Virus record (IMG/VR): IMGVR_UViG_3300006917_000054
Location: 1 to 41,790 of that record
DNA length: 41,790 nt
Strand: one strand, 5' to 3'
Source of the DNA: a virus
Under the pieces are notes generated by a model. That model saw only the letters and a list, made by a program, of their open reading frames with translations. It searched no databases and was not told the DNA's origin. This document shows positions 1-41,790 of this stretch, piece by piece (the stretch's first letter is position 1; every line of letters starts with the position of its first letter). A program made the position numbers and the translations under genes.

Positions 1-195
1 GATAACCGCGACCTTGCGCAGCTTGCCGTATCGCACGTTCACGCTTTTGATACCGTGCTCGCGCAAGCCCTCGATGTTGATGTATCCATCGCGGTCGTAG
101 CTTACTGCGAGGAAGTCTTTGCCAGCTTCAAGGTCGGCCAAAATGGCCGCCTTGCTCTTATAATCGCGACCGTAGGCGGGGACGAGGGTAAGCAT
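1..195 (-). CDS. Small phage protein, cut by the window edge
   Basis: The ATG is at 195, preceded by AAGGAA. The 65 codons run open to base 1. The protein begins MLTLVPAYGRDYKSKA and ends in RYGKLRKVAVI. I recognise this type of short conserved phage and plasmid protein but know no function for it. The reading frame ends exactly at base 1, and the reverse complement of the last three bases of the window is TAA. If the molecule is circular the protein is therefore complete at 65 aa. It lies downstream of the GP88-family gene and upstream of the ParB-like gene on the same strand, so all three probably share a transcript. Confidence 0.75.
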   Translation of the reverse strand, partial: MLTLVPAYGRDYKSKAAILADLEAGKDFLAVSYDRDGYINIEGLREHGIKSVNVRYGKLRKVAVI

Positions 196-228
196 TGATG
201 TTTCCTTGGTTGAGTTGAAACGTTGCTG

Positions 229-244
229 TTGCCGGAATCGCAAG
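229..244. promoter_or_regulatory. TTGC-N7-GCAA palindrome, copy a
   Basis: TTGCCGGAATCGCAAG lies between the GP88-family stop codon and the 65-aa gene. It is an imperfect copy of the CTTGCGA-N3-TCGCAAG operator-like palindrome and sits just upstream of the ribosome-binding site of the next gene. This suggests a promoter or operator within the operon; inference only. Confidence 0.4.
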
Positions 245-1045
245 CTAGATGACGAAGCCAGAGCGGTCGGACTTTGCCTTTCCCTTGGCAACGAGAACGA
301 CCCAGTGGCCCTTGGGGTCTTCCCATCTCCGGTCTGAGATGTCTCCATCGACGCAAGGAAAGCCGTTCCAACCGTGCGCCAGCATCTCCGCCCTGAAAGC
401 CTCGCTGCGCACAACGACCGTTGCCGTTCCGCCTTGCGCGACGAAGAGTTCGGCCCGCGCTTGGTTGGTCTCGCTGCGAGAGAAAGTCAAGTGGTAGTTA
501 GAAGGTAGCTTGCCTTCGAGCCAGGATTGATAGCGCGCGGCATTCTTGGTGTAGTCGACGTAAACGTCATTCTCGCTCCAGATAGGCTTGTAGACGGTCT
601 CAGCGTTGATGTCGCTCAGGGTATTCCAGCGCACAACGAGGATGCGCCCGGCCCTGTGGACCTTCTTCCGAACCGCTGCGAGATCACGCGCGACGTATTC
701 GAGAAACTTCGCGCGGTTGGTCATCAACAGTTTCGTGCGCAACACGCGCGTCCTCACGTTGGGCGAGTATGCCAGGCGGTAGGTGGTGTTGAGGCACGAC
801 GCGCGGCACCCCGCAGACGCGAACGGACACAAGTTCCAATCGCCTGACTCGCGCCACGGGCTGAGAGTCAAGCCTACCTGGAAGTAGGTCTCGTTCGCGG
901 TCTTGCGAAACTTGGCTTGATCCATTGTCACGACATCCCGGTCCGCGAAGTATTCCACGGGATCAATCTGATCAAGCGCTACGGCAATCCTGATGTCCTG
1001 GTCGCGCTGCAGTTCGTTGCGTGCCTTGAGTGTGAGGGTATCCAT
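245..1045 (-). CDS. GP88-family phage protein
   Basis: 266 aa. The signature is the Cys cluster near residues 72-84 (NLCPFASAGCRASCLNT), typical of the family named after mycobacteriophage gene product 88, which is found in many phages and plasmids. It may bind a metal or Fe-S cluster; the biochemical role is unknown to me. The ATG at 1045 follows AAGGAGAACACGAAA, a good ribosome-binding site. The gene is the third of a minus-strand early operon. The interval before it holds both repeated palindromes of this phage. Family assignment is confident from the Cys cluster and flanking motifs; function is not assigned. Confidence 0.8.
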   Translation of the reverse strand: MDTLTLKARNELQRDQDIRIAVALDQIDPVEYFADRDVVTMDQAKFRKTANETYFQVGLTLSPWRESGDWNLCPFASAGCRASCLNTTYRLAYSPNVRTRVLRTKLLMTNRAKFLEYVARDLAAVRKKVHRAGRILVVRWNTLSDINAETVYKPIWSENDVYVDYTKNAARYQSWLEGKLPSNYHLTFSRSETNQARAELFVAQGGTATVVVRSEAFRAEMLAHGWNGFPCVDGDISDRRWEDPKGHWVVLVAKGKAKSDRSGFVI

Positions 1046-1076
1046 TTTCGTGTTCTCCTTTGTTCGCTTGTTGAGT

Positions 1077-1089
1077 CTCAGAGTCTGAC
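1077..1089. repeat. Dispersed palindrome CTCAGASTCTGAG, intergenic copy
   Basis: CTCAGAGTCTGAC matches 12 of 13 positions. It lies upstream of the GP88-family gene and touches the second palindrome at 1089-1105. The two sites together form a compact regulatory block between two genes of the early operon. Confidence 0.6.
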
Positions 1090-1105
1090 TTGCGGTAATC
1101 GCAAG
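1089..1105. promoter_or_regulatory. TTGC-N7-GCAA palindrome, copy b
   Basis: CTTGCGGTAATCGCAAG has perfect 6-bp arms around five bases. It directly follows the stop codon of the 58-aa gene and lies upstream of the GP88-family gene. On the minus strand it offers TTGCGA as a possible -35 element, but I see no good -10. Confidence 0.5.
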
Positions 1106-1282
1106 CTAGTAGCCAAGCCAGTCGTAGACTTCGCGGCCGCAAGTCAGCTTGATCCACTTCTCGCCGTAGACGCCATTATGCGTGTAGCGGTCAAGGGCCC
1201 AAAGTTGGCCTTCGTCGATTGTCCAAGGGATCCCGTGGTTCGCAATGAAGCGCCCCCAACCCCAAAGCTCGTGAGAATCCAT
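1106..1282 (-). CDS. Hypothetical 58-aa protein
   Basis: The protein begins MDSHELWGWG and ends EVYDWLGY. The ATG at 1282 was chosen because it follows the strong site AGGAGGATATGAG; the frame stays open further upstream but has no ribosome-binding site there. It is rich in Trp and Tyr for its size. I do not recognise a family. It lies between a tiny membrane ORF and the GP88-family gene in the leftward operon. Confidence 0.6.
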   Translation of the reverse strand: MDSHELWGWGRFIANHGIPWTIDEGQLWALDRYTHNGVYGEKWIKLTCGREVYDWLGY

Positions 1283-1296
1283 CTCATATCCTCCTG

Positions 1297-1380
1297 TTAG
1301 AAGCCCAGAGCCGCAAGCACGAAAGGAAGCCAGAAAGGCATAAATATCGCCAAAAACACTTCGATGTCGTCTCGATTCAC
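1297..1380 (-). CDS. Predicted 27-aa membrane microprotein
   Basis: A GTG start at 1380 follows GAGAGGCAAAC. The 27-aa product starts MNRDDIEVF and continues as one hydrophobic stretch (LAIFMPFWLPFVLAALGF) to the stop, so it could be a single membrane-spanning helix. The ribosome-binding site of the next gene immediately follows the stop. It is the first gene after the leftward promoter at 1430-1458. Reality is uncertain because of its length; spacing, strand and hydrophobicity favour it. Confidence 0.42.
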   Translation of the reverse strand: MNRDDIEVFLAIFMPFWLPFVLAALGF

Positions 1381-1429
1381 GTTTGCCTCTCAGTGTCTCA
1401 GGTAGACGGGTTGCCATCTCCTGTATCGG

Positions 1430-1458
1430 AGAGTACAAGCTGCGGATTGAGATGTCAA
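1430..1458 (-). promoter_or_regulatory. Leftward early promoter
   Basis: On the minus strand TTGACA (1453-1458) is separated by exactly 17 bases from TACTCT (1430-1435), a near-consensus sigma-70 promoter. It lies in the divergent gap between the minus-strand microprotein operon and the small terminase gene. A TTGC-N7-GCAA palindrome at 1466-1482 lies just upstream. Confidence 0.65.
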
Positions 1459-1465
1459 TGACCTA

Positions 1466-1482
1466 ATTGCATCTTTCGCAAT
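1466..1482. promoter_or_regulatory. TTGC-N7-GCAA palindrome, copy c, in divergent promoter region
   Basis: ATTGCATCTTTCGCAAT is an inverted repeat with 5-bp arms. It abuts the leftward promoter and precedes the small terminase gene, a place from which a bound repressor could affect both directions. Confidence 0.45.
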
Positions 1483-1508
1483 TTTATCTGGGGTTGAGTC
1501 TTGCTCGC

Positions 1509-2012
1509 GTGACCAAGGAAGAAGTGAAAGCCAGGATAGATCGGCTCTTTGCTGGCGAGTCGCTGCGCAAGGTAGCAGGGGGCGACGGGTCGGCAATCCG
1601 CCGGTTTTTTGAGGCCGTCGAGTCAGACGCTGAGTTGCTGCGGATGTACACACTGGCGATGGAATCGAAGTCAGAGTTGATGGCCGACGACGTGGTTACC
1701 ATCGCAGACACAGAGCCCGACTCCGCGCGCGCGCGTGTCCAAGTTGACGCCCGCAAGTGGTTCGCCAGCGTATCCAAGCCCAGGAAGTTTGGTCCCAAGG
1801 TAGACATCAACGTAAGCGGCGACGTGAACTTGAGGACGGCGCTCGACGCTGCCATCTCGCGGACACGCTCGCCCCACTTGCTACCTGGCAACGAGGCTTC
1901 AAGCGCGATTCCGCTCCCAGAGCCGACCCCACTCATCGGGTCAAGTGACTTGCAATCTCCATCAGACCTGGACGACGAGAAGCCCGACAGCCTCTCGCGG
2001 CGCGGTAAATAA
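1509..2012 (+). CDS. Terminase small subunit
   Basis: About 167 aa from GTG 1509. The N-terminal part (TKEEVKARIDRLFAGESL) is a predicted helix-turn-helix, followed by an acidic segment and the characteristic run DARKWFASVSKPRKFGPKVD near the middle, shared by small terminase subunits of the Sf6/phage-terminase type. It should recognise the packaging site and load DNA onto the large subunit. In-frame TTG codons at 1467 and 1494 are alternatives; none has a strong ribosome-binding site, and GTG 1509 gives the usual N-terminus. The gene directly precedes the large terminase, separated by a 221-bp structured gap. Confidence 0.8.
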   Translation: MTKEEVKARIDRLFAGESLRKVAGGDGSAIRRFFEAVESDAELLRMYTLAMESKSELMADDVVTIADTEPDSARARVQVDARKWFASVSKPRKFGPKVDINVSGDVNLRTALDAAISRTRSPHLLPGNEASSAIPLPEPTPLIGSSDLQSPSDLDDEKPDSLSRRGK

Positions 2013-2233
2013 ATGAGCAAGGGGAACATGCGCGGGCGTTCAATCAATCGCGCGCGATATATGTGCGCCCGCGAAATATGTACGCGGTCGTTGAAAGACC
2101 CGGCCCTGGTGGGGGGCGGGGGGCCACCGGCCAGACAGGGCACGTGGACATTGTCTCGCTCGAATTTTTTTAGAATTTACAACACGAGTCGCTCAGAAGT
2201 TGACAGCCCCCAGAGTCTGAAGGGGCGAGCGGC
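2013..2233. other. Structured gap between terminase genes; possible packaging site
   Basis: No convincing gene. It holds two 16-mer repeats with a 17-base period, CGCGATATATGTGCGC (2053-2068) and CGCGAAATATGTACGC (2070-2085), each with GC arms and an AT centre. A G-rich hairpin follows (2102-2132: GGTGG and CCACC arms with outer GGCC pairs), then an A/T-rich tract at 2160-2182. A copy of the dispersed palindrome (2209-2221) is framed by GCCCC and GGGGC. Packaging sites often lie here, so a terminase-recognition role is plausible. Confidence 0.4.
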
Positions 2234-3817
2234 GTGAGCGGCGCTCCGAACGCCAACGGCCCACGATATCCAGCAGCCCAAGAGCAGGAGCTGATGCTGG
2301 AGCTGTGGAGCCTCCGGGACGACTGGCGCAAGTGCGCGCAGTTCATCTACCCGTGGGGCCAGTCGAACACGCCGCTTCACAACCTCCGTGAGCCCCGTAA
2401 GTGGCAGATCGAAGAGTTCGAAGCGATCTCCGATCACATCCGCCGCAACAAGGAGCGCGTGGCGCAGGGCCTCACACCCCTCCCCTACTTCAGCTCCACG
2501 GCCTCGGGGCGTGGGATCGGTAAGTCCGCCTACGTCTCGATGATCTCGGACATCTTCCGAAGCACCCGGATCGGTTCGACGACTATCATCACGGCTAACT
2601 CAGAGTCTCAGCTCAAGAGCCGCACGTGGGCCGAATCGGGCAAGTGGCACACGATGGCCATCAACAACCACTGGTGGGAGCGCAACACTCTCAGTTGCAA
2701 GCCCGCCCCGTGGTTCGATGAGCTGCTGAAGAAACAGCTCAAGATCGACACGGGCTACTACTACACGCAGGCCCAGTTGTGGCGGGAGGAGAACCCCGAC
2801 GCCTTCGCAGGGGTCCACAGCACCCACGGGATCATGCTGGTGATGGACGAAGCGTCGGGCATCCCCGAGCCCATTTGGCGCGTGTCCGAGGGCTTCTTCA
2901 CCGACCCGATCATGGACCGCTTCTGGTTCGTGTTCTCCAACCCGCGCCGCAACACGGGCGCCTTCTACGAGTGCTTCCACCGGAACGTGAAGTCGTGGCG
3001 CACGCGGCACATCGACAGCCGTTCGGTCGAGGGCGTGGACAAGGCCTACCTGGACGGGCTCATTGAGAAGTACGGGATCGACAGCGACCCGGCGCGAGTG
3101 GAGGTGCTGGGCCAGTTCCCCCGGACCGGAGACTCCCAGTTGATCAGCCGTGAGTGGATCAAGGCGGCCACGGAGCGCGAGCTGGTGACGGACCCCTTCG
3201 CCCCTTTGATCATGGGGATAGACGTGGCCCGGTTTGGCGACGACCGCACGGTGTTCCGGTGGCGTCAGGGACGTGACGGGCGCACGATCCGGCCCGTGAA
3301 GGTGAAGGGCCTCGACACGATGGCGGTGGCTAACCTGGCCGCTCAGTGGATCCAGAAGACCAACCCGGACGCGGTGTGCATCGACGCCGGGGGCGCGGGT
3401 GCCGGCGTGATCGACCGCCTGCGGCAGATGGGCTACAAGGTCCACGAGATCTGGTTCGGCGCAGGGGCGGATGACCCCAAGAGCTACAGGAACAAGCGGG
3501 TGGAGATGTGGTGCAAGGCCCGCGACTGGCTGATCTCGGGCGGCTGCATCGACAAGGACCAGGAGTTCATGGACGACCTGGCCGGGCCGGAATACAAGCT
3601 GCCGGGCGCAGGTGACGCGATGGCGTTGGAGTCCAAGGCCGAGATGAAGGCGCGTGGCCTGTCGAGCCCTGACGACGGCGATGCCTTCGTGGTCACGTTC
3701 GGCGTGCACGTTCCGCACCGAGACTTGAAGGCCCACCGGGCTCGCTTCGGTCACCTTGCCGGCGGGAACTTCGGCAAGGTGGCCACGGGAACGAAGTACA
3801 ACCCTTTTAAGTACTGA
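2234..3817 (+). CDS. Terminase large subunit
   Basis: 527 aa. It packages DNA as an ATPase motor plus nuclease docked on the portal. The N-terminal ATPase domain shows a Walker A-like STASGRGIGKSA near residues 87-98 and a Walker B-type region LVMDEASG near 203-210. The C-terminal RNase H-like nuclease shows GIDVARFGDDRT near 320-331, CIDAGGAGAGV near 378-388 and SPDDGDAFVVTFG near 478-490, which carry the expected acidic residues. The GTG start at 2234 follows AAGGGGCGAGCGGC. Length and motif order are normal for the family. Confidence 0.95.
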   Translation: MSGAPNANGPRYPAAQEQELMLELWSLRDDWRKCAQFIYPWGQSNTPLHNLREPRKWQIEEFEAISDHIRRNKERVAQGLTPLPYFSSTASGRGIGKSAYVSMISDIFRSTRIGSTTIITANSESQLKSRTWAESGKWHTMAINNHWWERNTLSCKPAPWFDELLKKQLKIDTGYYYTQAQLWREENPDAFAGVHSTHGIMLVMDEASGIPEPIWRVSEGFFTDPIMDRFWFVFSNPRRNTGAFYECFHRNVKSWRTRHIDSRSVEGVDKAYLDGLIEKYGIDSDPARVEVLGQFPRTGDSQLISREWIKAATERELVTDPFAPLIMGIDVARFGDDRTVFRWRQGRDGRTIRPVKVKGLDTMAVANLAAQWIQKTNPDAVCIDAGGAGAGVIDRLRQMGYKVHEIWFGAGADDPKSYRNKRVEMWCKARDWLISGGCIDKDQEFMDDLAGPEYKLPGAGDAMALESKAEMKARGLSSPDDGDAFVVTFGVHVPHRDLKAHRARFGHLAGGNFGKVATGTKYNPFKY

Positions 3818-3818
3818 T

Positions 3819-3847
3819 TTGCGATTCGCGTCAGTGACGTAGCGTTA
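3819..3847 (+). promoter_or_regulatory. Possible promoter with TTGCGATTCGCG element
   Basis: TTGCGA at 3819-3824 is followed after 17 bases by GCGTTA (3842-3847), a weak -10. The same TTGCGATTCGCG string recurs before the capsid genes at 7134. The site lies in the gap between the large terminase and the next gene. Confidence 0.3.
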
Positions 3848-3886
3848 CGCAAGCGAGGTACACGAGCGCTGTCGCGAGGAGGAACC

Positions 3887-4243
3887 GTGTCGTTCATGGG
3901 CATTGGCAAGAAGAAGGCGCCGCCGCCTGTCGCTATCGACCCAGGTCAGCTTGCGGCCATCGCGGAGTCTGGGGCCGGCACCCGGACGAATGTGGACGGC
4001 TCGGCACTCCCGCCGGCACCCGCCCCCACCCCTGCGCCCGCCCCCGTGGTCTCTGCGCCCGTCACGCCGACTGTCCCGGCGGTCGCCACGCCCAGAGCGC
4101 CCGAGGTTCAGAAGGCGTCGGACGAGCTGGCGGCCCCAGCGCGGCGTGCGAAGGGCGGCCTCGCGACCCTGAAGAACAAGGGCAAGGCTAGCGGTCTCTC
4201 CGATGCTGGTGCCAACTTCCTGAGCCGCTCGCTGATCGGCTAA
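3887..4243 (+). CDS. Pro/Ala-rich hypothetical structural-cluster protein
   Basis: 118 aa. The GTG start follows AGGAGGAACC. The N-terminus is basic (GIGKKKAPPP). Residues about 40-70 are a low-complexity Pro-Ala-Val segment, and the C-terminus is mixed. No family is recognised. Its place between the large terminase and portal genes suggests a small virion or assembly protein. The low-complexity centre is probably disordered. Confidence 0.65.
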   Translation: MSFMGIGKKKAPPPVAIDPGQLAAIAESGAGTRTNVDGSALPPAPAPTPAPAPVVSAPVTPTVPAVATPRAPEVQKASDELAAPARRAKGGLATLKNKGKASGLSDAGANFLSRSLIG

Positions 4244-4247
4244 CACG

Positions 4248-5984
4248 ATGGCCACTCGGTATGACGGGCGGTGGCGTGAGGTCTCGGGCGGCCCAAGGAC
4301 CGCCACTCCCTACTCCGACTCGAAGGCCAAGGCGAGCCGCTCGCTCGCAGACTCTGAGGAAGCGAAGGAGCTAATCTCTCGATTCAAGAGGATCTGCGGG
4401 AACCGAGGAACTTGGGAGTCTCACTGGGAAGAGATCGCGCAGCGCGTCCTGCCCGCACACGCCTCCTCGTTCAGCGCTCTCAACATCCGGCAGCCTGGTG
4501 AGAAGCGGACCGAGTACATCTTCGACTCCACGGCGTCCATCGCGCTCAAGCGCTTCGGTGCCATCCTCGACTCGCTGCTCACGCCGAGGAACCAGAAGTG
4601 GCACCGCATCGTCCCGGACAACCCTTCGCTGATTGAAGACCGGGAGGTGGCGTTGTGGTTCGAGCAGGTCAACGACCTCCTCTTCAAGTACAGATATAGC
4701 CCCAAGGCTAACTTCGCCTCGCAGAACTACCAGAACTGGCTGAGCATTGGCGCCTTCGGGTCGGGGTCCATGTGGGTCGATGCGCTCGACGGCGAGCCGG
4801 GCCTGCGCTATCGGCAGATCCATCTGGGTGAAGTCTACTTCGAGGAGAACCACCAGGGAGTGGTGGACACCGTGTACCGGCACTTCCGCATGACTGCGCG
4901 GCAGGCGTGGCAGAAGTGGGGAGACAAGATCCCGGAGTCCATCAAGACCGCGATGGCCTCGAAGCCCGACGCGGAGTTCTGGTTCTTGCACTGCGTGCAC
5001 CCCAACCCGTCCCCTCAGCCCGGGGCCAAGACGTGGCACGGCATGCCGTTCCTGTCGCGCTACGTGTCCATCGAAGGCAACTCCGTGGTGGACCGAGGTG
5101 GCTTCAACAGCTTCCCCTACGCGGTGAGCCGCTACGAACAGGCGCCTGGCGAGATCTACGGTCGCTCGCCTGCGATGGACGTGCTGCCCTCGATAAAGAC
5201 GCTCAACGAGCAGCAGCGCACGGTGCTCGTGCAGGGCCAGCGCACGGTGGACCCGATTCTCCTGGTCCACGATGACGGTGTGCTCGACACGTTCTCTCTG
5301 ACCCCCGGCGCCATCAACACGGGCGGCGTGGATGCGAACGGGCGGCTGATGGTTCAGACGCTGCCCATCGGCAACGTCGCAGTGGGCAAGGAGCTGATGG
5401 ACGACCAGCGTCAGGTCATCAACGACGCCTTCCTGGTCACCATCTTCCAGATCCTCGTCGAGACGCCCGAGATGACGGCCACCGAGGTTCTGGAGCGGAC
5501 GCGGGAGAAGGGTATCCTCCTCGCACCGACGATTGGCCGCCAGCAGTCGGAGTACCTCGGCCCGCTGATCGAGCGCGAGATCGACCTGCTGGCGCAGCAG
5601 GGCCTGCTGCCTCCGATGCCTCCGAAGCTCATTGAGGCCGGCGGCGAGTACAAGATCGAGTACGACTCTCCGCTCTCCCGGGCCCAGCGGGCAGAGGAAG
5701 GCGCTGGCCTCATCCGCACTCTCGAAGTGGCGATGAACATCGCGGGCCAGACGCAGGACACGAGCGTCATGGACAACTTCGACCTCGACGTGGCGATCCG
5801 TGACCTCGCCAAGATCCACGCGGTCCCGGAGAAGTGGATGCGTGCGGTAGAGGACGCGGCGGCAATTCGCGAGCAGCGTGCGCAGGCGGCCCAGCAGCAG
5901 GCTGAAGTGGAAGCGGCCCCTGGCGCTGCTGCCCTGGCTAACGCGGGTGTAAAGGCCGCAGAAGCTGAGGTCGAGCTGGAGTGA
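4248..5984 (+). CDS. Portal (head-tail connector) protein
   Basis: 578 aa, matching the T7-like head-to-tail connecting protein family. It forms the dodecameric ring at one capsid vertex through which DNA enters and leaves. The segment near residues 46-120 (SRFKRICGNRGTWESHWEEIAQRVLPA, then DSTASIALKRFGAILDSLLTPRNQKWHRI) is diagnostic. The C-terminal 40 residues form a Gln/Ala-rich helical tail (EQRAQAAQQQAEVEAAPG), as usual for this family. ATG 4248 follows the previous stop by four bases. The end overlaps the Bbp19-like gene (GTGA). Confidence 0.93.
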   Translation: MATRYDGRWREVSGGPRTATPYSDSKAKASRSLADSEEAKELISRFKRICGNRGTWESHWEEIAQRVLPAHASSFSALNIRQPGEKRTEYIFDSTASIALKRFGAILDSLLTPRNQKWHRIVPDNPSLIEDREVALWFEQVNDLLFKYRYSPKANFASQNYQNWLSIGAFGSGSMWVDALDGEPGLRYRQIHLGEVYFEENHQGVVDTVYRHFRMTARQAWQKWGDKIPESIKTAMASKPDAEFWFLHCVHPNPSPQPGAKTWHGMPFLSRYVSIEGNSVVDRGGFNSFPYAVSRYEQAPGEIYGRSPAMDVLPSIKTLNEQQRTVLVQGQRTVDPILLVHDDGVLDTFSLTPGAINTGGVDANGRLMVQTLPIGNVAVGKELMDDQRQVINDAFLVTIFQILVETPEMTATEVLERTREKGILLAPTIGRQQSEYLGPLIEREIDLLAQQGLLPPMPPKLIEAGGEYKIEYDSPLSRAQRAEEGAGLIRTLEVAMNIAGQTQDTSVMDNFDLDVAIRDLAKIHAVPEKWMRAVEDAAAIREQRAQAAQQQAEVEAAPGAAALANAGVKAAEAEVELE

Positions 5985-6268
5985 AGGAAGTCGCCGCCGC
6001 CTACCGGGCTGCGATGGCTTGGCTTCGCATCAAGCTGATGTCCCGCCGCACCGCATATCAGATGGTCTTCGGCGGCCCATCGCCCCATCAGCGAGCAGTG
6101 CTCGAAGACCTCGCGCGATTCTGCCGCGCCCACGAGTCCACGTATCACCCCGACCCTCGGATGCACGCGGTGCTGGAGGGGCGGCGCGAAGTGTGGCTCA
6201 GGATCAAGAAGCACATTGAACTGGACGAGGAGACCTTCTGGTCTCTGTACGCGAAGGAAGGCAAGTAG
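5981..6268 (+). CDS. Bbp19-family protein
   Basis: 95 aa, GTG start overlapping the portal stop. The pattern LEDLARFCRAHESTYHPDPRMHAVLEGRREVWLRI in the middle matches the small family named after Bordetella phage BPP-1 Bbp19, found beside portal and scaffold genes of podoviruses. Its function is not established to my knowledge; its position suggests a role in head assembly. The predicted fold is helical. Confidence 0.75.
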   Translation: MKEVAAAYRAAMAWLRIKLMSRRTAYQMVFGGPSPHQRAVLEDLARFCRAHESTYHPDPRMHAVLEGRREVWLRIKKHIELDEETFWSLYAKEGK

Positions 6269-7114
6269 ATGGAAGGCGGCGTAGGTGCTGGTGCGGGCGC
6301 TGGTGGTGCGGGCGCAGCTTCGGGCGGTGCCCCGGGCGGCGCGGCTCCTTCGGCCCCTGCGGGCGGATGGACCTCGGGTTTGAACCCTGAGGTCCGTGGC
6401 TGGGTTGAGACCAAAGGCTTCAAGGACGTTGGCACGGCGCTCGACAGTTATCGAAATCTCGAAAAGCTGATGGGCGTGGACAAGAACGAACTGCTGCGTC
6501 TTCCGCGCGACAAGGCCGATGCGGACGGCTGGAAGGCTGTGCGCTCGAAGCTCGGCTGGCCCGAGAAGGCCGATGGCTACGGGCTGCAGGCGCCCGAGGG
6601 CGGCGACCCTGAGTTCACGAAGCAGTACGTGGGGTGGGCCCACGAACTCGGTCTGACGATTGATCAGGCGAAGGGCCTGTTCGACAAGTACAACGAGGCC
6701 GTGAAGGCTGGCAGCCAGAAGTCGGTGGAGGCCACGGAGGCTGACTTTCTGCGGGAAGAGTCTGAGCTGAAAGCCAAGCACGGCAACGGCTACTCCAAGC
6801 TGGTGGAGAACGCCAAGCGTGTGATCAACCAGTACGGCATCAGCGAAGAGGCGCTCGGCAAGCTGGAAGCCGGGATGGGATGGAGCGGTGGGATGGAGTT
6901 CCTCGCGTCCATCGGCGCCGGGCTCGGTGAGCACCAGTTCGAAGGTGGCCAGGGCAAGGCTGGTGCGAACGGAGGCATCACCCCCGACTCGGCGAAGTCT
7001 CGCATTCAGGATCTCACGAAGGACGGGGAGTTCCTGAAGCGCGTGATGTCTGGCGACTCGGCGGCGAAACAGGAGTGGGACAACCTGCACCTGATCGCCT
7101 ACGGTGGCCGCTGA
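6269..7114 (+). CDS. Scaffolding / capsid assembly protein
   Basis: 281 aa. The N-terminal 30 residues are Gly/Ala/Pro low complexity. The core begins LNPEVRGWVETKGFKD and includes LLRLPRDKADADGWKAV and LGWPEKADGYGL, a signature common to podovirus scaffolding proteins. The rest is charged and helical, consistent with an internal scaffold that helps capsid subunits form a procapsid and then leaves. It sits one gene before the capsid gene. ATG 6269 directly follows the previous stop codon. Confidence 0.85.
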   Translation: MEGGVGAGAGAGGAGAASGGAPGGAAPSAPAGGWTSGLNPEVRGWVETKGFKDVGTALDSYRNLEKLMGVDKNELLRLPRDKADADGWKAVRSKLGWPEKADGYGLQAPEGGDPEFTKQYVGWAHELGLTIDQAKGLFDKYNEAVKAGSQKSVEATEADFLREESELKAKHGNGYSKLVENAKRVINQYGISEEALGKLEAGMGWSGGMEFLASIGAGLGEHQFEGGQGKAGANGGITPDSAKSRIQDLTKDGEFLKRVMSGDSAAKQEWDNLHLIAYGGR

Positions 7115-7133
7115 CCCAGTGGCGTTTAAGGCT

Positions 7134-7164
7134 TTGCGATTCGCGCAACGCCTCACGCTAGACT
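7134..7164 (+). promoter_or_regulatory. Possible capsid-operon promoter with TTGC-N7-GCAA palindrome
   Basis: TTGCGATTCGCGCAA (7134-7148) is a 15-bp inverted repeat. TTGCGA could be a -35; the best -10-like hexamers are GCTAGA (17-base spacer) and TAGACT (19-base spacer). If TAGACT is used, the transcript would begin near the ATG at 7175, so that ORF would be nearly leaderless. It would also transcribe the tRNA-Asn and the capsid gene. Confidence 0.4.
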
Positions 7165-7174
7165 GGCTTCACTG

Positions 7175-7417
7175 ATGAATGCCCGCGAAGAGTTCCTGGA
7201 GTGCCTCCGCTTAACGTACACACACGCTCACAGTGCGGAAGAGGCGGTAGGCCGCGCCAGGATTCTCTTCGCGGCTCTCTCAGAGGCTGAGGTCCACGGA
7301 AGCTCAACTGGGGAGCAACCGGCTGTTAACCGGGAGGATGCAGGTTCGAATCCTGTCTGTGGAGCCTCAGCCGACAAGGGGCCGGCAAAGCCGCGTCCCC
7401 AGAGTCGTCAGCGTTGA
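7175..7417 (+). CDS. Doubtful small ORF running through a tRNA gene
   Basis: 80 aa from ATG 7175. The first 40 residues (MNAREEFLECLRLTYTHAHS, then AEEAVGRARILFAALSEAEV) look like a plausible helical protein. The rest (EQPAVNREDAGSNPV) is simply the translation of the tRNA-Asn gene on the same strand. There is no clear ribosome-binding site. Either a short gene reads into the tRNA, or the frame is open by chance. Upstream of the tRNA I see no other use for 7175-7278. Confidence 0.3.
   Translation: MNAREEFLECLRLTYTHAHSAEEAVGRARILFAALSEAEVHGSSTGEQPAVNREDAGSNPVCGASADKGPAKPRPQSRQR
7279..7291. repeat. Dispersed palindrome CTCAGASTCTGAG next to tRNA-Asn
   Basis: CTCAGAGGCTGAG matches 12 of 13 positions and ends one base before the 5' end of the tRNA-Asn gene. 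Confidence 0.5.
7293..7364 (+). tRNA. tRNA-Asn (anticodon GTT)
   Basis: 72 nt cloverleaf. Acceptor TCCACGG pairs with CTGTGGA (one G-T). The D stem is GCTC/GAGC, the anticodon loop CTGTTAA carries GTT at 7325-7327, and the T stem is GCAGG/CCTGT around TTCGAAT. The discriminator is G and CCA is not encoded. The first anticodon-stem pair is mismatched (A7318 with G7334). It lies between the scaffold and capsid genes, an odd place for a single tRNA, and overlaps a small ORF on the same strand. Confidence 0.92.
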
Positions 7418-7583
7418 TCGGGAACGGGGCTGACAGCGAGAGCTGATCCGCCGATCTGACAGTCGGGAAAGTACCGACGCCCGCCCTGGCACCTGGGCAT
7501 GAGGCGGCCCCGCCCCGGGCACAGAGCCCCGGTGGACAAGCCCTTCGAAGAACGTCAAACCGTGACTCTTCTGGAGGGACCAA
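7418..7583 (+). other. Capsid gene leader, no gene seen
   Basis: GC-rich untranslated stretch between the tRNA-associated ORF and the capsid ribosome-binding site. Short complementary segments are present (for example CCGGGGC near 7516 and GCCCCGG near 7526), but there is no T-rich terminator. It may be the structured leader of the capsid mRNA or a tRNA processing region; nothing firmer can be said. Confidence 0.3.
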
Positions 7584-8483
7584 GTGTCCATCAACATTCC
7601 GTCTCATTTCGTGCAGCAGTTTTCGAGCAATATCGCTCTTCTGCTGCAGCAGCGCGGCTCGAAGCTGCGCGATGCCGTGACCGTGGGCCGCCACGTGGGC
7701 AAGCAGGCCTCCCCTGTCGATCAGATCGCCTCGATCACTGCGTCGAAGGTGACCAGCCGCTTCTCGCCGATGGGGCGTGTGGATGCGGCTGTGGACCGCC
7801 GGTGGGTCTTCCCGGTGGACTACGACCTTCCGCAGCTCCTGGACAGCTTCGACAAGCTGCGCCTGATCACCGACCCGCAGTCGGCCTACGTGCAGAACGC
7901 CATCTACGCGATGGGTCGCGCGATGGATGACGAGATCCTGGCGGCGTTCTACGCGGACGCCAAGACGGGTGAGAACGGCGGGACCACGACCGTCGCGAAC
8001 ACCACGGCCTCCACGTCCGGTGGCCAGCAGGTCGTTGCGGCGTTCGGCGCTGCGTCGGCCACGGGCCTCACGGTCGCGAAGCTCCGTGAAGCGCGCCGCG
8101 TGCTGATGGCCAACGAGGTCGATGTGGACAACGACCCGATGTACTGCATCGTCACGTCGAAGCAGCTCGACAACCTGCTGGCCGAAGCGCAGGTTACCTC
8201 GCGCGACTTCAATGACCGCCTGGTGCTGACGGACGGCAAGATCGCAAGCTTCCTCGGCATCAACTTCATCCAGTGCGAGCGCGTGCCGACCAACGGCTCC
8301 TCGCAGCACCGCTGCCCTGTGTACGTGAAGAGCGGGATGTACATGGGCATGTGGGACGACATCAAGACCTCGATCTCCCAGCGCAACGACCTGCAGGGTG
8401 AGCCGTGGCAGGTCTACGCGACCGGCACCTTCGGTGCGACCCGGATCGAAGAGAAGCGGATCGTGGAGATCGTCTGCGCCTAA
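7584..8483 (+). CDS. Major capsid protein
   Basis: 299 aa, GTG start after GGAGGGACCAA. It resembles the Phage_capsid_2 group of podovirus capsid proteins. Typical stretches are the N-terminal HFVQQFSSNIALLLQQRGSKLR, DRRWVFPVDYDLPQLLDSFD near residues 72-91, and the C-terminal QVYATGTFGATRIEEKRIVEI. It should build the icosahedral shell with an HK97-like fold. It follows the scaffold gene and precedes a small protein that could be a shell-decorating subunit, as in BPP-1. Confidence 0.9.
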   Translation: MSINIPSHFVQQFSSNIALLLQQRGSKLRDAVTVGRHVGKQASPVDQIASITASKVTSRFSPMGRVDAAVDRRWVFPVDYDLPQLLDSFDKLRLITDPQSAYVQNAIYAMGRAMDDEILAAFYADAKTGENGGTTTVANTTASTSGGQQVVAAFGAASATGLTVAKLREARRVLMANEVDVDNDPMYCIVTSKQLDNLLAEAQVTSRDFNDRLVLTDGKIASFLGINFIQCERVPTNGSSQHRCPVYVKSGMYMGMWDDIKTSISQRNDLQGEPWQVYATGTFGATRIEEKRIVEIVCA

Positions 8484-8561
8484 TGTCTGGCTGGGCCAGT
8501 GATGAGCTGGCCCGGCTAATTACTCCCCTAATCAGATTTCGAAGATAGAAAGGAAAGATAG

Positions 8562-8996
8562 ATGGCAACCGTCAAGTCGGACCAGATTACCAACAGCTCG
8601 GCGGTCCCCTCGGTTCGAAACAACTCGAACTCGAAGGGCCGCGTGGAGCGTTCGTTCTTCTCGTATACCGTCCCGGCGGGTGATCAGGCGGTCAACGACC
8701 TGCTGCAGCTCGTCGTGGTGCCGGCGGGCGCTCGGCTTCTCGGTGGTTTCCTGGCTGCGGAGGCCATGAGTACCGGCGCGGGCGCGGCGAGCATCCAGAT
8801 CGGTGACGGGACGACCGCCACCAAGTACCTCGGCACCACCTCCATCGACGCAGCGGCGACCACCAAGTTCGGCGACACCATCGCGCTGAACCACGGTGAG
8901 CTGCTGACTGCGGATCTCACGTTGACCGCGAAGGTGGTCACCGAGGCGTGGGCGGCGACCAAGAAGCTCAACGGCTGGATCGAGTACCTGATCTGA
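8562..8996 (+). CDS. Candidate capsid decoration/cement protein
   Basis: 144 aa, ATG after GAAAGGAAAGATAG. The composition is beta-rich with Ala, Thr and Gly; the middle includes VPAGARLLGGFLAAEAMSTG. In BPP-1-like podoviruses a jelly-roll cement protein is encoded next to the capsid protein, and this gene has the matching position and size. I infer that role from context only; the sequence alone does not prove it. Another possibility is a minor head protein. Confidence 0.55.
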   Translation: MATVKSDQITNSSAVPSVRNNSNSKGRVERSFFSYTVPAGDQAVNDLLQLVVVPAGARLLGGFLAAEAMSTGAGAASIQIGDGTTATKYLGTTSIDAAATTKFGDTIALNHGELLTADLTLTAKVVTEAWAATKKLNGWIEYLI

Positions 8997-9053
8997 TTCC
9001 TTCCTTCCAAGGCTGGGCGGCACGCCGCCGCTCAGCCACTCTTGTTCGCTAGA

Positions 9054-9066
9054 TTCAGAGTCTGAG
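9054..9066. repeat. Dispersed palindrome CTCAGASTCTGAG, intergenic copy
   Basis: TTCAGAGTCTGAG matches 12 of 13 positions and lies directly before the start of the 64-aa gene. The following GGTT resembles the flank of the copy at 41774. Confidence 0.55.
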
Positions 9067-9074
9067 GTTTAACG

Positions 9075-9269
9075 ATGGCAACCCGGCGATACGGTCTCTC
9101 CAGGGGCGAGACTGAGTTCAACGTGACGGAAGACGTTGGTGCTGCAACGGCCACGGATAGCATGGAGTTCACGTTCGATCTCGCGTCCAACCTCACCAAG
9201 AATGAAGTGCTCCTCGCGCTGGAAATGATTAAGAACCACATCCTCAAGGGCAACTTCCCGCCTGCGTAG
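9075..9269 (+). CDS. Small structural-cluster protein
   Basis: 64 aa. It begins MATRRYGLSRGE and contains NVTEDVGAATATDSMEFTFDL and an amphipathic KNEVLLALEMIKNHIL. Short proteins of this kind occur between capsid and tail genes in related podoviruses; no function is known to me. The ribosome-binding site is weak (GAGG 9-13 bases upstream) and overlaps the dispersed palindrome, so a protein bound there could affect its translation or transcription. Confidence 0.6.
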   Translation: MATRRYGLSRGETEFNVTEDVGAATATDSMEFTFDLASNLTKNEVLLALEMIKNHILKGNFPPA

Positions 9270-9283
9270 GGGGTGCATAGAAG

Positions 9284-9574
9284 ATGGCAAGCGGTGGAAG
9301 GACGGATCTTCTCTCCAACGCCTCGGCCACGGGCAACGCTGCCCAGTGGCCCGGTGGCAAGGGGATCTTCATCGGTGAGGGCACGTTCGGCGGCTCGACT
9401 CTGACGCTGCAGGTCGTGAGCCCCAATGGCACCTCGATCAACGTGGCCGGGGTGTCTCTCACGGCCAACGGAACTGCCGACTTCAATTTGCCCCCGGGGC
9501 AGATCAAGGGTGCGCTCACTGGCGGCACCCCGTCAGCGATGTTCGCGTGGGCTGTACAGGTTCCGCAGAAATAA
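9284..9574 (+). CDS. Small predicted virion protein
   Basis: 96 aa, beta-rich, with GIFIGEGTFGGSTLTLQVVSP and ADFNLPPGQIKGALTGGTPS. The pattern resembles a small beta-sandwich virion protein of podoviruses, perhaps a head or tail decoration. It follows the 64-aa gene by 14 bases and precedes the tail tubular A-like gene. I do not recognise a named family. Confidence 0.6.
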   Translation: MASGGRTDLLSNASATGNAAQWPGGKGIFIGEGTFGGSTLTLQVVSPNGTSINVAGVSLTANGTADFNLPPGQIKGALTGGTPSAMFAWAVQVPQK

Positions 9575-9583
9575 GGGGTCAAG

Positions 9584-10156
9584 ATGCCCAGCAGCAAGAC
9601 CGAGATCTGCAATCTCGCCCTTCAGCGGTTGGGCATCGAGTCCATTTCAGACATCACTGAAGATTCGGTCGCAGGGAGGGCGTGCCTTCGATGCTACGAC
9701 AGCGTGGTCAACCAAGAGCTGGAAGACCACAACTGGGCGTTCTCCGTCAAGCGTCGGCGCCTCGCAGAGAGCACCGAGACCCCCGTCCACGGGCGGGCCA
9801 ATCTCTTCGATCTCCCCGAGGACTGCCTCCACTTGATCGGCCCCTACCCCGAGTACAACCTGGCCTCGACGGACTGGCTTGTGGAGGGGCGCCAGATCGC
9901 GACCGACGATTCGGCACCTCTCGATGTGAGGTACGTGGCCATTGTGGACGAATCGGTATTCTCTCCGCTTTTCGCGAAGGTGGTCTATCTGGAGATGGCA
10001 GCCCAGATGTGCCAGGAGCTGACCCAGAGCAGCACGATGAAAGCGGAGATTATGAACGAGAAGGAGCTGACGATTCGGAGGGCGAAGAAGAGGAATGCCA
10101 TCCAGCAGATCTCTGTTTCCCCGCCCGAACCTTCGTGGATCACCGTGAGGGCCTGA
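9584..10156 (+). CDS. Tail tubular protein A-like head-tail adaptor
   Basis: 190 aa. It begins KTEICNLALQRLGIESISDI, continues with ACLRCYDSVVNQELEDHNWAF, and has the later pattern VVYLEMAAQMCQELTQSS, all typical of T7 gp11-like tail tubular A/adaptor proteins. It should form the ring between portal and nozzle in the short tail. The ATG follows AAGGGGTCAAG. The next gene is the tail tubular B-like nozzle, the normal order. Confidence 0.85.
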   Translation: MPSSKTEICNLALQRLGIESISDITEDSVAGRACLRCYDSVVNQELEDHNWAFSVKRRRLAESTETPVHGRANLFDLPEDCLHLIGPYPEYNLASTDWLVEGRQIATDDSAPLDVRYVAIVDESVFSPLFAKVVYLEMAAQMCQELTQSSTMKAEIMNEKELTIRRAKKRNAIQQISVSPPEPSWITVRA

Positions 10157-10160
10157 CGCC

Positions 10161-12674
10161 ATGCCTCGCGTATCGCCGCTCCTCAATGACTTCTCCAGTG
10201 GTGAGATATCGCCTCTGATGTTCGGTCGCATCGACGCCGACCGATACAAGACTGGCCTCGAAACCTGCCTGAACATGGTGCCGTTGGTTCAGGGCGGCGT
10301 GACGCGGAGGCCCGGGACGCGCTTTGCGGCTGAGGTCAAGGACTCATCTAAGTTTACGCGCGTCATCCCCTTCGAGTTTTCGAAGACCCAGGCATACATC
10401 ATCGAGGCTGGTAATCAATATTTCCGGTTCTATCGAAATGGCGGTCTGATCGGCTTCACGGCCAAGACGATCACGGGCGCCACGGCGGCCAACCCGGTTG
10501 AGATCACCAGCAACGCCCACGGGTTCTCCAACGGAGACCGAATCGTGATCACGGGCGTGGCCGGGATGGTGCAGCTCAACAACCGTGAGTTCCGGGTCGC
10601 TGGCGTGACAGCGAACACCTTCACCCTTCAGCACGCACAGTCTGGTTCTGCGGTGAACGGCACGACCTTCACGGCCTACACCAGTGGCGGCGGCGCTTCG
10701 AAAATCGTCGAAGTGGCAAGCCCGTACCTGGAAGCTGACCTGCCTGACATCCGCTGGGCGCAGTCGAACGACGTGGTCTACATCGTTCACCCCAACTACG
10801 CTCCGCGCAAGCTGACGCGCACGGACCACACAGTGTGGACCCTGACAACCGTCGCGTTCGAAGACGGGCCTTACCTCTCGCCCAACGACACGGCAGTGAC
10901 CATCACCCCGAGCGCCACGACGGGCAACATCACACTCACCGCCAGCTCGGCCCTGTTTGCCGCGACGGACGTGGATCGCCTTGTCCGCCTCACCCACAGC
11001 AGCACGACGGGCTACGTGAAGATCACGGGATTCACGAGCACCACGGTGGTCAACGCGACAGTGCAGCTCTTCCCGGGCACGACCTCTGCGGCGCTGGGCG
11101 GCACAGGGGCGACTACCTCCTGGCGTTTGGGGCTCTACTTCACGGCGTCCTTCCCTTCGTTCGTCGCCTTTCACCAGGCGAGGCTGATCCTCGGCGGGGC
11201 CAGCGCGGCGCCGTTGCGCGTGGACGCGAGCGTCAGCCAGGACTTCGAGAACTTCCAGCCCACCCAGATCAACGGCACCTCAACCGCCGACAACCTTGCG
11301 ATTGCCGCAACTCTCGATACGGGCGGGGTGAACAAGCCCACGGGCTTCGTGAGCCATGAGAAGGGCGGCGTCATCATGTCTGCCGGCGGCGAGTTCTTCG
11401 TGCGACCCAACACGACGAATGCGGCCATCACGCCGACCGACATTCAGGCGCCTCCTATCAGCGCGTGGGGATCAATCAATGTGTCACCCGTTCGCGCGGG
11501 GGCCAGCGTGCTCTTCGTGCAGGCCAGCGGATACAAGATCCGTGAGCTGCGCTTCGACCTGTCGGCGGACGGCTTCAACGCCATCGACCTCACCGTGATC
11601 TCAGAGCACATCCTAGAGTCTGGGGTCCGTGAGATGGCGTGGCAGAAGGAGCCCCAGCCGATTCTGTGGGTCGTGCGGAAAGACGGCCACGTCGCAGCCC
11701 TGACTTTCGAGCGTGATTCAGACACTCTGCGCGCCGCGTGGCACAGGCACGTCTTCGGCGGCAAGAGCACGGCGGGCGGCGACTACCCTGTAGCCGAGGC
11801 CGTGGCCTTCATCCCGAACTCGGGCAACACCTACGATGAAGGATGGTTCATCGTTCGCCGAATCATCAACGGGCAGACGGTTCGGACGGTCGAGTATTTC
11901 AGCAAGTCATTCGACCGCGAGGACGAGCAGCACGAGGCGTACTTCGTGGACTGTGGGCTGTCACGTGACGTGTCCACGGCGATCACGGGCGCCACGGCGG
12001 CCAACCCGGTGGTCGTGACATCTACTAGCCACGGGCTCACGAACGGCGACGAGGTGTTCATCCAGTCGGTCAAGGGGATGACGCAGATAAACGGGAAGGT
12101 GTTTACGGTGGCTAACGCGACCGCTAACACCTTCGAGTTATCCGGCGTTGACGGAACAGCTTATACGGCCTACGCCTCTGGTGGCGTCGTCATTCGTCGG
12201 ACCAACTCTCTGTCGGGTCTCTTTCACCTTGAGGGAGAGACGCTCGCGGTGCTCGGCGACGGAGCGCCGCAGGCGAGCGTTGCGGTCTCGGCTGGCTCCG
12301 TCACGCTGGATCAGAAGGCAGGCTTCGCCCACGTGGGCTTCCCGTTCAACAGCGACATCAAAACCCTGCCGCTGGATGCCGGTGCAGCCCGTGGCTCTGC
12401 TGGTGCGCAGCTTCGCCGCGTGCACCGAGCGAACTTCCGGGTCTACCGCACCCAGGGCATGAAGATCGGCCCGACGTTCAGCAATCTGGACACGGTGGTC
12501 TTTCGCACGCCGTCCGATATCACGGACGCTGCGGTGCCGCTGTTCACGGGCCAGGTGGCGCAGCAGTTCAATGGCTCGATGGATACCGAGGGGTCGATTT
12601 GCTTGAGGATGGACGAGCCCACGCCCGCCACGATCCTCTTCATCGCCCCGATCATGGAGACGAACGAGCGATGA
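10161..12674 (+). CDS. Tail tubular protein B-like nozzle with duplicated FCCH-like domain
   Basis: 837 aa. The N-terminus (LLNDFSSGEISPLMFGRID, then LNMVPLVQGGVTRRPGTRF) is diagnostic for podovirus nozzle proteins of the T7 gp12 type. Two inserted domains, at about residues 103-180 and 607-675, both start ITGATAANPV and resemble the FCCH (ubiquitin-activating E1-like) domains annotated in many phage nozzles. A 31-bp stretch is identical between them. The remainder is beta-rich propeller sequence. It forms the tail tip with the adaptor. Its 3' end overlaps the next gene (ATGA). Confidence 0.88.
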   Translation: MPRVSPLLNDFSSGEISPLMFGRIDADRYKTGLETCLNMVPLVQGGVTRRPGTRFAAEVKDSSKFTRVIPFEFSKTQAYIIEAGNQYFRFYRNGGLIGFTAKTITGATAANPVEITSNAHGFSNGDRIVITGVAGMVQLNNREFRVAGVTANTFTLQHAQSGSAVNGTTFTAYTSGGGASKIVEVASPYLEADLPDIRWAQSNDVVYIVHPNYAPRKLTRTDHTVWTLTTVAFEDGPYLSPNDTAVTITPSATTGNITLTASSALFAATDVDRLVRLTHSSTTGYVKITGFTSTTVVNATVQLFPGTTSAALGGTGATTSWRLGLYFTASFPSFVAFHQARLILGGASAAPLRVDASVSQDFENFQPTQINGTSTADNLAIAATLDTGGVNKPTGFVSHEKGGVIMSAGGEFFVRPNTTNAAITPTDIQAPPISAWGSINVSPVRAGASVLFVQASGYKIRELRFDLSADGFNAIDLTVISEHILESGVREMAWQKEPQPILWVVRKDGHVAALTFERDSDTLRAAWHRHVFGGKSTAGGDYPVAEAVAFIPNSGNTYDEGWFIVRRIINGQTVRTVEYFSKSFDREDEQHEAYFVDCGLSRDVSTAITGATAANPVVVTSTSHGLTNGDEVFIQSVKGMTQINGKVFTVANATANTFELSGVDGTAYTAYASGGVVIRRTNSLSGLFHLEGETLAVLGDGAPQASVAVSAGSVTLDQKAGFAHVGFPFNSDIKTLPLDAGAARGSAGAQLRRVHRANFRVYRTQGMKIGPTFSNLDTVVFRTPSDITDAAVPLFTGQVAQQFNGSMDTEGSICLRMDEPTPATILFIAPIMETNER

Positions 12675-13120
12675 CGAGTATCGTCCCGTTTCGCCGCGAG
12701 CACATGGAGCAGGTCAGGCTCATTCCACTGCTGAGCTACAGCATGGGGGCGGAAGTTGACGTGGAGCTTCTGGAGTCGCTACCCGGCAACTTCACTTTGC
12801 TCTCGGACGAGGGCCGAGCCCTCATGTGCAGTGGCGTCGTGGAGCATTGGCCCGGGAGGGGTGAAGCCTGGGCGGCCATAGACTCTGAGGCCCGGAAGAC
12901 CCACCCGCTAGCAATCGTGCGCGCGGGGATGCACACCCTTAAGGCTTCCCGGCTGGCTCGCGTCGAGGCAGTAGTATTGAGGGACGGTTTCCCCGAGGGC
13001 CACAAGTTCGTGCGTCTTCTCGGCTTCGAGCTGGAGTGCGACAGAATGCGGTCGTACCACCCCGGGGGCCGCGATTGCTCGATGTACGTGAGGATCGCAG
13101 AGGCTGCGGAGGAAGGGTAA
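12671..13120 (+). CDS. Internal virion protein, T7 gp13-like / GNAT-like
   Basis: 149 aa from the ATG overlapping the nozzle stop. It starts MTSIVPFRREHMEQVRLIPL. The middle region (LMCSGVVEHWPGRGEAWAAID) and DGFPEGHKFVRLLGFELE match small podovirus proteins with an acetyltransferase-like (GNAT) fold, encoded between tail tube and internal virion genes. In T7 the equivalent protein supports assembly of the internal core. I see no proof of an active enzyme. Confidence 0.7.
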   Translation: MTSIVPFRREHMEQVRLIPLLSYSMGAEVDVELLESLPGNFTLLSDEGRALMCSGVVEHWPGRGEAWAAIDSEARKTHPLAIVRAGMHTLKASRLARVEAVVLRDGFPEGHKFVRLLGFELECDRMRSYHPGGRDCSMYVRIAEAAEEG

Positions 13121-13707
13121 TGGGGCTCCCGTGGGCGATTGGTTCGACGGTCGTCGGGGGTATCCTTTCCGCGAAGGCAGCCAAGAAGAAAGCCAAGGCC
13201 GACGCGCGTGCTGTCGAGCAGGAAGCAAATCTCGTCCGCGAGAGTGCTGACCAGATCTTCGCCGAGGCCGACGCCAGCGACTTCAACGCCCGGCGGCTGG
13301 AGGAAGACGCGGGCATTGAGCGCGAGAGAACGGCTGAGACCGAGCGCAGGATGCGCGTTCAGAACGAGAAGAAGATCGGGTCAGCCATCGCGGCGGTGGG
13401 CGCCAATGGCCTGACGCTTGAAGGCTCCGCGCGCGATGTGCTGGAAGAGAGCGCGGCCACGGCTGCCCTCGACGAGATCACGGTTCGGTTCGATGGCGAG
13501 CTGCGCGCCAAGGCGATGGAGGACGACGCCAAGATGCTGCGCGCTCGTGCCGTCAACGCGCGCAAGCAGGCTGGGCTGACGATCAATCGCGCAGGAAACA
13601 TGTCCTCGCAGGCCGGCGGGGTTCGGAAGTCAGGGAATCTCAACGCGCTCGCCGCCATCTTGGGCGCAGGCACTTCCGTGTACGAGACGCTCAAAAGGAG
13701 CAAGTGA
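13120..13707 (+). CDS. Internal virion protein, T7 gp14-like
   Basis: 195 aa from the ATG that overlaps the upstream stop (TAATG). The N-terminus (GSTVVGGILSAKAAKKKAKA) is hydrophobic then basic. A long Glu/Ala/Arg-rich helix follows, with IGSAIAAVGANGLTLEGSAR, the usual hallmark of this family. Proteins of this type are ejected with the DNA and form the outer-membrane part of the ejection channel. The two larger internal virion proteins follow. Confidence 0.8.
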   Translation: MGLPWAIGSTVVGGILSAKAAKKKAKADARAVEQEANLVRESADQIFAEADASDFNARRLEEDAGIERERTAETERRMRVQNEKKIGSAIAAVGANGLTLEGSARDVLEESAATAALDEITVRFDGELRAKAMEDDAKMLRARAVNARKQAGLTINRAGNMSSQAGGVRKSGNLNALAAILGAGTSVYETLKRSK

Positions 13708-13710
13708 CCC

Positions 13711-16095
13711 GTGGCGAAAATCCAGGAGTACCTCTCCCAGACGAACCCCGGCGGGCCGCCCAACCGCCGCGCAGCCTCGGGCGATGACGCAGCGCCGGGC
13801 GCCGGGCTCGCGCAGTCTGCGGGCGCCTCGGCCATCCGGGCCCAGAACCAGGCGAGCACCTCGGATGCACAGGGCTTGGCCAACGTGGGCCAGGCGCTCC
13901 AGCGGCTCGGGAGCGTGGTCGGAGAAATCGAGGCGCAGCAGATCCACGCCGCCAACCAGGCCAAGCTCACTGCAGCCAAGGCGGGCATGCTTAGCGATCT
14001 TTCGACTTTTTCCGAAGAGCAGATGAATGGCAGGCTCGACGAGAACAAGAACCTCGTGGTGCCTGACCCCACCAAGGCCCCTGACGCATACGAGGCCAAG
14101 GTCAAGGAGCTGAAGCAGAAGTACGGCATGGGGCTCGACAAGAGCCTGCGCGGCGCATTCGAGTCCAGCGTCGAGGACGATGTCGTGCGCCATCGGATTG
14201 ATATCAAGAGCAAGCTGGTGGGCCGTATCAAGGACAACACCATTGGCTCCGTGAAGCAGTCGATGGAAGGGTTCAAGAGGCAGTACGTGCTTGCGGGATC
14301 TTTGCAGCGCCCTTTCATCTACAAGAACGCGGAGGACGCCGTCAAGGGACTCATGTCCAATGGGCTCATCAAGGCCACCGACGCCGTGGAGTGGATGGAG
14401 AAATTCGACAAGGATCTCTCCGAGTCTGAGGTGCTGACTCGCATCGCGCGTGATCCCCGCGCTGCGTACAAGTGGCTGAATGACCCTTCGACGGTCCTCA
14501 AAGGGATCGACGAAGCTGCGCGGCGCCGGTTCATGGACACGGCGTTGACCGAAGAGCGGCAGCAGATGACGCAGCGGTGGGCAGATGAGGACCACGCCTG
14601 GAACCTGACCAAGAGGCAGTGGGAGCTGGACAGCCGTGAGGCTTCGTTGTCCTTGGCGCGCGACATCGCCAGCGGCGACTACGGGCCTCAGACCGTGATG
14701 AAGTACGCGCTCAAGCTCGACCCCTCCGTGGTGCTAGAGAAGGTCACGCAGGCGACGGCGAAAGCAGAGAAGGTGGACTTCGAGCTGGAGGACAAATACG
14801 CCGGGGAGGTCGCGACGAGGTTTGACCTCCAGCGGGCAGAGGGCGCGTTCGATGTCGAGGACTTCAAGCGTGAGTACCGCAAGATGAAGAAGCCCGACGT
14901 GGCCAGGTTCGCTCAGGCCTACGTGCAGGACGGCAAGGACGCAGCCGAGAAGGAGCGCAGGGCCAAAGAGATCGGGGCGGCCATCAAGTACAAGGATGCC
15001 GTTCTGAACCTCACGACCGGCGAGTTCCTGAAGACGCCCGACGCCAACAACCTTCCGCCCGGCTCGCTCATCTCGGTCGCAGACGCTGAGGTTGCCCGTC
15101 TTGCTGCGCAGCGCAAGGCGAAGGAGGAGACGGACAAAAATGCGCTCGCCGGGAAGTTTGATGCTGAGTTCGCGAAGGGCAAGGACGGCAACCCGGACCT
15201 GAATGAGTTCCTGCTCCACATCAACGACTTCAAGGAAGGCGACCGGACCCGCCTGGCGCAGAAGTTCGCGGACCGTGCGCAGTCGAGGTCCAAGGACACT
15301 GCGGAGGAGCGGGACGCGGCGGCCGACCGGGCTCTCGGCGTTCTTCGAGCGCAGCGGGCCCCCGGTGGCCCGCGCACCTACAATGACTGGGCCCCCGATG
15401 TCGAGCTGAAAGATGTCTTGAAGTACGCTGACGCCCTTGGGAAGTCCAACACGGCCAAGTGGCTGGAGTACGTCTCCCGGCCCAAGGAGACTCATTCTAA
15501 CCCCGACGTTAGATTCAGCTTGGAGCAGATGGCCTACGACGTCGAGACCGAGGCGCAGCTTGATCAGCTCCACCGTGCCGCAGACGAGAAGGCGCGTGCG
15601 GGCGGCCTGACGGAGAAGGACCGCCTCCATGTCATGTCCATCGCGCAGATGCAGATCGGCAAGGACAACGCGCCCTACTGGTTCAAGGAGGACGTGGCCG
15701 CGATCCGCCAGGAGGTCGGTGGCGGGAACCCCAACAACCGCCGGGTGCAGTCGCTTACGAGCACTCAGGTGCGGCATTACATGGAAGAGGTTCGCGGCGA
15801 GAAGGACATGACCCGCGAGAAGGCCTCGAAGATCCGCGCGCGGCTGGTGGACGAGGGTCGCAAGTCGCTGGGCAACATCGACGACATCCCCAAGACCGAC
15901 TACACCGTGGGTCTTCGGGACGGCACGTTCAATCCGAAGGCTGCGCTCCAGAAATTGGAGAATGACTACAAGGCGAAGGTGATCGGGCCGGCCCGCTTCA
16001 ACGTCGAGTCAGAGAACGTGTCGCGTGCGACTCGCGCGTACTACCAGAGACTGAAGGCCCAGGAGGCCGAACGCAACAGGACGGAGGGCCAGTAA
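13711..16095 (+). CDS. Internal virion protein, T7 gp15-like
   Basis: 794 aa, GTG start four bases after the previous stop, with AAAGGAG upstream. The protein is almost entirely charged and helical with low-complexity ends. It holds the position and approximate size of the T7 gp15 ejection protein, which spans the periplasm during DNA entry. No enzymatic motif is seen. The assignment rests mainly on gene order, size and helical composition. Confidence 0.68.
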   Translation: MAKIQEYLSQTNPGGPPNRRAASGDDAAPGAGLAQSAGASAIRAQNQASTSDAQGLANVGQALQRLGSVVGEIEAQQIHAANQAKLTAAKAGMLSDLSTFSEEQMNGRLDENKNLVVPDPTKAPDAYEAKVKELKQKYGMGLDKSLRGAFESSVEDDVVRHRIDIKSKLVGRIKDNTIGSVKQSMEGFKRQYVLAGSLQRPFIYKNAEDAVKGLMSNGLIKATDAVEWMEKFDKDLSESEVLTRIARDPRAAYKWLNDPSTVLKGIDEAARRRFMDTALTEERQQMTQRWADEDHAWNLTKRQWELDSREASLSLARDIASGDYGPQTVMKYALKLDPSVVLEKVTQATAKAEKVDFELEDKYAGEVATRFDLQRAEGAFDVEDFKREYRKMKKPDVARFAQAYVQDGKDAAEKERRAKEIGAAIKYKDAVLNLTTGEFLKTPDANNLPPGSLISVADAEVARLAAQRKAKEETDKNALAGKFDAEFAKGKDGNPDLNEFLLHINDFKEGDRTRLAQKFADRAQSRSKDTAEERDAAADRALGVLRAQRAPGGPRTYNDWAPDVELKDVLKYADALGKSNTAKWLEYVSRPKETHSNPDVRFSLEQMAYDVETEAQLDQLHRAADEKARAGGLTEKDRLHVMSIAQMQIGKDNAPYWFKEDVAAIRQEVGGGNPNNRRVQSLTSTQVRHYMEEVRGEKDMTREKASKIRARLVDEGRKSLGNIDDIPKTDYTVGLRDGTFNPKAALQKLENDYKAKVIGPARFNVESENVSRATRAYYQRLKAQEAERNRTEGQ

Positions 16096-19000
16096 GTGGA
16101 CGGCGAAGATCTGAAGCTGACGTTCACCGCTGACAAAGACCAGCGGGACGCGGAGCGCCGCCTGGCCGCACTGCGTGAGGAGTTCCCGGAGCTGAGCGAC
16201 GAGCTGCCCAAGCCAACCCCGGGCGCGGCGCCGCCCCCTCCCCCGTCCACGGAGGGCAAGGCCAAGAAGGGCTCGTCGCTTGGCGACACCGCATACAATG
16301 CGGCAGCGAAGGTCGGAGACCTCGGTGTCCGTGCGGTCAAGGACGTGACGTGGGGCGTGGGCGCCGAGGGCGTGGGCGCGGTGGCCACGGGGGCCCGTGA
16401 CGCCGTCCAGAACATGTCGGACGCTATCGCTGCGATGAACGACTCGGCAGCCTCAGACGCTGAAGTTGCTGCGCTGAAGGACAACGGCGACCCTGCAGCG
16501 TGGGCAGCCAGCGCTGCCGCTGGGGCGACCGGATACGGTCCTCTGCTGGACGTGGAATCTGATGGCAAGACGAAGCGCGACGGCAAGGGGGTGCAGCTTC
16601 CCCGTCTCGACTTCGCCCGCCCGGACACCGTAACGGGGAAGTTCATTCAGCAGTTCGCCCAGTTCCAGACGGGCCTCGCTCTGCTGAAGCCCTTGCCGGT
16701 CATCGGCAACGTGCTCCAGAAGGCCGAGGGGATGGGGCTTGCCGGCGAGGCAATCAAAGATTTCACCGTGACGGCGGCGGCCTTCGATCCCCACGAGAAG
16801 CGGCTGTCCAACATGCTCAAGGAGGTCGCGCCCAGCGCGCTCCAGTCGTACCTCGACTTCGTGGCCGCTGACGACAAGGACGGTCAGCTCGAAGGGCGGC
16901 TCAAGAACGCACTGGAGAACGCGGCCATCGGAGCTGTGGCGGGCAGGATCCTCGCGTTCGCGAAGGCTGTCCGGGCGAAGAACCGCGCAAAGTTCTTGCT
17001 CGACGAGGAGAAGCGGCTCTCGGAGCAGGCGGCCCGCGAGGCGCTCGCAGCCGGTGTGCAGAAGGAAGCCGAGGACGCGATGACCGCTGCGATGCGGCCC
17101 CTGGGGGACATCGACAGCGAAGAGCTGTTCGTTCCGCTGCCCGAGATGACCGACGCCGGCAAGACCGCCAAGCTCGCGGCCGAGATGGACGACGTGGCCC
17201 GTGGCCCGCTGGGCCAGGCGAGCCCGCACGACCTCTTCGTCAAGGACAAGCCGGATCTCAAGGGCAAGTTGATGCCCAACATCAACCTCGCCGTGGACGA
17301 TCAGACTCTGGAGCGGATGGCGCTCAGGGCCATTGAACTCGACAAGGAGGCGGTATCCAGCGCGCAGCGCGGCGTGGTGACCCAGCGCCAGACGGAGCTT
17401 TCCGCTGGGATGCAGAACGTGTGGAAGGAGATGTTGGAAGCTCGGGTCCAGAACGGTGGCGTTCCGCTCGCCGGCAAGACCAAGGCGCTGCGCAACTTCT
17501 TCGCCACCTCCTGCGCGGCCCTGCGGGACACGGCGCTCGCGGCGGTCCACAACCCTTCGCCCGAGACGCTTCTGGCTCACGAGCGCGCGAAGTTCATTCA
17601 CGGCGTGATCCAGCGGCACGTGATGGCCATCAAGACGGAATATGGTCGCGGCCTGAACCAGTTTAACATGCCGGCTAAGCAGACCCCCAAGCTCCGCGAG
17701 CAGCTCGACGCCTTCATCCAGTCGCGCGGTGGAGACAAGCGACTCTTGAAGATGGCGGAAGACGTGGCGATGCTGGCCAAGACGGACAACTACGCGGCGA
17801 TGTCCAAGTACGCCGCGTTGTCCACGCTCGACAAGCTCGGGCAGCTCCACGGCCAGTATCTGTACTTCTCGCTGCTCTCTGGCCCCAAGACCATCGCGGC
17901 CAACGCGGGCTCGGGATTCTCAAAGCTCGTGGACATCGTGGTCACGCGGGCTGCGGCGGTCGGGTATGGCCAGCTCTCAGGGTCTGAGGCCGTGGCTCTT
18001 GAGGAAGTCGGGCATCTGATCGGCGGCATGGCTTCAGGGTTCCGGCGCGCGTGGTCCAACTTCATGAAGAACGGCGCTTTCCTGGACGGTGATGTTGCGA
18101 AGCGCGTGGGAGCCAGCCAGCTCGACGACGGCGCGAAGGGCGCGATGTCCTCCGAGCAGTGGGCCGAAGAAGGCAAGTGGCTCGTCAAGAACCTGCGCCC
18201 CGATCCGATGCACGGCGGCATCAAGCGAAATATTTTCGGGTTCCTACAGTCTTTGCCCTACGGGCGTGCGATGGACTTCCTCGATACGGTGCTTGAGACG
18301 CCAGGCCGTATCATCCGCTCCACGGACGACATGTTCAAGGCTGTCATCAACGACATGGAACTCCCGGCGCTCGCGTATCGAAGGGCGCGTGAGATGGCGA
18401 GCCAGGGGTACATCCGCCGCTCAATGGGAGAAAGCGACGATGTCTTCGCGGACCGCATCTCTCAGATGGCTGCTGAGCTGAGGGACAACCCGACCCCTGA
18501 GATGCTTAACGAGGCGGCTGAGTTGGCCGTCAAGCACACCTACGCCGATGCGCCGATGGAGCTGATGGACAAGGCTCTGCAGATTGTTCAGAAGGTTCCG
18601 GTGCTCGGCCGTCTCACGGTGCCCTTCCGCAAGTCGGGGCTGAACATCTTCCGCGACGGCCTGGAGCACTCGCCTTTCGCCCCGGTGTCCAAGCGGTGGT
18701 GGAAGGAGATTGAAGCCGGCGGCGCGCGGGCCGACATCGCCAAGGCCCAGTGGGCTCTCGGCACGATGTTCTTCATGACCGTGGTGGACTGGACGCTCAA
18801 CGGCGTGATCCACGGCTCGGGGCCCGACGACCCTGAAGAGAAGGAGGCCGAGCGCCGCAGCGGGCGTATCCCGCACAGCATCCAGATTGGCGCCACGCGG
18901 GTGGGCATCTCTCGGCTCGACCCCATCGCCTCACCGTTCGTCTGGGCTGCCGACTTCGCAGAGGCTGCGATGAACCAGGAGGATGACGACGATTTGGGCG

Positions 19001-19806
19001 ACAAGCTGTCCAGCGAAGTCCTGATGACTGGCATCCTCGGGATCGGCAAGACGCTGATGAATCGCACGCAGCTCATGGGCGTGGGCAGGGTGGTTGAGGC
19101 CATCACGAACGGCGGGAAGAACGGGCGAGGTGAACGGCTGCTCGAAGGGTGGATGGGGATGCACGTGCCTGTGCTGTTTTCTGACGTGGCACAGGCTATT
19201 GACCCTGACATGAAAGTTGCGCAGAGCGGCCTTGACGCGATGCGCGCCCGGCTCCCAATGTTCAACTCCGCTCTGGTCTCTCGCCACGACGTGTGGGGCC
19301 GGAAGGTGAGCTACAAGTCAGCTCTCGGCAAGATCGGGCGGATGGTTTCGCCTATTGAAGTCCGAGAGGAGAACGAGGAGCCCATCGACGCCGCGCTGCG
19401 CCAGGTGCGCTATGCGCCTCAGAACCCCAGCAAGACTGTCCACCTGATGTACGAGGACGACATCAACCCCCCGAAGCGTGGCGTCCCGGTCAATCTGTCC
19501 CGTCGCGCTGACATCTACGAGGCCTACAAGGTGCTGGCGGGCAACGGAGTCAAGCTGGAGATGGACGACATGGATCAGCCCGTGGGCTGCAAGGACTACC
19601 TGAACGCGGTGGTCCAGGGCCAGGCCGGCGAGGCGTCCGAGGAGTGGAAGACGCTCACGGACGGGCGCGACGGTGGCAAGGCGCTCTTCGTGCGCTCGGT
19701 GATGAAGAAGTACCGAGACGCCGCGATGGAAGAGCTGAAGGCCAAGTTCCCCGAGCTGCGCGAGGTCTACAACCGCAAGAAGTCGAAGTACATAGCAGAC
19801 GAGTAG
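16096..19806 (+). CDS. Large internal virion (DNA ejection) protein, T7 gp16-like
   Basis: 1236 aa; the GTG start follows the upstream TAA with no gap. A Pro-rich linker lies near residues 40-52, then long helical regions. A weakly hydrophobic stretch lies near 605-690 (HGQYLYFSLLSGPKTIAANAG and beyond). In T7 the largest internal protein carries a lytic transglycosylase; I see no obvious transglycosylase motif here, so peptidoglycan opening may depend on another virion part. The C-terminus is charged (EVYNRKKSKYIADE). Function is inferred from order and size. Confidence 0.68.
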   Translation: MDGEDLKLTFTADKDQRDAERRLAALREEFPELSDELPKPTPGAAPPPPPSTEGKAKKGSSLGDTAYNAAAKVGDLGVRAVKDVTWGVGAEGVGAVATGARDAVQNMSDAIAAMNDSAASDAEVAALKDNGDPAAWAASAAAGATGYGPLLDVESDGKTKRDGKGVQLPRLDFARPDTVTGKFIQQFAQFQTGLALLKPLPVIGNVLQKAEGMGLAGEAIKDFTVTAAAFDPHEKRLSNMLKEVAPSALQSYLDFVAADDKDGQLEGRLKNALENAAIGAVAGRILAFAKAVRAKNRAKFLLDEEKRLSEQAAREALAAGVQKEAEDAMTAAMRPLGDIDSEELFVPLPEMTDAGKTAKLAAEMDDVARGPLGQASPHDLFVKDKPDLKGKLMPNINLAVDDQTLERMALRAIELDKEAVSSAQRGVVTQRQTELSAGMQNVWKEMLEARVQNGGVPLAGKTKALRNFFATSCAALRDTALAAVHNPSPETLLAHERAKFIHGVIQRHVMAIKTEYGRGLNQFNMPAKQTPKLREQLDAFIQSRGGDKRLLKMAEDVAMLAKTDNYAAMSKYAALSTLDKLGQLHGQYLYFSLLSGPKTIAANAGSGFSKLVDIVVTRAAAVGYGQLSGSEAVALEEVGHLIGGMASGFRRAWSNFMKNGAFLDGDVAKRVGASQLDDGAKGAMSSEQWAEEGKWLVKNLRPDPMHGGIKRNIFGFLQSLPYGRAMDFLDTVLETPGRIIRSTDDMFKAVINDMELPALAYRRAREMASQGYIRRSMGESDDVFADRISQMAAELRDNPTPEMLNEAAELAVKHTYADAPMELMDKALQIVQKVPVLGRLTVPFRKSGLNIFRDGLEHSPFAPVSKRWWKEIEAGGARADIAKAQWALGTMFFMTVVDWTLNGVIHGSGPDDPEEKEAERRSGRIPHSIQIGATRVGISRLDPIASPFVWAADFAEAAMNQEDDDDLGDKLSSEVLMTGILGIGKTLMNRTQLMGVGRVVEAITNGGKNGRGERLLEGWMGMHVPVLFSDVAQAIDPDMKVAQSGLDAMRARLPMFNSALVSRHDVWGRKVSYKSALGKIGRMVSPIEVREENEEPIDAALRQVRYAPQNPSKTVHLMYEDDINPPKRGVPVNLSRRADIYEAYKVLAGNGVKLEMDDMDQPVGCKDYLNAVVQGQAGEASEEWKTLTDGRDGGKALFVRSVMKKYRDAAMEELKAKFPELREVYNRKKSKYIADE

Positions 19807-19856
19807 CCTCCAGGGTTTCGGGTCAGTTTAAGGCTTCAGAGGGCCTTGAAATGCGC

Positions 19857-19887
19857 GTGGGACGCTCTTCTAGGAGGGATGTCCCAC
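19857..19887 (+). promoter_or_regulatory. Hairpin holding the tail-fibre ribosome-binding site
   Basis: GTGGGAC (19857-19863) and GTCCCAC (19881-19887) are perfect 7-bp arms. The 17-base loop contains AGGAGGG, and the second arm ends one base before the ATG at 19889. The stem may control translation of the fibre gene. Seen directly; the effect is inferred. Confidence 0.5.
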
Positions 19888-19888
19888 A

Positions 19889-22210
19889 ATGCCCGTTTCC
19901 CAGACCACCACTCGGTTCTCTGCTGCTGGTGACGGCGTCACCACGGTCCTCGCTTTTCCGCACGTCTTTTACAGCACGTCCGACATCGTGGTCTTGGAGG
20001 TCGATGACACGACCGGCGCCGAGACCACGTTGGCCATCAACACCAACTACACGGTGTCGGGCACGGGCAGCCCTTCGGGCGGCTCGATCACGCGGCTCGT
20101 GGCTGCTGCGGTCGGCAAGACCACCGTGGCCTTTCTCAAGCCCGCGCTCACTCAGACTCTGAGCCTCACGGCCAACCAGGCCGTGAACCTCACGGAGCTG
20201 TCGAAGCGCCTCGACATCCTGACCAATCAGGTTCAGTACGTCGAGAGCCTCGCCACGCGGTCAGCTCGACTGCCCGATGGCAGGACTGCGGCATTCGATC
20301 CGAAGCTTCCCGCAACGCTGTCTGCGAACAAAGCCCTCGCCGTCAATGGCAGTGGGAACGGCTGGGTTCTCGCCGACCTGAGCGTCGATGCCGTCAGCCT
20401 GGGCGTGCTCACGGGCGGCGCGGCCAGCGATGCGTCATCTCTGCACATGCACTCTGCAGACCGCGCCCGCGCGAACCACACCGGCACGCAGACTGCTTCC
20501 ACGATTAGTGATTTCAACACCGCTGTTGGCGCGATTGCCCAGCCTCTGGATGCCGAACTCACCGCCATCGCGGGCCTCACGAGCGCGGCGGACAAGATCA
20601 TCCGGTTCACGGGCAGCGGCGCCGCCGAAGTGATCACCTGCACGAACGCGGGCCGGGATCTTCTGGACGACGCAAACGCGGCGGCGATGCTGTCCACGCT
20701 GGGCGCGGCCCCGTCCTCGCGAACGATCAATACCAGCGGCGGCATCACGGGCGGTGGCGACTTGAGCGCGAACCGCACGCTCACCATCGCCGATGGCGCG
20801 CTCACGCCGGCCAAAATCGGAACGGCGGGTGGCGACGTGATCCTTGGCCGCGCAAGCACCGCCGGCAATGGCCAGGAATTGACGTTTAATAGCTCCTTCG
20901 GTATCAGCACTGGCGAGTTCGTGATCAAGACCGGCGGCTTGTTCGCAGGCGCTTTCTTCGTGGACAACACCATCTCCCCCTCTCGACTGGCCTTTAGCGC
21001 CACCACTAAGCTCGCTGGCCGCTCAACGGCGGGAGCGGGAGCCGGCGAGGAAATCAGCATCGGCGCGGGTCTCTCTCTCAGCGGTGGCACTCTGTCCGCG
21101 ACGGGTGGCTCTGCTACCATCACCGTCAAGTCGGACAACGTCTCGCTGGGTGGCGGCACGTTCAACACGGTGGATTTCAGCTCGCACTTCGCAGCATCTG
21201 AGAGTCCTGCGCAGGAAGCGAACATCAGCATCTCCGTGCTGCCCGACACGATCACCAATATCACGGCGGCTACAGACCTAACGCTGACGCCTACCGGCAG
21301 CAACGTGGTCGTGACTTCTGGCAAGACGCTGAAGGCCAGCGCGATCACGACGAGCACGGACGCGAACCTCGTGCTGACCGCTGGCGCGACGAATCGAAGC
21401 GTCGTGCTCACGCCGACCGGGACCGGCAAGGCATCCGTGGCCACCGGCAAGACGTTCGAGGCGGACACAATCCAAGCCGCAACGACGAACGGCGATGTGA
21501 CGATTCAGCCGAACGGGACCGGCACCCTAGTCAAGATCCCCAACGGGAAGTCGTTGGAGTGTAACACGTATCAGTCGCTGTCAGGTTCAGACCTCAGCTT
21601 GAACGCGAGTGGAACGAACCAGAACGTCAACCTCACGCCTGTAGGAACGGGGCGTGCGAGAGTGACGGACACTTTCGGCACCTACCTGTTGCCTGGCTGT
21701 GTATTTGCGAACACTTCTGACATTGGTAGCGTCAGCGATAACACGGCTGTCTCAAGCTTCGGGTCTATCTACACGTTCCCGGCCAACTCCATCGCGGCGG
21801 GTCGCGTGATTATCATCCGTGGAGATTTGACCTATACGGCTGGCACCAACGCCAACCAGACGCTGTTGCTGGATTGTCGCTTCGGATCGGTCACTGTTCA
21901 CGATTTCGGGTCTGACGTTTTCATCGCCGTCGCTAACGCGGCTTCAAACATCGGCGTTTCGTTCGAGATCCGCTTGAATGTCAGAGCGAGCGGCGCAGGC
22001 GGGACGTTGATGAACGGCGGCTTCCTGATTATTGGACGCGAGGGGTCCACGATCCAAGATCGCGGAGCGTTCAAGTGCGTTGTCGGAACCGCTGCCACAT
22101 CTGTTGATTGGACTGCCGCACAGGCTGTAACACTTCGCGGCGGGTTCGGGATCAACACAGGGTCGAGCGAGTCGATGACGCTCCGCAACGTGAGCATCTT
22201 TGTCCAGTAG
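19889..22210 (+). CDS. Tail fibre protein
   Basis: 773 aa. Residues 1 to about 150 match the T7 gp17 N-terminal tail-attachment domain (FSAAGDGVTTVLAFPHVFYSTSDIVVLE, then NLTELSKRLDILTNQVQYVE). The shaft includes NTSGGITGGGDLSANRTLTI and about four repeats of roughly 35-40 residues around LTPTG..GK (DNA about 21280-21670), suggesting a triple-stranded beta structure. The last 170 residues are a probable receptor-binding beta-sandwich. It binds the tail by its N-terminus and the host by its C-terminus. The only perfect copy of the dispersed palindrome lies within its coding sequence. Confidence 0.88.
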   Translation: MPVSQTTTRFSAAGDGVTTVLAFPHVFYSTSDIVVLEVDDTTGAETTLAINTNYTVSGTGSPSGGSITRLVAAAVGKTTVAFLKPALTQTLSLTANQAVNLTELSKRLDILTNQVQYVESLATRSARLPDGRTAAFDPKLPATLSANKALAVNGSGNGWVLADLSVDAVSLGVLTGGAASDASSLHMHSADRARANHTGTQTASTISDFNTAVGAIAQPLDAELTAIAGLTSAADKIIRFTGSGAAEVITCTNAGRDLLDDANAAAMLSTLGAAPSSRTINTSGGITGGGDLSANRTLTIADGALTPAKIGTAGGDVILGRASTAGNGQELTFNSSFGISTGEFVIKTGGLFAGAFFVDNTISPSRLAFSATTKLAGRSTAGAGAGEEISIGAGLSLSGGTLSATGGSATITVKSDNVSLGGGTFNTVDFSSHFAASESPAQEANISISVLPDTITNITAATDLTLTPTGSNVVVTSGKTLKASAITTSTDANLVLTAGATNRSVVLTPTGTGKASVATGKTFEADTIQAATTNGDVTIQPNGTGTLVKIPNGKSLECNTYQSLSGSDLSLNASGTNQNVNLTPVGTGRARVTDTFGTYLLPGCVFANTSDIGSVSDNTAVSSFGSIYTFPANSIAAGRVIIIRGDLTYTAGTNANQTLLLDCRFGSVTVHDFGSDVFIAVANAASNIGVSFEIRLNVRASGAGGTLMNGGFLIIGREGSTIQDRGAFKCVVGTAATSVDWTAAQAVTLRGGFGINTGSSESMTLRNVSIFVQ
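20151..20163. repeat. Perfect copy of dispersed palindrome CTCAGACTCTGAG
   Basis: This is the only exact match to the 13-bp palindrome CTCAGA-S-TCTGAG. It lies in the coding region of the tail-fibre attachment domain. Copies with one mismatch begin at 1077, 2599, 4346, 7279, 9054, 14418, 17976, 25073, 30728, 32453 and 41774; about 18 more have two mismatches. Confidence 0.7.
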
Positions 22211-22218
22211 GAGTCAAA

Positions 22219-22791
22219 ATGATTCGTCTCGTGGCAGTCTCCTTGCTTCTGCTCGCCGCCCCCGGGCTCGCCCAGTTCCCGGCTAGCTGGCCGGTTTGGT
22301 CGTGCCCTCCGGAGACGTGGGTCCGCTGCACCGAGATCTTCATCCCGCGCGACAACCCGACGTCCTGGCAGGCGCGCGGCGCTGGCGCCTATCTGGCGTT
22401 TCCGAATGTCGGCATCACCGGGCAAGAGTACGGCGTGCCGCCAAACACCTGGACGACGCTGGATCTCGCGCGCCTGGGCGTGCCCCGTGATGCTCGCGCG
22501 GTGTTCTTGCACACGCTGATGATCGTCACGCACGGCACCACGGGCGAAATCGTGGCGGCCACTGTCTCTTTCCGAAGGCCCGGGGCTACGGCCGACAACC
22601 GGGGCAGCTACCACACGCAGGTTTGCGAGGCGCACGTTGGCGGCGGGCAGCGCACTACCGACGCGCTTTGGTGCCCCGTCGAGGATGGGCGCATCGACAT
22701 CTATTGGTCTCCTCAACGCTCGGTGAATGCGGACTGGCCAACAGGAAGTGCGCTCGGACTGTCCATCGTGGTCAACGCCTGGGCGCGATAA
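22219..22791 (+). CDS. Predicted secreted phage protein
   Basis: 190 aa from ATG 22219, eight bases after the fibre stop and preceded by AGGAGTCAAA. The first 18 residues (MIRLVAVSLLLLAAPGLA) form a clear signal peptide with a probable cleavage site after GLA. The mature part has four Cys and looks beta-rich. It is odd among virion genes to carry a signal peptide. It could be a virion surface protein exported unusually, a host-surface modifier made late, or a periplasmic lysis helper. No family is recognised. Confidence 0.6.
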   Translation: MIRLVAVSLLLLAAPGLAQFPASWPVWSCPPETWVRCTEIFIPRDNPTSWQARGAGAYLAFPNVGITGQEYGVPPNTWTTLDLARLGVPRDARAVFLHTLMIVTHGTTGEIVAATVSFRRPGATADNRGSYHTQVCEAHVGGGQRTTDALWCPVEDGRIDIYWSPQRSVNADWPTGSALGLSIVVNAWAR

Positions 22792-22809
22792 ATCGAGAGG
22801 AGCAGATCA

Positions 22810-23487
22810 TTGGAACCGAAAGACAAGAGCAAGCTGGCGGCAGCGCTATCGGCGGGGATCATACTCGCCGTGACTGTTGGCACCTGGGTGTATGGCGCCG
22901 GCATGTCGCTCACGCCCCAGCTTCGTGCCGAATATGTGGCCCGGTGGCAGGGGATGAAGATCAGGCCCGACAAAGCCAACTACGTGAAAGCGAGGGTTGA
23001 TCGCATCTCCCACTTCATCCCGCAGTACACCGCAGTGTCTAAGGCCACCGGAGTCCCGTGGCACGTGGTGGCCGTGATGGATGAGCTGGAGGGCGGTGGC
23101 GGCGCGGCTACCCACTTGCACAATGGCGACTCTCTCAAGCGGAAGACAGTTAACGTGCCCGCTGGCCGACCCAATCACCCGCCCCCGTACACCTTCTACG
23201 ACTCGGCTCTCGATGCCTTGAAGTACGACGGGTTCACTGACTGGGATGACTGGTCGCTGTCGGGGACGCTCTACAAGCTGGAGGGCTACAACGGATGGGG
23301 ATACCGATCAAAGTCGAGGAACATCCCCAGCCCGTATCTGTGGAGCTTTGCTACGCCCCCGTATTCCAGAGGCAAATTCATCGCAGATGGGCGCTACGAC
23401 CCGAACGCCGTGAGCGCTCAGGTCGGTGCGGCTGTGCTGCTGAAGCGAATGGAAGAACTGAAACTCATCAAGCTGGAGGTCAGGTAA
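22810..23487 (+). CDS. Endolysin with N-terminal membrane anchor
   Basis: 225 aa; TTG start after GAGAGGAGCAGATCA. Residues about 9-28 (AAALSAGIILAVTVGTWVYG) form one weakly hydrophobic helix, as in signal-anchor-release endolysins. The catalytic part matches the phage lysozyme-like group with the pattern VMDELEGGGG, THLHNGDSL, VPAGRPNHPPPYTF and YNGWGYRSKSRNIPSPYLWS. The Glu in DELEG is the likely catalytic residue by family comparison. It degrades peptidoglycan at lysis. A holin-like gene overlaps its stop (TAATG). Confidence 0.85.
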   Translation: MEPKDKSKLAAALSAGIILAVTVGTWVYGAGMSLTPQLRAEYVARWQGMKIRPDKANYVKARVDRISHFIPQYTAVSKATGVPWHVVAVMDELEGGGGAATHLHNGDSLKRKTVNVPAGRPNHPPPYTFYDSALDALKYDGFTDWDDWSLSGTLYKLEGYNGWGYRSKSRNIPSPYLWSFATPPYSRGKFIADGRYDPNAVSAQVGAAVLLKRMEELKLIKLEVR

Positions 23488-23765
23488 TGCGGTGGGAGTT
23501 CAAAGTCCCGTTTTTGAGGAAGCCCGTCAAGCTGACGATCACCAACGAAACGAAGGCTCGGGCAGCCACCGCTGTCGCGGGCATTGCCGGCGCGTGGGCG
23601 GCCACCAAGATCCCGGGCATCGATGAGGCGACCGCGACCCAGGTGGCCATCGGCGTGCTGTTCGGCGCGCTGGGGTTGTCCGTGCCGCATCCCGCCACGG
23701 AGCGCGTGGCCCCGGTGGCGGGCGGGACGGGTGCGGACCAGGAGGTGATCCCCTCTCGTGGCTAA
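23487..23765 (+). CDS. Holin-like small membrane protein
   Basis: 92 aa from the ATG overlapping the endolysin stop. After a basic N-terminus there are two mildly hydrophobic segments, AVAGIAGAWAATKIPGI and ATQVAIGVLFGALGLSV, with a Gly-rich tail. Position next to the endolysin, size and two possible membrane helices fit a holin or pinholin. The second segment is Ala/Gly-rich and less hydrophobic than usual, so I am moderately sure. Confidence 0.6.
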   Translation: MRWEFKVPFLRKPVKLTITNETKARAATAVAGIAGAWAATKIPGIDEATATQVAIGVLFGALGLSVPHPATERVAPVAGGTGADQEVIPSRG

Positions 23766-23946
23766 GACTCTGATGTCGGCAGCGCTGGTGGGTCTGCTGG
23801 CTCTGTCGTGCCCTCGGGGCACGACGGCAGTTGCGGTCGGGCCTCTGCCGCCTGAACCGCCGGCTTGGCTGGCGGATCTGACTGCGAAGGCTGGCCGCCT
23901 GCCAACGGCGACGGAATGGGGGACTGGTCCGATGTCGCCGGATTGA
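23758..23946 (+). CDS. Putative outer-membrane lipoprotein (o-spanin-like)
   Basis: 62 aa, GTG start overlapping the holin-like gene by eight bases. It has an N-terminal signal (TLMSAALVGLLALSC) ending in a lipobox-like LSC at residue 18, then a Pro-rich segment (GPLPPEPPAWLADL). Short Pro-rich lipoproteins after holin genes are often outer-membrane spanin subunits; no separate inner-membrane partner is evident. It is encoded opposite the last 61 codons of the integrase, so one stretch of DNA codes on both strands. Confidence 0.55.
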   Translation: MAKTLMSAALVGLLALSCPRGTTAVAVGPLPPEPPAWLADLTAKAGRLPTATEWGTGPMSPD

Positions 23947-25093
23947 GCTTTCGATCATAGGTTGCGGCCATTGCAATAGCCGCCCGAATCCGAGACCCAG
24001 GCGTGATGTGCTGGTATCGGCGGGCGGCTTCTTCTGTCTCGTGGTTCATCAGCCTCTGAACAACGCGCGTGTCCAAGCCCTCGGAGATCGCAGTCGTGCC
24101 CCACGTGCGACGGAGATCGTAGGCCCAGAGGTCGGGGCAGCCAGCATCGGCGCGGAGCTTGTTCCAGAACTTCTTGGGGAAGGTGATGCCCAGCATCGTG
24201 GGCGTGTCGCGAGGCAGCACGGCCAGCAGCTCCATCACGCTCGGCGGCACAACGACGATGTCGTCCTTGCCCGTCTTGCGCTTCTTCTTCCCCGGCAGCT
24301 TCAAGATCCCTGCGACCACGCCGGGCTCCACGGCGTGCGTGGAGAGGTGACCCCACTCGGCCCGCTCGATCAGTGAGGGCCGCGAGCCCGAGTAGATCAT
24401 GAGGTACAGGAACGCAGCGGCGGCGGGGTTGTCAGCCTTGCGGGCCGCCAGGAGCTGGCCGAGCAGCGCGATCTCCTCGTCCGTGGCGTAGCGCTCCCGC
24501 TGCTCCTCGCCGTGCATCTCCACGTGCGTACAGGGGTTGGAGCCCAGTGGCTTCTTGCGCTTCTTCTCCGCGAAGTTGAAGAGCTTTCGGAGTACGGCCA
24601 GCGCACGGTTCCCTTGGTACGGGCGGCCCTTGTAGCTCACGTGCCAGCGCTCCACGTCGTCGATGGTGACGGCCGAGACGCGGCGGGCGCCGAAGGTCGG
24701 CTTGATCTCACGCTCCCAGATCTGCTTGGCCTTGGTGGACCACGTGGTCGGGGGGTTGCTGTAGTGCTCGTCCCAGAGCAGCTCCCATACGTCGGCTACC
24801 GTGTCCTCGCCACGCGCGAGCTGATTGGCCTTGGAGGGATCCTCACCCTTGGCCACGCGGAGCAGAAGGTCTCGGGCGACATCGCGCGCCGAGGCCAACG
24901 AGAGCGTGGGGTAGTCGCCGATCTTGGGCCGCCGCTGCTCACGGTACGGGATCGTGCGGTAGTAGACCATCCAGTTCTTCTGCCCCGTGGTCTTGGACAC
25001 GCGGAGGTGCAGGCCCTTCACGGACCCCTTCTCCCCCTTGTCCCAGACCTCGTCGCCGGGCTGGGCCTTGTGCACAGAGTCTGAGATGCTCAC
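23762..25093 (-). CDS. Tyrosine integrase
   Basis: 443 aa, GTG start at 25093. The N-terminal arm-binding region has GLHLRVSKTTGQKNWMVYY and DYPTLSLASARD, then a SAM-like core-binding domain. Catalytic residues are visible: Arg in SGSRPSLIERAEW, a Lys in LPGKKKRKTGKDDI, the box YDLRRTWGT (Tyr where His is common), and the nucleophile Tyr in EEAARRYQHI. The last 55 residues are a Pro/Ser-rich extension. Integration would occur in a tRNA-Lys(CTT) gene, judged from the adjacent attP. It converges with the lysis genes. Confidence 0.92.
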   Translation of the reverse strand: MSISDSVHKAQPGDEVWDKGEKGSVKGLHLRVSKTTGQKNWMVYYRTIPYREQRRPKIGDYPTLSLASARDVARDLLLRVAKGEDPSKANQLARGEDTVADVWELLWDEHYSNPPTTWSTKAKQIWEREIKPTFGARRVSAVTIDDVERWHVSYKGRPYQGNRALAVLRKLFNFAEKKRKKPLGSNPCTHVEMHGEEQRERYATDEEIALLGQLLAARKADNPAAAAFLYLMIYSGSRPSLIERAEWGHLSTHAVEPGVVAGILKLPGKKKRKTGKDDIVVVPPSVMELLAVLPRDTPTMLGITFPKKFWNKLRADAGCPDLWAYDLRRTWGTTAISEGLDTRVVQRLMNHETEEAARRYQHITPGSRIRAAIAMAATYDRKLNPATSDQSPIPSPLAGGQPSQSDPPAKPAVQAAEARPQLPSCPEGTTEPADPPALPTSES

Positions 25094-25094
25094 T

Positions 25095-25165
25095 GCTACC
25101 TAGCTCCTTTTTCCGCCTGCTACCCAGGTAGCTGACCCAGGTAGTATATGGGTCGCAAGCGACCC
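25095..25165 (-). promoter_or_regulatory. Integrase promoter/arm region with nested inverted repeats
   Basis: GCTACCCAGGTAGC (25119-25132) is a 6+2+6 palindrome. ACCCAGGTAG is directly repeated at 25122 and 25135. GACCCA and TGGGTC arms face each other at 25134-25154. GGGTCGCAAGCGACCC (25150-25165) is a perfect 7+2+7 inverted repeat beside a possible minus-strand -10 TATACT (25143-25148). Such density fits integrase arm sites, an excisionase site or an operator for int. Confidence 0.5.
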
Positions 25166-25275
25166 AGTTTTGGGAACCGCTCCCAGAGCCTTGCGCCGTT
25201 CACAACTGGCTCCAGGAGATGCAATGCCCTTACATCTTCATTGTCGCACGCGACTGCGATAATGTCAACTGGCGC

Positions 25276-25320
25276 AGACTCTTAATCTCTGGGTCGAAGG
25301 TTCGAGCCCTTCACGGCTCA
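25276..25320 (+). other. attP: attP core: 3' half of a tRNA-Lys (CTT) gene
   Basis: The segment contains a lysine anticodon loop CTCTTAA (25279-25285), a variable region, the T arm GAAGG-TTCGAGC-CCTTC (25296-25312), the 3' acceptor strand ACGGCTC and discriminator A (25320), with spacing exactly as in a tRNA. The 5' acceptor strand and D loop are missing, so it is not a functional tRNA. It lies 180 bp upstream of the integrase start, the usual arrangement when a phage integrates into the 3' end of a host tRNA gene and restores it. Confidence 0.8.
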
Positions 25321-25339
25321 TTCATGTTCGTTTGAGATC

Positions 25340-25411
25340 GGGCAACTAACTCAGCGGTAGAGTACGTCCTTCACACGGACGGAGTCACAGGTTCAAATCC
25401 TGTGTTGCCCA
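25340..25411 (+). tRNA. tRNA-Val (anticodon CAC)
   Basis: 72 nt. Acceptor GGGCAAC/GTTGCCC is perfect, D stem ACTC/GAGT, anticodon stem CGTCC/GGACG around TTCACAC with CAC at positions 34-36, T stem ACAGG/CCTGT around TTCAAAT, discriminator A, no encoded CCA. All stems are fully paired, so it is probably functional. It follows attP by 19 bases and may have been captured from a neighbouring host tRNA cluster. Confidence 0.93.
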
Positions 25412-25463
25412 TCTGATGAGCATCGAGCTGGGTACAGGTGTGCTCCCCAAGCTTGTGAATGAA

Positions 25464-25495
25464 GAACCCCCGGAACCTCACGGCGCCGGGGGTTC
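25464..25495. terminator. Strong hairpin terminator downstream of the replication operon
   Basis: GAACCCCCGG (25464-25473) pairs perfectly with CCGGGGGTTC (25486-25495) around 12 bases. It lies between the tRNA-Val and the last gene of the minus-strand operon. Only short T-rich runs flank it (AATCTTT on the plus side, TTCTTCATTC on the minus side); it could serve both directions. Confidence 0.6.
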
Positions 25496-25528
25496 AATCT
25501 TTCTGCCGATCTCAAGGTCGGCGAGATG

Positions 25529-25723
25529 TCAGTCGGTCGGATCGTCGGTAGCAGGTAGGTCGCACGGGCCGTCCCCCTGCTGCTCCAAAAATCTCTGGGC
25601 CCGGGCCTGAATCTCTCGCCCTTCCAGGTATGACTGGAGCGCGTCCCCCATGTGGCGCATGCACCCGGAATACCCGAGCCTGATCCACGAGGGGCACAGG
25701 AGACAGGTGGAGTTGTGGGTCAT
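25529..25723 (-). CDS. Small Cys-containing protein
   Basis: 64 aa from the ATG at 25723, which follows GGAGGTGAAGCG. It begins MTHNSTCLLCPSWIRLGYSG and contains CxxC followed by Cys and His (GCMRHM), a possible zinc site. The start overlaps the upstream stop (ATGA). It is the last gene of the long leftward operon. Its coding sequence contains an AATCTCTGGGCC element (25590-25601) also seen in attP and in the repeats after the repressor gene. Function unknown. Confidence 0.6.
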   Translation of the reverse strand: MTHNSTCLLCPSWIRLGYSGCMRHMGDALQSYLEGREIQARAQRFLEQQGDGPCDLPATDDPTD

Positions 25724-25893
25724 CGCTTCACCTCCAGCGCCCGGCGCGCTCTCATCGCGTCCACACACCCGGCGCACGCGACCAGCGTCGAGGTGTCCGT
25801 CCTCGGAGTCGCATACACCGGCTCCACGAGGCACACGGCGCACACCGCCACGTAACCGTGACCGTGCGCCCACCAGTAGGGCTGTGATTTCAT
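25720..25893 (-). CDS. Small two-CxxC zinc-finger-like protein
   Basis: 57 aa from ATG 25893, preceded by GGAGGGGGCG. It contains CAVC near residue 18 and CAGC near residue 40, the spacing of a small treble-clef or ribbon zinc site. The C-terminus is basic (MRARRALEVKR). Starts and stops overlap both neighbours, indicating translational coupling. Function unknown. Confidence 0.6.
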   Translation of the reverse strand: MKSQPYWWAHGHGYVAVCAVCLVEPVYATPRTDTSTLVACAGCVDAMRARRALEVKR

Positions 25894-26033
25894 CGCCCCC
25901 TCCACTGGTCCTTGTACCGTCCAGCGAACTCGTCCTTCCCAGCGATCAGCCGCTCCTCGATCAGCTCGTCCTCGGTGGCCGGATGCTGCCAGCACCGACC
26001 GCCCTTCGCCTTCGCACACGCTTGGCACTTCAT
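25890..26033 (-). CDS. 47-aa Cys-containing protein
   Basis: It starts MKCQACAKAKGGRCWQHPAT and continues with an acidic amphipathic helix (EDELIEERLIAGKDEFAGRY). CxxC plus C-x2-H could bind zinc. The start at 26033 overlaps the upstream stop by four bases, and its own stop overlaps the next start. No family recognised. Confidence 0.55.
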   Translation of the reverse strand: MKCQACAKAKGGRCWQHPATEDELIEERLIAGKDEFAGRYKDQWRGR

Positions 26034-26212
26034 CCGACCTTGAACCTCTTTTCGATGACCTTGACCGTACCGTCCTCGTAGCGCACCTTGATCCCCGGAG
26101 CCCCGCACCGCTCGCAGAACCACAGCTCGTCGAGCTTGTCTTCCTCGGGCGTCACGAACTTGTGGCCCCGCCACGTGAAGTCCCGGCACAGCTCGCGCGC
26201 CAAGTAGCCCAT
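26030..26212 (-). CDS. 60-aa protein with CxxC motif
   Basis: It begins MGYLARELCRDFTWRGHKFV and contains ELWFCERCGAPGIKV, then a basic beta-like end (VIEKRFKVG). The CxxC and nearby Cys/His suggest a zinc ribbon. ATG 26212 overlaps the stop of the membrane microprotein gene upstream (TGATG). Unknown function. Confidence 0.6.
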   Translation of the reverse strand: MGYLARELCRDFTWRGHKFVTPEEDKLDELWFCERCGAPGIKVRYEDGTVKVIEKRFKVG

Positions 26213-26319
26213 CAGTCCAACCCCCTCCCCGTCGCGATGCACATCATCACCACGGCGCCGAAGACGCCTCCCAGGTAGAACCCGACCGCGAACCATTCAG
26301 GCGAATCGAGCAGGCTCAC
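26212..26319 (-). CDS. Predicted 35-aa membrane microprotein
   Basis: A GTG start at 26319 overlaps the stop of the PrimPol-helicase gene (GTGA). The protein starts MSLLDSPEWF; residues 10-30 (FAVGFYLGGVFGAVVMMCIA) form one membrane-spanning helix. Its stop overlaps the next start. Overlap on both sides supports it as real despite its size. Function unknown. Confidence 0.5.
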   Translation of the reverse strand: MSLLDSPEWFAVGFYLGGVFGAVVMMCIATGRGLD

Positions 26320-28535
26320 TCGCTCCACTTCCTTTCGAAGCCGATGTACCTGTCCCAGTCCTTCCGGCAGGTAGCCAGATCCGGGATCTTGTACGAATTG
26401 ACCCACACGCCCCTCGAATCTTTGACCTTTCCAGAACCATTGATCTGAGGGACGCACTCCATTAATCGCCGCCCGATCTCCATGTCGTCGGGCACAGCCC
26501 GCTTGAACCTGCGGTCCTCGTGGTAGCGGCGGTACGCAGCGCGCACGCGCTCCTTCTCCAGTGCGGCCTGAGGCCACGTGGAGTCGAAGTCAGAGTGTGA
26601 GATCCAGCCTTCGTCGAGGCACTTGAACCACCACTGGTGGACCGGATCGAGGCTGAGCAGCTTCTGCTCGTACAACCCCTCGGTCTCAGGAGCCCCGTTA
26701 ACGTCGAAGCTAGACAGGTCGTAGTCGAGTAGGTAGCGCAGCAGATGGGCATAGCCGCCCTGCTCCATCCCGACCCTCATATCGTGGAAGAACCTGCGGT
26801 CCTGCTTGCGCCCGTTCCCGACGTTGAAGATCGCGTAGCGCCGCTCGTCCTGCGTGGCGGGGACGATCCAGTCCTCGTTTGAGATAATCGCAACCCGCGT
26901 GTAGTTCGCAACCTCGTAGGAGTCCTGGCCCTTGCGCTCAATGCGGCGCCGTGGCGCGGTGATCAGCCCCTTGAGCGCACCTTCTGCCCCCTTGTCCCCC
27001 GACCACGGGGCAGCCTCGTCCAGCACGAAGAAGAGGTTGTCCTCCAAGTGGCTGTTGAAGTTCCCCAGCAGGTAGCGCTTGTCGTCAGCAACCGTGTAAT
27101 GGCGGCCGAGCAGTTGGCCCACCCTGTCCACGAGCGCGTTCTTCCCGCTCCCCTTCTCGCCCCGGAACACCAAGGCCACGAGCGGCTTCTCGCTCGGACG
27201 CTGAATCAGGTGGGCGAAGTAGCCGATCAGGTACGCGAACGTGGCGTGGTTGGAGCCGCAGACATTGAGGTATGCGTGCTCCAGGAACGCGGCGACCGAC
27301 GAGTGCATCGTCACGTCCTTGGACGCGGGCTCCACGCTGAAGCCGCGCCAGAGGTTGTAGAACCGCTTGCTGACTTCCTTGCCCGGGACGAAGCAGATCC
27401 CGTCGAGCGTGCGCCGCGCCGGGTCACTCATCCAAAGCTGCGCACGCTTCTGCGCCTTCCCGCCATCGGAGATCTGGATGTCGCTGGCCATCCGCCGGTA
27501 GAAGGTCTCGACGGCCAGGAACTCCGTGCGCTCATTGCCCTCGTGGTCTGTAGACTCCCAGAGCACGAAGTCCCGGCTCCCGATGATCACGTGCGCGAAC
27601 TTGCTGTTGTAGTCGGCCATCCATCCGGTCGCAGAGTCTGAAGGCGGGGGTGTCTCGCAGACCTCCTTCCCGTCCTGCGCCTCGGGGGCATGAGGCACGA
27701 CTTGCGAAAACGCGATCTCGGGCGAAGCGCTGCCAGGGGGCAGGTCGCTGTTGTCGAACGCTGACCCGATGATCTTGCGCAGCTCGTCGTGGTCCAGCAT
27801 CGGCTGGCAGCTCCACCACTCCAGCATGATGTCGAGGATCGACTGCCGCGAGAGACCGAAGTCCTTGAGCTGCGCAGCCGCGCGGAACCCGGCGGCGTTG
27901 CGCTCTCCTGCCCCAGCGGTGTCCAAGCCGCACAGATAGTCAACGGCCCGCTGCTTCGCTTTCCTCTGATCGACGGAGTCCGTGGAGAAGACGCCGGGGG
28001 CTGTTCTCTTGTCTTCGTAGTCCGAGCGCTCCAGTCGGTCGAGGAGCCACTGTGGCGCGGGCGCGGCCGGAACGCTGAAGTCTGCGGTATACTCGCCGGC
28101 ATCGACTGTGGAGCCCGCGCCGACGATGAAGCCGCCACGGGACCGGATGTCGAGCCCAGGGCCCAGCACCTCGACGCCCTGCTTCACCGCGTAGGGTGCG
28201 GAGTACACGAGGTGCTCGCCGCCCGTGGGCGTGCGCTGCGTGAAGGTGGACGGGAACTCGAAGCCCTGCTGCCTGAGCGCAGCGATAGTGTCCGAGCCCC
28301 GCTTCCCGTCCTTGTTGTCCACGTCGATGACGATGAGAGCCCCCGCCGCGAAGTGCGAGGTGCTGATGCCCACGTTGGCGTTCGGCCACTTGGCCCACCA
28401 GGCCTGGATGACCTCGGACCTCTTGGTCGCCAGCTCGGGATACTTCTTGACCTGCGGAAGCTTGGAGCGCGGGCGCAGCGGGAAGACACAGAAGCCGTGC
28501 TCAGCGGCGAGAAGCGCGTAGTCGAGGAGGTTCAT
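26316..28535 (-). CDS. Primase-polymerase / helicase fusion
   Basis: 739 aa from ATG 28535 (TGATG overlap). Residues about 1-185 form a bifunctional PrimPol domain: VIDVDNKDG gives the metal-binding acidic pair, TPTGGEHLVYSAP and LDIRSRGGFIVGAGS the remaining active-site strands. A helical primase-C-terminal-like part follows, then a superfamily 3-like helicase domain with Walker A FRGEKGSGKNALVDRV near residue 450 and Walker B-like LFFVLDEAAPW near 495. It would prime and unwind at replication start. The split polymerase genes are immediately upstream in the operon. Confidence 0.88.
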   Translation of the reverse strand: MNLLDYALLAAEHGFCVFPLRPRSKLPQVKKYPELATKRSEVIQAWWAKWPNANVGISTSHFAAGALIVIDVDNKDGKRGSDTIAALRQQGFEFPSTFTQRTPTGGEHLVYSAPYAVKQGVEVLGPGLDIRSRGGFIVGAGSTVDAGEYTADFSVPAAPAPQWLLDRLERSDYEDKRTAPGVFSTDSVDQRKAKQRAVDYLCGLDTAGAGERNAAGFRAAAQLKDFGLSRQSILDIMLEWWSCQPMLDHDELRKIIGSAFDNSDLPPGSASPEIAFSQVVPHAPEAQDGKEVCETPPPSDSATGWMADYNSKFAHVIIGSRDFVLWESTDHEGNERTEFLAVETFYRRMASDIQISDGGKAQKRAQLWMSDPARRTLDGICFVPGKEVSKRFYNLWRGFSVEPASKDVTMHSSVAAFLEHAYLNVCGSNHATFAYLIGYFAHLIQRPSEKPLVALVFRGEKGSGKNALVDRVGQLLGRHYTVADDKRYLLGNFNSHLEDNLFFVLDEAAPWSGDKGAEGALKGLITAPRRRIERKGQDSYEVANYTRVAIISNEDWIVPATQDERRYAIFNVGNGRKQDRRFFHDMRVGMEQGGYAHLLRYLLDYDLSSFDVNGAPETEGLYEQKLLSLDPVHQWWFKCLDEGWISHSDFDSTWPQAALEKERVRAAYRRYHEDRRFKRAVPDDMEIGRRLMECVPQINGSGKVKDSRGVWVNSYKIPDLATCRKDWDRYIGFERKWSE

Positions 28536-28867
28536 CACGGCTGATCCCCACCCCACGCGCTGGGCGCGGGCCCAGATCTCTTCTTCCGTCGATCCGCGTT
28601 CTCGACCCTATGCCCCTTGCCTACCAGCTCTTGAACCATCTGCTGCTCCAGCCGCAGAGCGGTGGCCTGGCCGTCGATGCCACGAAGCACGACAGCGAAC
28701 TCACAGTCTGGGCCCAGCGCGATGACCGCCCGTCGAGCCCCGGCGGACTTGCGCGCCGTGGCCTTCAACGAATGCTGGTACTTGCGCATCTCCTCGTTCG
28801 TGGTGATCCCCACGTACCGGACTTCCCCGGTGGTCTGACTGCGCAGTACGTAAATGCTCCACAGCAT
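28535..28867 (-). CDS. GIY-YIG nuclease domain protein
   Basis: 110 aa. The N-terminus SIYVLRSQTTGEVRYVGITT gives the GIY-YIG pair as IYV and YVG, and an Arg-rich helix follows (LRLEQQMVQELV with Glu). The tail is basic. Starts and stops overlap the polymerase and PrimPol genes. It may be a free-standing homing endonuclease or a repair nuclease; its position beside the divided polymerase makes the first option attractive, but this is inference. Confidence 0.75.
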   Translation of the reverse strand: MLWSIYVLRSQTTGEVRYVGITTNEEMRKYQHSLKATARKSAGARRAVIALGPDCEFAVVLRGIDGQATALRLEQQMVQELVGKGHRVENADRRKKRSGPAPSAWGGDQP

Positions 28868-30474
28868 TACTTCCGATACCTCCGTCCCTTCCAGCCTTCG
28901 ACCGCCATCGGCAGGCCCTCAGCCCAACCTGGCAGCACGCAGACTTCGTGCTCGTATTCTTTGAGTTCGACAGATCCACTTGCAATTTCCGCAACAAGCT
29001 CGTCGTGCACCTGCAAGACGACGGGCCAGCCGCGCGCCTCAACACGAGTCAGCGAGTTGCGGAGGAGGCAAGACGACGCGGCTTGCACCACGTTCTCGGT
29101 CAGTTTGCCCCCATACGTTCTCTGCCTGGTCCACTTCTTGGTGAAGTCGTCCACGCCCATGTAGGTAAGCTGGTGCCTCGTCCTTCCCTTGAAGCTCGTG
29201 GACTCCACCTGCGGCGCGGGGTACGCGATGGTGCGGCCCGAGGGCAGTTGACACCAGAGATAGCCGTTGGCCTTCTTGTACTTAATCCGACCCCCCGCCG
29301 CAGACTCTGTGCCCCTCCCCGTGGCGGCGCGCACCGCCGCTTCCTCCAGCTCGTACCAGAGCGACACGACGCGCGGGTGACCCCGCCGCCAGGCCGCCTT
29401 GATCTCTTCGGCCTTAGCCTCTGCGACCTGGGGGTCTTCGTCCAAGCGAACACCGAAGCCCTCGGCGAACCGGAGGAAGGCCCCCGCGCCGCCGCCGTAG
29501 CCAAGTGCCAGCTCGGCGCACTTGCCGATGAAGCGCTCGAAGCTGTCCTTGCCCAGCGCGATGATCTGCTCCAGCGTTTTGCCAAAGATGATCGCCGCGT
29601 TCATCTCGTAGATCTTGCCGTGGGTCTTGAATGCTTCGATCTTCTTCAAATCGTTCGCAAGCCACGCGAGCACACGAGCTTCGATGCTCGCATAGTCGCA
29701 GACATAGAACTCGTAGCCGGGCGCAGGAACGAAGAAGCCACGGAGGCAGTCCGAGATCACCTGCAGCACGGACCCGTACTTCGCGAACGGCCAGGCGGCG
29801 ATGCTGTCGGAGAGGTTGTTCCCCTGCCCCACGAGGCCCAGCCACATCATCACCTCTTCCTGCGCCGCCGGGGTCATCTCCTTGCGGGGACGTGGGAAGT
29901 TCTGCGGCTGCGGGCCACGGCCCGCCCACCGCCCCGTCTGGCCGGCGCCGTGGAACTGGAACATCCCACGAATCCGACCGTCTGGGCAGGCCCAGTTGAT
30001 CAGGGCTTCGAGCTTGGCGGTTGAGGACTTCGCGAACTCGGCCCGGTACAGCAGCCCTTGGCGCACGCGCGGGTCGAGGTCGTCCCGCTTGAGGTACTCT
30101 TGGATCTGCATCTTGTCGAGACCGGCGATGGACTCGGAAAAACCAAGGTCGCAGAGCCAGTCTTTGAGCTGCGCGACTCGACCACAACCTGAGACAACCC
30201 CTTCAGTGAGTCGTCCCATCTCAGAGTCAAGGCGTCGTTGTTCAGCACGAACGAGATGCAATGCCGCCCGAGCTGCAGGGAGATCAACGCCGACCCCTCG
30301 GCGGTTGATTCGACCATCAAGGAGTTGGATTTGCCTTTCGGCTGGACTGAGCGCATACAGCTTCTGTTCCTTCGCGCGTTCGACGCGGATGTCTTGCTTG
30401 CAGTAGTTGTAGAGTGCTTCGTATTTCTCGGGGTAGGAGGCCTTGTCCCACCAAGTGACGCGGAGGGCGGTCAT
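28867..30474 (-). CDS. DNA polymerase I (family A), polymerase part of split enzyme
   Basis: 535 aa from ATG 30474. It begins inside the 3'-5' exonuclease domain: YNYCKQDIRVE near residues 26-36 is motif ExoIII (Tyr and Asp). Polymerase motifs follow: FVCDYASIEARVLAWL (motif A), GKCAELALGYGGGAG (motif B) and QVHDELVAE (motif C). Motifs ExoI and ExoII are absent here but present in the gene at 30796-31284. There is no 5'-3' exonuclease, as usual in phages. It should replicate the phage genome, probably together with the separate exonuclease fragment. Confidence 0.9.
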   Translation of the reverse strand: MTALRVTWWDKASYPEKYEALYNYCKQDIRVERAKEQKLYALSPAERQIQLLDGRINRRGVGVDLPAARAALHLVRAEQRRLDSEMGRLTEGVVSGCGRVAQLKDWLCDLGFSESIAGLDKMQIQEYLKRDDLDPRVRQGLLYRAEFAKSSTAKLEALINWACPDGRIRGMFQFHGAGQTGRWAGRGPQPQNFPRPRKEMTPAAQEEVMMWLGLVGQGNNLSDSIAAWPFAKYGSVLQVISDCLRGFFVPAPGYEFYVCDYASIEARVLAWLANDLKKIEAFKTHGKIYEMNAAIIFGKTLEQIIALGKDSFERFIGKCAELALGYGGGAGAFLRFAEGFGVRLDEDPQVAEAKAEEIKAAWRRGHPRVVSLWYELEEAAVRAATGRGTESAAGGRIKYKKANGYLWCQLPSGRTIAYPAPQVESTSFKGRTRHQLTYMGVDDFTKKWTRQRTYGGKLTENVVQAASSCLLRNSLTRVEARGWPVVLQVHDELVAEIASGSVELKEYEHEVCVLPGWAEGLPMAVEGWKGRRYRK

Positions 30475-30671
30475 TGCTCTCCCACCCAACGCGCGTCACA
30501 GGAGTTGCAGATGTAGACGAGCGGCTTGTCTACAGGGCTGCGGAAGACGTTGCAGCCGCACTCGCACCGAAACGCACGATCGCTGCCGGCAAAAAAGACC
30601 ATCCTGTCGGTGTCGGCGATCTTTTCTCGCTTCACCGGGAACATCTTCTTGTGACACTCAGTGCAGATCAC
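30471..30671 (-). CDS. Small zinc-ribbon protein inserted in the polymerase locus
   Basis: 66 aa, GTG start after GGGAGGGCGGGAA. Cys pairs occur in ICTECHKK, FRCECGCNVF and YICNSCDARW, enough for one or two zinc sites. Its stop overlaps the polymerase start (ATGA), and its start overlaps the previous stop (GTGA). It separates the two polymerase parts. It might bind DNA or bridge the split enzyme; unproven. Confidence 0.65.
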   Translation of the reverse strand: MICTECHKKMFPVKREKIADTDRMVFFAGSDRAFRCECGCNVFRSPVDKPLVYICNSCDARWVGEQ

Positions 30672-30796
30672 TTCCCGCCCTCCCGGCGATGGCGGATGAA
30701 GCACGCCTTGCACACGTAGATCACAGCCGCAGAGTCTGAGGGTTCCTCGACGAAGATCGGAAGCGTGCAGCGACTGCACTTAACGGGCAAGGCCAT
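30668..30796 (-). CDS. 42-aa zinc-finger-like protein inserted in the polymerase locus
   Basis: It begins MALPVKCSRCTLPIFVEE and contains a second pair in YVCKACFIRH, so CxxC-N22-CxxC could hold one zinc ion. The start overlaps the exonuclease gene stop (TGATG). A dispersed palindrome copy (30728-30740) lies within the coding sequence. Function unknown. Confidence 0.6.
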   Translation of the reverse strand: MALPVKCSRCTLPIFVEEPSDSAAVIYVCKACFIRHRREGGK

Positions 30797-31284
30797 CACG
30801 CTTCCACCGCCAGATCGGTCGATTCGACGGTCTCGCTCTTGCGCGGCTGCGAGAGCTGCAGCATAATGCGCCGCCCCGCCGCGTCCTTCTCCACGCCGAG
30901 GCCCATCGCCTCAGCGCTCTTGTCGAGACCCGCCGGCAGCGCGTGCGCGAGGCCCATCGCCTGGGTGCAGTACACCTGAGCCGGATCCAACGTGGGCCAG
31001 CCGTACTTCACGCCCACCCAGTTGCAGATCTCCAGCTCGAAGGACGCGTTCTCCGCATAGACCGCACCGCCAGAGGCAAGGTGGTTCAGGATCTCCGTAG
31101 GGATCGGCTCACCGGGCACCCAAATCTGGGGTTCGGTGTCGGGCTCGCCCTCCGTGTCGAGGGCCCACCCGGCGCAGAGGATGTCGGTGCTGGGGTGGCG
31201 TGCGTACACGTACAGCCCCACCTCCCGAAGATCCACCGCGCTCCTTGTCTCCCAGTCAAGGTGCAGTTTTCGCTGCTTGCTCAA
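30796..31284 (-). CDS. 3'-5' exonuclease N-terminal part of split DNA polymerase I
   Basis: 162 aa from TTG 31284, with AGAGGAG about ten bases upstream. It carries ExoI (HLDWETRSAVDL, with Asp and Glu) at residues 8-19 and ExoII-like VYAENASFELEI near residue 74, then the helical part MGLGVEKDAAGRRIMLQLSQPRK. In intact phage polymerases this is followed directly by WW..PE and the ExoIII motif, which here begins a separate gene. The fragment ends with a short new tail (SETVESTDLAVEA). Two zinc-ribbon genes lie between the parts. Confidence 0.85.
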   Translation of the reverse strand: MSKQRKLHLDWETRSAVDLREVGLYVYARHPSTDILCAGWALDTEGEPDTEPQIWVPGEPIPTEILNHLASGGAVYAENASFELEICNWVGVKYGWPTLDPAQVYCTQAMGLAHALPAGLDKSAEAMGLGVEKDAAGRRIMLQLSQPRKSETVESTDLAVEA

Positions 31285-31520
31285 TGTATGTAGCTCCTCT
31301 CGACTACTCGCAGGTAAACGCCCTTCCCGTTGCACTCCTCGCACTCGGTGTAGGGCTCGGCCTGATCGCTGATCGCGCACTCGTCCACGTTCTCGACAAG
31401 CCCCAGCCCATCGCAGTCCTCGCAGATACTGTGCTTCTGGAAGAAGCGCGGGAACTCGGGGGCGTAGAAACGGACAGGCTCGTCTGACTTCTTCTTTCGC
31501 CTTCCTGATCTCGCTGCCAT
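31281..31520 (-). CDS. DnaJ-like zinc-finger small protein
   Basis: 79 aa, ATG 31520. It contains ICEDCDGLGLVE and ECEECNGKGVYL, two copies of the CxxCxGxG motif of DnaJ-type zinc-binding modules, and a basic N-terminus (SGRRKKKSD). It has no J domain. It might bind RNA or protein partners. An alternative in-frame start lies at 31547. Its stop overlaps the TTG start of the exonuclease fragment. Confidence 0.65.
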   Translation of the reverse strand: MAARSGRRKKKSDEPVRFYAPEFPRFFQKHSICEDCDGLGLVENVDECAISDQAEPYTECEECNGKGVYLRVVERSYIH

Positions 31521-31548
31521 CGCGTTCGGTTGCTGCCGCGCCAGCAAC

Positions 31549-31563
31549 TTGCACCAATCGCAA
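31549..31563. promoter_or_regulatory. TTGC-N7-GCAA palindrome, copy f
   Basis: TTGCACCAATCGCAA lies in the short gap between the DUF2815-like gene and the DnaJ-zinc-finger gene. It also sits inside a wider TTGCAC...GTGCAA inverted repeat on the minus strand. A regulatory role inside the replication operon is inferred. Confidence 0.4.
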
Positions 31564-31595
31564 TTCTCTGTGCAAGAGCCAGCGCGGCGTGCAGC

Positions 31596-32180
31596 CTACT
31601 TGAACACCGAATCGGTGGACGCACCGCCGGTCGGAGCGCTGGCCACGGCGGCGAAGTCGTCTTCCGGGGCCGTGCGGCCCGTCAGCGGCTCAGCGTCGGC
31701 CACCTTGCACACGTTGTTCAGGTAGCACGTGACGCCCATCTTGCCGGCCTTCTTGTAGGTCGAGAAGACCACCGAGACCACGGCCTGGACGCCCGAGTAG
31801 ATCTTGGTCCTGTCCGTGAAGGCGGCGAACTTGCCGTTGACCACCTCGCCGACGACGGGCTTCGTGGTGCTCGTCTTCGCCTTGAGCCAGAAGCCGCCCT
31901 CGCGGTGACCCTCGGGCCAGCGGCCCTTCTTGTCCTTCTTGCACGGCTTGAGCGGAAGCGTGAACTTCTCGGGGTCTTCGTCGTGCGCCTTCTGGTAGTC
32001 CGGGTCCAGCTTGCGCGCGAGGCGGTGGATCACGTCCTTCACTTCGGTGAGGTTGGCGCCCGGCGAGAAGATCACGTCGGAGCCGAACTCCATCTTGCCG
32101 TTCATGTCATTGAGCCGAGCTTCGAACAGGTTCGGGAAGTTGAGCGTCCCGACGGGCAGGGTCACAGATTCCTTGGCCAT
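31596..32180 (-). CDS. DUF2815-family ssDNA-binding-like protein
   Basis: 194 aa from ATG 32180, preceded by GAAAGGATAATTTCA. It contains TLNFPNLFEARLN, KPCKKDKKGRWPEGHREGG and FSTYKKAGKMGVTCYLNNV, characteristic of DUF2815 proteins, which have an OB-like fold related to phage single-strand DNA-binding proteins. It likely protects single-stranded DNA in replication or recombination and is encoded beside the nuclease, the usual pairing. The C-terminus has an acidic patch (APEDDFAAV). Confidence 0.85.
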   Translation of the reverse strand: MAKESVTLPVGTLNFPNLFEARLNDMNGKMEFGSDVIFSPGANLTEVKDVIHRLARKLDPDYQKAHDEDPEKFTLPLKPCKKDKKGRWPEGHREGGFWLKAKTSTTKPVVGEVVNGKFAAFTDRTKIYSGVQAVVSVVFSTYKKAGKMGVTCYLNNVCKVADAEPLTGRTAPEDDFAAVASAPTGGASTDSVFK

Positions 32181-32193
32181 TGAAATTATCCTT

Positions 32194-33459
32194 TCAGTTA
32201 TCCGACTCCGATGAAAAGGTATTTTCACCAGAGGTCAACATCAGCTTCTCGAACTCGGAACCAGGAGCGGGCAGAGCTGCCACGGGCCGCTTGTCGCCAT
32301 CGGCCACGAGAGTCACGCCCGACGACTTGGACTCGTACAGCTCGGACTCCTTCAGCTCGCGCTTTCCCGGGGCGGTCAAGAACTTCTCAATCGCCGCCGG
32401 TGAGCGCAGAGAGCGCTCGTAGATCTCATCATCTGCCAGACCGAAATCGCTGCGCAGAGTCTGAGCAACGGCACTCTCGTCGGCAGTCCAGCGGCGCGAG
32501 GGCCGCTTCGCCACGAGCTTGTAACCAGCGGGAACGCGGCCCGCGAGCGATTCGCGGTAGGCGTGGGCCCGGAGGTTTCGGATGTAGTTCTCCACCACGG
32601 CAGCGAGCCGCAGTTCGGCCGCAAGCTTCTCGGCCGGCAGTTCAGCGGGAGGCGTGAACTGAGACTGTGAGAGGACCGCGACGGCCTTCTGGTTCTCCGG
32701 GCACTTGTGAGATGCCGGGCACCAGCGGCAGTGGCTGCCGAGCTTGTACTCGCCCTCGCCCGCGTAGGCCTGGCGGACCCGCTCCGCATACTGGGCACGA
32801 AAGCCCAGCAGCTCGGTGGGTTGCACGGCCTTGCGGCGGACGGGGCCCTCGGCGTGAAAGGCGTTCGGCTGGCAGATCACCAGCTCGATGGTCGCAGCGG
32901 GCCAGGTGTGTGCGAGAAGCGCCAGCAGTGCGTAGAATCGCAACTGGTAGTTGATCTCCCACTCCCCGGTCGCGTTGCCCGCCTCGTCCTCCACGGGCTT
33001 GAAGACCTCGACGACCACACCGGCACCGTGCTTGTAGTCGTACACCGTGAGCTTGCGGCAGTGGTGGCAGAAGGCCACCGCGTCGGGCGTGCCCCAGGCG
33101 TACTTGTGAATCGAGGGCACGTGGATCCGCTTCTCGATGTGAAGCTCGACCCGGTGGCCCTGCGCCACACAGGGCGCAAGGTCGGTTCGGACCGCGTCCA
33201 CATAGACGCGCACGGCCTCGCGCATCTCAGGGTCCACGGGGTCGTCGAGGCGCTGTTGGAACTCGCCGTTCTCCAGCCACCCTTTGGCCACGTTGTGCGC
33301 CTTGGTCCCGATCCGCGCGTCCTCGCCAGACTCTGAGGAGCAGTCGGCGGCGAGGAGCACGGACGGCGGGCACTTCATCACACGTTCGGCCTGCGAGCCC
33401 CCGATGGGGCTGTGCTCGGGGAGCACTTCGGCGGTGAGCGCCTCATTCGTAGTAGTCAT
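32194..33459 (-). CDS. DUF2800 / Cas4-like PD-(D/E)XK nuclease
   Basis: 421 aa from ATG 33459. The N-terminal GSQAERVMKCPPSVLLA and GTKAHNVAKGWL are typical. The nuclease core is WGTPDAVAFC followed by LTVYDYKHGAGVVV (the D...DxK motif) and NYQLRFYALLAL. A Cys cluster (HCRWCPASHKCPENQ) near residue 255 may hold an Fe-S cluster, as in Cas4 and AddB. It probably produces single-stranded ends for recombination with the DUF2815 partner. It contains three dispersed palindrome copies. Confidence 0.85.
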   Translation of the reverse strand: MTTTNEALTAEVLPEHSPIGGSQAERVMKCPPSVLLAADCSSESGEDARIGTKAHNVAKGWLENGEFQQRLDDPVDPEMREAVRVYVDAVRTDLAPCVAQGHRVELHIEKRIHVPSIHKYAWGTPDAVAFCHHCRKLTVYDYKHGAGVVVEVFKPVEDEAGNATGEWEINYQLRFYALLALLAHTWPAATIELVICQPNAFHAEGPVRRKAVQPTELLGFRAQYAERVRQAYAGEGEYKLGSHCRWCPASHKCPENQKAVAVLSQSQFTPPAELPAEKLAAELRLAAVVENYIRNLRAHAYRESLAGRVPAGYKLVAKRPSRRWTADESAVAQTLRSDFGLADDEIYERSLRSPAAIEKFLTAPGKRELKESELYESKSSGVTLVADGDKRPVAALPAPGSEFEKLMLTSGENTFSSESDN

Positions 33460-33841
33460 TGACCTCGACGCGCCCGTCGCGCAGCACCTTGATCTCGTAG
33501 CCGTCACCGAAGATCTCTTCCAGAACTGCCGAGTAGCCGTCGAAGCTGTTCTCCAACTCCTTCACCGCCAGGCCCAGGGGCGTCTTATCCGCCCAGCTCA
33601 CCTCGTTCTCTTCGTCGGGGTCGCCGATGAAGACTTCGGGGCCCGAGATGCGGAACGTGCAGGGCTCGCCGTCGTTGAACGAAGGAGTGTACTGGCGCCA
33701 TCGCACACAGCTCACCTGCTCGAATGCTTCGAACAGACTCTTGAACAGCTCGACTACAGACTCCTTGCCGGCCTTGGCCGCCTCCGCCGCAAGCTCCTGC
33801 TTCGCTGCGGCGAACTTTTCCGCGACTTCCTTGAGACCCAT
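33443..33841 (-). CDS. Conserved phage hypothetical protein
   Basis: 132 aa. The N-terminus is a Lys/Ala/Glu coiled-coil-like helix (FAAAKQELAAEAAKAGKESV). The middle has CVRWRQYTPSFNDGEPCTFR, a pattern I recognise in phage hypothetical proteins encoded beside DUF2800 and DUF2815 genes. It overlaps both neighbours. Possibly part of the recombination module; no activity can be assigned. Confidence 0.7.
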   Translation of the reverse strand: MGLKEVAEKFAAAKQELAAEAAKAGKESVVELFKSLFEAFEQVSCVRWRQYTPSFNDGEPCTFRISGPEVFIGDPDEENEVSWADKTPLGLAVKELENSFDGYSAVLEEIFGDGYEIKVLRDGRVEVNDYYE

Positions 33842-34209
33842 TAATCTTTCATCCTTTCGAGATCGTTCAAATTAAAGGTTCGTGTCTTCTTCGTCGGACC
33901 ACCCAGCCAGTCGTAGAACGGCATGCCGTCCAGGTAGTCCTGCACCGTGGGGATGCGGCCCATGTCGTCAATGACGTGCTGCTCGGCAACGTCGCGAACC
34001 GACACGAGCCTCCCGTCGCTGTTGGTGATGTTGATCCCGAATACCCGCTCCGTGATGAAGATCCCGAACGCAGAGTGTAGGATCGCGCGGTGACGCATAT
34101 CCGGGTGCGCCGCCTTCGAGCTGTCGATGAAGTCGTGGATGGCCTGGTAGTCTTCCGGCTTCCCGCCCCACTTCTTCACCGACACGCGCCCGTGGTCGTA
34201 GGGCTTCAA
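33841..34209 (-). CDS. DUF6915-like phage protein
   Basis: 122 aa; TTG start overlapping the 26-aa microgene stop. It has the pattern YQAIHDFIDSSKAAHPDMRH, HSAFGIFITERVFG and AEQHVIDDMGRIPTVQDYLD, matching a family of small phage proteins rich in His and Asp. The conserved His and acidic residues could form a metal site, but no activity is known to me. Confidence 0.65.
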   Translation of the reverse strand: MKPYDHGRVSVKKWGGKPEDYQAIHDFIDSSKAAHPDMRHRAILHSAFGIFITERVFGINITNSDGRLVSVRDVAEQHVIDDMGRIPTVQDYLDGMPFYDWLGGPTKKTRTFNLNDLERMKD

Positions 34210-34286
34210 GGCTGGTTGATCTCCGTGGTCGTCGCAGTGTCTGACTTGAACAGCACGTCGCCGAACCGATTGACGAGCTGGATCAC
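34206..34286 (-). CDS. 26-aa translationally coupled microgene
   Basis: GTG at 34286 overlaps the upstream stop (GTGA), and its TGA overlaps the next TTG start (TTGA). The product is MIQLVNRFGDVLFK plus 12 residues (SDTATTTEINQP). It exactly fills an otherwise empty gap in an operon where nearly all genes overlap, which argues that it is translated. No similarity is recognised. Confidence 0.45.
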   Translation of the reverse strand: MIQLVNRFGDVLFKSDTATTTEINQP

Positions 34287-34594
34287 TCTTCTTCCTCCCA
34301 GACCAAGTCCGTCAGCGTCCACTTGCTGCGTCCTTCGATGTCGTCCTCAGAGCCCTCGTGGAACTCGACGCCGTACTTCGGGACCAGCGCCACCGCCTGG
34401 TAACCCTGGCGGACAGAAGGGTCATCCTTCGACGGGAAGTAGGTGACCACGAGGTCGCACTTGCGATCCCCGTGCACCTTCGCCACTTGGCAGGGACGCT
34501 TGACGAGAGGGAACCCCTCCGACTCGGGACCGACATCGAGATAAATCCCGGTGTCACCTACAGCGATATTGAACTCTGTGCTGGGAATGATCAT
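34283..34594 (-). CDS. Hypothetical phage protein
   Basis: 103 aa. It starts MIIPSTEFNIAVGDTGIYLD and includes a Tyr/Phe-rich beta segment (CDLVVTYFPSKDDPSVRQGY) and an acidic end (VWEEEE). ATG 34594 overlaps the upstream stop. No family recognised; its beta pattern suggests a small barrel. Confidence 0.6.
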   Translation of the reverse strand: MIIPSTEFNIAVGDTGIYLDVGPESEGFPLVKRPCQVAKVHGDRKCDLVVTYFPSKDDPSVRQGYQAVALVPKYGVEFHEGSEDDIEGRSKWTLTDLVWEEEE

Positions 34595-35046
34595 TTCGGC
34601 TCCTGTTCAAACATCAAGATGATCGCAAGCAGCGCGTAGGACGCCAGGTCCAGAAGCGTGTCGCGGATGGATTCGTCCTTCACCGCTGGGCCTGACTGGC
34701 CCAGCCACTTCTTGCGCGCCAGGTTCGTGATCCGCGCGAACTTATCGCCGATGCGGACCATCACGCCCATCCACGCTGGAACCCCCAAGGTCTCGCAGCC
34801 TCTGAGGTTCGCCAGGATGTCGTCGGGGTTGGAGTAGTCGGTGCCCTTCTTGATGTGGGTCTGCCGCATCTCGTCGAGCAGGGCCAGAAAGCCGGGGTGC
34901 CCCTTGACCGCCGGGGGAAACAGACCCTCGGGGTCGAGGTCGTCTTCCGCCTCGACGACCGACTCGTGAACAGCCTTCGTGAGAACGAAGTCCGCGTGCG
35001 GGCGTCTCCCTGTCGATTCCAGTTCGTTCAGCATAGATCCTATCAC
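34591..35046 (-). CDS. Nucleotide-modification-associated / MazG-like protein
   Basis: 151 aa, GTG start with four-base overlap. The segment MRQTHIKKGTDYSNPDDILAN, VRIGDKFARITNLAR and ESIRDTLLDLASYALLAIIL resembles phage proteins of the DUF1599/nucleotide-modification-associated type, which have an all-helical MazG-like fold and may hydrolyse nucleotides. Conserved Asp and Glu in the last helices fit a metal site. Substrate unknown. Confidence 0.6.
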   Translation of the reverse strand: MIGSMLNELESTGRRPHADFVLTKAVHESVVEAEDDLDPEGLFPPAVKGHPGFLALLDEMRQTHIKKGTDYSNPDDILANLRGCETLGVPAWMGVMVRIGDKFARITNLARKKWLGQSGPAVKDESIRDTLLDLASYALLAIILMFEQEPK

Positions 35047-35360
35047 GGTCTCCCATCCCCTCCGGTTACGCAGCGTCTGAGGCCGTAGGCGTGCTCCCGC
35101 TCCTCGCGTTCGCGCGCCTTGTCCTTCCGCAGCCGCTCCGCAGCGCGCTCGGGCTCAAGGGCTCGGTGCGCGATGGGCTCGGCGATGGAAAGCCTCGACT
35201 TGTACTGCTCGATGTCTGCCGCGTCTCGGTCGATTCGCTCCAGCAGGCAGTCGATGTCGAAGTCCGTCCACGGAACGTCGTTGTGGCCATCCACCGCGCG
35301 ACGTTCCCGGATCTCCTGAACGGGGTCTTTTATGCGACCCACGTCGAGGATGTGGGTCAC
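35043..35360 (-). CDS. Hypothetical charged helical protein
   Basis: 105 aa, GTG start overlapping the upstream stop. The second half is a long charged helix (ERAAERLRKDKAREREEREH), a probable coiled coil. The first half has WTDFDIDCLLERIDRD. No family recognised. It is part of the coupled gene chain in the replication operon. Confidence 0.6.
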   Translation of the reverse strand: MTHILDVGRIKDPVQEIRERRAVDGHNDVPWTDFDIDCLLERIDRDAADIEQYKSRLSIAEPIAHRALEPERAAERLRKDKAREREEREHAYGLRRCVTGGDGRP

Positions 35361-35557
35361 GCCGCGACCTCGGCCTTCTCGCCAGCGAACTTCGCCTGCC
35401 AGTTGTACAGGCTCGTGATGGACGCGCCGGTCTGCCTCGACGCTTCGACCACGCCGAGCTTCTGCATCAGCTTCACGGCCCTGCGCTGCTCCTTCTCGTC
35501 GTAGCGCTTGCCCTTGCCGAACCCAGTGCTGGTGATGTTGTGGGACTTGACCTTCAT
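35357..35557 (-). CDS. Small helix-turn-helix protein, transposase-OrfA-like
   Basis: 66 aa, ATG 35557 after AAGGAGAAATCA. The segment KRYDEKEQRRAVKLMQKLGV, then EASRQTGASITSLYNWQAKF, matches the HTH of IS3-type OrfA transposase subunits. No catalytic transposase partner or terminal repeats are present, so it is probably a domesticated DNA-binding protein. Its upstream gap shares the string ACGTTTCAAC with the gap before the 65-aa gene at 195. Confidence 0.65.
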   Translation of the reverse strand: MKVKSHNITSTGFGKGKRYDEKEQRRAVKLMQKLGVVEASRQTGASITSLYNWQAKFAGEKAEVAA

Positions 35558-35584
35558 TGATTTCTCCTTGCTGGTTGAAACGTG

Positions 35585-35845
35585 TTAGAACAGATGGTTG
35601 TTGTAATCCTCGGGGAACAGACTCTGAGGCGCGGAGTCAGGCGGCGCGACGGTCATCGCTGCCGGCAGATTCTGGATCACCTCTCCGGTCGAAACAGTTG
35701 GCACTCCCTTCTTCTTGCGGGGGGCTCGCGGCTGCGGCTTCACCTCCTCCCGGAGCTTCTGGATCTCGAAGACCAGATTCTCGGTGGCCGTAGCAACCCG
35801 CGATAGCAGGTCGAGCACTTCACTCCGGTAGACATCCTTGTCCAT
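35585..35845 (-). CDS. Hypothetical protein with coiled-coil N-terminus
   Basis: 86 aa from ATG 35845. Residues 1-40 are a heptad-like helix (VLDLLSRVATATENLVFEIQ), followed by a Lys/Arg/Pro-rich linker (QPRAPRKKKGV) and a hydrophobic end. It is the first gene after the promoter at 35889-35917. Possible structural or DNA-associated role; no family recognised. Confidence 0.6.
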   Translation of the reverse strand: MDKDVYRSEVLDLLSRVATATENLVFEIQKLREEVKPQPRAPRKKKGVPTVSTGEVIQNLPAAMTVAPPDSAPQSLFPEDYNNHLF

Positions 35846-35888
35846 CCACACCTCGCTCGTTCGTTCTCGTCGCACCGTGGATGTTGAG

Positions 35889-35918
35889 ATAGTAACATCA
35901 TCTTGCGACTATCGCAAG
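35889..35918 (-). promoter_or_regulatory. Promoter overlapped by a perfect palindromic operator
   Basis: On the minus strand TTGCGA (35912-35917) lies 17 bases from TACTAT (35889-35894). The perfect inverted repeat CTTGCGACTATCGCAAG (35902-35918, 7+3+7) covers the -35 and part of the spacer, exactly where a bound repressor would block polymerase. This is the best copy of the TTGC-N7-GCAA family and probably an operator of a phage regulator. Confidence 0.7.
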
Positions 35919-35921
35919 TAC

Positions 35922-37331
35922 CTACTTGAAGATTTTTGTAATCTCTTCTTCCTTGCGCTGCAGCACCCTCGAGATGTCCTGGTCAATCGAGTCTTCCAGC
36001 TCGTACGACACCACGGTCACGGGCTCCGTCTGTCCAATTCGGTGAACGCGCAGGTAAGCCTGGACGTTATTGCCCACGACGTAAGATCGCTCGACCATGC
36101 CGACACGGCTGGCTCGCGTCAGGGTAAACCCTGTGCCGCCCGCCACCACGTTCAGGATGATCACGCGGTGCAGCAGGCGCCCGTCCTTGCGCGCCCGCTC
36201 GCCATTTTGAAATTTGTCAACGATCGAATCTTTCTCGTCACCGCTCATCCCGCCCCAGATCGTGAGCACCCCGAAGTCGTGCAGCTCGCGCTGCAGCTCC
36301 TTGATCGTGTCGCGGAACTCGGCTACCAGCACCACGGTCTCGTAAGCCCCGGCCTCAAGCTCTTCTCGGATGATCGCGGCGACGGAGCGCGCTTTCTTCA
36401 GCCCGATGATGCGGCGCAGGGTCACGACCGACTTGCCGAGCCCTTCGAGCGCGGCGGCAGGGTCGGCAGCCGCGAGCGCGGCGCGCGCGAGCTTCTCTTC
36501 TCCATCGACCTTTGCCGCCAGGTTCTTGCGGTCATCGACGGGCCAGACCCACGAGACCAGGGAGGTGAGGTCCAGCTCCACCTGGCCCGCCGGCACCGTG
36601 ACCGTCTGGAAGTGGATGGGCGGGAGCTGCGTGAGCACCTCGGCCTTCTTTCGCCGCAAGAAGATCCCCGACCTTTCGACCATCTGGCGCAGCTCGTCGA
36701 GAGTCGCGCGGTTCGCTCCTGTAATGCAGAACGTGCGCGGTGCGCGAGGGTTCGGCTTGATCCAGTAGCCGCTGCAGTACCTCGCGCACCAGTCGTCGTA
36801 CGACATCGCGGTCAGCCCCGCGCACTTGAACACGACCCACAGCTCCGAGGGGTTGTTGGGCATCGGCGTGGCGGACAGGAGCCACAGCCGCTTGGCGGCC
36901 CGCAGCAGCCCCTTCGTCCCGAGGATCGCCTTCGAGCGCAAGGAGGTGTGAGACTTCAGCCCGTGCGCTTCATCGCAGACCACCGCGTCGTAGGGGCCGT
37001 GGGCCTTGAGGGCCTCGGCGTTCTTGGCCGCGTAGTCGTACGAGGCGATGGTGACCCCGACACGCACGTCGGGCTTGTCCTTCAGCTTCTTCAGAGTCTG
37101 GACGCGCTGCCCCTTCATCCAGCTCCCGCCCCACCGCTCGATCTCCCTGGCCCAGTTGCCGCGCAGGCCACCGGGGCAGAGGATCAGCGAGCGCACCGAG
37201 CTGATGCGCTCCAGGGCCTCGACCGCCTGCGGTGTCTTGCCCAGCCCGCACTCATCGGCCAGGTAGGCGATTGGGCTCTTGTGATTCGCGAGCCACTGGG
37301 CGCCCTCGGCCTGGTAGGGGTAGAGGCTCAC
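35922..37331 (-). CDS. SNF2-family DEAD/DEAH helicase
   Basis: 469 aa, GTG start. Superfamily 2 motifs appear in order: DECGLGKTPQ (motif I), ILCPGGLRGNW (Ia), VVCDEAHGLK (II, DEAH), LWLLSATPMPNN (III), then VVAGGTGFTLTRAS (V) and QAYLRVHRIGQTEPV (VI), the SNF2 hallmark. Phage helicases of this type probably remodel DNA or act with the recombination genes. The resolvase gene is six bases upstream. Complete length, no missing motif. Confidence 0.9.
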   Translation of the reverse strand: MSLYPYQAEGAQWLANHKSPIAYLADECGLGKTPQAVEALERISSVRSLILCPGGLRGNWAREIERWGGSWMKGQRVQTLKKLKDKPDVRVGVTIASYDYAAKNAEALKAHGPYDAVVCDEAHGLKSHTSLRSKAILGTKGLLRAAKRLWLLSATPMPNNPSELWVVFKCAGLTAMSYDDWCARYCSGYWIKPNPRAPRTFCITGANRATLDELRQMVERSGIFLRRKKAEVLTQLPPIHFQTVTVPAGQVELDLTSLVSWVWPVDDRKNLAAKVDGEEKLARAALAAADPAAALEGLGKSVVTLRRIIGLKKARSVAAIIREELEAGAYETVVLVAEFRDTIKELQRELHDFGVLTIWGGMSGDEKDSIVDKFQNGERARKDGRLLHRVIILNVVAGGTGFTLTRASRVGMVERSYVVGNNVQAYLRVHRIGQTEPVTVVSYELEDSIDQDISRVLQRKEEEITKIFK

Positions 37332-37337
37332 GACGGC

Positions 37338-37871
37338 TCAGACCTGGGCGCCGGGCACGAGGTGCTTGACCCCGAACCACGCGAGCAGTGCCGCCTCCGC
37401 GCGACCATCGAGGCCACCGCCCCGGGGGCCACGGAACACCACGGGCTCGTCGAACAGCTTCTCCGCTGCCGCCACCGCGAGCTTCTTGTCGGCCGGCACA
37501 CGCAGCGCGGGCTTCCACGTCTCGGGGAGCACGGTGGCCAGGGGCACGCCGGCCGCGACCACCGACATGAGAGCCACGCCGACATTCTTGCCGTACCGCA
37601 TCGCTGACGTGCGCCCGTCTCGCGGCTGGGCCTTATCGGGGTCTTCGACGACCGCGAACTTCGCAGACTCTGCGAACCCTCGCACAATGCGGTCGAGGTT
37701 GGGCAGGTCGAGCACGTCGCGCGTGTGGCCGTCGCGCCCACGCACACGGAGACACGGCATATCGTGGACGCTAAGCAGCTCGTGCGTCCTCCAGTCGATG
37801 GCGGCGATGGCACCCTTGAGGCCGGGGTCGATGCCGAGGATGATGTGGCGGGACGTCGAGGTGCTACGCAC
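37338..37871 (-). CDS. RuvC-like Holliday junction resolvase
   Basis: 177 aa, GTG start after GGAGGACTCT. The RNase H-like fold shows ILGIDPGLKGAIAAID (first Asp) near residue 14, FAVVEDP (Glu) and DGRAEAALLAWF (C-terminal Asp/Glu), the expected catalytic acids. It probably resolves branched DNA before packaging. A 17-bp perfect palindrome TTCGCAGACTCTGCGAA containing the dispersed motif lies inside (37660-37676). Confidence 0.82.
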   Translation of the reverse strand: MRSTSTSRHIILGIDPGLKGAIAAIDWRTHELLSVHDMPCLRVRGRDGHTRDVLDLPNLDRIVRGFAESAKFAVVEDPDKAQPRDGRTSAMRYGKNVGVALMSVVAAGVPLATVLPETWKPALRVPADKKLAVAAAEKLFDEPVVFRGPRGGGLDGRAEAALLAWFGVKHLVPGAQV

Positions 37872-38008
37872 AGAGTCCTCCAGACCGGGCGCGCAGAGAC
37901 CAGCCCGACTGCAATGCTTGTGGGGTGCTACGAGCGACGGTCACCGCTATGCCCGCAGGCCCGGCGGTGGACGGCCGATACACTGGCTCGTAGGTCCGTG
38001 ATACCTTC

Positions 38009-38038
38009 AGCGTACCCGACCACCGGGTCCGTTGTCCA
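38009..38038 (-). promoter_or_regulatory. Possible promoter for helicase/resolvase genes
   Basis: On the minus strand TGGACA (38033-38038) and TACGCT (38009-38014) are 18 bases apart. The spacer contains ACCCGACCACCGGGT (38014-38028), a 5-bp-arm inverted repeat. The gap 37872-38042 holds no other gene. Moderate match to consensus. Confidence 0.4.
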
Positions 38039-38042
38039 GCCC

Positions 38043-38690
38043 CTAGGTGGCTTTTGTGTGTACCGGCGGCGCAATGCCCTCGGGCAACGGGCGGTTCAGC
38101 AGCCGACCCAGCCCCGACAACGCGCGCAGCGTGGCCACAGGCACAACGCCACCTCTTCCCCACGGGCTCTGCTCCTTTGTATACATCCAGTAGTACATGG
38201 CTGTGGCCGACAGCGTGTAGCCTACGGCGGCCAGGATCTTCGACAGCACCACGGGGCCGCCGAACCACATCAGCACGCGCTCGGCTTGAGTCAGCGGCGC
38301 CAGCCTGACGGCCCGAGGCAGCTTCCTCCCCTGAGGTGTTTGCCGTACAGGATGCCATGGCCTTGCGTTACTCGCAAGCACTTGCGCTGCGGTGATCGCT
38401 GCCAATGTCGGAGGGTTAAGTGGGTTGATCAGCCCTCCCATGTCGTCTAGCTCCGGGTCATCGAGGTCCAACGCGGTGAGCCGAAAGATGTCAGCCGTGG
38501 GAACGCGGGCCGCCGGGTCCACTGCCTCCCCTGGTCGATTGGGGCGGTCGAGCACCCAGTTCCCGAACTCCAAACACGCCACCTCACTCTCTGAGCATCG
38601 TGACGAAAGCGGGCACGTGTCGCAGGGACAAGGCGGCTCGCCTTCGAGGCTCGGGTCGTCGAGCAGGCGCAGGGCCCGAGTCGTCACCAC
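38043..38690 (-). CDS. Cys-cluster and Cro-like HTH fusion regulator
   Basis: 215 aa, GTG start. The N-terminus has PCPCDTCPLSSRCSESEVACLEF, five closely spaced Cys that could hold zinc or an Fe-S cluster. The C-terminal 90 residues (MWFGGPVVLSKILAAVGYTL, then MYYWMYTKEQSPWGRGGVVP) are clearly related to the whole of the next protein (38684-38941), so one arose by duplication. The HTH type is Cro/YdaS-like. A TTGC-N7-GCAA palindrome (38362-38378) lies inside the gene. It may be a redox- or metal-sensing regulator. Confidence 0.65.
   Translation of the reverse strand: MVTTRALRLLDDPSLEGEPPCPCDTCPLSSRCSESEVACLEFGNWVLDRPNRPGEAVDPAARVPTADIFRLTALDLDDPELDDMGGLINPLNPPTLAAITAAQVLASNARPWHPVRQTPQGRKLPRAVRLAPLTQAERVLMWFGGPVVLSKILAAVGYTLSATAMYYWMYTKEQSPWGRGGVVPVATLRALSGLGRLLNRPLPEGIAPPVHTKAT
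38362..38378. promoter_or_regulatory. TTGC-N7-GCAA palindrome, copy h, in coding sequence
   Basis: CTTGCGTTACTCGCAAG has 6-bp arms around five bases and lies within the regulator gene. On the minus strand TTGCGA could be a -35 for an internal start, with only a weak -10 (CATCCT). Confidence 0.4.
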
Positions 38691-38941
38691 GGCGCCACGT
38701 CCTCTGCCGTCAGCAAGATCCCCTGCAGCCGGGCCGCCAGGACCACCGGGCGGATACTTGCCGTGGGGATCAGGCCTCCAGTCCCGCCGCGCTCAATGCT
38801 CCACATCCACTTGTAGATGGAGCGCCGGTCGATCTCATATCCCACCGCCGCGAGCGCGAGGGAGAGACGGCGCGGGCCTCCGAACTTCGCGATCACCCGG
38901 GCCGCTGTGGGCGCGACGGACTCCGACTGGCTTGCATCCAT
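38684..38941 (-). CDS. Cro-like HTH regulator
   Basis: 85 aa, ATG 38941. The segment KFGGPRRLSLALAAVGYEIDRRSIYKWMW is a YdaS/Cro-type helix-turn-helix, followed by GLIPTASIRPVVLAARLQGI, which resembles the C-terminal part of such small regulators. It is divergent from the CI-like repressor, the classic immunity-region arrangement. Its end overlaps the paralogous fusion gene by seven bases. It probably antagonises the repressor. Confidence 0.75.
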   Translation of the reverse strand: MDASQSESVAPTAARVIAKFGGPRRLSLALAAVGYEIDRRSIYKWMWSIERGGTGGLIPTASIRPVVLAARLQGILLTAEDVAPW

Positions 38942-39153
38942 TACATCTTCGGCAATCTAGTTGTGATTGCTGCAACTCCTTGCGCAAGCCTAGCACGCGC
39001 GGGCAGAAGGCTCCACGGGAATTGAATCATCGAAGAGTCGAGGACCGCGCAGGCCCTCCGAAACGCAGGCTCTAAGCCTATTCGCGAGATTGAACCCTTG
39101 CAACATGTTGCCATCAGTGATATGGTTGAGCTTGAGAGAAAGGCGGGCTCGCT
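38942..39153. promoter_or_regulatory. Divergent immunity control region
   Basis: Between cro-like and CI-like genes. A plus-strand promoter is visible: TTGCAA (39098-39103), 17 bases, TATGGT (39121-39126). The perfect palindrome GCAACATGTTGC (39100-39111) overlaps its -35, suggesting autoregulation. A second short palindrome CTTGCGCAAG lies near 38980. A diverged copy of the dispersed motif (CGCAGGCTCTAAG, 39064-39076) is also here. Confidence 0.6.
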
Positions 39154-39852
39154 ATGACAAAGAAGAAGCCACGGGGGGCATCACAACAGCACGAGCGCGC
39201 GCCAGTCATCGTGGATGTTGATGCCGATTGGTTCCGCGATTGCTTCGCGCGGGCCGGGCTTGCGCAGAAAGACGTAGCCGCACGGCTTCCCGGGCCCGAT
39301 GGAGGGGCGCTCGACCCGTCTCAGATCACTCGGTTCCTACAGGGCCGACGCCACCTCCAAGCCGAAGAGGCGGCCATCATTGCGAAGCTGTTGGGCAAGT
39401 CTCTGGAGGAAGTGCTGTCTCGGGCGGGCAAGATCTCCGAAGAGCAAGCCGAGGGCCTGCGGACCGATGAATCGGTAGAGGTCAAGGGCTGGGTCGATGC
39501 GGGGTGGATTGTACACTGGGGCGAAGCGCGAGGCCCCAAGCGGGTCTCCAAGCCCATCGCCACCGGGGAGAACGTGGCCGTGATTCGCGTCTGCGTCGAG
39601 GAGCCGCGCCACTATTCGGGCGCTCTGATCTATTTTCATCCGGTGCGGGGGGATACCGGGAGAGACTTAGCCTCTGGGCTAGATCGTCTCTGCCTGGTCA
39701 AGATCAAGGGATCGTCGCAGACTCTGCTGCGAGAGGTCCGACGCGGCTGGTCCGAAGGCACCTACAAACTTCTAACTCCACTGGGGCAACCGACCCACGA
39801 GGATGTCAGGCTGGAGTCGGTCACGCCGATCACGTTGATGGCGCTGGCGTGA
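39154..39852 (+). CDS. CI-like repressor with degenerate S24-like domain
   Basis: 232 aa, ATG after GAAAGGCGGGCTCGCT. The N-terminal HTH spans about residues 25-85 (WFRDCFARAGLAQKDVAARL, SQITRFLQGRRH). The C-terminal half has the layout of a LexA/CI S24 domain, with a possible cleavage pair in GWVDAGW near residue 115. Where a catalytic GDSM would be expected it reads EEPRHYSGALIYF, and the Lys region is not clear. It may maintain lysogeny without self-cleavage, so induction might differ from the SOS route. Confidence 0.75.
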   Translation: MTKKKPRGASQQHERAPVIVDVDADWFRDCFARAGLAQKDVAARLPGPDGGALDPSQITRFLQGRRHLQAEEAAIIAKLLGKSLEEVLSRAGKISEEQAEGLRTDESVEVKGWVDAGWIVHWGEARGPKRVSKPIATGENVAVIRVCVEEPRHYSGALIYFHPVRGDTGRDLASGLDRLCLVKIKGSSQTLLREVRRGWSEGTYKLLTPLGQPTHEDVRLESVTPITLMALA

Positions 39853-40270
39853 TCGCGGCGTGAGGCGAGTGTACCAATGTGTCACCGGGATGGGTCATAT
39901 CGGACACCACTGGGGCGGGGCGTCGGGCCGTAGGTAGCAGGAATCTCTGGGCCCGGGGTGGCTGCTAAAAATCAGGTAGCAGAAAATCACTGGGTCGGCA
40001 GTGTCGTCGAAAAATCGACAGCAAAGTTAGGTAGCAAAAATCTCTGGGCCAGGTAGCAGAAAAATCACTGGCATTCTGTCGCCACCGGGGAAATACATGG
40101 GAATCCAGGTGGCCGTAGATCGGCTCAGCGTCTGGGTTGTTCGCGGTTTCCTGCGATTCGGGTGAAAAACGTCCGAACTATAGGGAATAAAAAAAAGGAA
40201 AAAGCATAAAGCCCGTAATGCATACGTATTAATATTATATATATATAGAATATATAGAATAATAAGAAAT
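39853..40270. repeat. Direct repeats and AT-rich tract: possible replication origin
   Basis: Four directly repeated units of about 22-24 bp, AGGTAGCA(G)AAAATC(T/A)CTGGG(C/T)C, start at 39932, 39974, 40029 and 40051. About 100 bases later a tract with few G or C (40170-40275, including a long TATATATA run) appears. Repeats plus an easily melted region resemble an iteron-type origin. The half AATCTCTGGG(C/T)C is identical to part of the attP core. No gene is supported here. Confidence 0.5.
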
Positions 40271-40784
40271 TGCTTTGTGCTTTGGCTCTACAAAAGGGTT
40301 TTGGATTTCTGGGGATCGAAGTGCCCTGCGGGAATCGGCAGAACCAGCGGGTTCACAGCGGCGGGTGGGTTGGGAACTGTGGTGCCGATGGGCTCTGCGA
40401 GCCCACGGGCCGCTCGCCTGCCCCGGTGGCGCTGGAACTCCGTGGCCTCGTGGCCGTTGAACCGCCGGGCCGCCAGCCTTTTGCCTCGCGGCTCAGGGTC
40501 GCGTGTGCGTACGTGCGCATGGGCGTGCGGGCGCGCGGGTGCACGGGCAGGCGTGCGTATGTGCGCGAGCGTACGCGCGAAACACGAGGCTTGCCGTTTC
40601 TGATTTGGTGGGGCATCACAGCGTGTGATGTTTACCTGTCCGTTTCTAGGGCCCTAGCAGCCCCGTACGCGGCTTCATTCCCCGACCCTTGGTCTACCCC
40701 TACCCCGACCCCAATCGGCCGCGTATGCCCCGTTTCCGCTCAAATAAAAGGCATAAGCGCAAGCGCTTGTCCGAATCGCAAGAA
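40271..40784. other. Gene-free GC-rich region with alternating tract
   Basis: No credible gene: long frames exist on the plus strand but have low-complexity, Arg/Cys-rich translations and run through the ParB terminator. 40499-40582 is mostly alternating purine-pyrimidine (GCGTACGTGCGCATG and GTGCGCGAGCGTACGCGCG), able in principle to form Z-DNA. CTAGGGCCCTAG (40646-40657) is a perfect 12-bp palindrome. Otherwise nothing clear. Confidence 0.5.
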
Positions 40785-40787
40785 AGC

Positions 40788-40813
40788 AAAAACCCCGGGC
40801 ACTTGGCCCGGGG
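40788..40813 (-). terminator. Intrinsic terminator after the ParB-like gene
   Basis: On the minus strand CCCCGGGC and GCCCGGGG form an 8-bp GC stem with a 5-base loop (40793-40813), followed by TTTTT. It lies 18 bases after the stop codon of the ParB-like gene and probably ends the leftward early operon. Confidence 0.85.
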
Positions 40814-40831
40814 TCTTCTCAGGGTCGGAGG

Positions 40832-41737
40832 CTACTTGCCTTTCCGGCCCGGTATCTTGCTAGTGTCTGTCATCTCCGGTGCAGCGGCTTTGAGCTTCTT
40901 GGTCAAGGTGCTCTCAGCGATTGTGCCGTTCGCGAAGTCCAGGACGATGGCAAACACCGGGTGCAGCATCGACCACTCCTCCAGCGTTTCCTTGATGACC
41001 TTGAAGCTGGGCTTCAGGGCCTTTGCTGGCGCTGGCTCTTCCGCGTCGTCTTGGCTCTCCGTCTCTTCCGCGTCGTCTTGGCTCTCCGTCTCCTGTATCA
41101 CGGCCTGGCGCAAGCTCGCACGGGTTGCCTTGCCGCCGTTCAGCTCCTCTGCCATTGCCAGCAAGCGCTCGCGGTCGGCTTCTGGCAGTTCGGCCAGCAT
41201 GAGCGCCAAAGCTAGCGGCACGGTTCCCTCGTGAATCTTGCGCTGTATGGGCTTGGAGAGTGTCAAGAGCGCGTCGTGTTGCGCAACCCACGCGGCTGAC
41301 TTGCCGTACAGCTCTCCGCATTCCTTCTGAGTCTTGCCGAACCGCTCGCGCAACTTCTTCAAGTTGTGCGCAGTGTCAATGGGCGAAACCTCGTTTCGGT
41401 CAAGGTTTTCTCTCAGGTTGAGAATGAAAGCCTCTTCAGCGTTCACGTTAACCCGCTGTGCATTGATAAGCATCGGCTCTCCGTCGATGCCCCCCGCTTC
41501 GTTGATGGCGAGAATTGCGCGCAAGCGAGAGAAGCCGTAGACGACAACGGGCTTTCCTTCGTCTCCCTTGCGTACGCCGATAGGCTGAAGCTGACCGTGC
41601 TCCTTGATGCTAGCGGCCAGGTTCTCGATGTTAGGCTCGAAAGCCCTGCCCTGTAGGTCGGAGGGAACGACGATATCCGACGGATTCAGCTTGAAGATGT
41701 CCGTTTTCTTAGTCTCGACGCTAAACTTACCGCTCAT
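40832..41737 (-). CDS. ParB-like DNA-binding protein
   Basis: 301 aa, ATG 41737 after AAGGAGACAACGTA. The ParB N-terminal domain shows NLAASIKEHGQLQPIGVRK, VVYGFSRLRAI (matching the GERRxRA CTP-binding box) and LRENLDRNEVSPIDTAHNLK (third box), followed by an HTH (GKTQKECGELYGKSAAWVAQ). An acidic linker (ETESQDDAE repeated twice) is encoded by a perfect 27-bp tandem repeat at about 41038-41091. The C-terminus is charged. No ParA gene is present. It may bind the dispersed palindrome; a copy lies just before its start. Confidence 0.85.
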   Translation of the reverse strand: MSGKFSVETKKTDIFKLNPSDIVVPSDLQGRAFEPNIENLAASIKEHGQLQPIGVRKGDEGKPVVVYGFSRLRAILAINEAGGIDGEPMLINAQRVNVNAEEAFILNLRENLDRNEVSPIDTAHNLKKLRERFGKTQKECGELYGKSAAWVAQHDALLTLSKPIQRKIHEGTVPLALALMLAELPEADRERLLAMAEELNGGKATRASLRQAVIQETESQDDAEETESQDDAEEPAPAKALKPSFKVIKETLEEWSMLHPVFAIVLDFANGTIAESTLTKKLKAAAPEMTDTSKIPGRKGK

Positions 41738-41773
41738 TACGTTGTCTCCTTGGTTTGATGTTTTGTGAATTGT

Positions 41774-41786
41774 CTCAGAGTTTGAG
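41774..41786. repeat. Dispersed palindrome before the ParB-like gene
   Basis: CTCAGAGTTTGAG matches 12 of 13 positions. It lies 37 bases upstream of the ParB-like start codon and, if the genome is circular, directly after the stop of the 65-aa gene. Confidence 0.55.
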
Positions 41787-41790
41787 GTTA

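Follow-up and report, generated by a model that had tools for sequence, protein, structure and literature searches.

The closest described counterpart of a DNA polymerase I (PolA) encoded in two parts is found in the OM43 phages MEP401 and MEP402, where PolA occupies two ORFs separated by a small one of unknown function (PMC10580990; OP830906 gp13-gp15). Most group I genomes conserve this split, which lacks a homing endonuclease; an intron was suspected by the authors (PMC10580990). In the T4-related Aeromonas phages 25 and 44RR, gp43 is split, with a seg endonuclease or untranslated sequence as the insert, and gp43A and gp43B of phage 25 are reported to co-purify and to be active (Petrov et al. 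2010, via PMC2988022). The same source cites Friedrich et al. 2007 for nrdA of phage Aeh1, a 'genes-in-pieces' case in which the gene is split by the homing endonuclease mobE and is still functional.

The locus described here lies on an IMG/VR virus record, a metagenomic contig of 41,790 bases that was analyzed over its whole length (the window). Like MEP401/402, it carries a family-A phage polymerase over two ORFs, with a small-ORF insert and without an endonuclease. In contrast to MEP401/402, where one chain carries the entire exonuclease, the break in the window does not lie before motif A. The window resembles gp43A/gp43B of phages 25 and 44RR in having a replicative polymerase in two chains, whereas gp43 belongs to family B; with Aeh1 nrdA it shares an essential phage enzyme in pieces, but that enzyme is a ribonucleotide reductase split by mobE, and the window gap contains no homing endonuclease. 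The literature searched, which covered few subscription journals, contained no break in the exonuclease domain that distributes one active site over two chains. A split PolA is already published for the OM43 phages; the exonuclease site divided between chains is what is new.

The split locus and the position of the break

PolA of the window is encoded by two genes rather than a single continuous gene, with approximately 320 nt between the halves. Both belong to a minus-strand replication cluster in the order DUF2800 nuclease, ssDNA-binding protein, 88-aa CxxCxGxG gene, exonuclease piece, 43-aa ORF, 66-aa ORF, polymerase piece, GIY-YIG gene and Prim-Pol. The N-terminal piece, which contains the 3'-5' exonuclease strands (30796..31284, minus strand; 162 aa, TTG start; phrog_17, 4e-12), carries ExoI (LDWET) and ExoII (NASFE). 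The C-terminal piece (28867..30474, minus strand; 535 aa, ATG start; PF00476, 1e-14; phrog_17, 8e-92) carries ExoIII (YCKQD), the thumb, motif A (DYASIEARV), motif B (RFIGKCAELALGYGGG) and motif C (HDE). Over the two chains, ExoI-III and polymerase motifs A-C were all present, and both pieces matched the phrog_17 DNA polymerase, at profile positions 669-789 for the exonuclease piece and 802-1232 for the polymerase piece. The coordinates and the motif distribution had been given correctly throughout in an earlier, sequence-only reading of this DNA. With ExoI and ExoII on one chain and ExoIII on the other, the exonuclease site is composite, and the chains must therefore meet for proofreading, a point on which that reading was also upheld.

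The gap holds two zinc-ribbon ORFs only. For the zinc-ribbon-like ORF next to the exonuclease piece (30668..30796, minus strand; 43 aa from ATG; CSRC...CKAC), nothing was obtained above the Pfam cut-off, while the second ORF (30471..30671, minus strand; 66 aa, GTG start; CTEC...CECGC...CNSC) matched phrog_5768 at 5e-8. Directly before the exonuclease piece lies the 88-aa CxxCxGxG zinc-finger gene (31281..31547, minus strand; weak DnaJ_CXXCXGXG match), and three short Cys-rich genes were thus seen to cluster around this piece. The polymerase piece is followed, outside the gap, by the GIY-YIG gene (28535..28867, minus strand; 110 aa; Pfam PF01541, 1e-6). The neighbors typical of a phage PolA cluster were present, all on the minus strand and recognized by profile matches: the DUF2800 / PD-(D/E)XK exonuclease (32194..33453), the Enc34-type ssDNA-binding protein (31596..32177) and the Prim-Pol / DUF5906 primase-helicase (26316..28556). 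A DUF6915 protein (33841-34209; 1e-42) was also observed in the cluster.

From the 88-aa gene through the GIY-YIG gene, overlaps of 1-4 nt were found on the coding strand at every junction: TTGA between the 88-aa gene and the exonuclease piece, TGATG between the exonuclease piece and the 43-aa ORF, GTGA between the two gap ORFs, ATGA between the 66-aa ORF and the polymerase piece, and TAATG between the polymerase piece and the GIY-YIG gene. A purine-rich, Shine-Dalgarno-like stretch precedes each start in this series, and GC3 was 0.76-0.85 across all pieces of the split locus. Because the halves are separate and about 320 nt apart, with two complete ORFs in other frames between them, the split is not a sequencing frameshift; the earlier view of an organized arrangement with overlapping junctions was confirmed. 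True frameshifts in the PolA family (L104, L347 and Salmonella phage SE-W109) differ in appearance from the split in the window.

The nearest annotated relative, MW202898, encodes PolA as one intact 650-aa gene that shares 51% identity with the exonuclease piece and 42% with the polymerase piece. It reads ...MMQMSKPRETKSDGTIVWWESEEKL... through the position of the break. Compared with MW202898, the window residues ...IMLQLSQPRKSET and TWWDKASYPEKYEALYNYCKQDIRVE meet at the break, and no conserved residue is lost. The exonuclease chain extends for about 14 residues beyond PRK, and the polymerase chain begins 7 residues ahead of WW. Invariance was checked in 203 intact relatives, in which 51 columns were at least 95% invariant (P0006 numbering). 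The sole real deviation of the window chain pair at these columns was D585C, and the catalytic residues were all retained (exonuclease D, E; N, E; Y, D, plus motifs A-C). Apart from D585C, both comparisons agree with the earlier claim that no residues are missing. The window polymerase itself sits on a long tree branch (1.32), with some insertions. A second contig of its own lineage was not found in scans of viral and genome contigs; a single-protein scan of viral contigs with P0002 gave no relative, and a neighbor-gene search via the primase returned just one short contig.

An AlphaFold model of the intact homologue L213 (mean pLDDT 93.4, pTM 0.91) was used to place the break. The predicted fold is Klenow-like, with a helix at 135-144, a loop at 145-159 and the ExoIII helix at 160-183, and the break maps to the loop, just ahead of the ExoIII helix. 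A loop in intact enzymes had been proposed as its location beforehand, and the model bears this out. In intact relatives, the interval P147-Y169 spans 14-75 residues and is among the most length-variable intervals. When predicted alone, the exonuclease piece folds (mean pLDDT 86) except for residues 154-162, which are disordered; this prediction supports a break in a loop and is silent on the association of the chains.

Recurrent fission among relatives

Viral and genome contigs were scanned five times for relatives, annotated phages were added, and the resulting set was classified. Searches for intact orthologues and for other phages with the same split had been suggested by the sequence-only reading, and both kinds were found. 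About 265 of the approximately 280 non-redundant relatives are intact, including MW202898, and clean fissions were observed at two places: the loop broken in the window (site A) and the loop before motif A (site B). At site A, contigs L065 and L066 are cut in the same loop as the window and carry no insert. Their exonuclease piece ends in ...TKPRKGQKVA followed by the stop, and the next gene, with the GTG within a GTGA overlap as its start codon, reads VIDEDDDD...WWDDFE.

At site B, the split cases are L007, L008, L031, L255 and L025/L027/L028. The same gap is filled in L007 (7046-7225) and L008 (4940-5122) by homologous ORFs of 59-60 aa that are 54% identical, in L031 by a 54-aa ORF, and in L255 by a 252-aa PAPS-reductase-like gene (7047-7805; PF01507, 0.2 bits under the cut-off). 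For L025/L027/L028, only the C-half was found locally; on the L028 contig, about 8 kb separate the C-half from an N-half that is on the opposite strand and reaches the contig end (G002:C1:1-432, L185). Like the window, the site-B cases represent a PolA of the DUF2800 cluster with clean fission in a loop, short overlaps and, in several, a cargo ORF. In contrast to the window, their breaks cut the polymerase rather than the exonuclease, and their inserts are unrelated. The break in MEP401/402, a distant PolA lineage, is located directly before motif A, near site B. A 383-aa 'DNA polymerase' of Ralstonia phage Simangalove (A0A7G5BBT3) has the size of a site-B N-half, which suggests a site-B split.

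Two further cases, L055 and L057, were treated as doubtful, because continuous homology or a bare overlap could equally reflect a one-base change. On the tree, the split lineages were placed amid intact sisters, and the minimum number of changes between split and intact states was 8, with the doubtful L055 and L057 counted in. On a quick tree with a long window branch, forcing the site-B cases into one clade was rejected (p = 5.6e-7), while a single site-A origin for the window and L065/L066 was not (p 0.54). The PolA family has been broken several times independently, at two defined loops, and tolerance of these loops is the simplest reading for the reuse of sites A and B. This recurrence, together with the OM43 report, went beyond what a reader of the sequence alone could see.

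Several candidate splits were rejected. L104, L347 (with an N base) and L274, which is Salmonella phage SE-W109, appeared to be sequencing frameshifts; SE-W109 is annotated with two 'DNA polymerase I' genes, the frame apparently being broken in this way. L273, Streptococcus phage Javan112, apparently contains an in-frame stop; its PolA is annotated as genes of 457 aa and 186 aa, 60 nt apart, and its size matches phrog_7766. L143, which carries an in-frame insertion, was dismissed among these cases, and annotated isolates that looked double-featured turned out to be intact. An in-frame insertion of about 300 residues at the PolA TGRW motif was observed in L096, L139 and L143, and its sequence in L143 (CLTGDHEVLTPDGW...VTGNSGR) is intein-like in appearance.

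Selection was estimated from the comparison of L065 with L066, in which dN/dS was 0.047 in the exonuclease piece and 0.101 in the polymerase piece. Such low values indicate strong purifying selection, and both pieces are therefore kept functional in the same-loop split. As no close relative of the window exists, selection on its own pieces was extrapolated from this pair, and they are likewise probably kept functional.

The gaps of split relatives are either empty or occupied by a small ORF or a PAPS-reductase-like gene, and no endonuclease gene was found in the gap of the window or of any split relative. The GIY-YIG gene had been proposed as a relic of the splitting event. The gene is real, as indicated by PF01541, but it is found downstream of the polymerase, at a distance of 1.6 kb from the break, and neither a relic nor a splitting agent is supported. 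Since the inserts vary between lineages or are missing, they are best read as cargo, and the zinc-ribbon genes of the window are probably cargo in the break as well. The zinc-ribbon proteins were also considered as conserved polymerase partners; this was not supported, as the 66-aa protein has relatives in phages of Gordonia, Escherichia and Xanthomonas and in IMG/VR contigs, unrelated phages in which no split PolA was detected alongside. In Rhizobium phage RHph_N65, a PAPS-reductase gene is located two genes ahead of an intact polymerase, an arrangement which hints that neighboring genes can enter the break.

Proposed reassembly of the two chains and alternative explanations

Repeated gene fission, with separately made chains reassembling into one enzyme as a putative complex, is considered the likely explanation. 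The break in the PolA gene would have arisen in the surface loop that leads from the final helix of the exonuclease core to the ExoIII helix. Each chain would be translated separately but in a coupled manner, via overlapping stop and start codons, and both would fold together into one Klenow-type enzyme. The proofreading site would be completed in trans, with D10/E12 and N79/E83 on one chain and Y24/D28 of ExoIII on the other, and the zinc-ribbon genes would be tolerated in the break as cargo. The two chains very probably reassemble, because the pieces measured in L065/L066 are under strong selection; for the window phage, association and activity are putative. The gp43A/gp43B pair of phage 25 offers a precedent.

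If proofreading had instead been lost, the polymerase chain would be an exonuclease-deficient enzyme acting on its own, and decay of the exonuclease piece would be under way. An exonuclease-deficient phage PolA (divPolA1) is on record (PMC11348598), and the entire polymerase domain sits on the ExoIII-bearing chain alone. However, catalytic and invariant residues persist in the exonuclease piece, its composition is that of a coding gene and a ribosome-binding-like site precedes it, the polymerase chain retains the ExoIII helix, and the equivalent exonuclease piece in L065/L066 shows the lower of the two dN/dS values (0.047), which makes such a loss unlikely. A similarly doubtful explanation makes the zinc-ribbon proteins functional subunits, with a role in stapling the two polymerase chains together or in regulating them. 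Their ORFs lie exactly in the gap and are translationally coupled, with a third zinc-finger gene ahead of the exonuclease piece; on the other hand, relatives of the 66-aa protein occur where no split PolA was detected alongside, the same-loop split of L065/L066 has no insert, and site-B splits have unrelated ones. In a related and equally tentative proposal, fission inside the exonuclease would place proofreading on a separable, titratable subunit, and the balance between synthesis and excision during infection would depend on how much of the small chain is present, perhaps with the zinc ribbons stapling or regulating the chains.

Phage polymerases can contain introns and inteins, and the halves could be reunited before or in the course of translation, or at the protein level by splicing, the candidates being a group I/II intron, translational bypass and a split intein. 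The intein-like insertion in L143, with insertions of similar size at the same position in L096 and L139, is in favor of this. Nevertheless, Rfam gave no intron match in the window even at E 5, apart from one irrelevant sub-threshold match; the gap consists of two complete ORFs with their own starts; and intein halves flanking the break were not seen in the sequence, the roughly 14 residues after PRK being too few for an intein half. Nothing is present to splice out in L065/L066, L057 and L055, and rejoining is regarded as very improbable. An assembly or sequencing artefact is just as hard to credit. The window is a single metagenomic contig, and a near relative with the same arrangement was not found, but all junctions show clean overlaps of 1-4 nt, GC3 is uniform, an independent same-loop split occurs in two other contigs (L065/L066), and genuine frameshift artefacts in the family look unlike the split in the window. 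Fission followed by reassembly of the chains is preferred over these alternatives.

Implications for the PolA family

Natural, selected split sites are available for the engineering of split family-A polymerases, and the locus provides a direct test case for the reassembly of broken-enzyme chains. Caution is also needed, as split PolA is missed or miscounted by gene callers and by virus surveys based on PolA. For the family itself, the findings mean that a cut can pass through the proofreading active site of a compact replicative polymerase, and that two defined loops of PolA are broken repeatedly, with unrelated genes slipping in.
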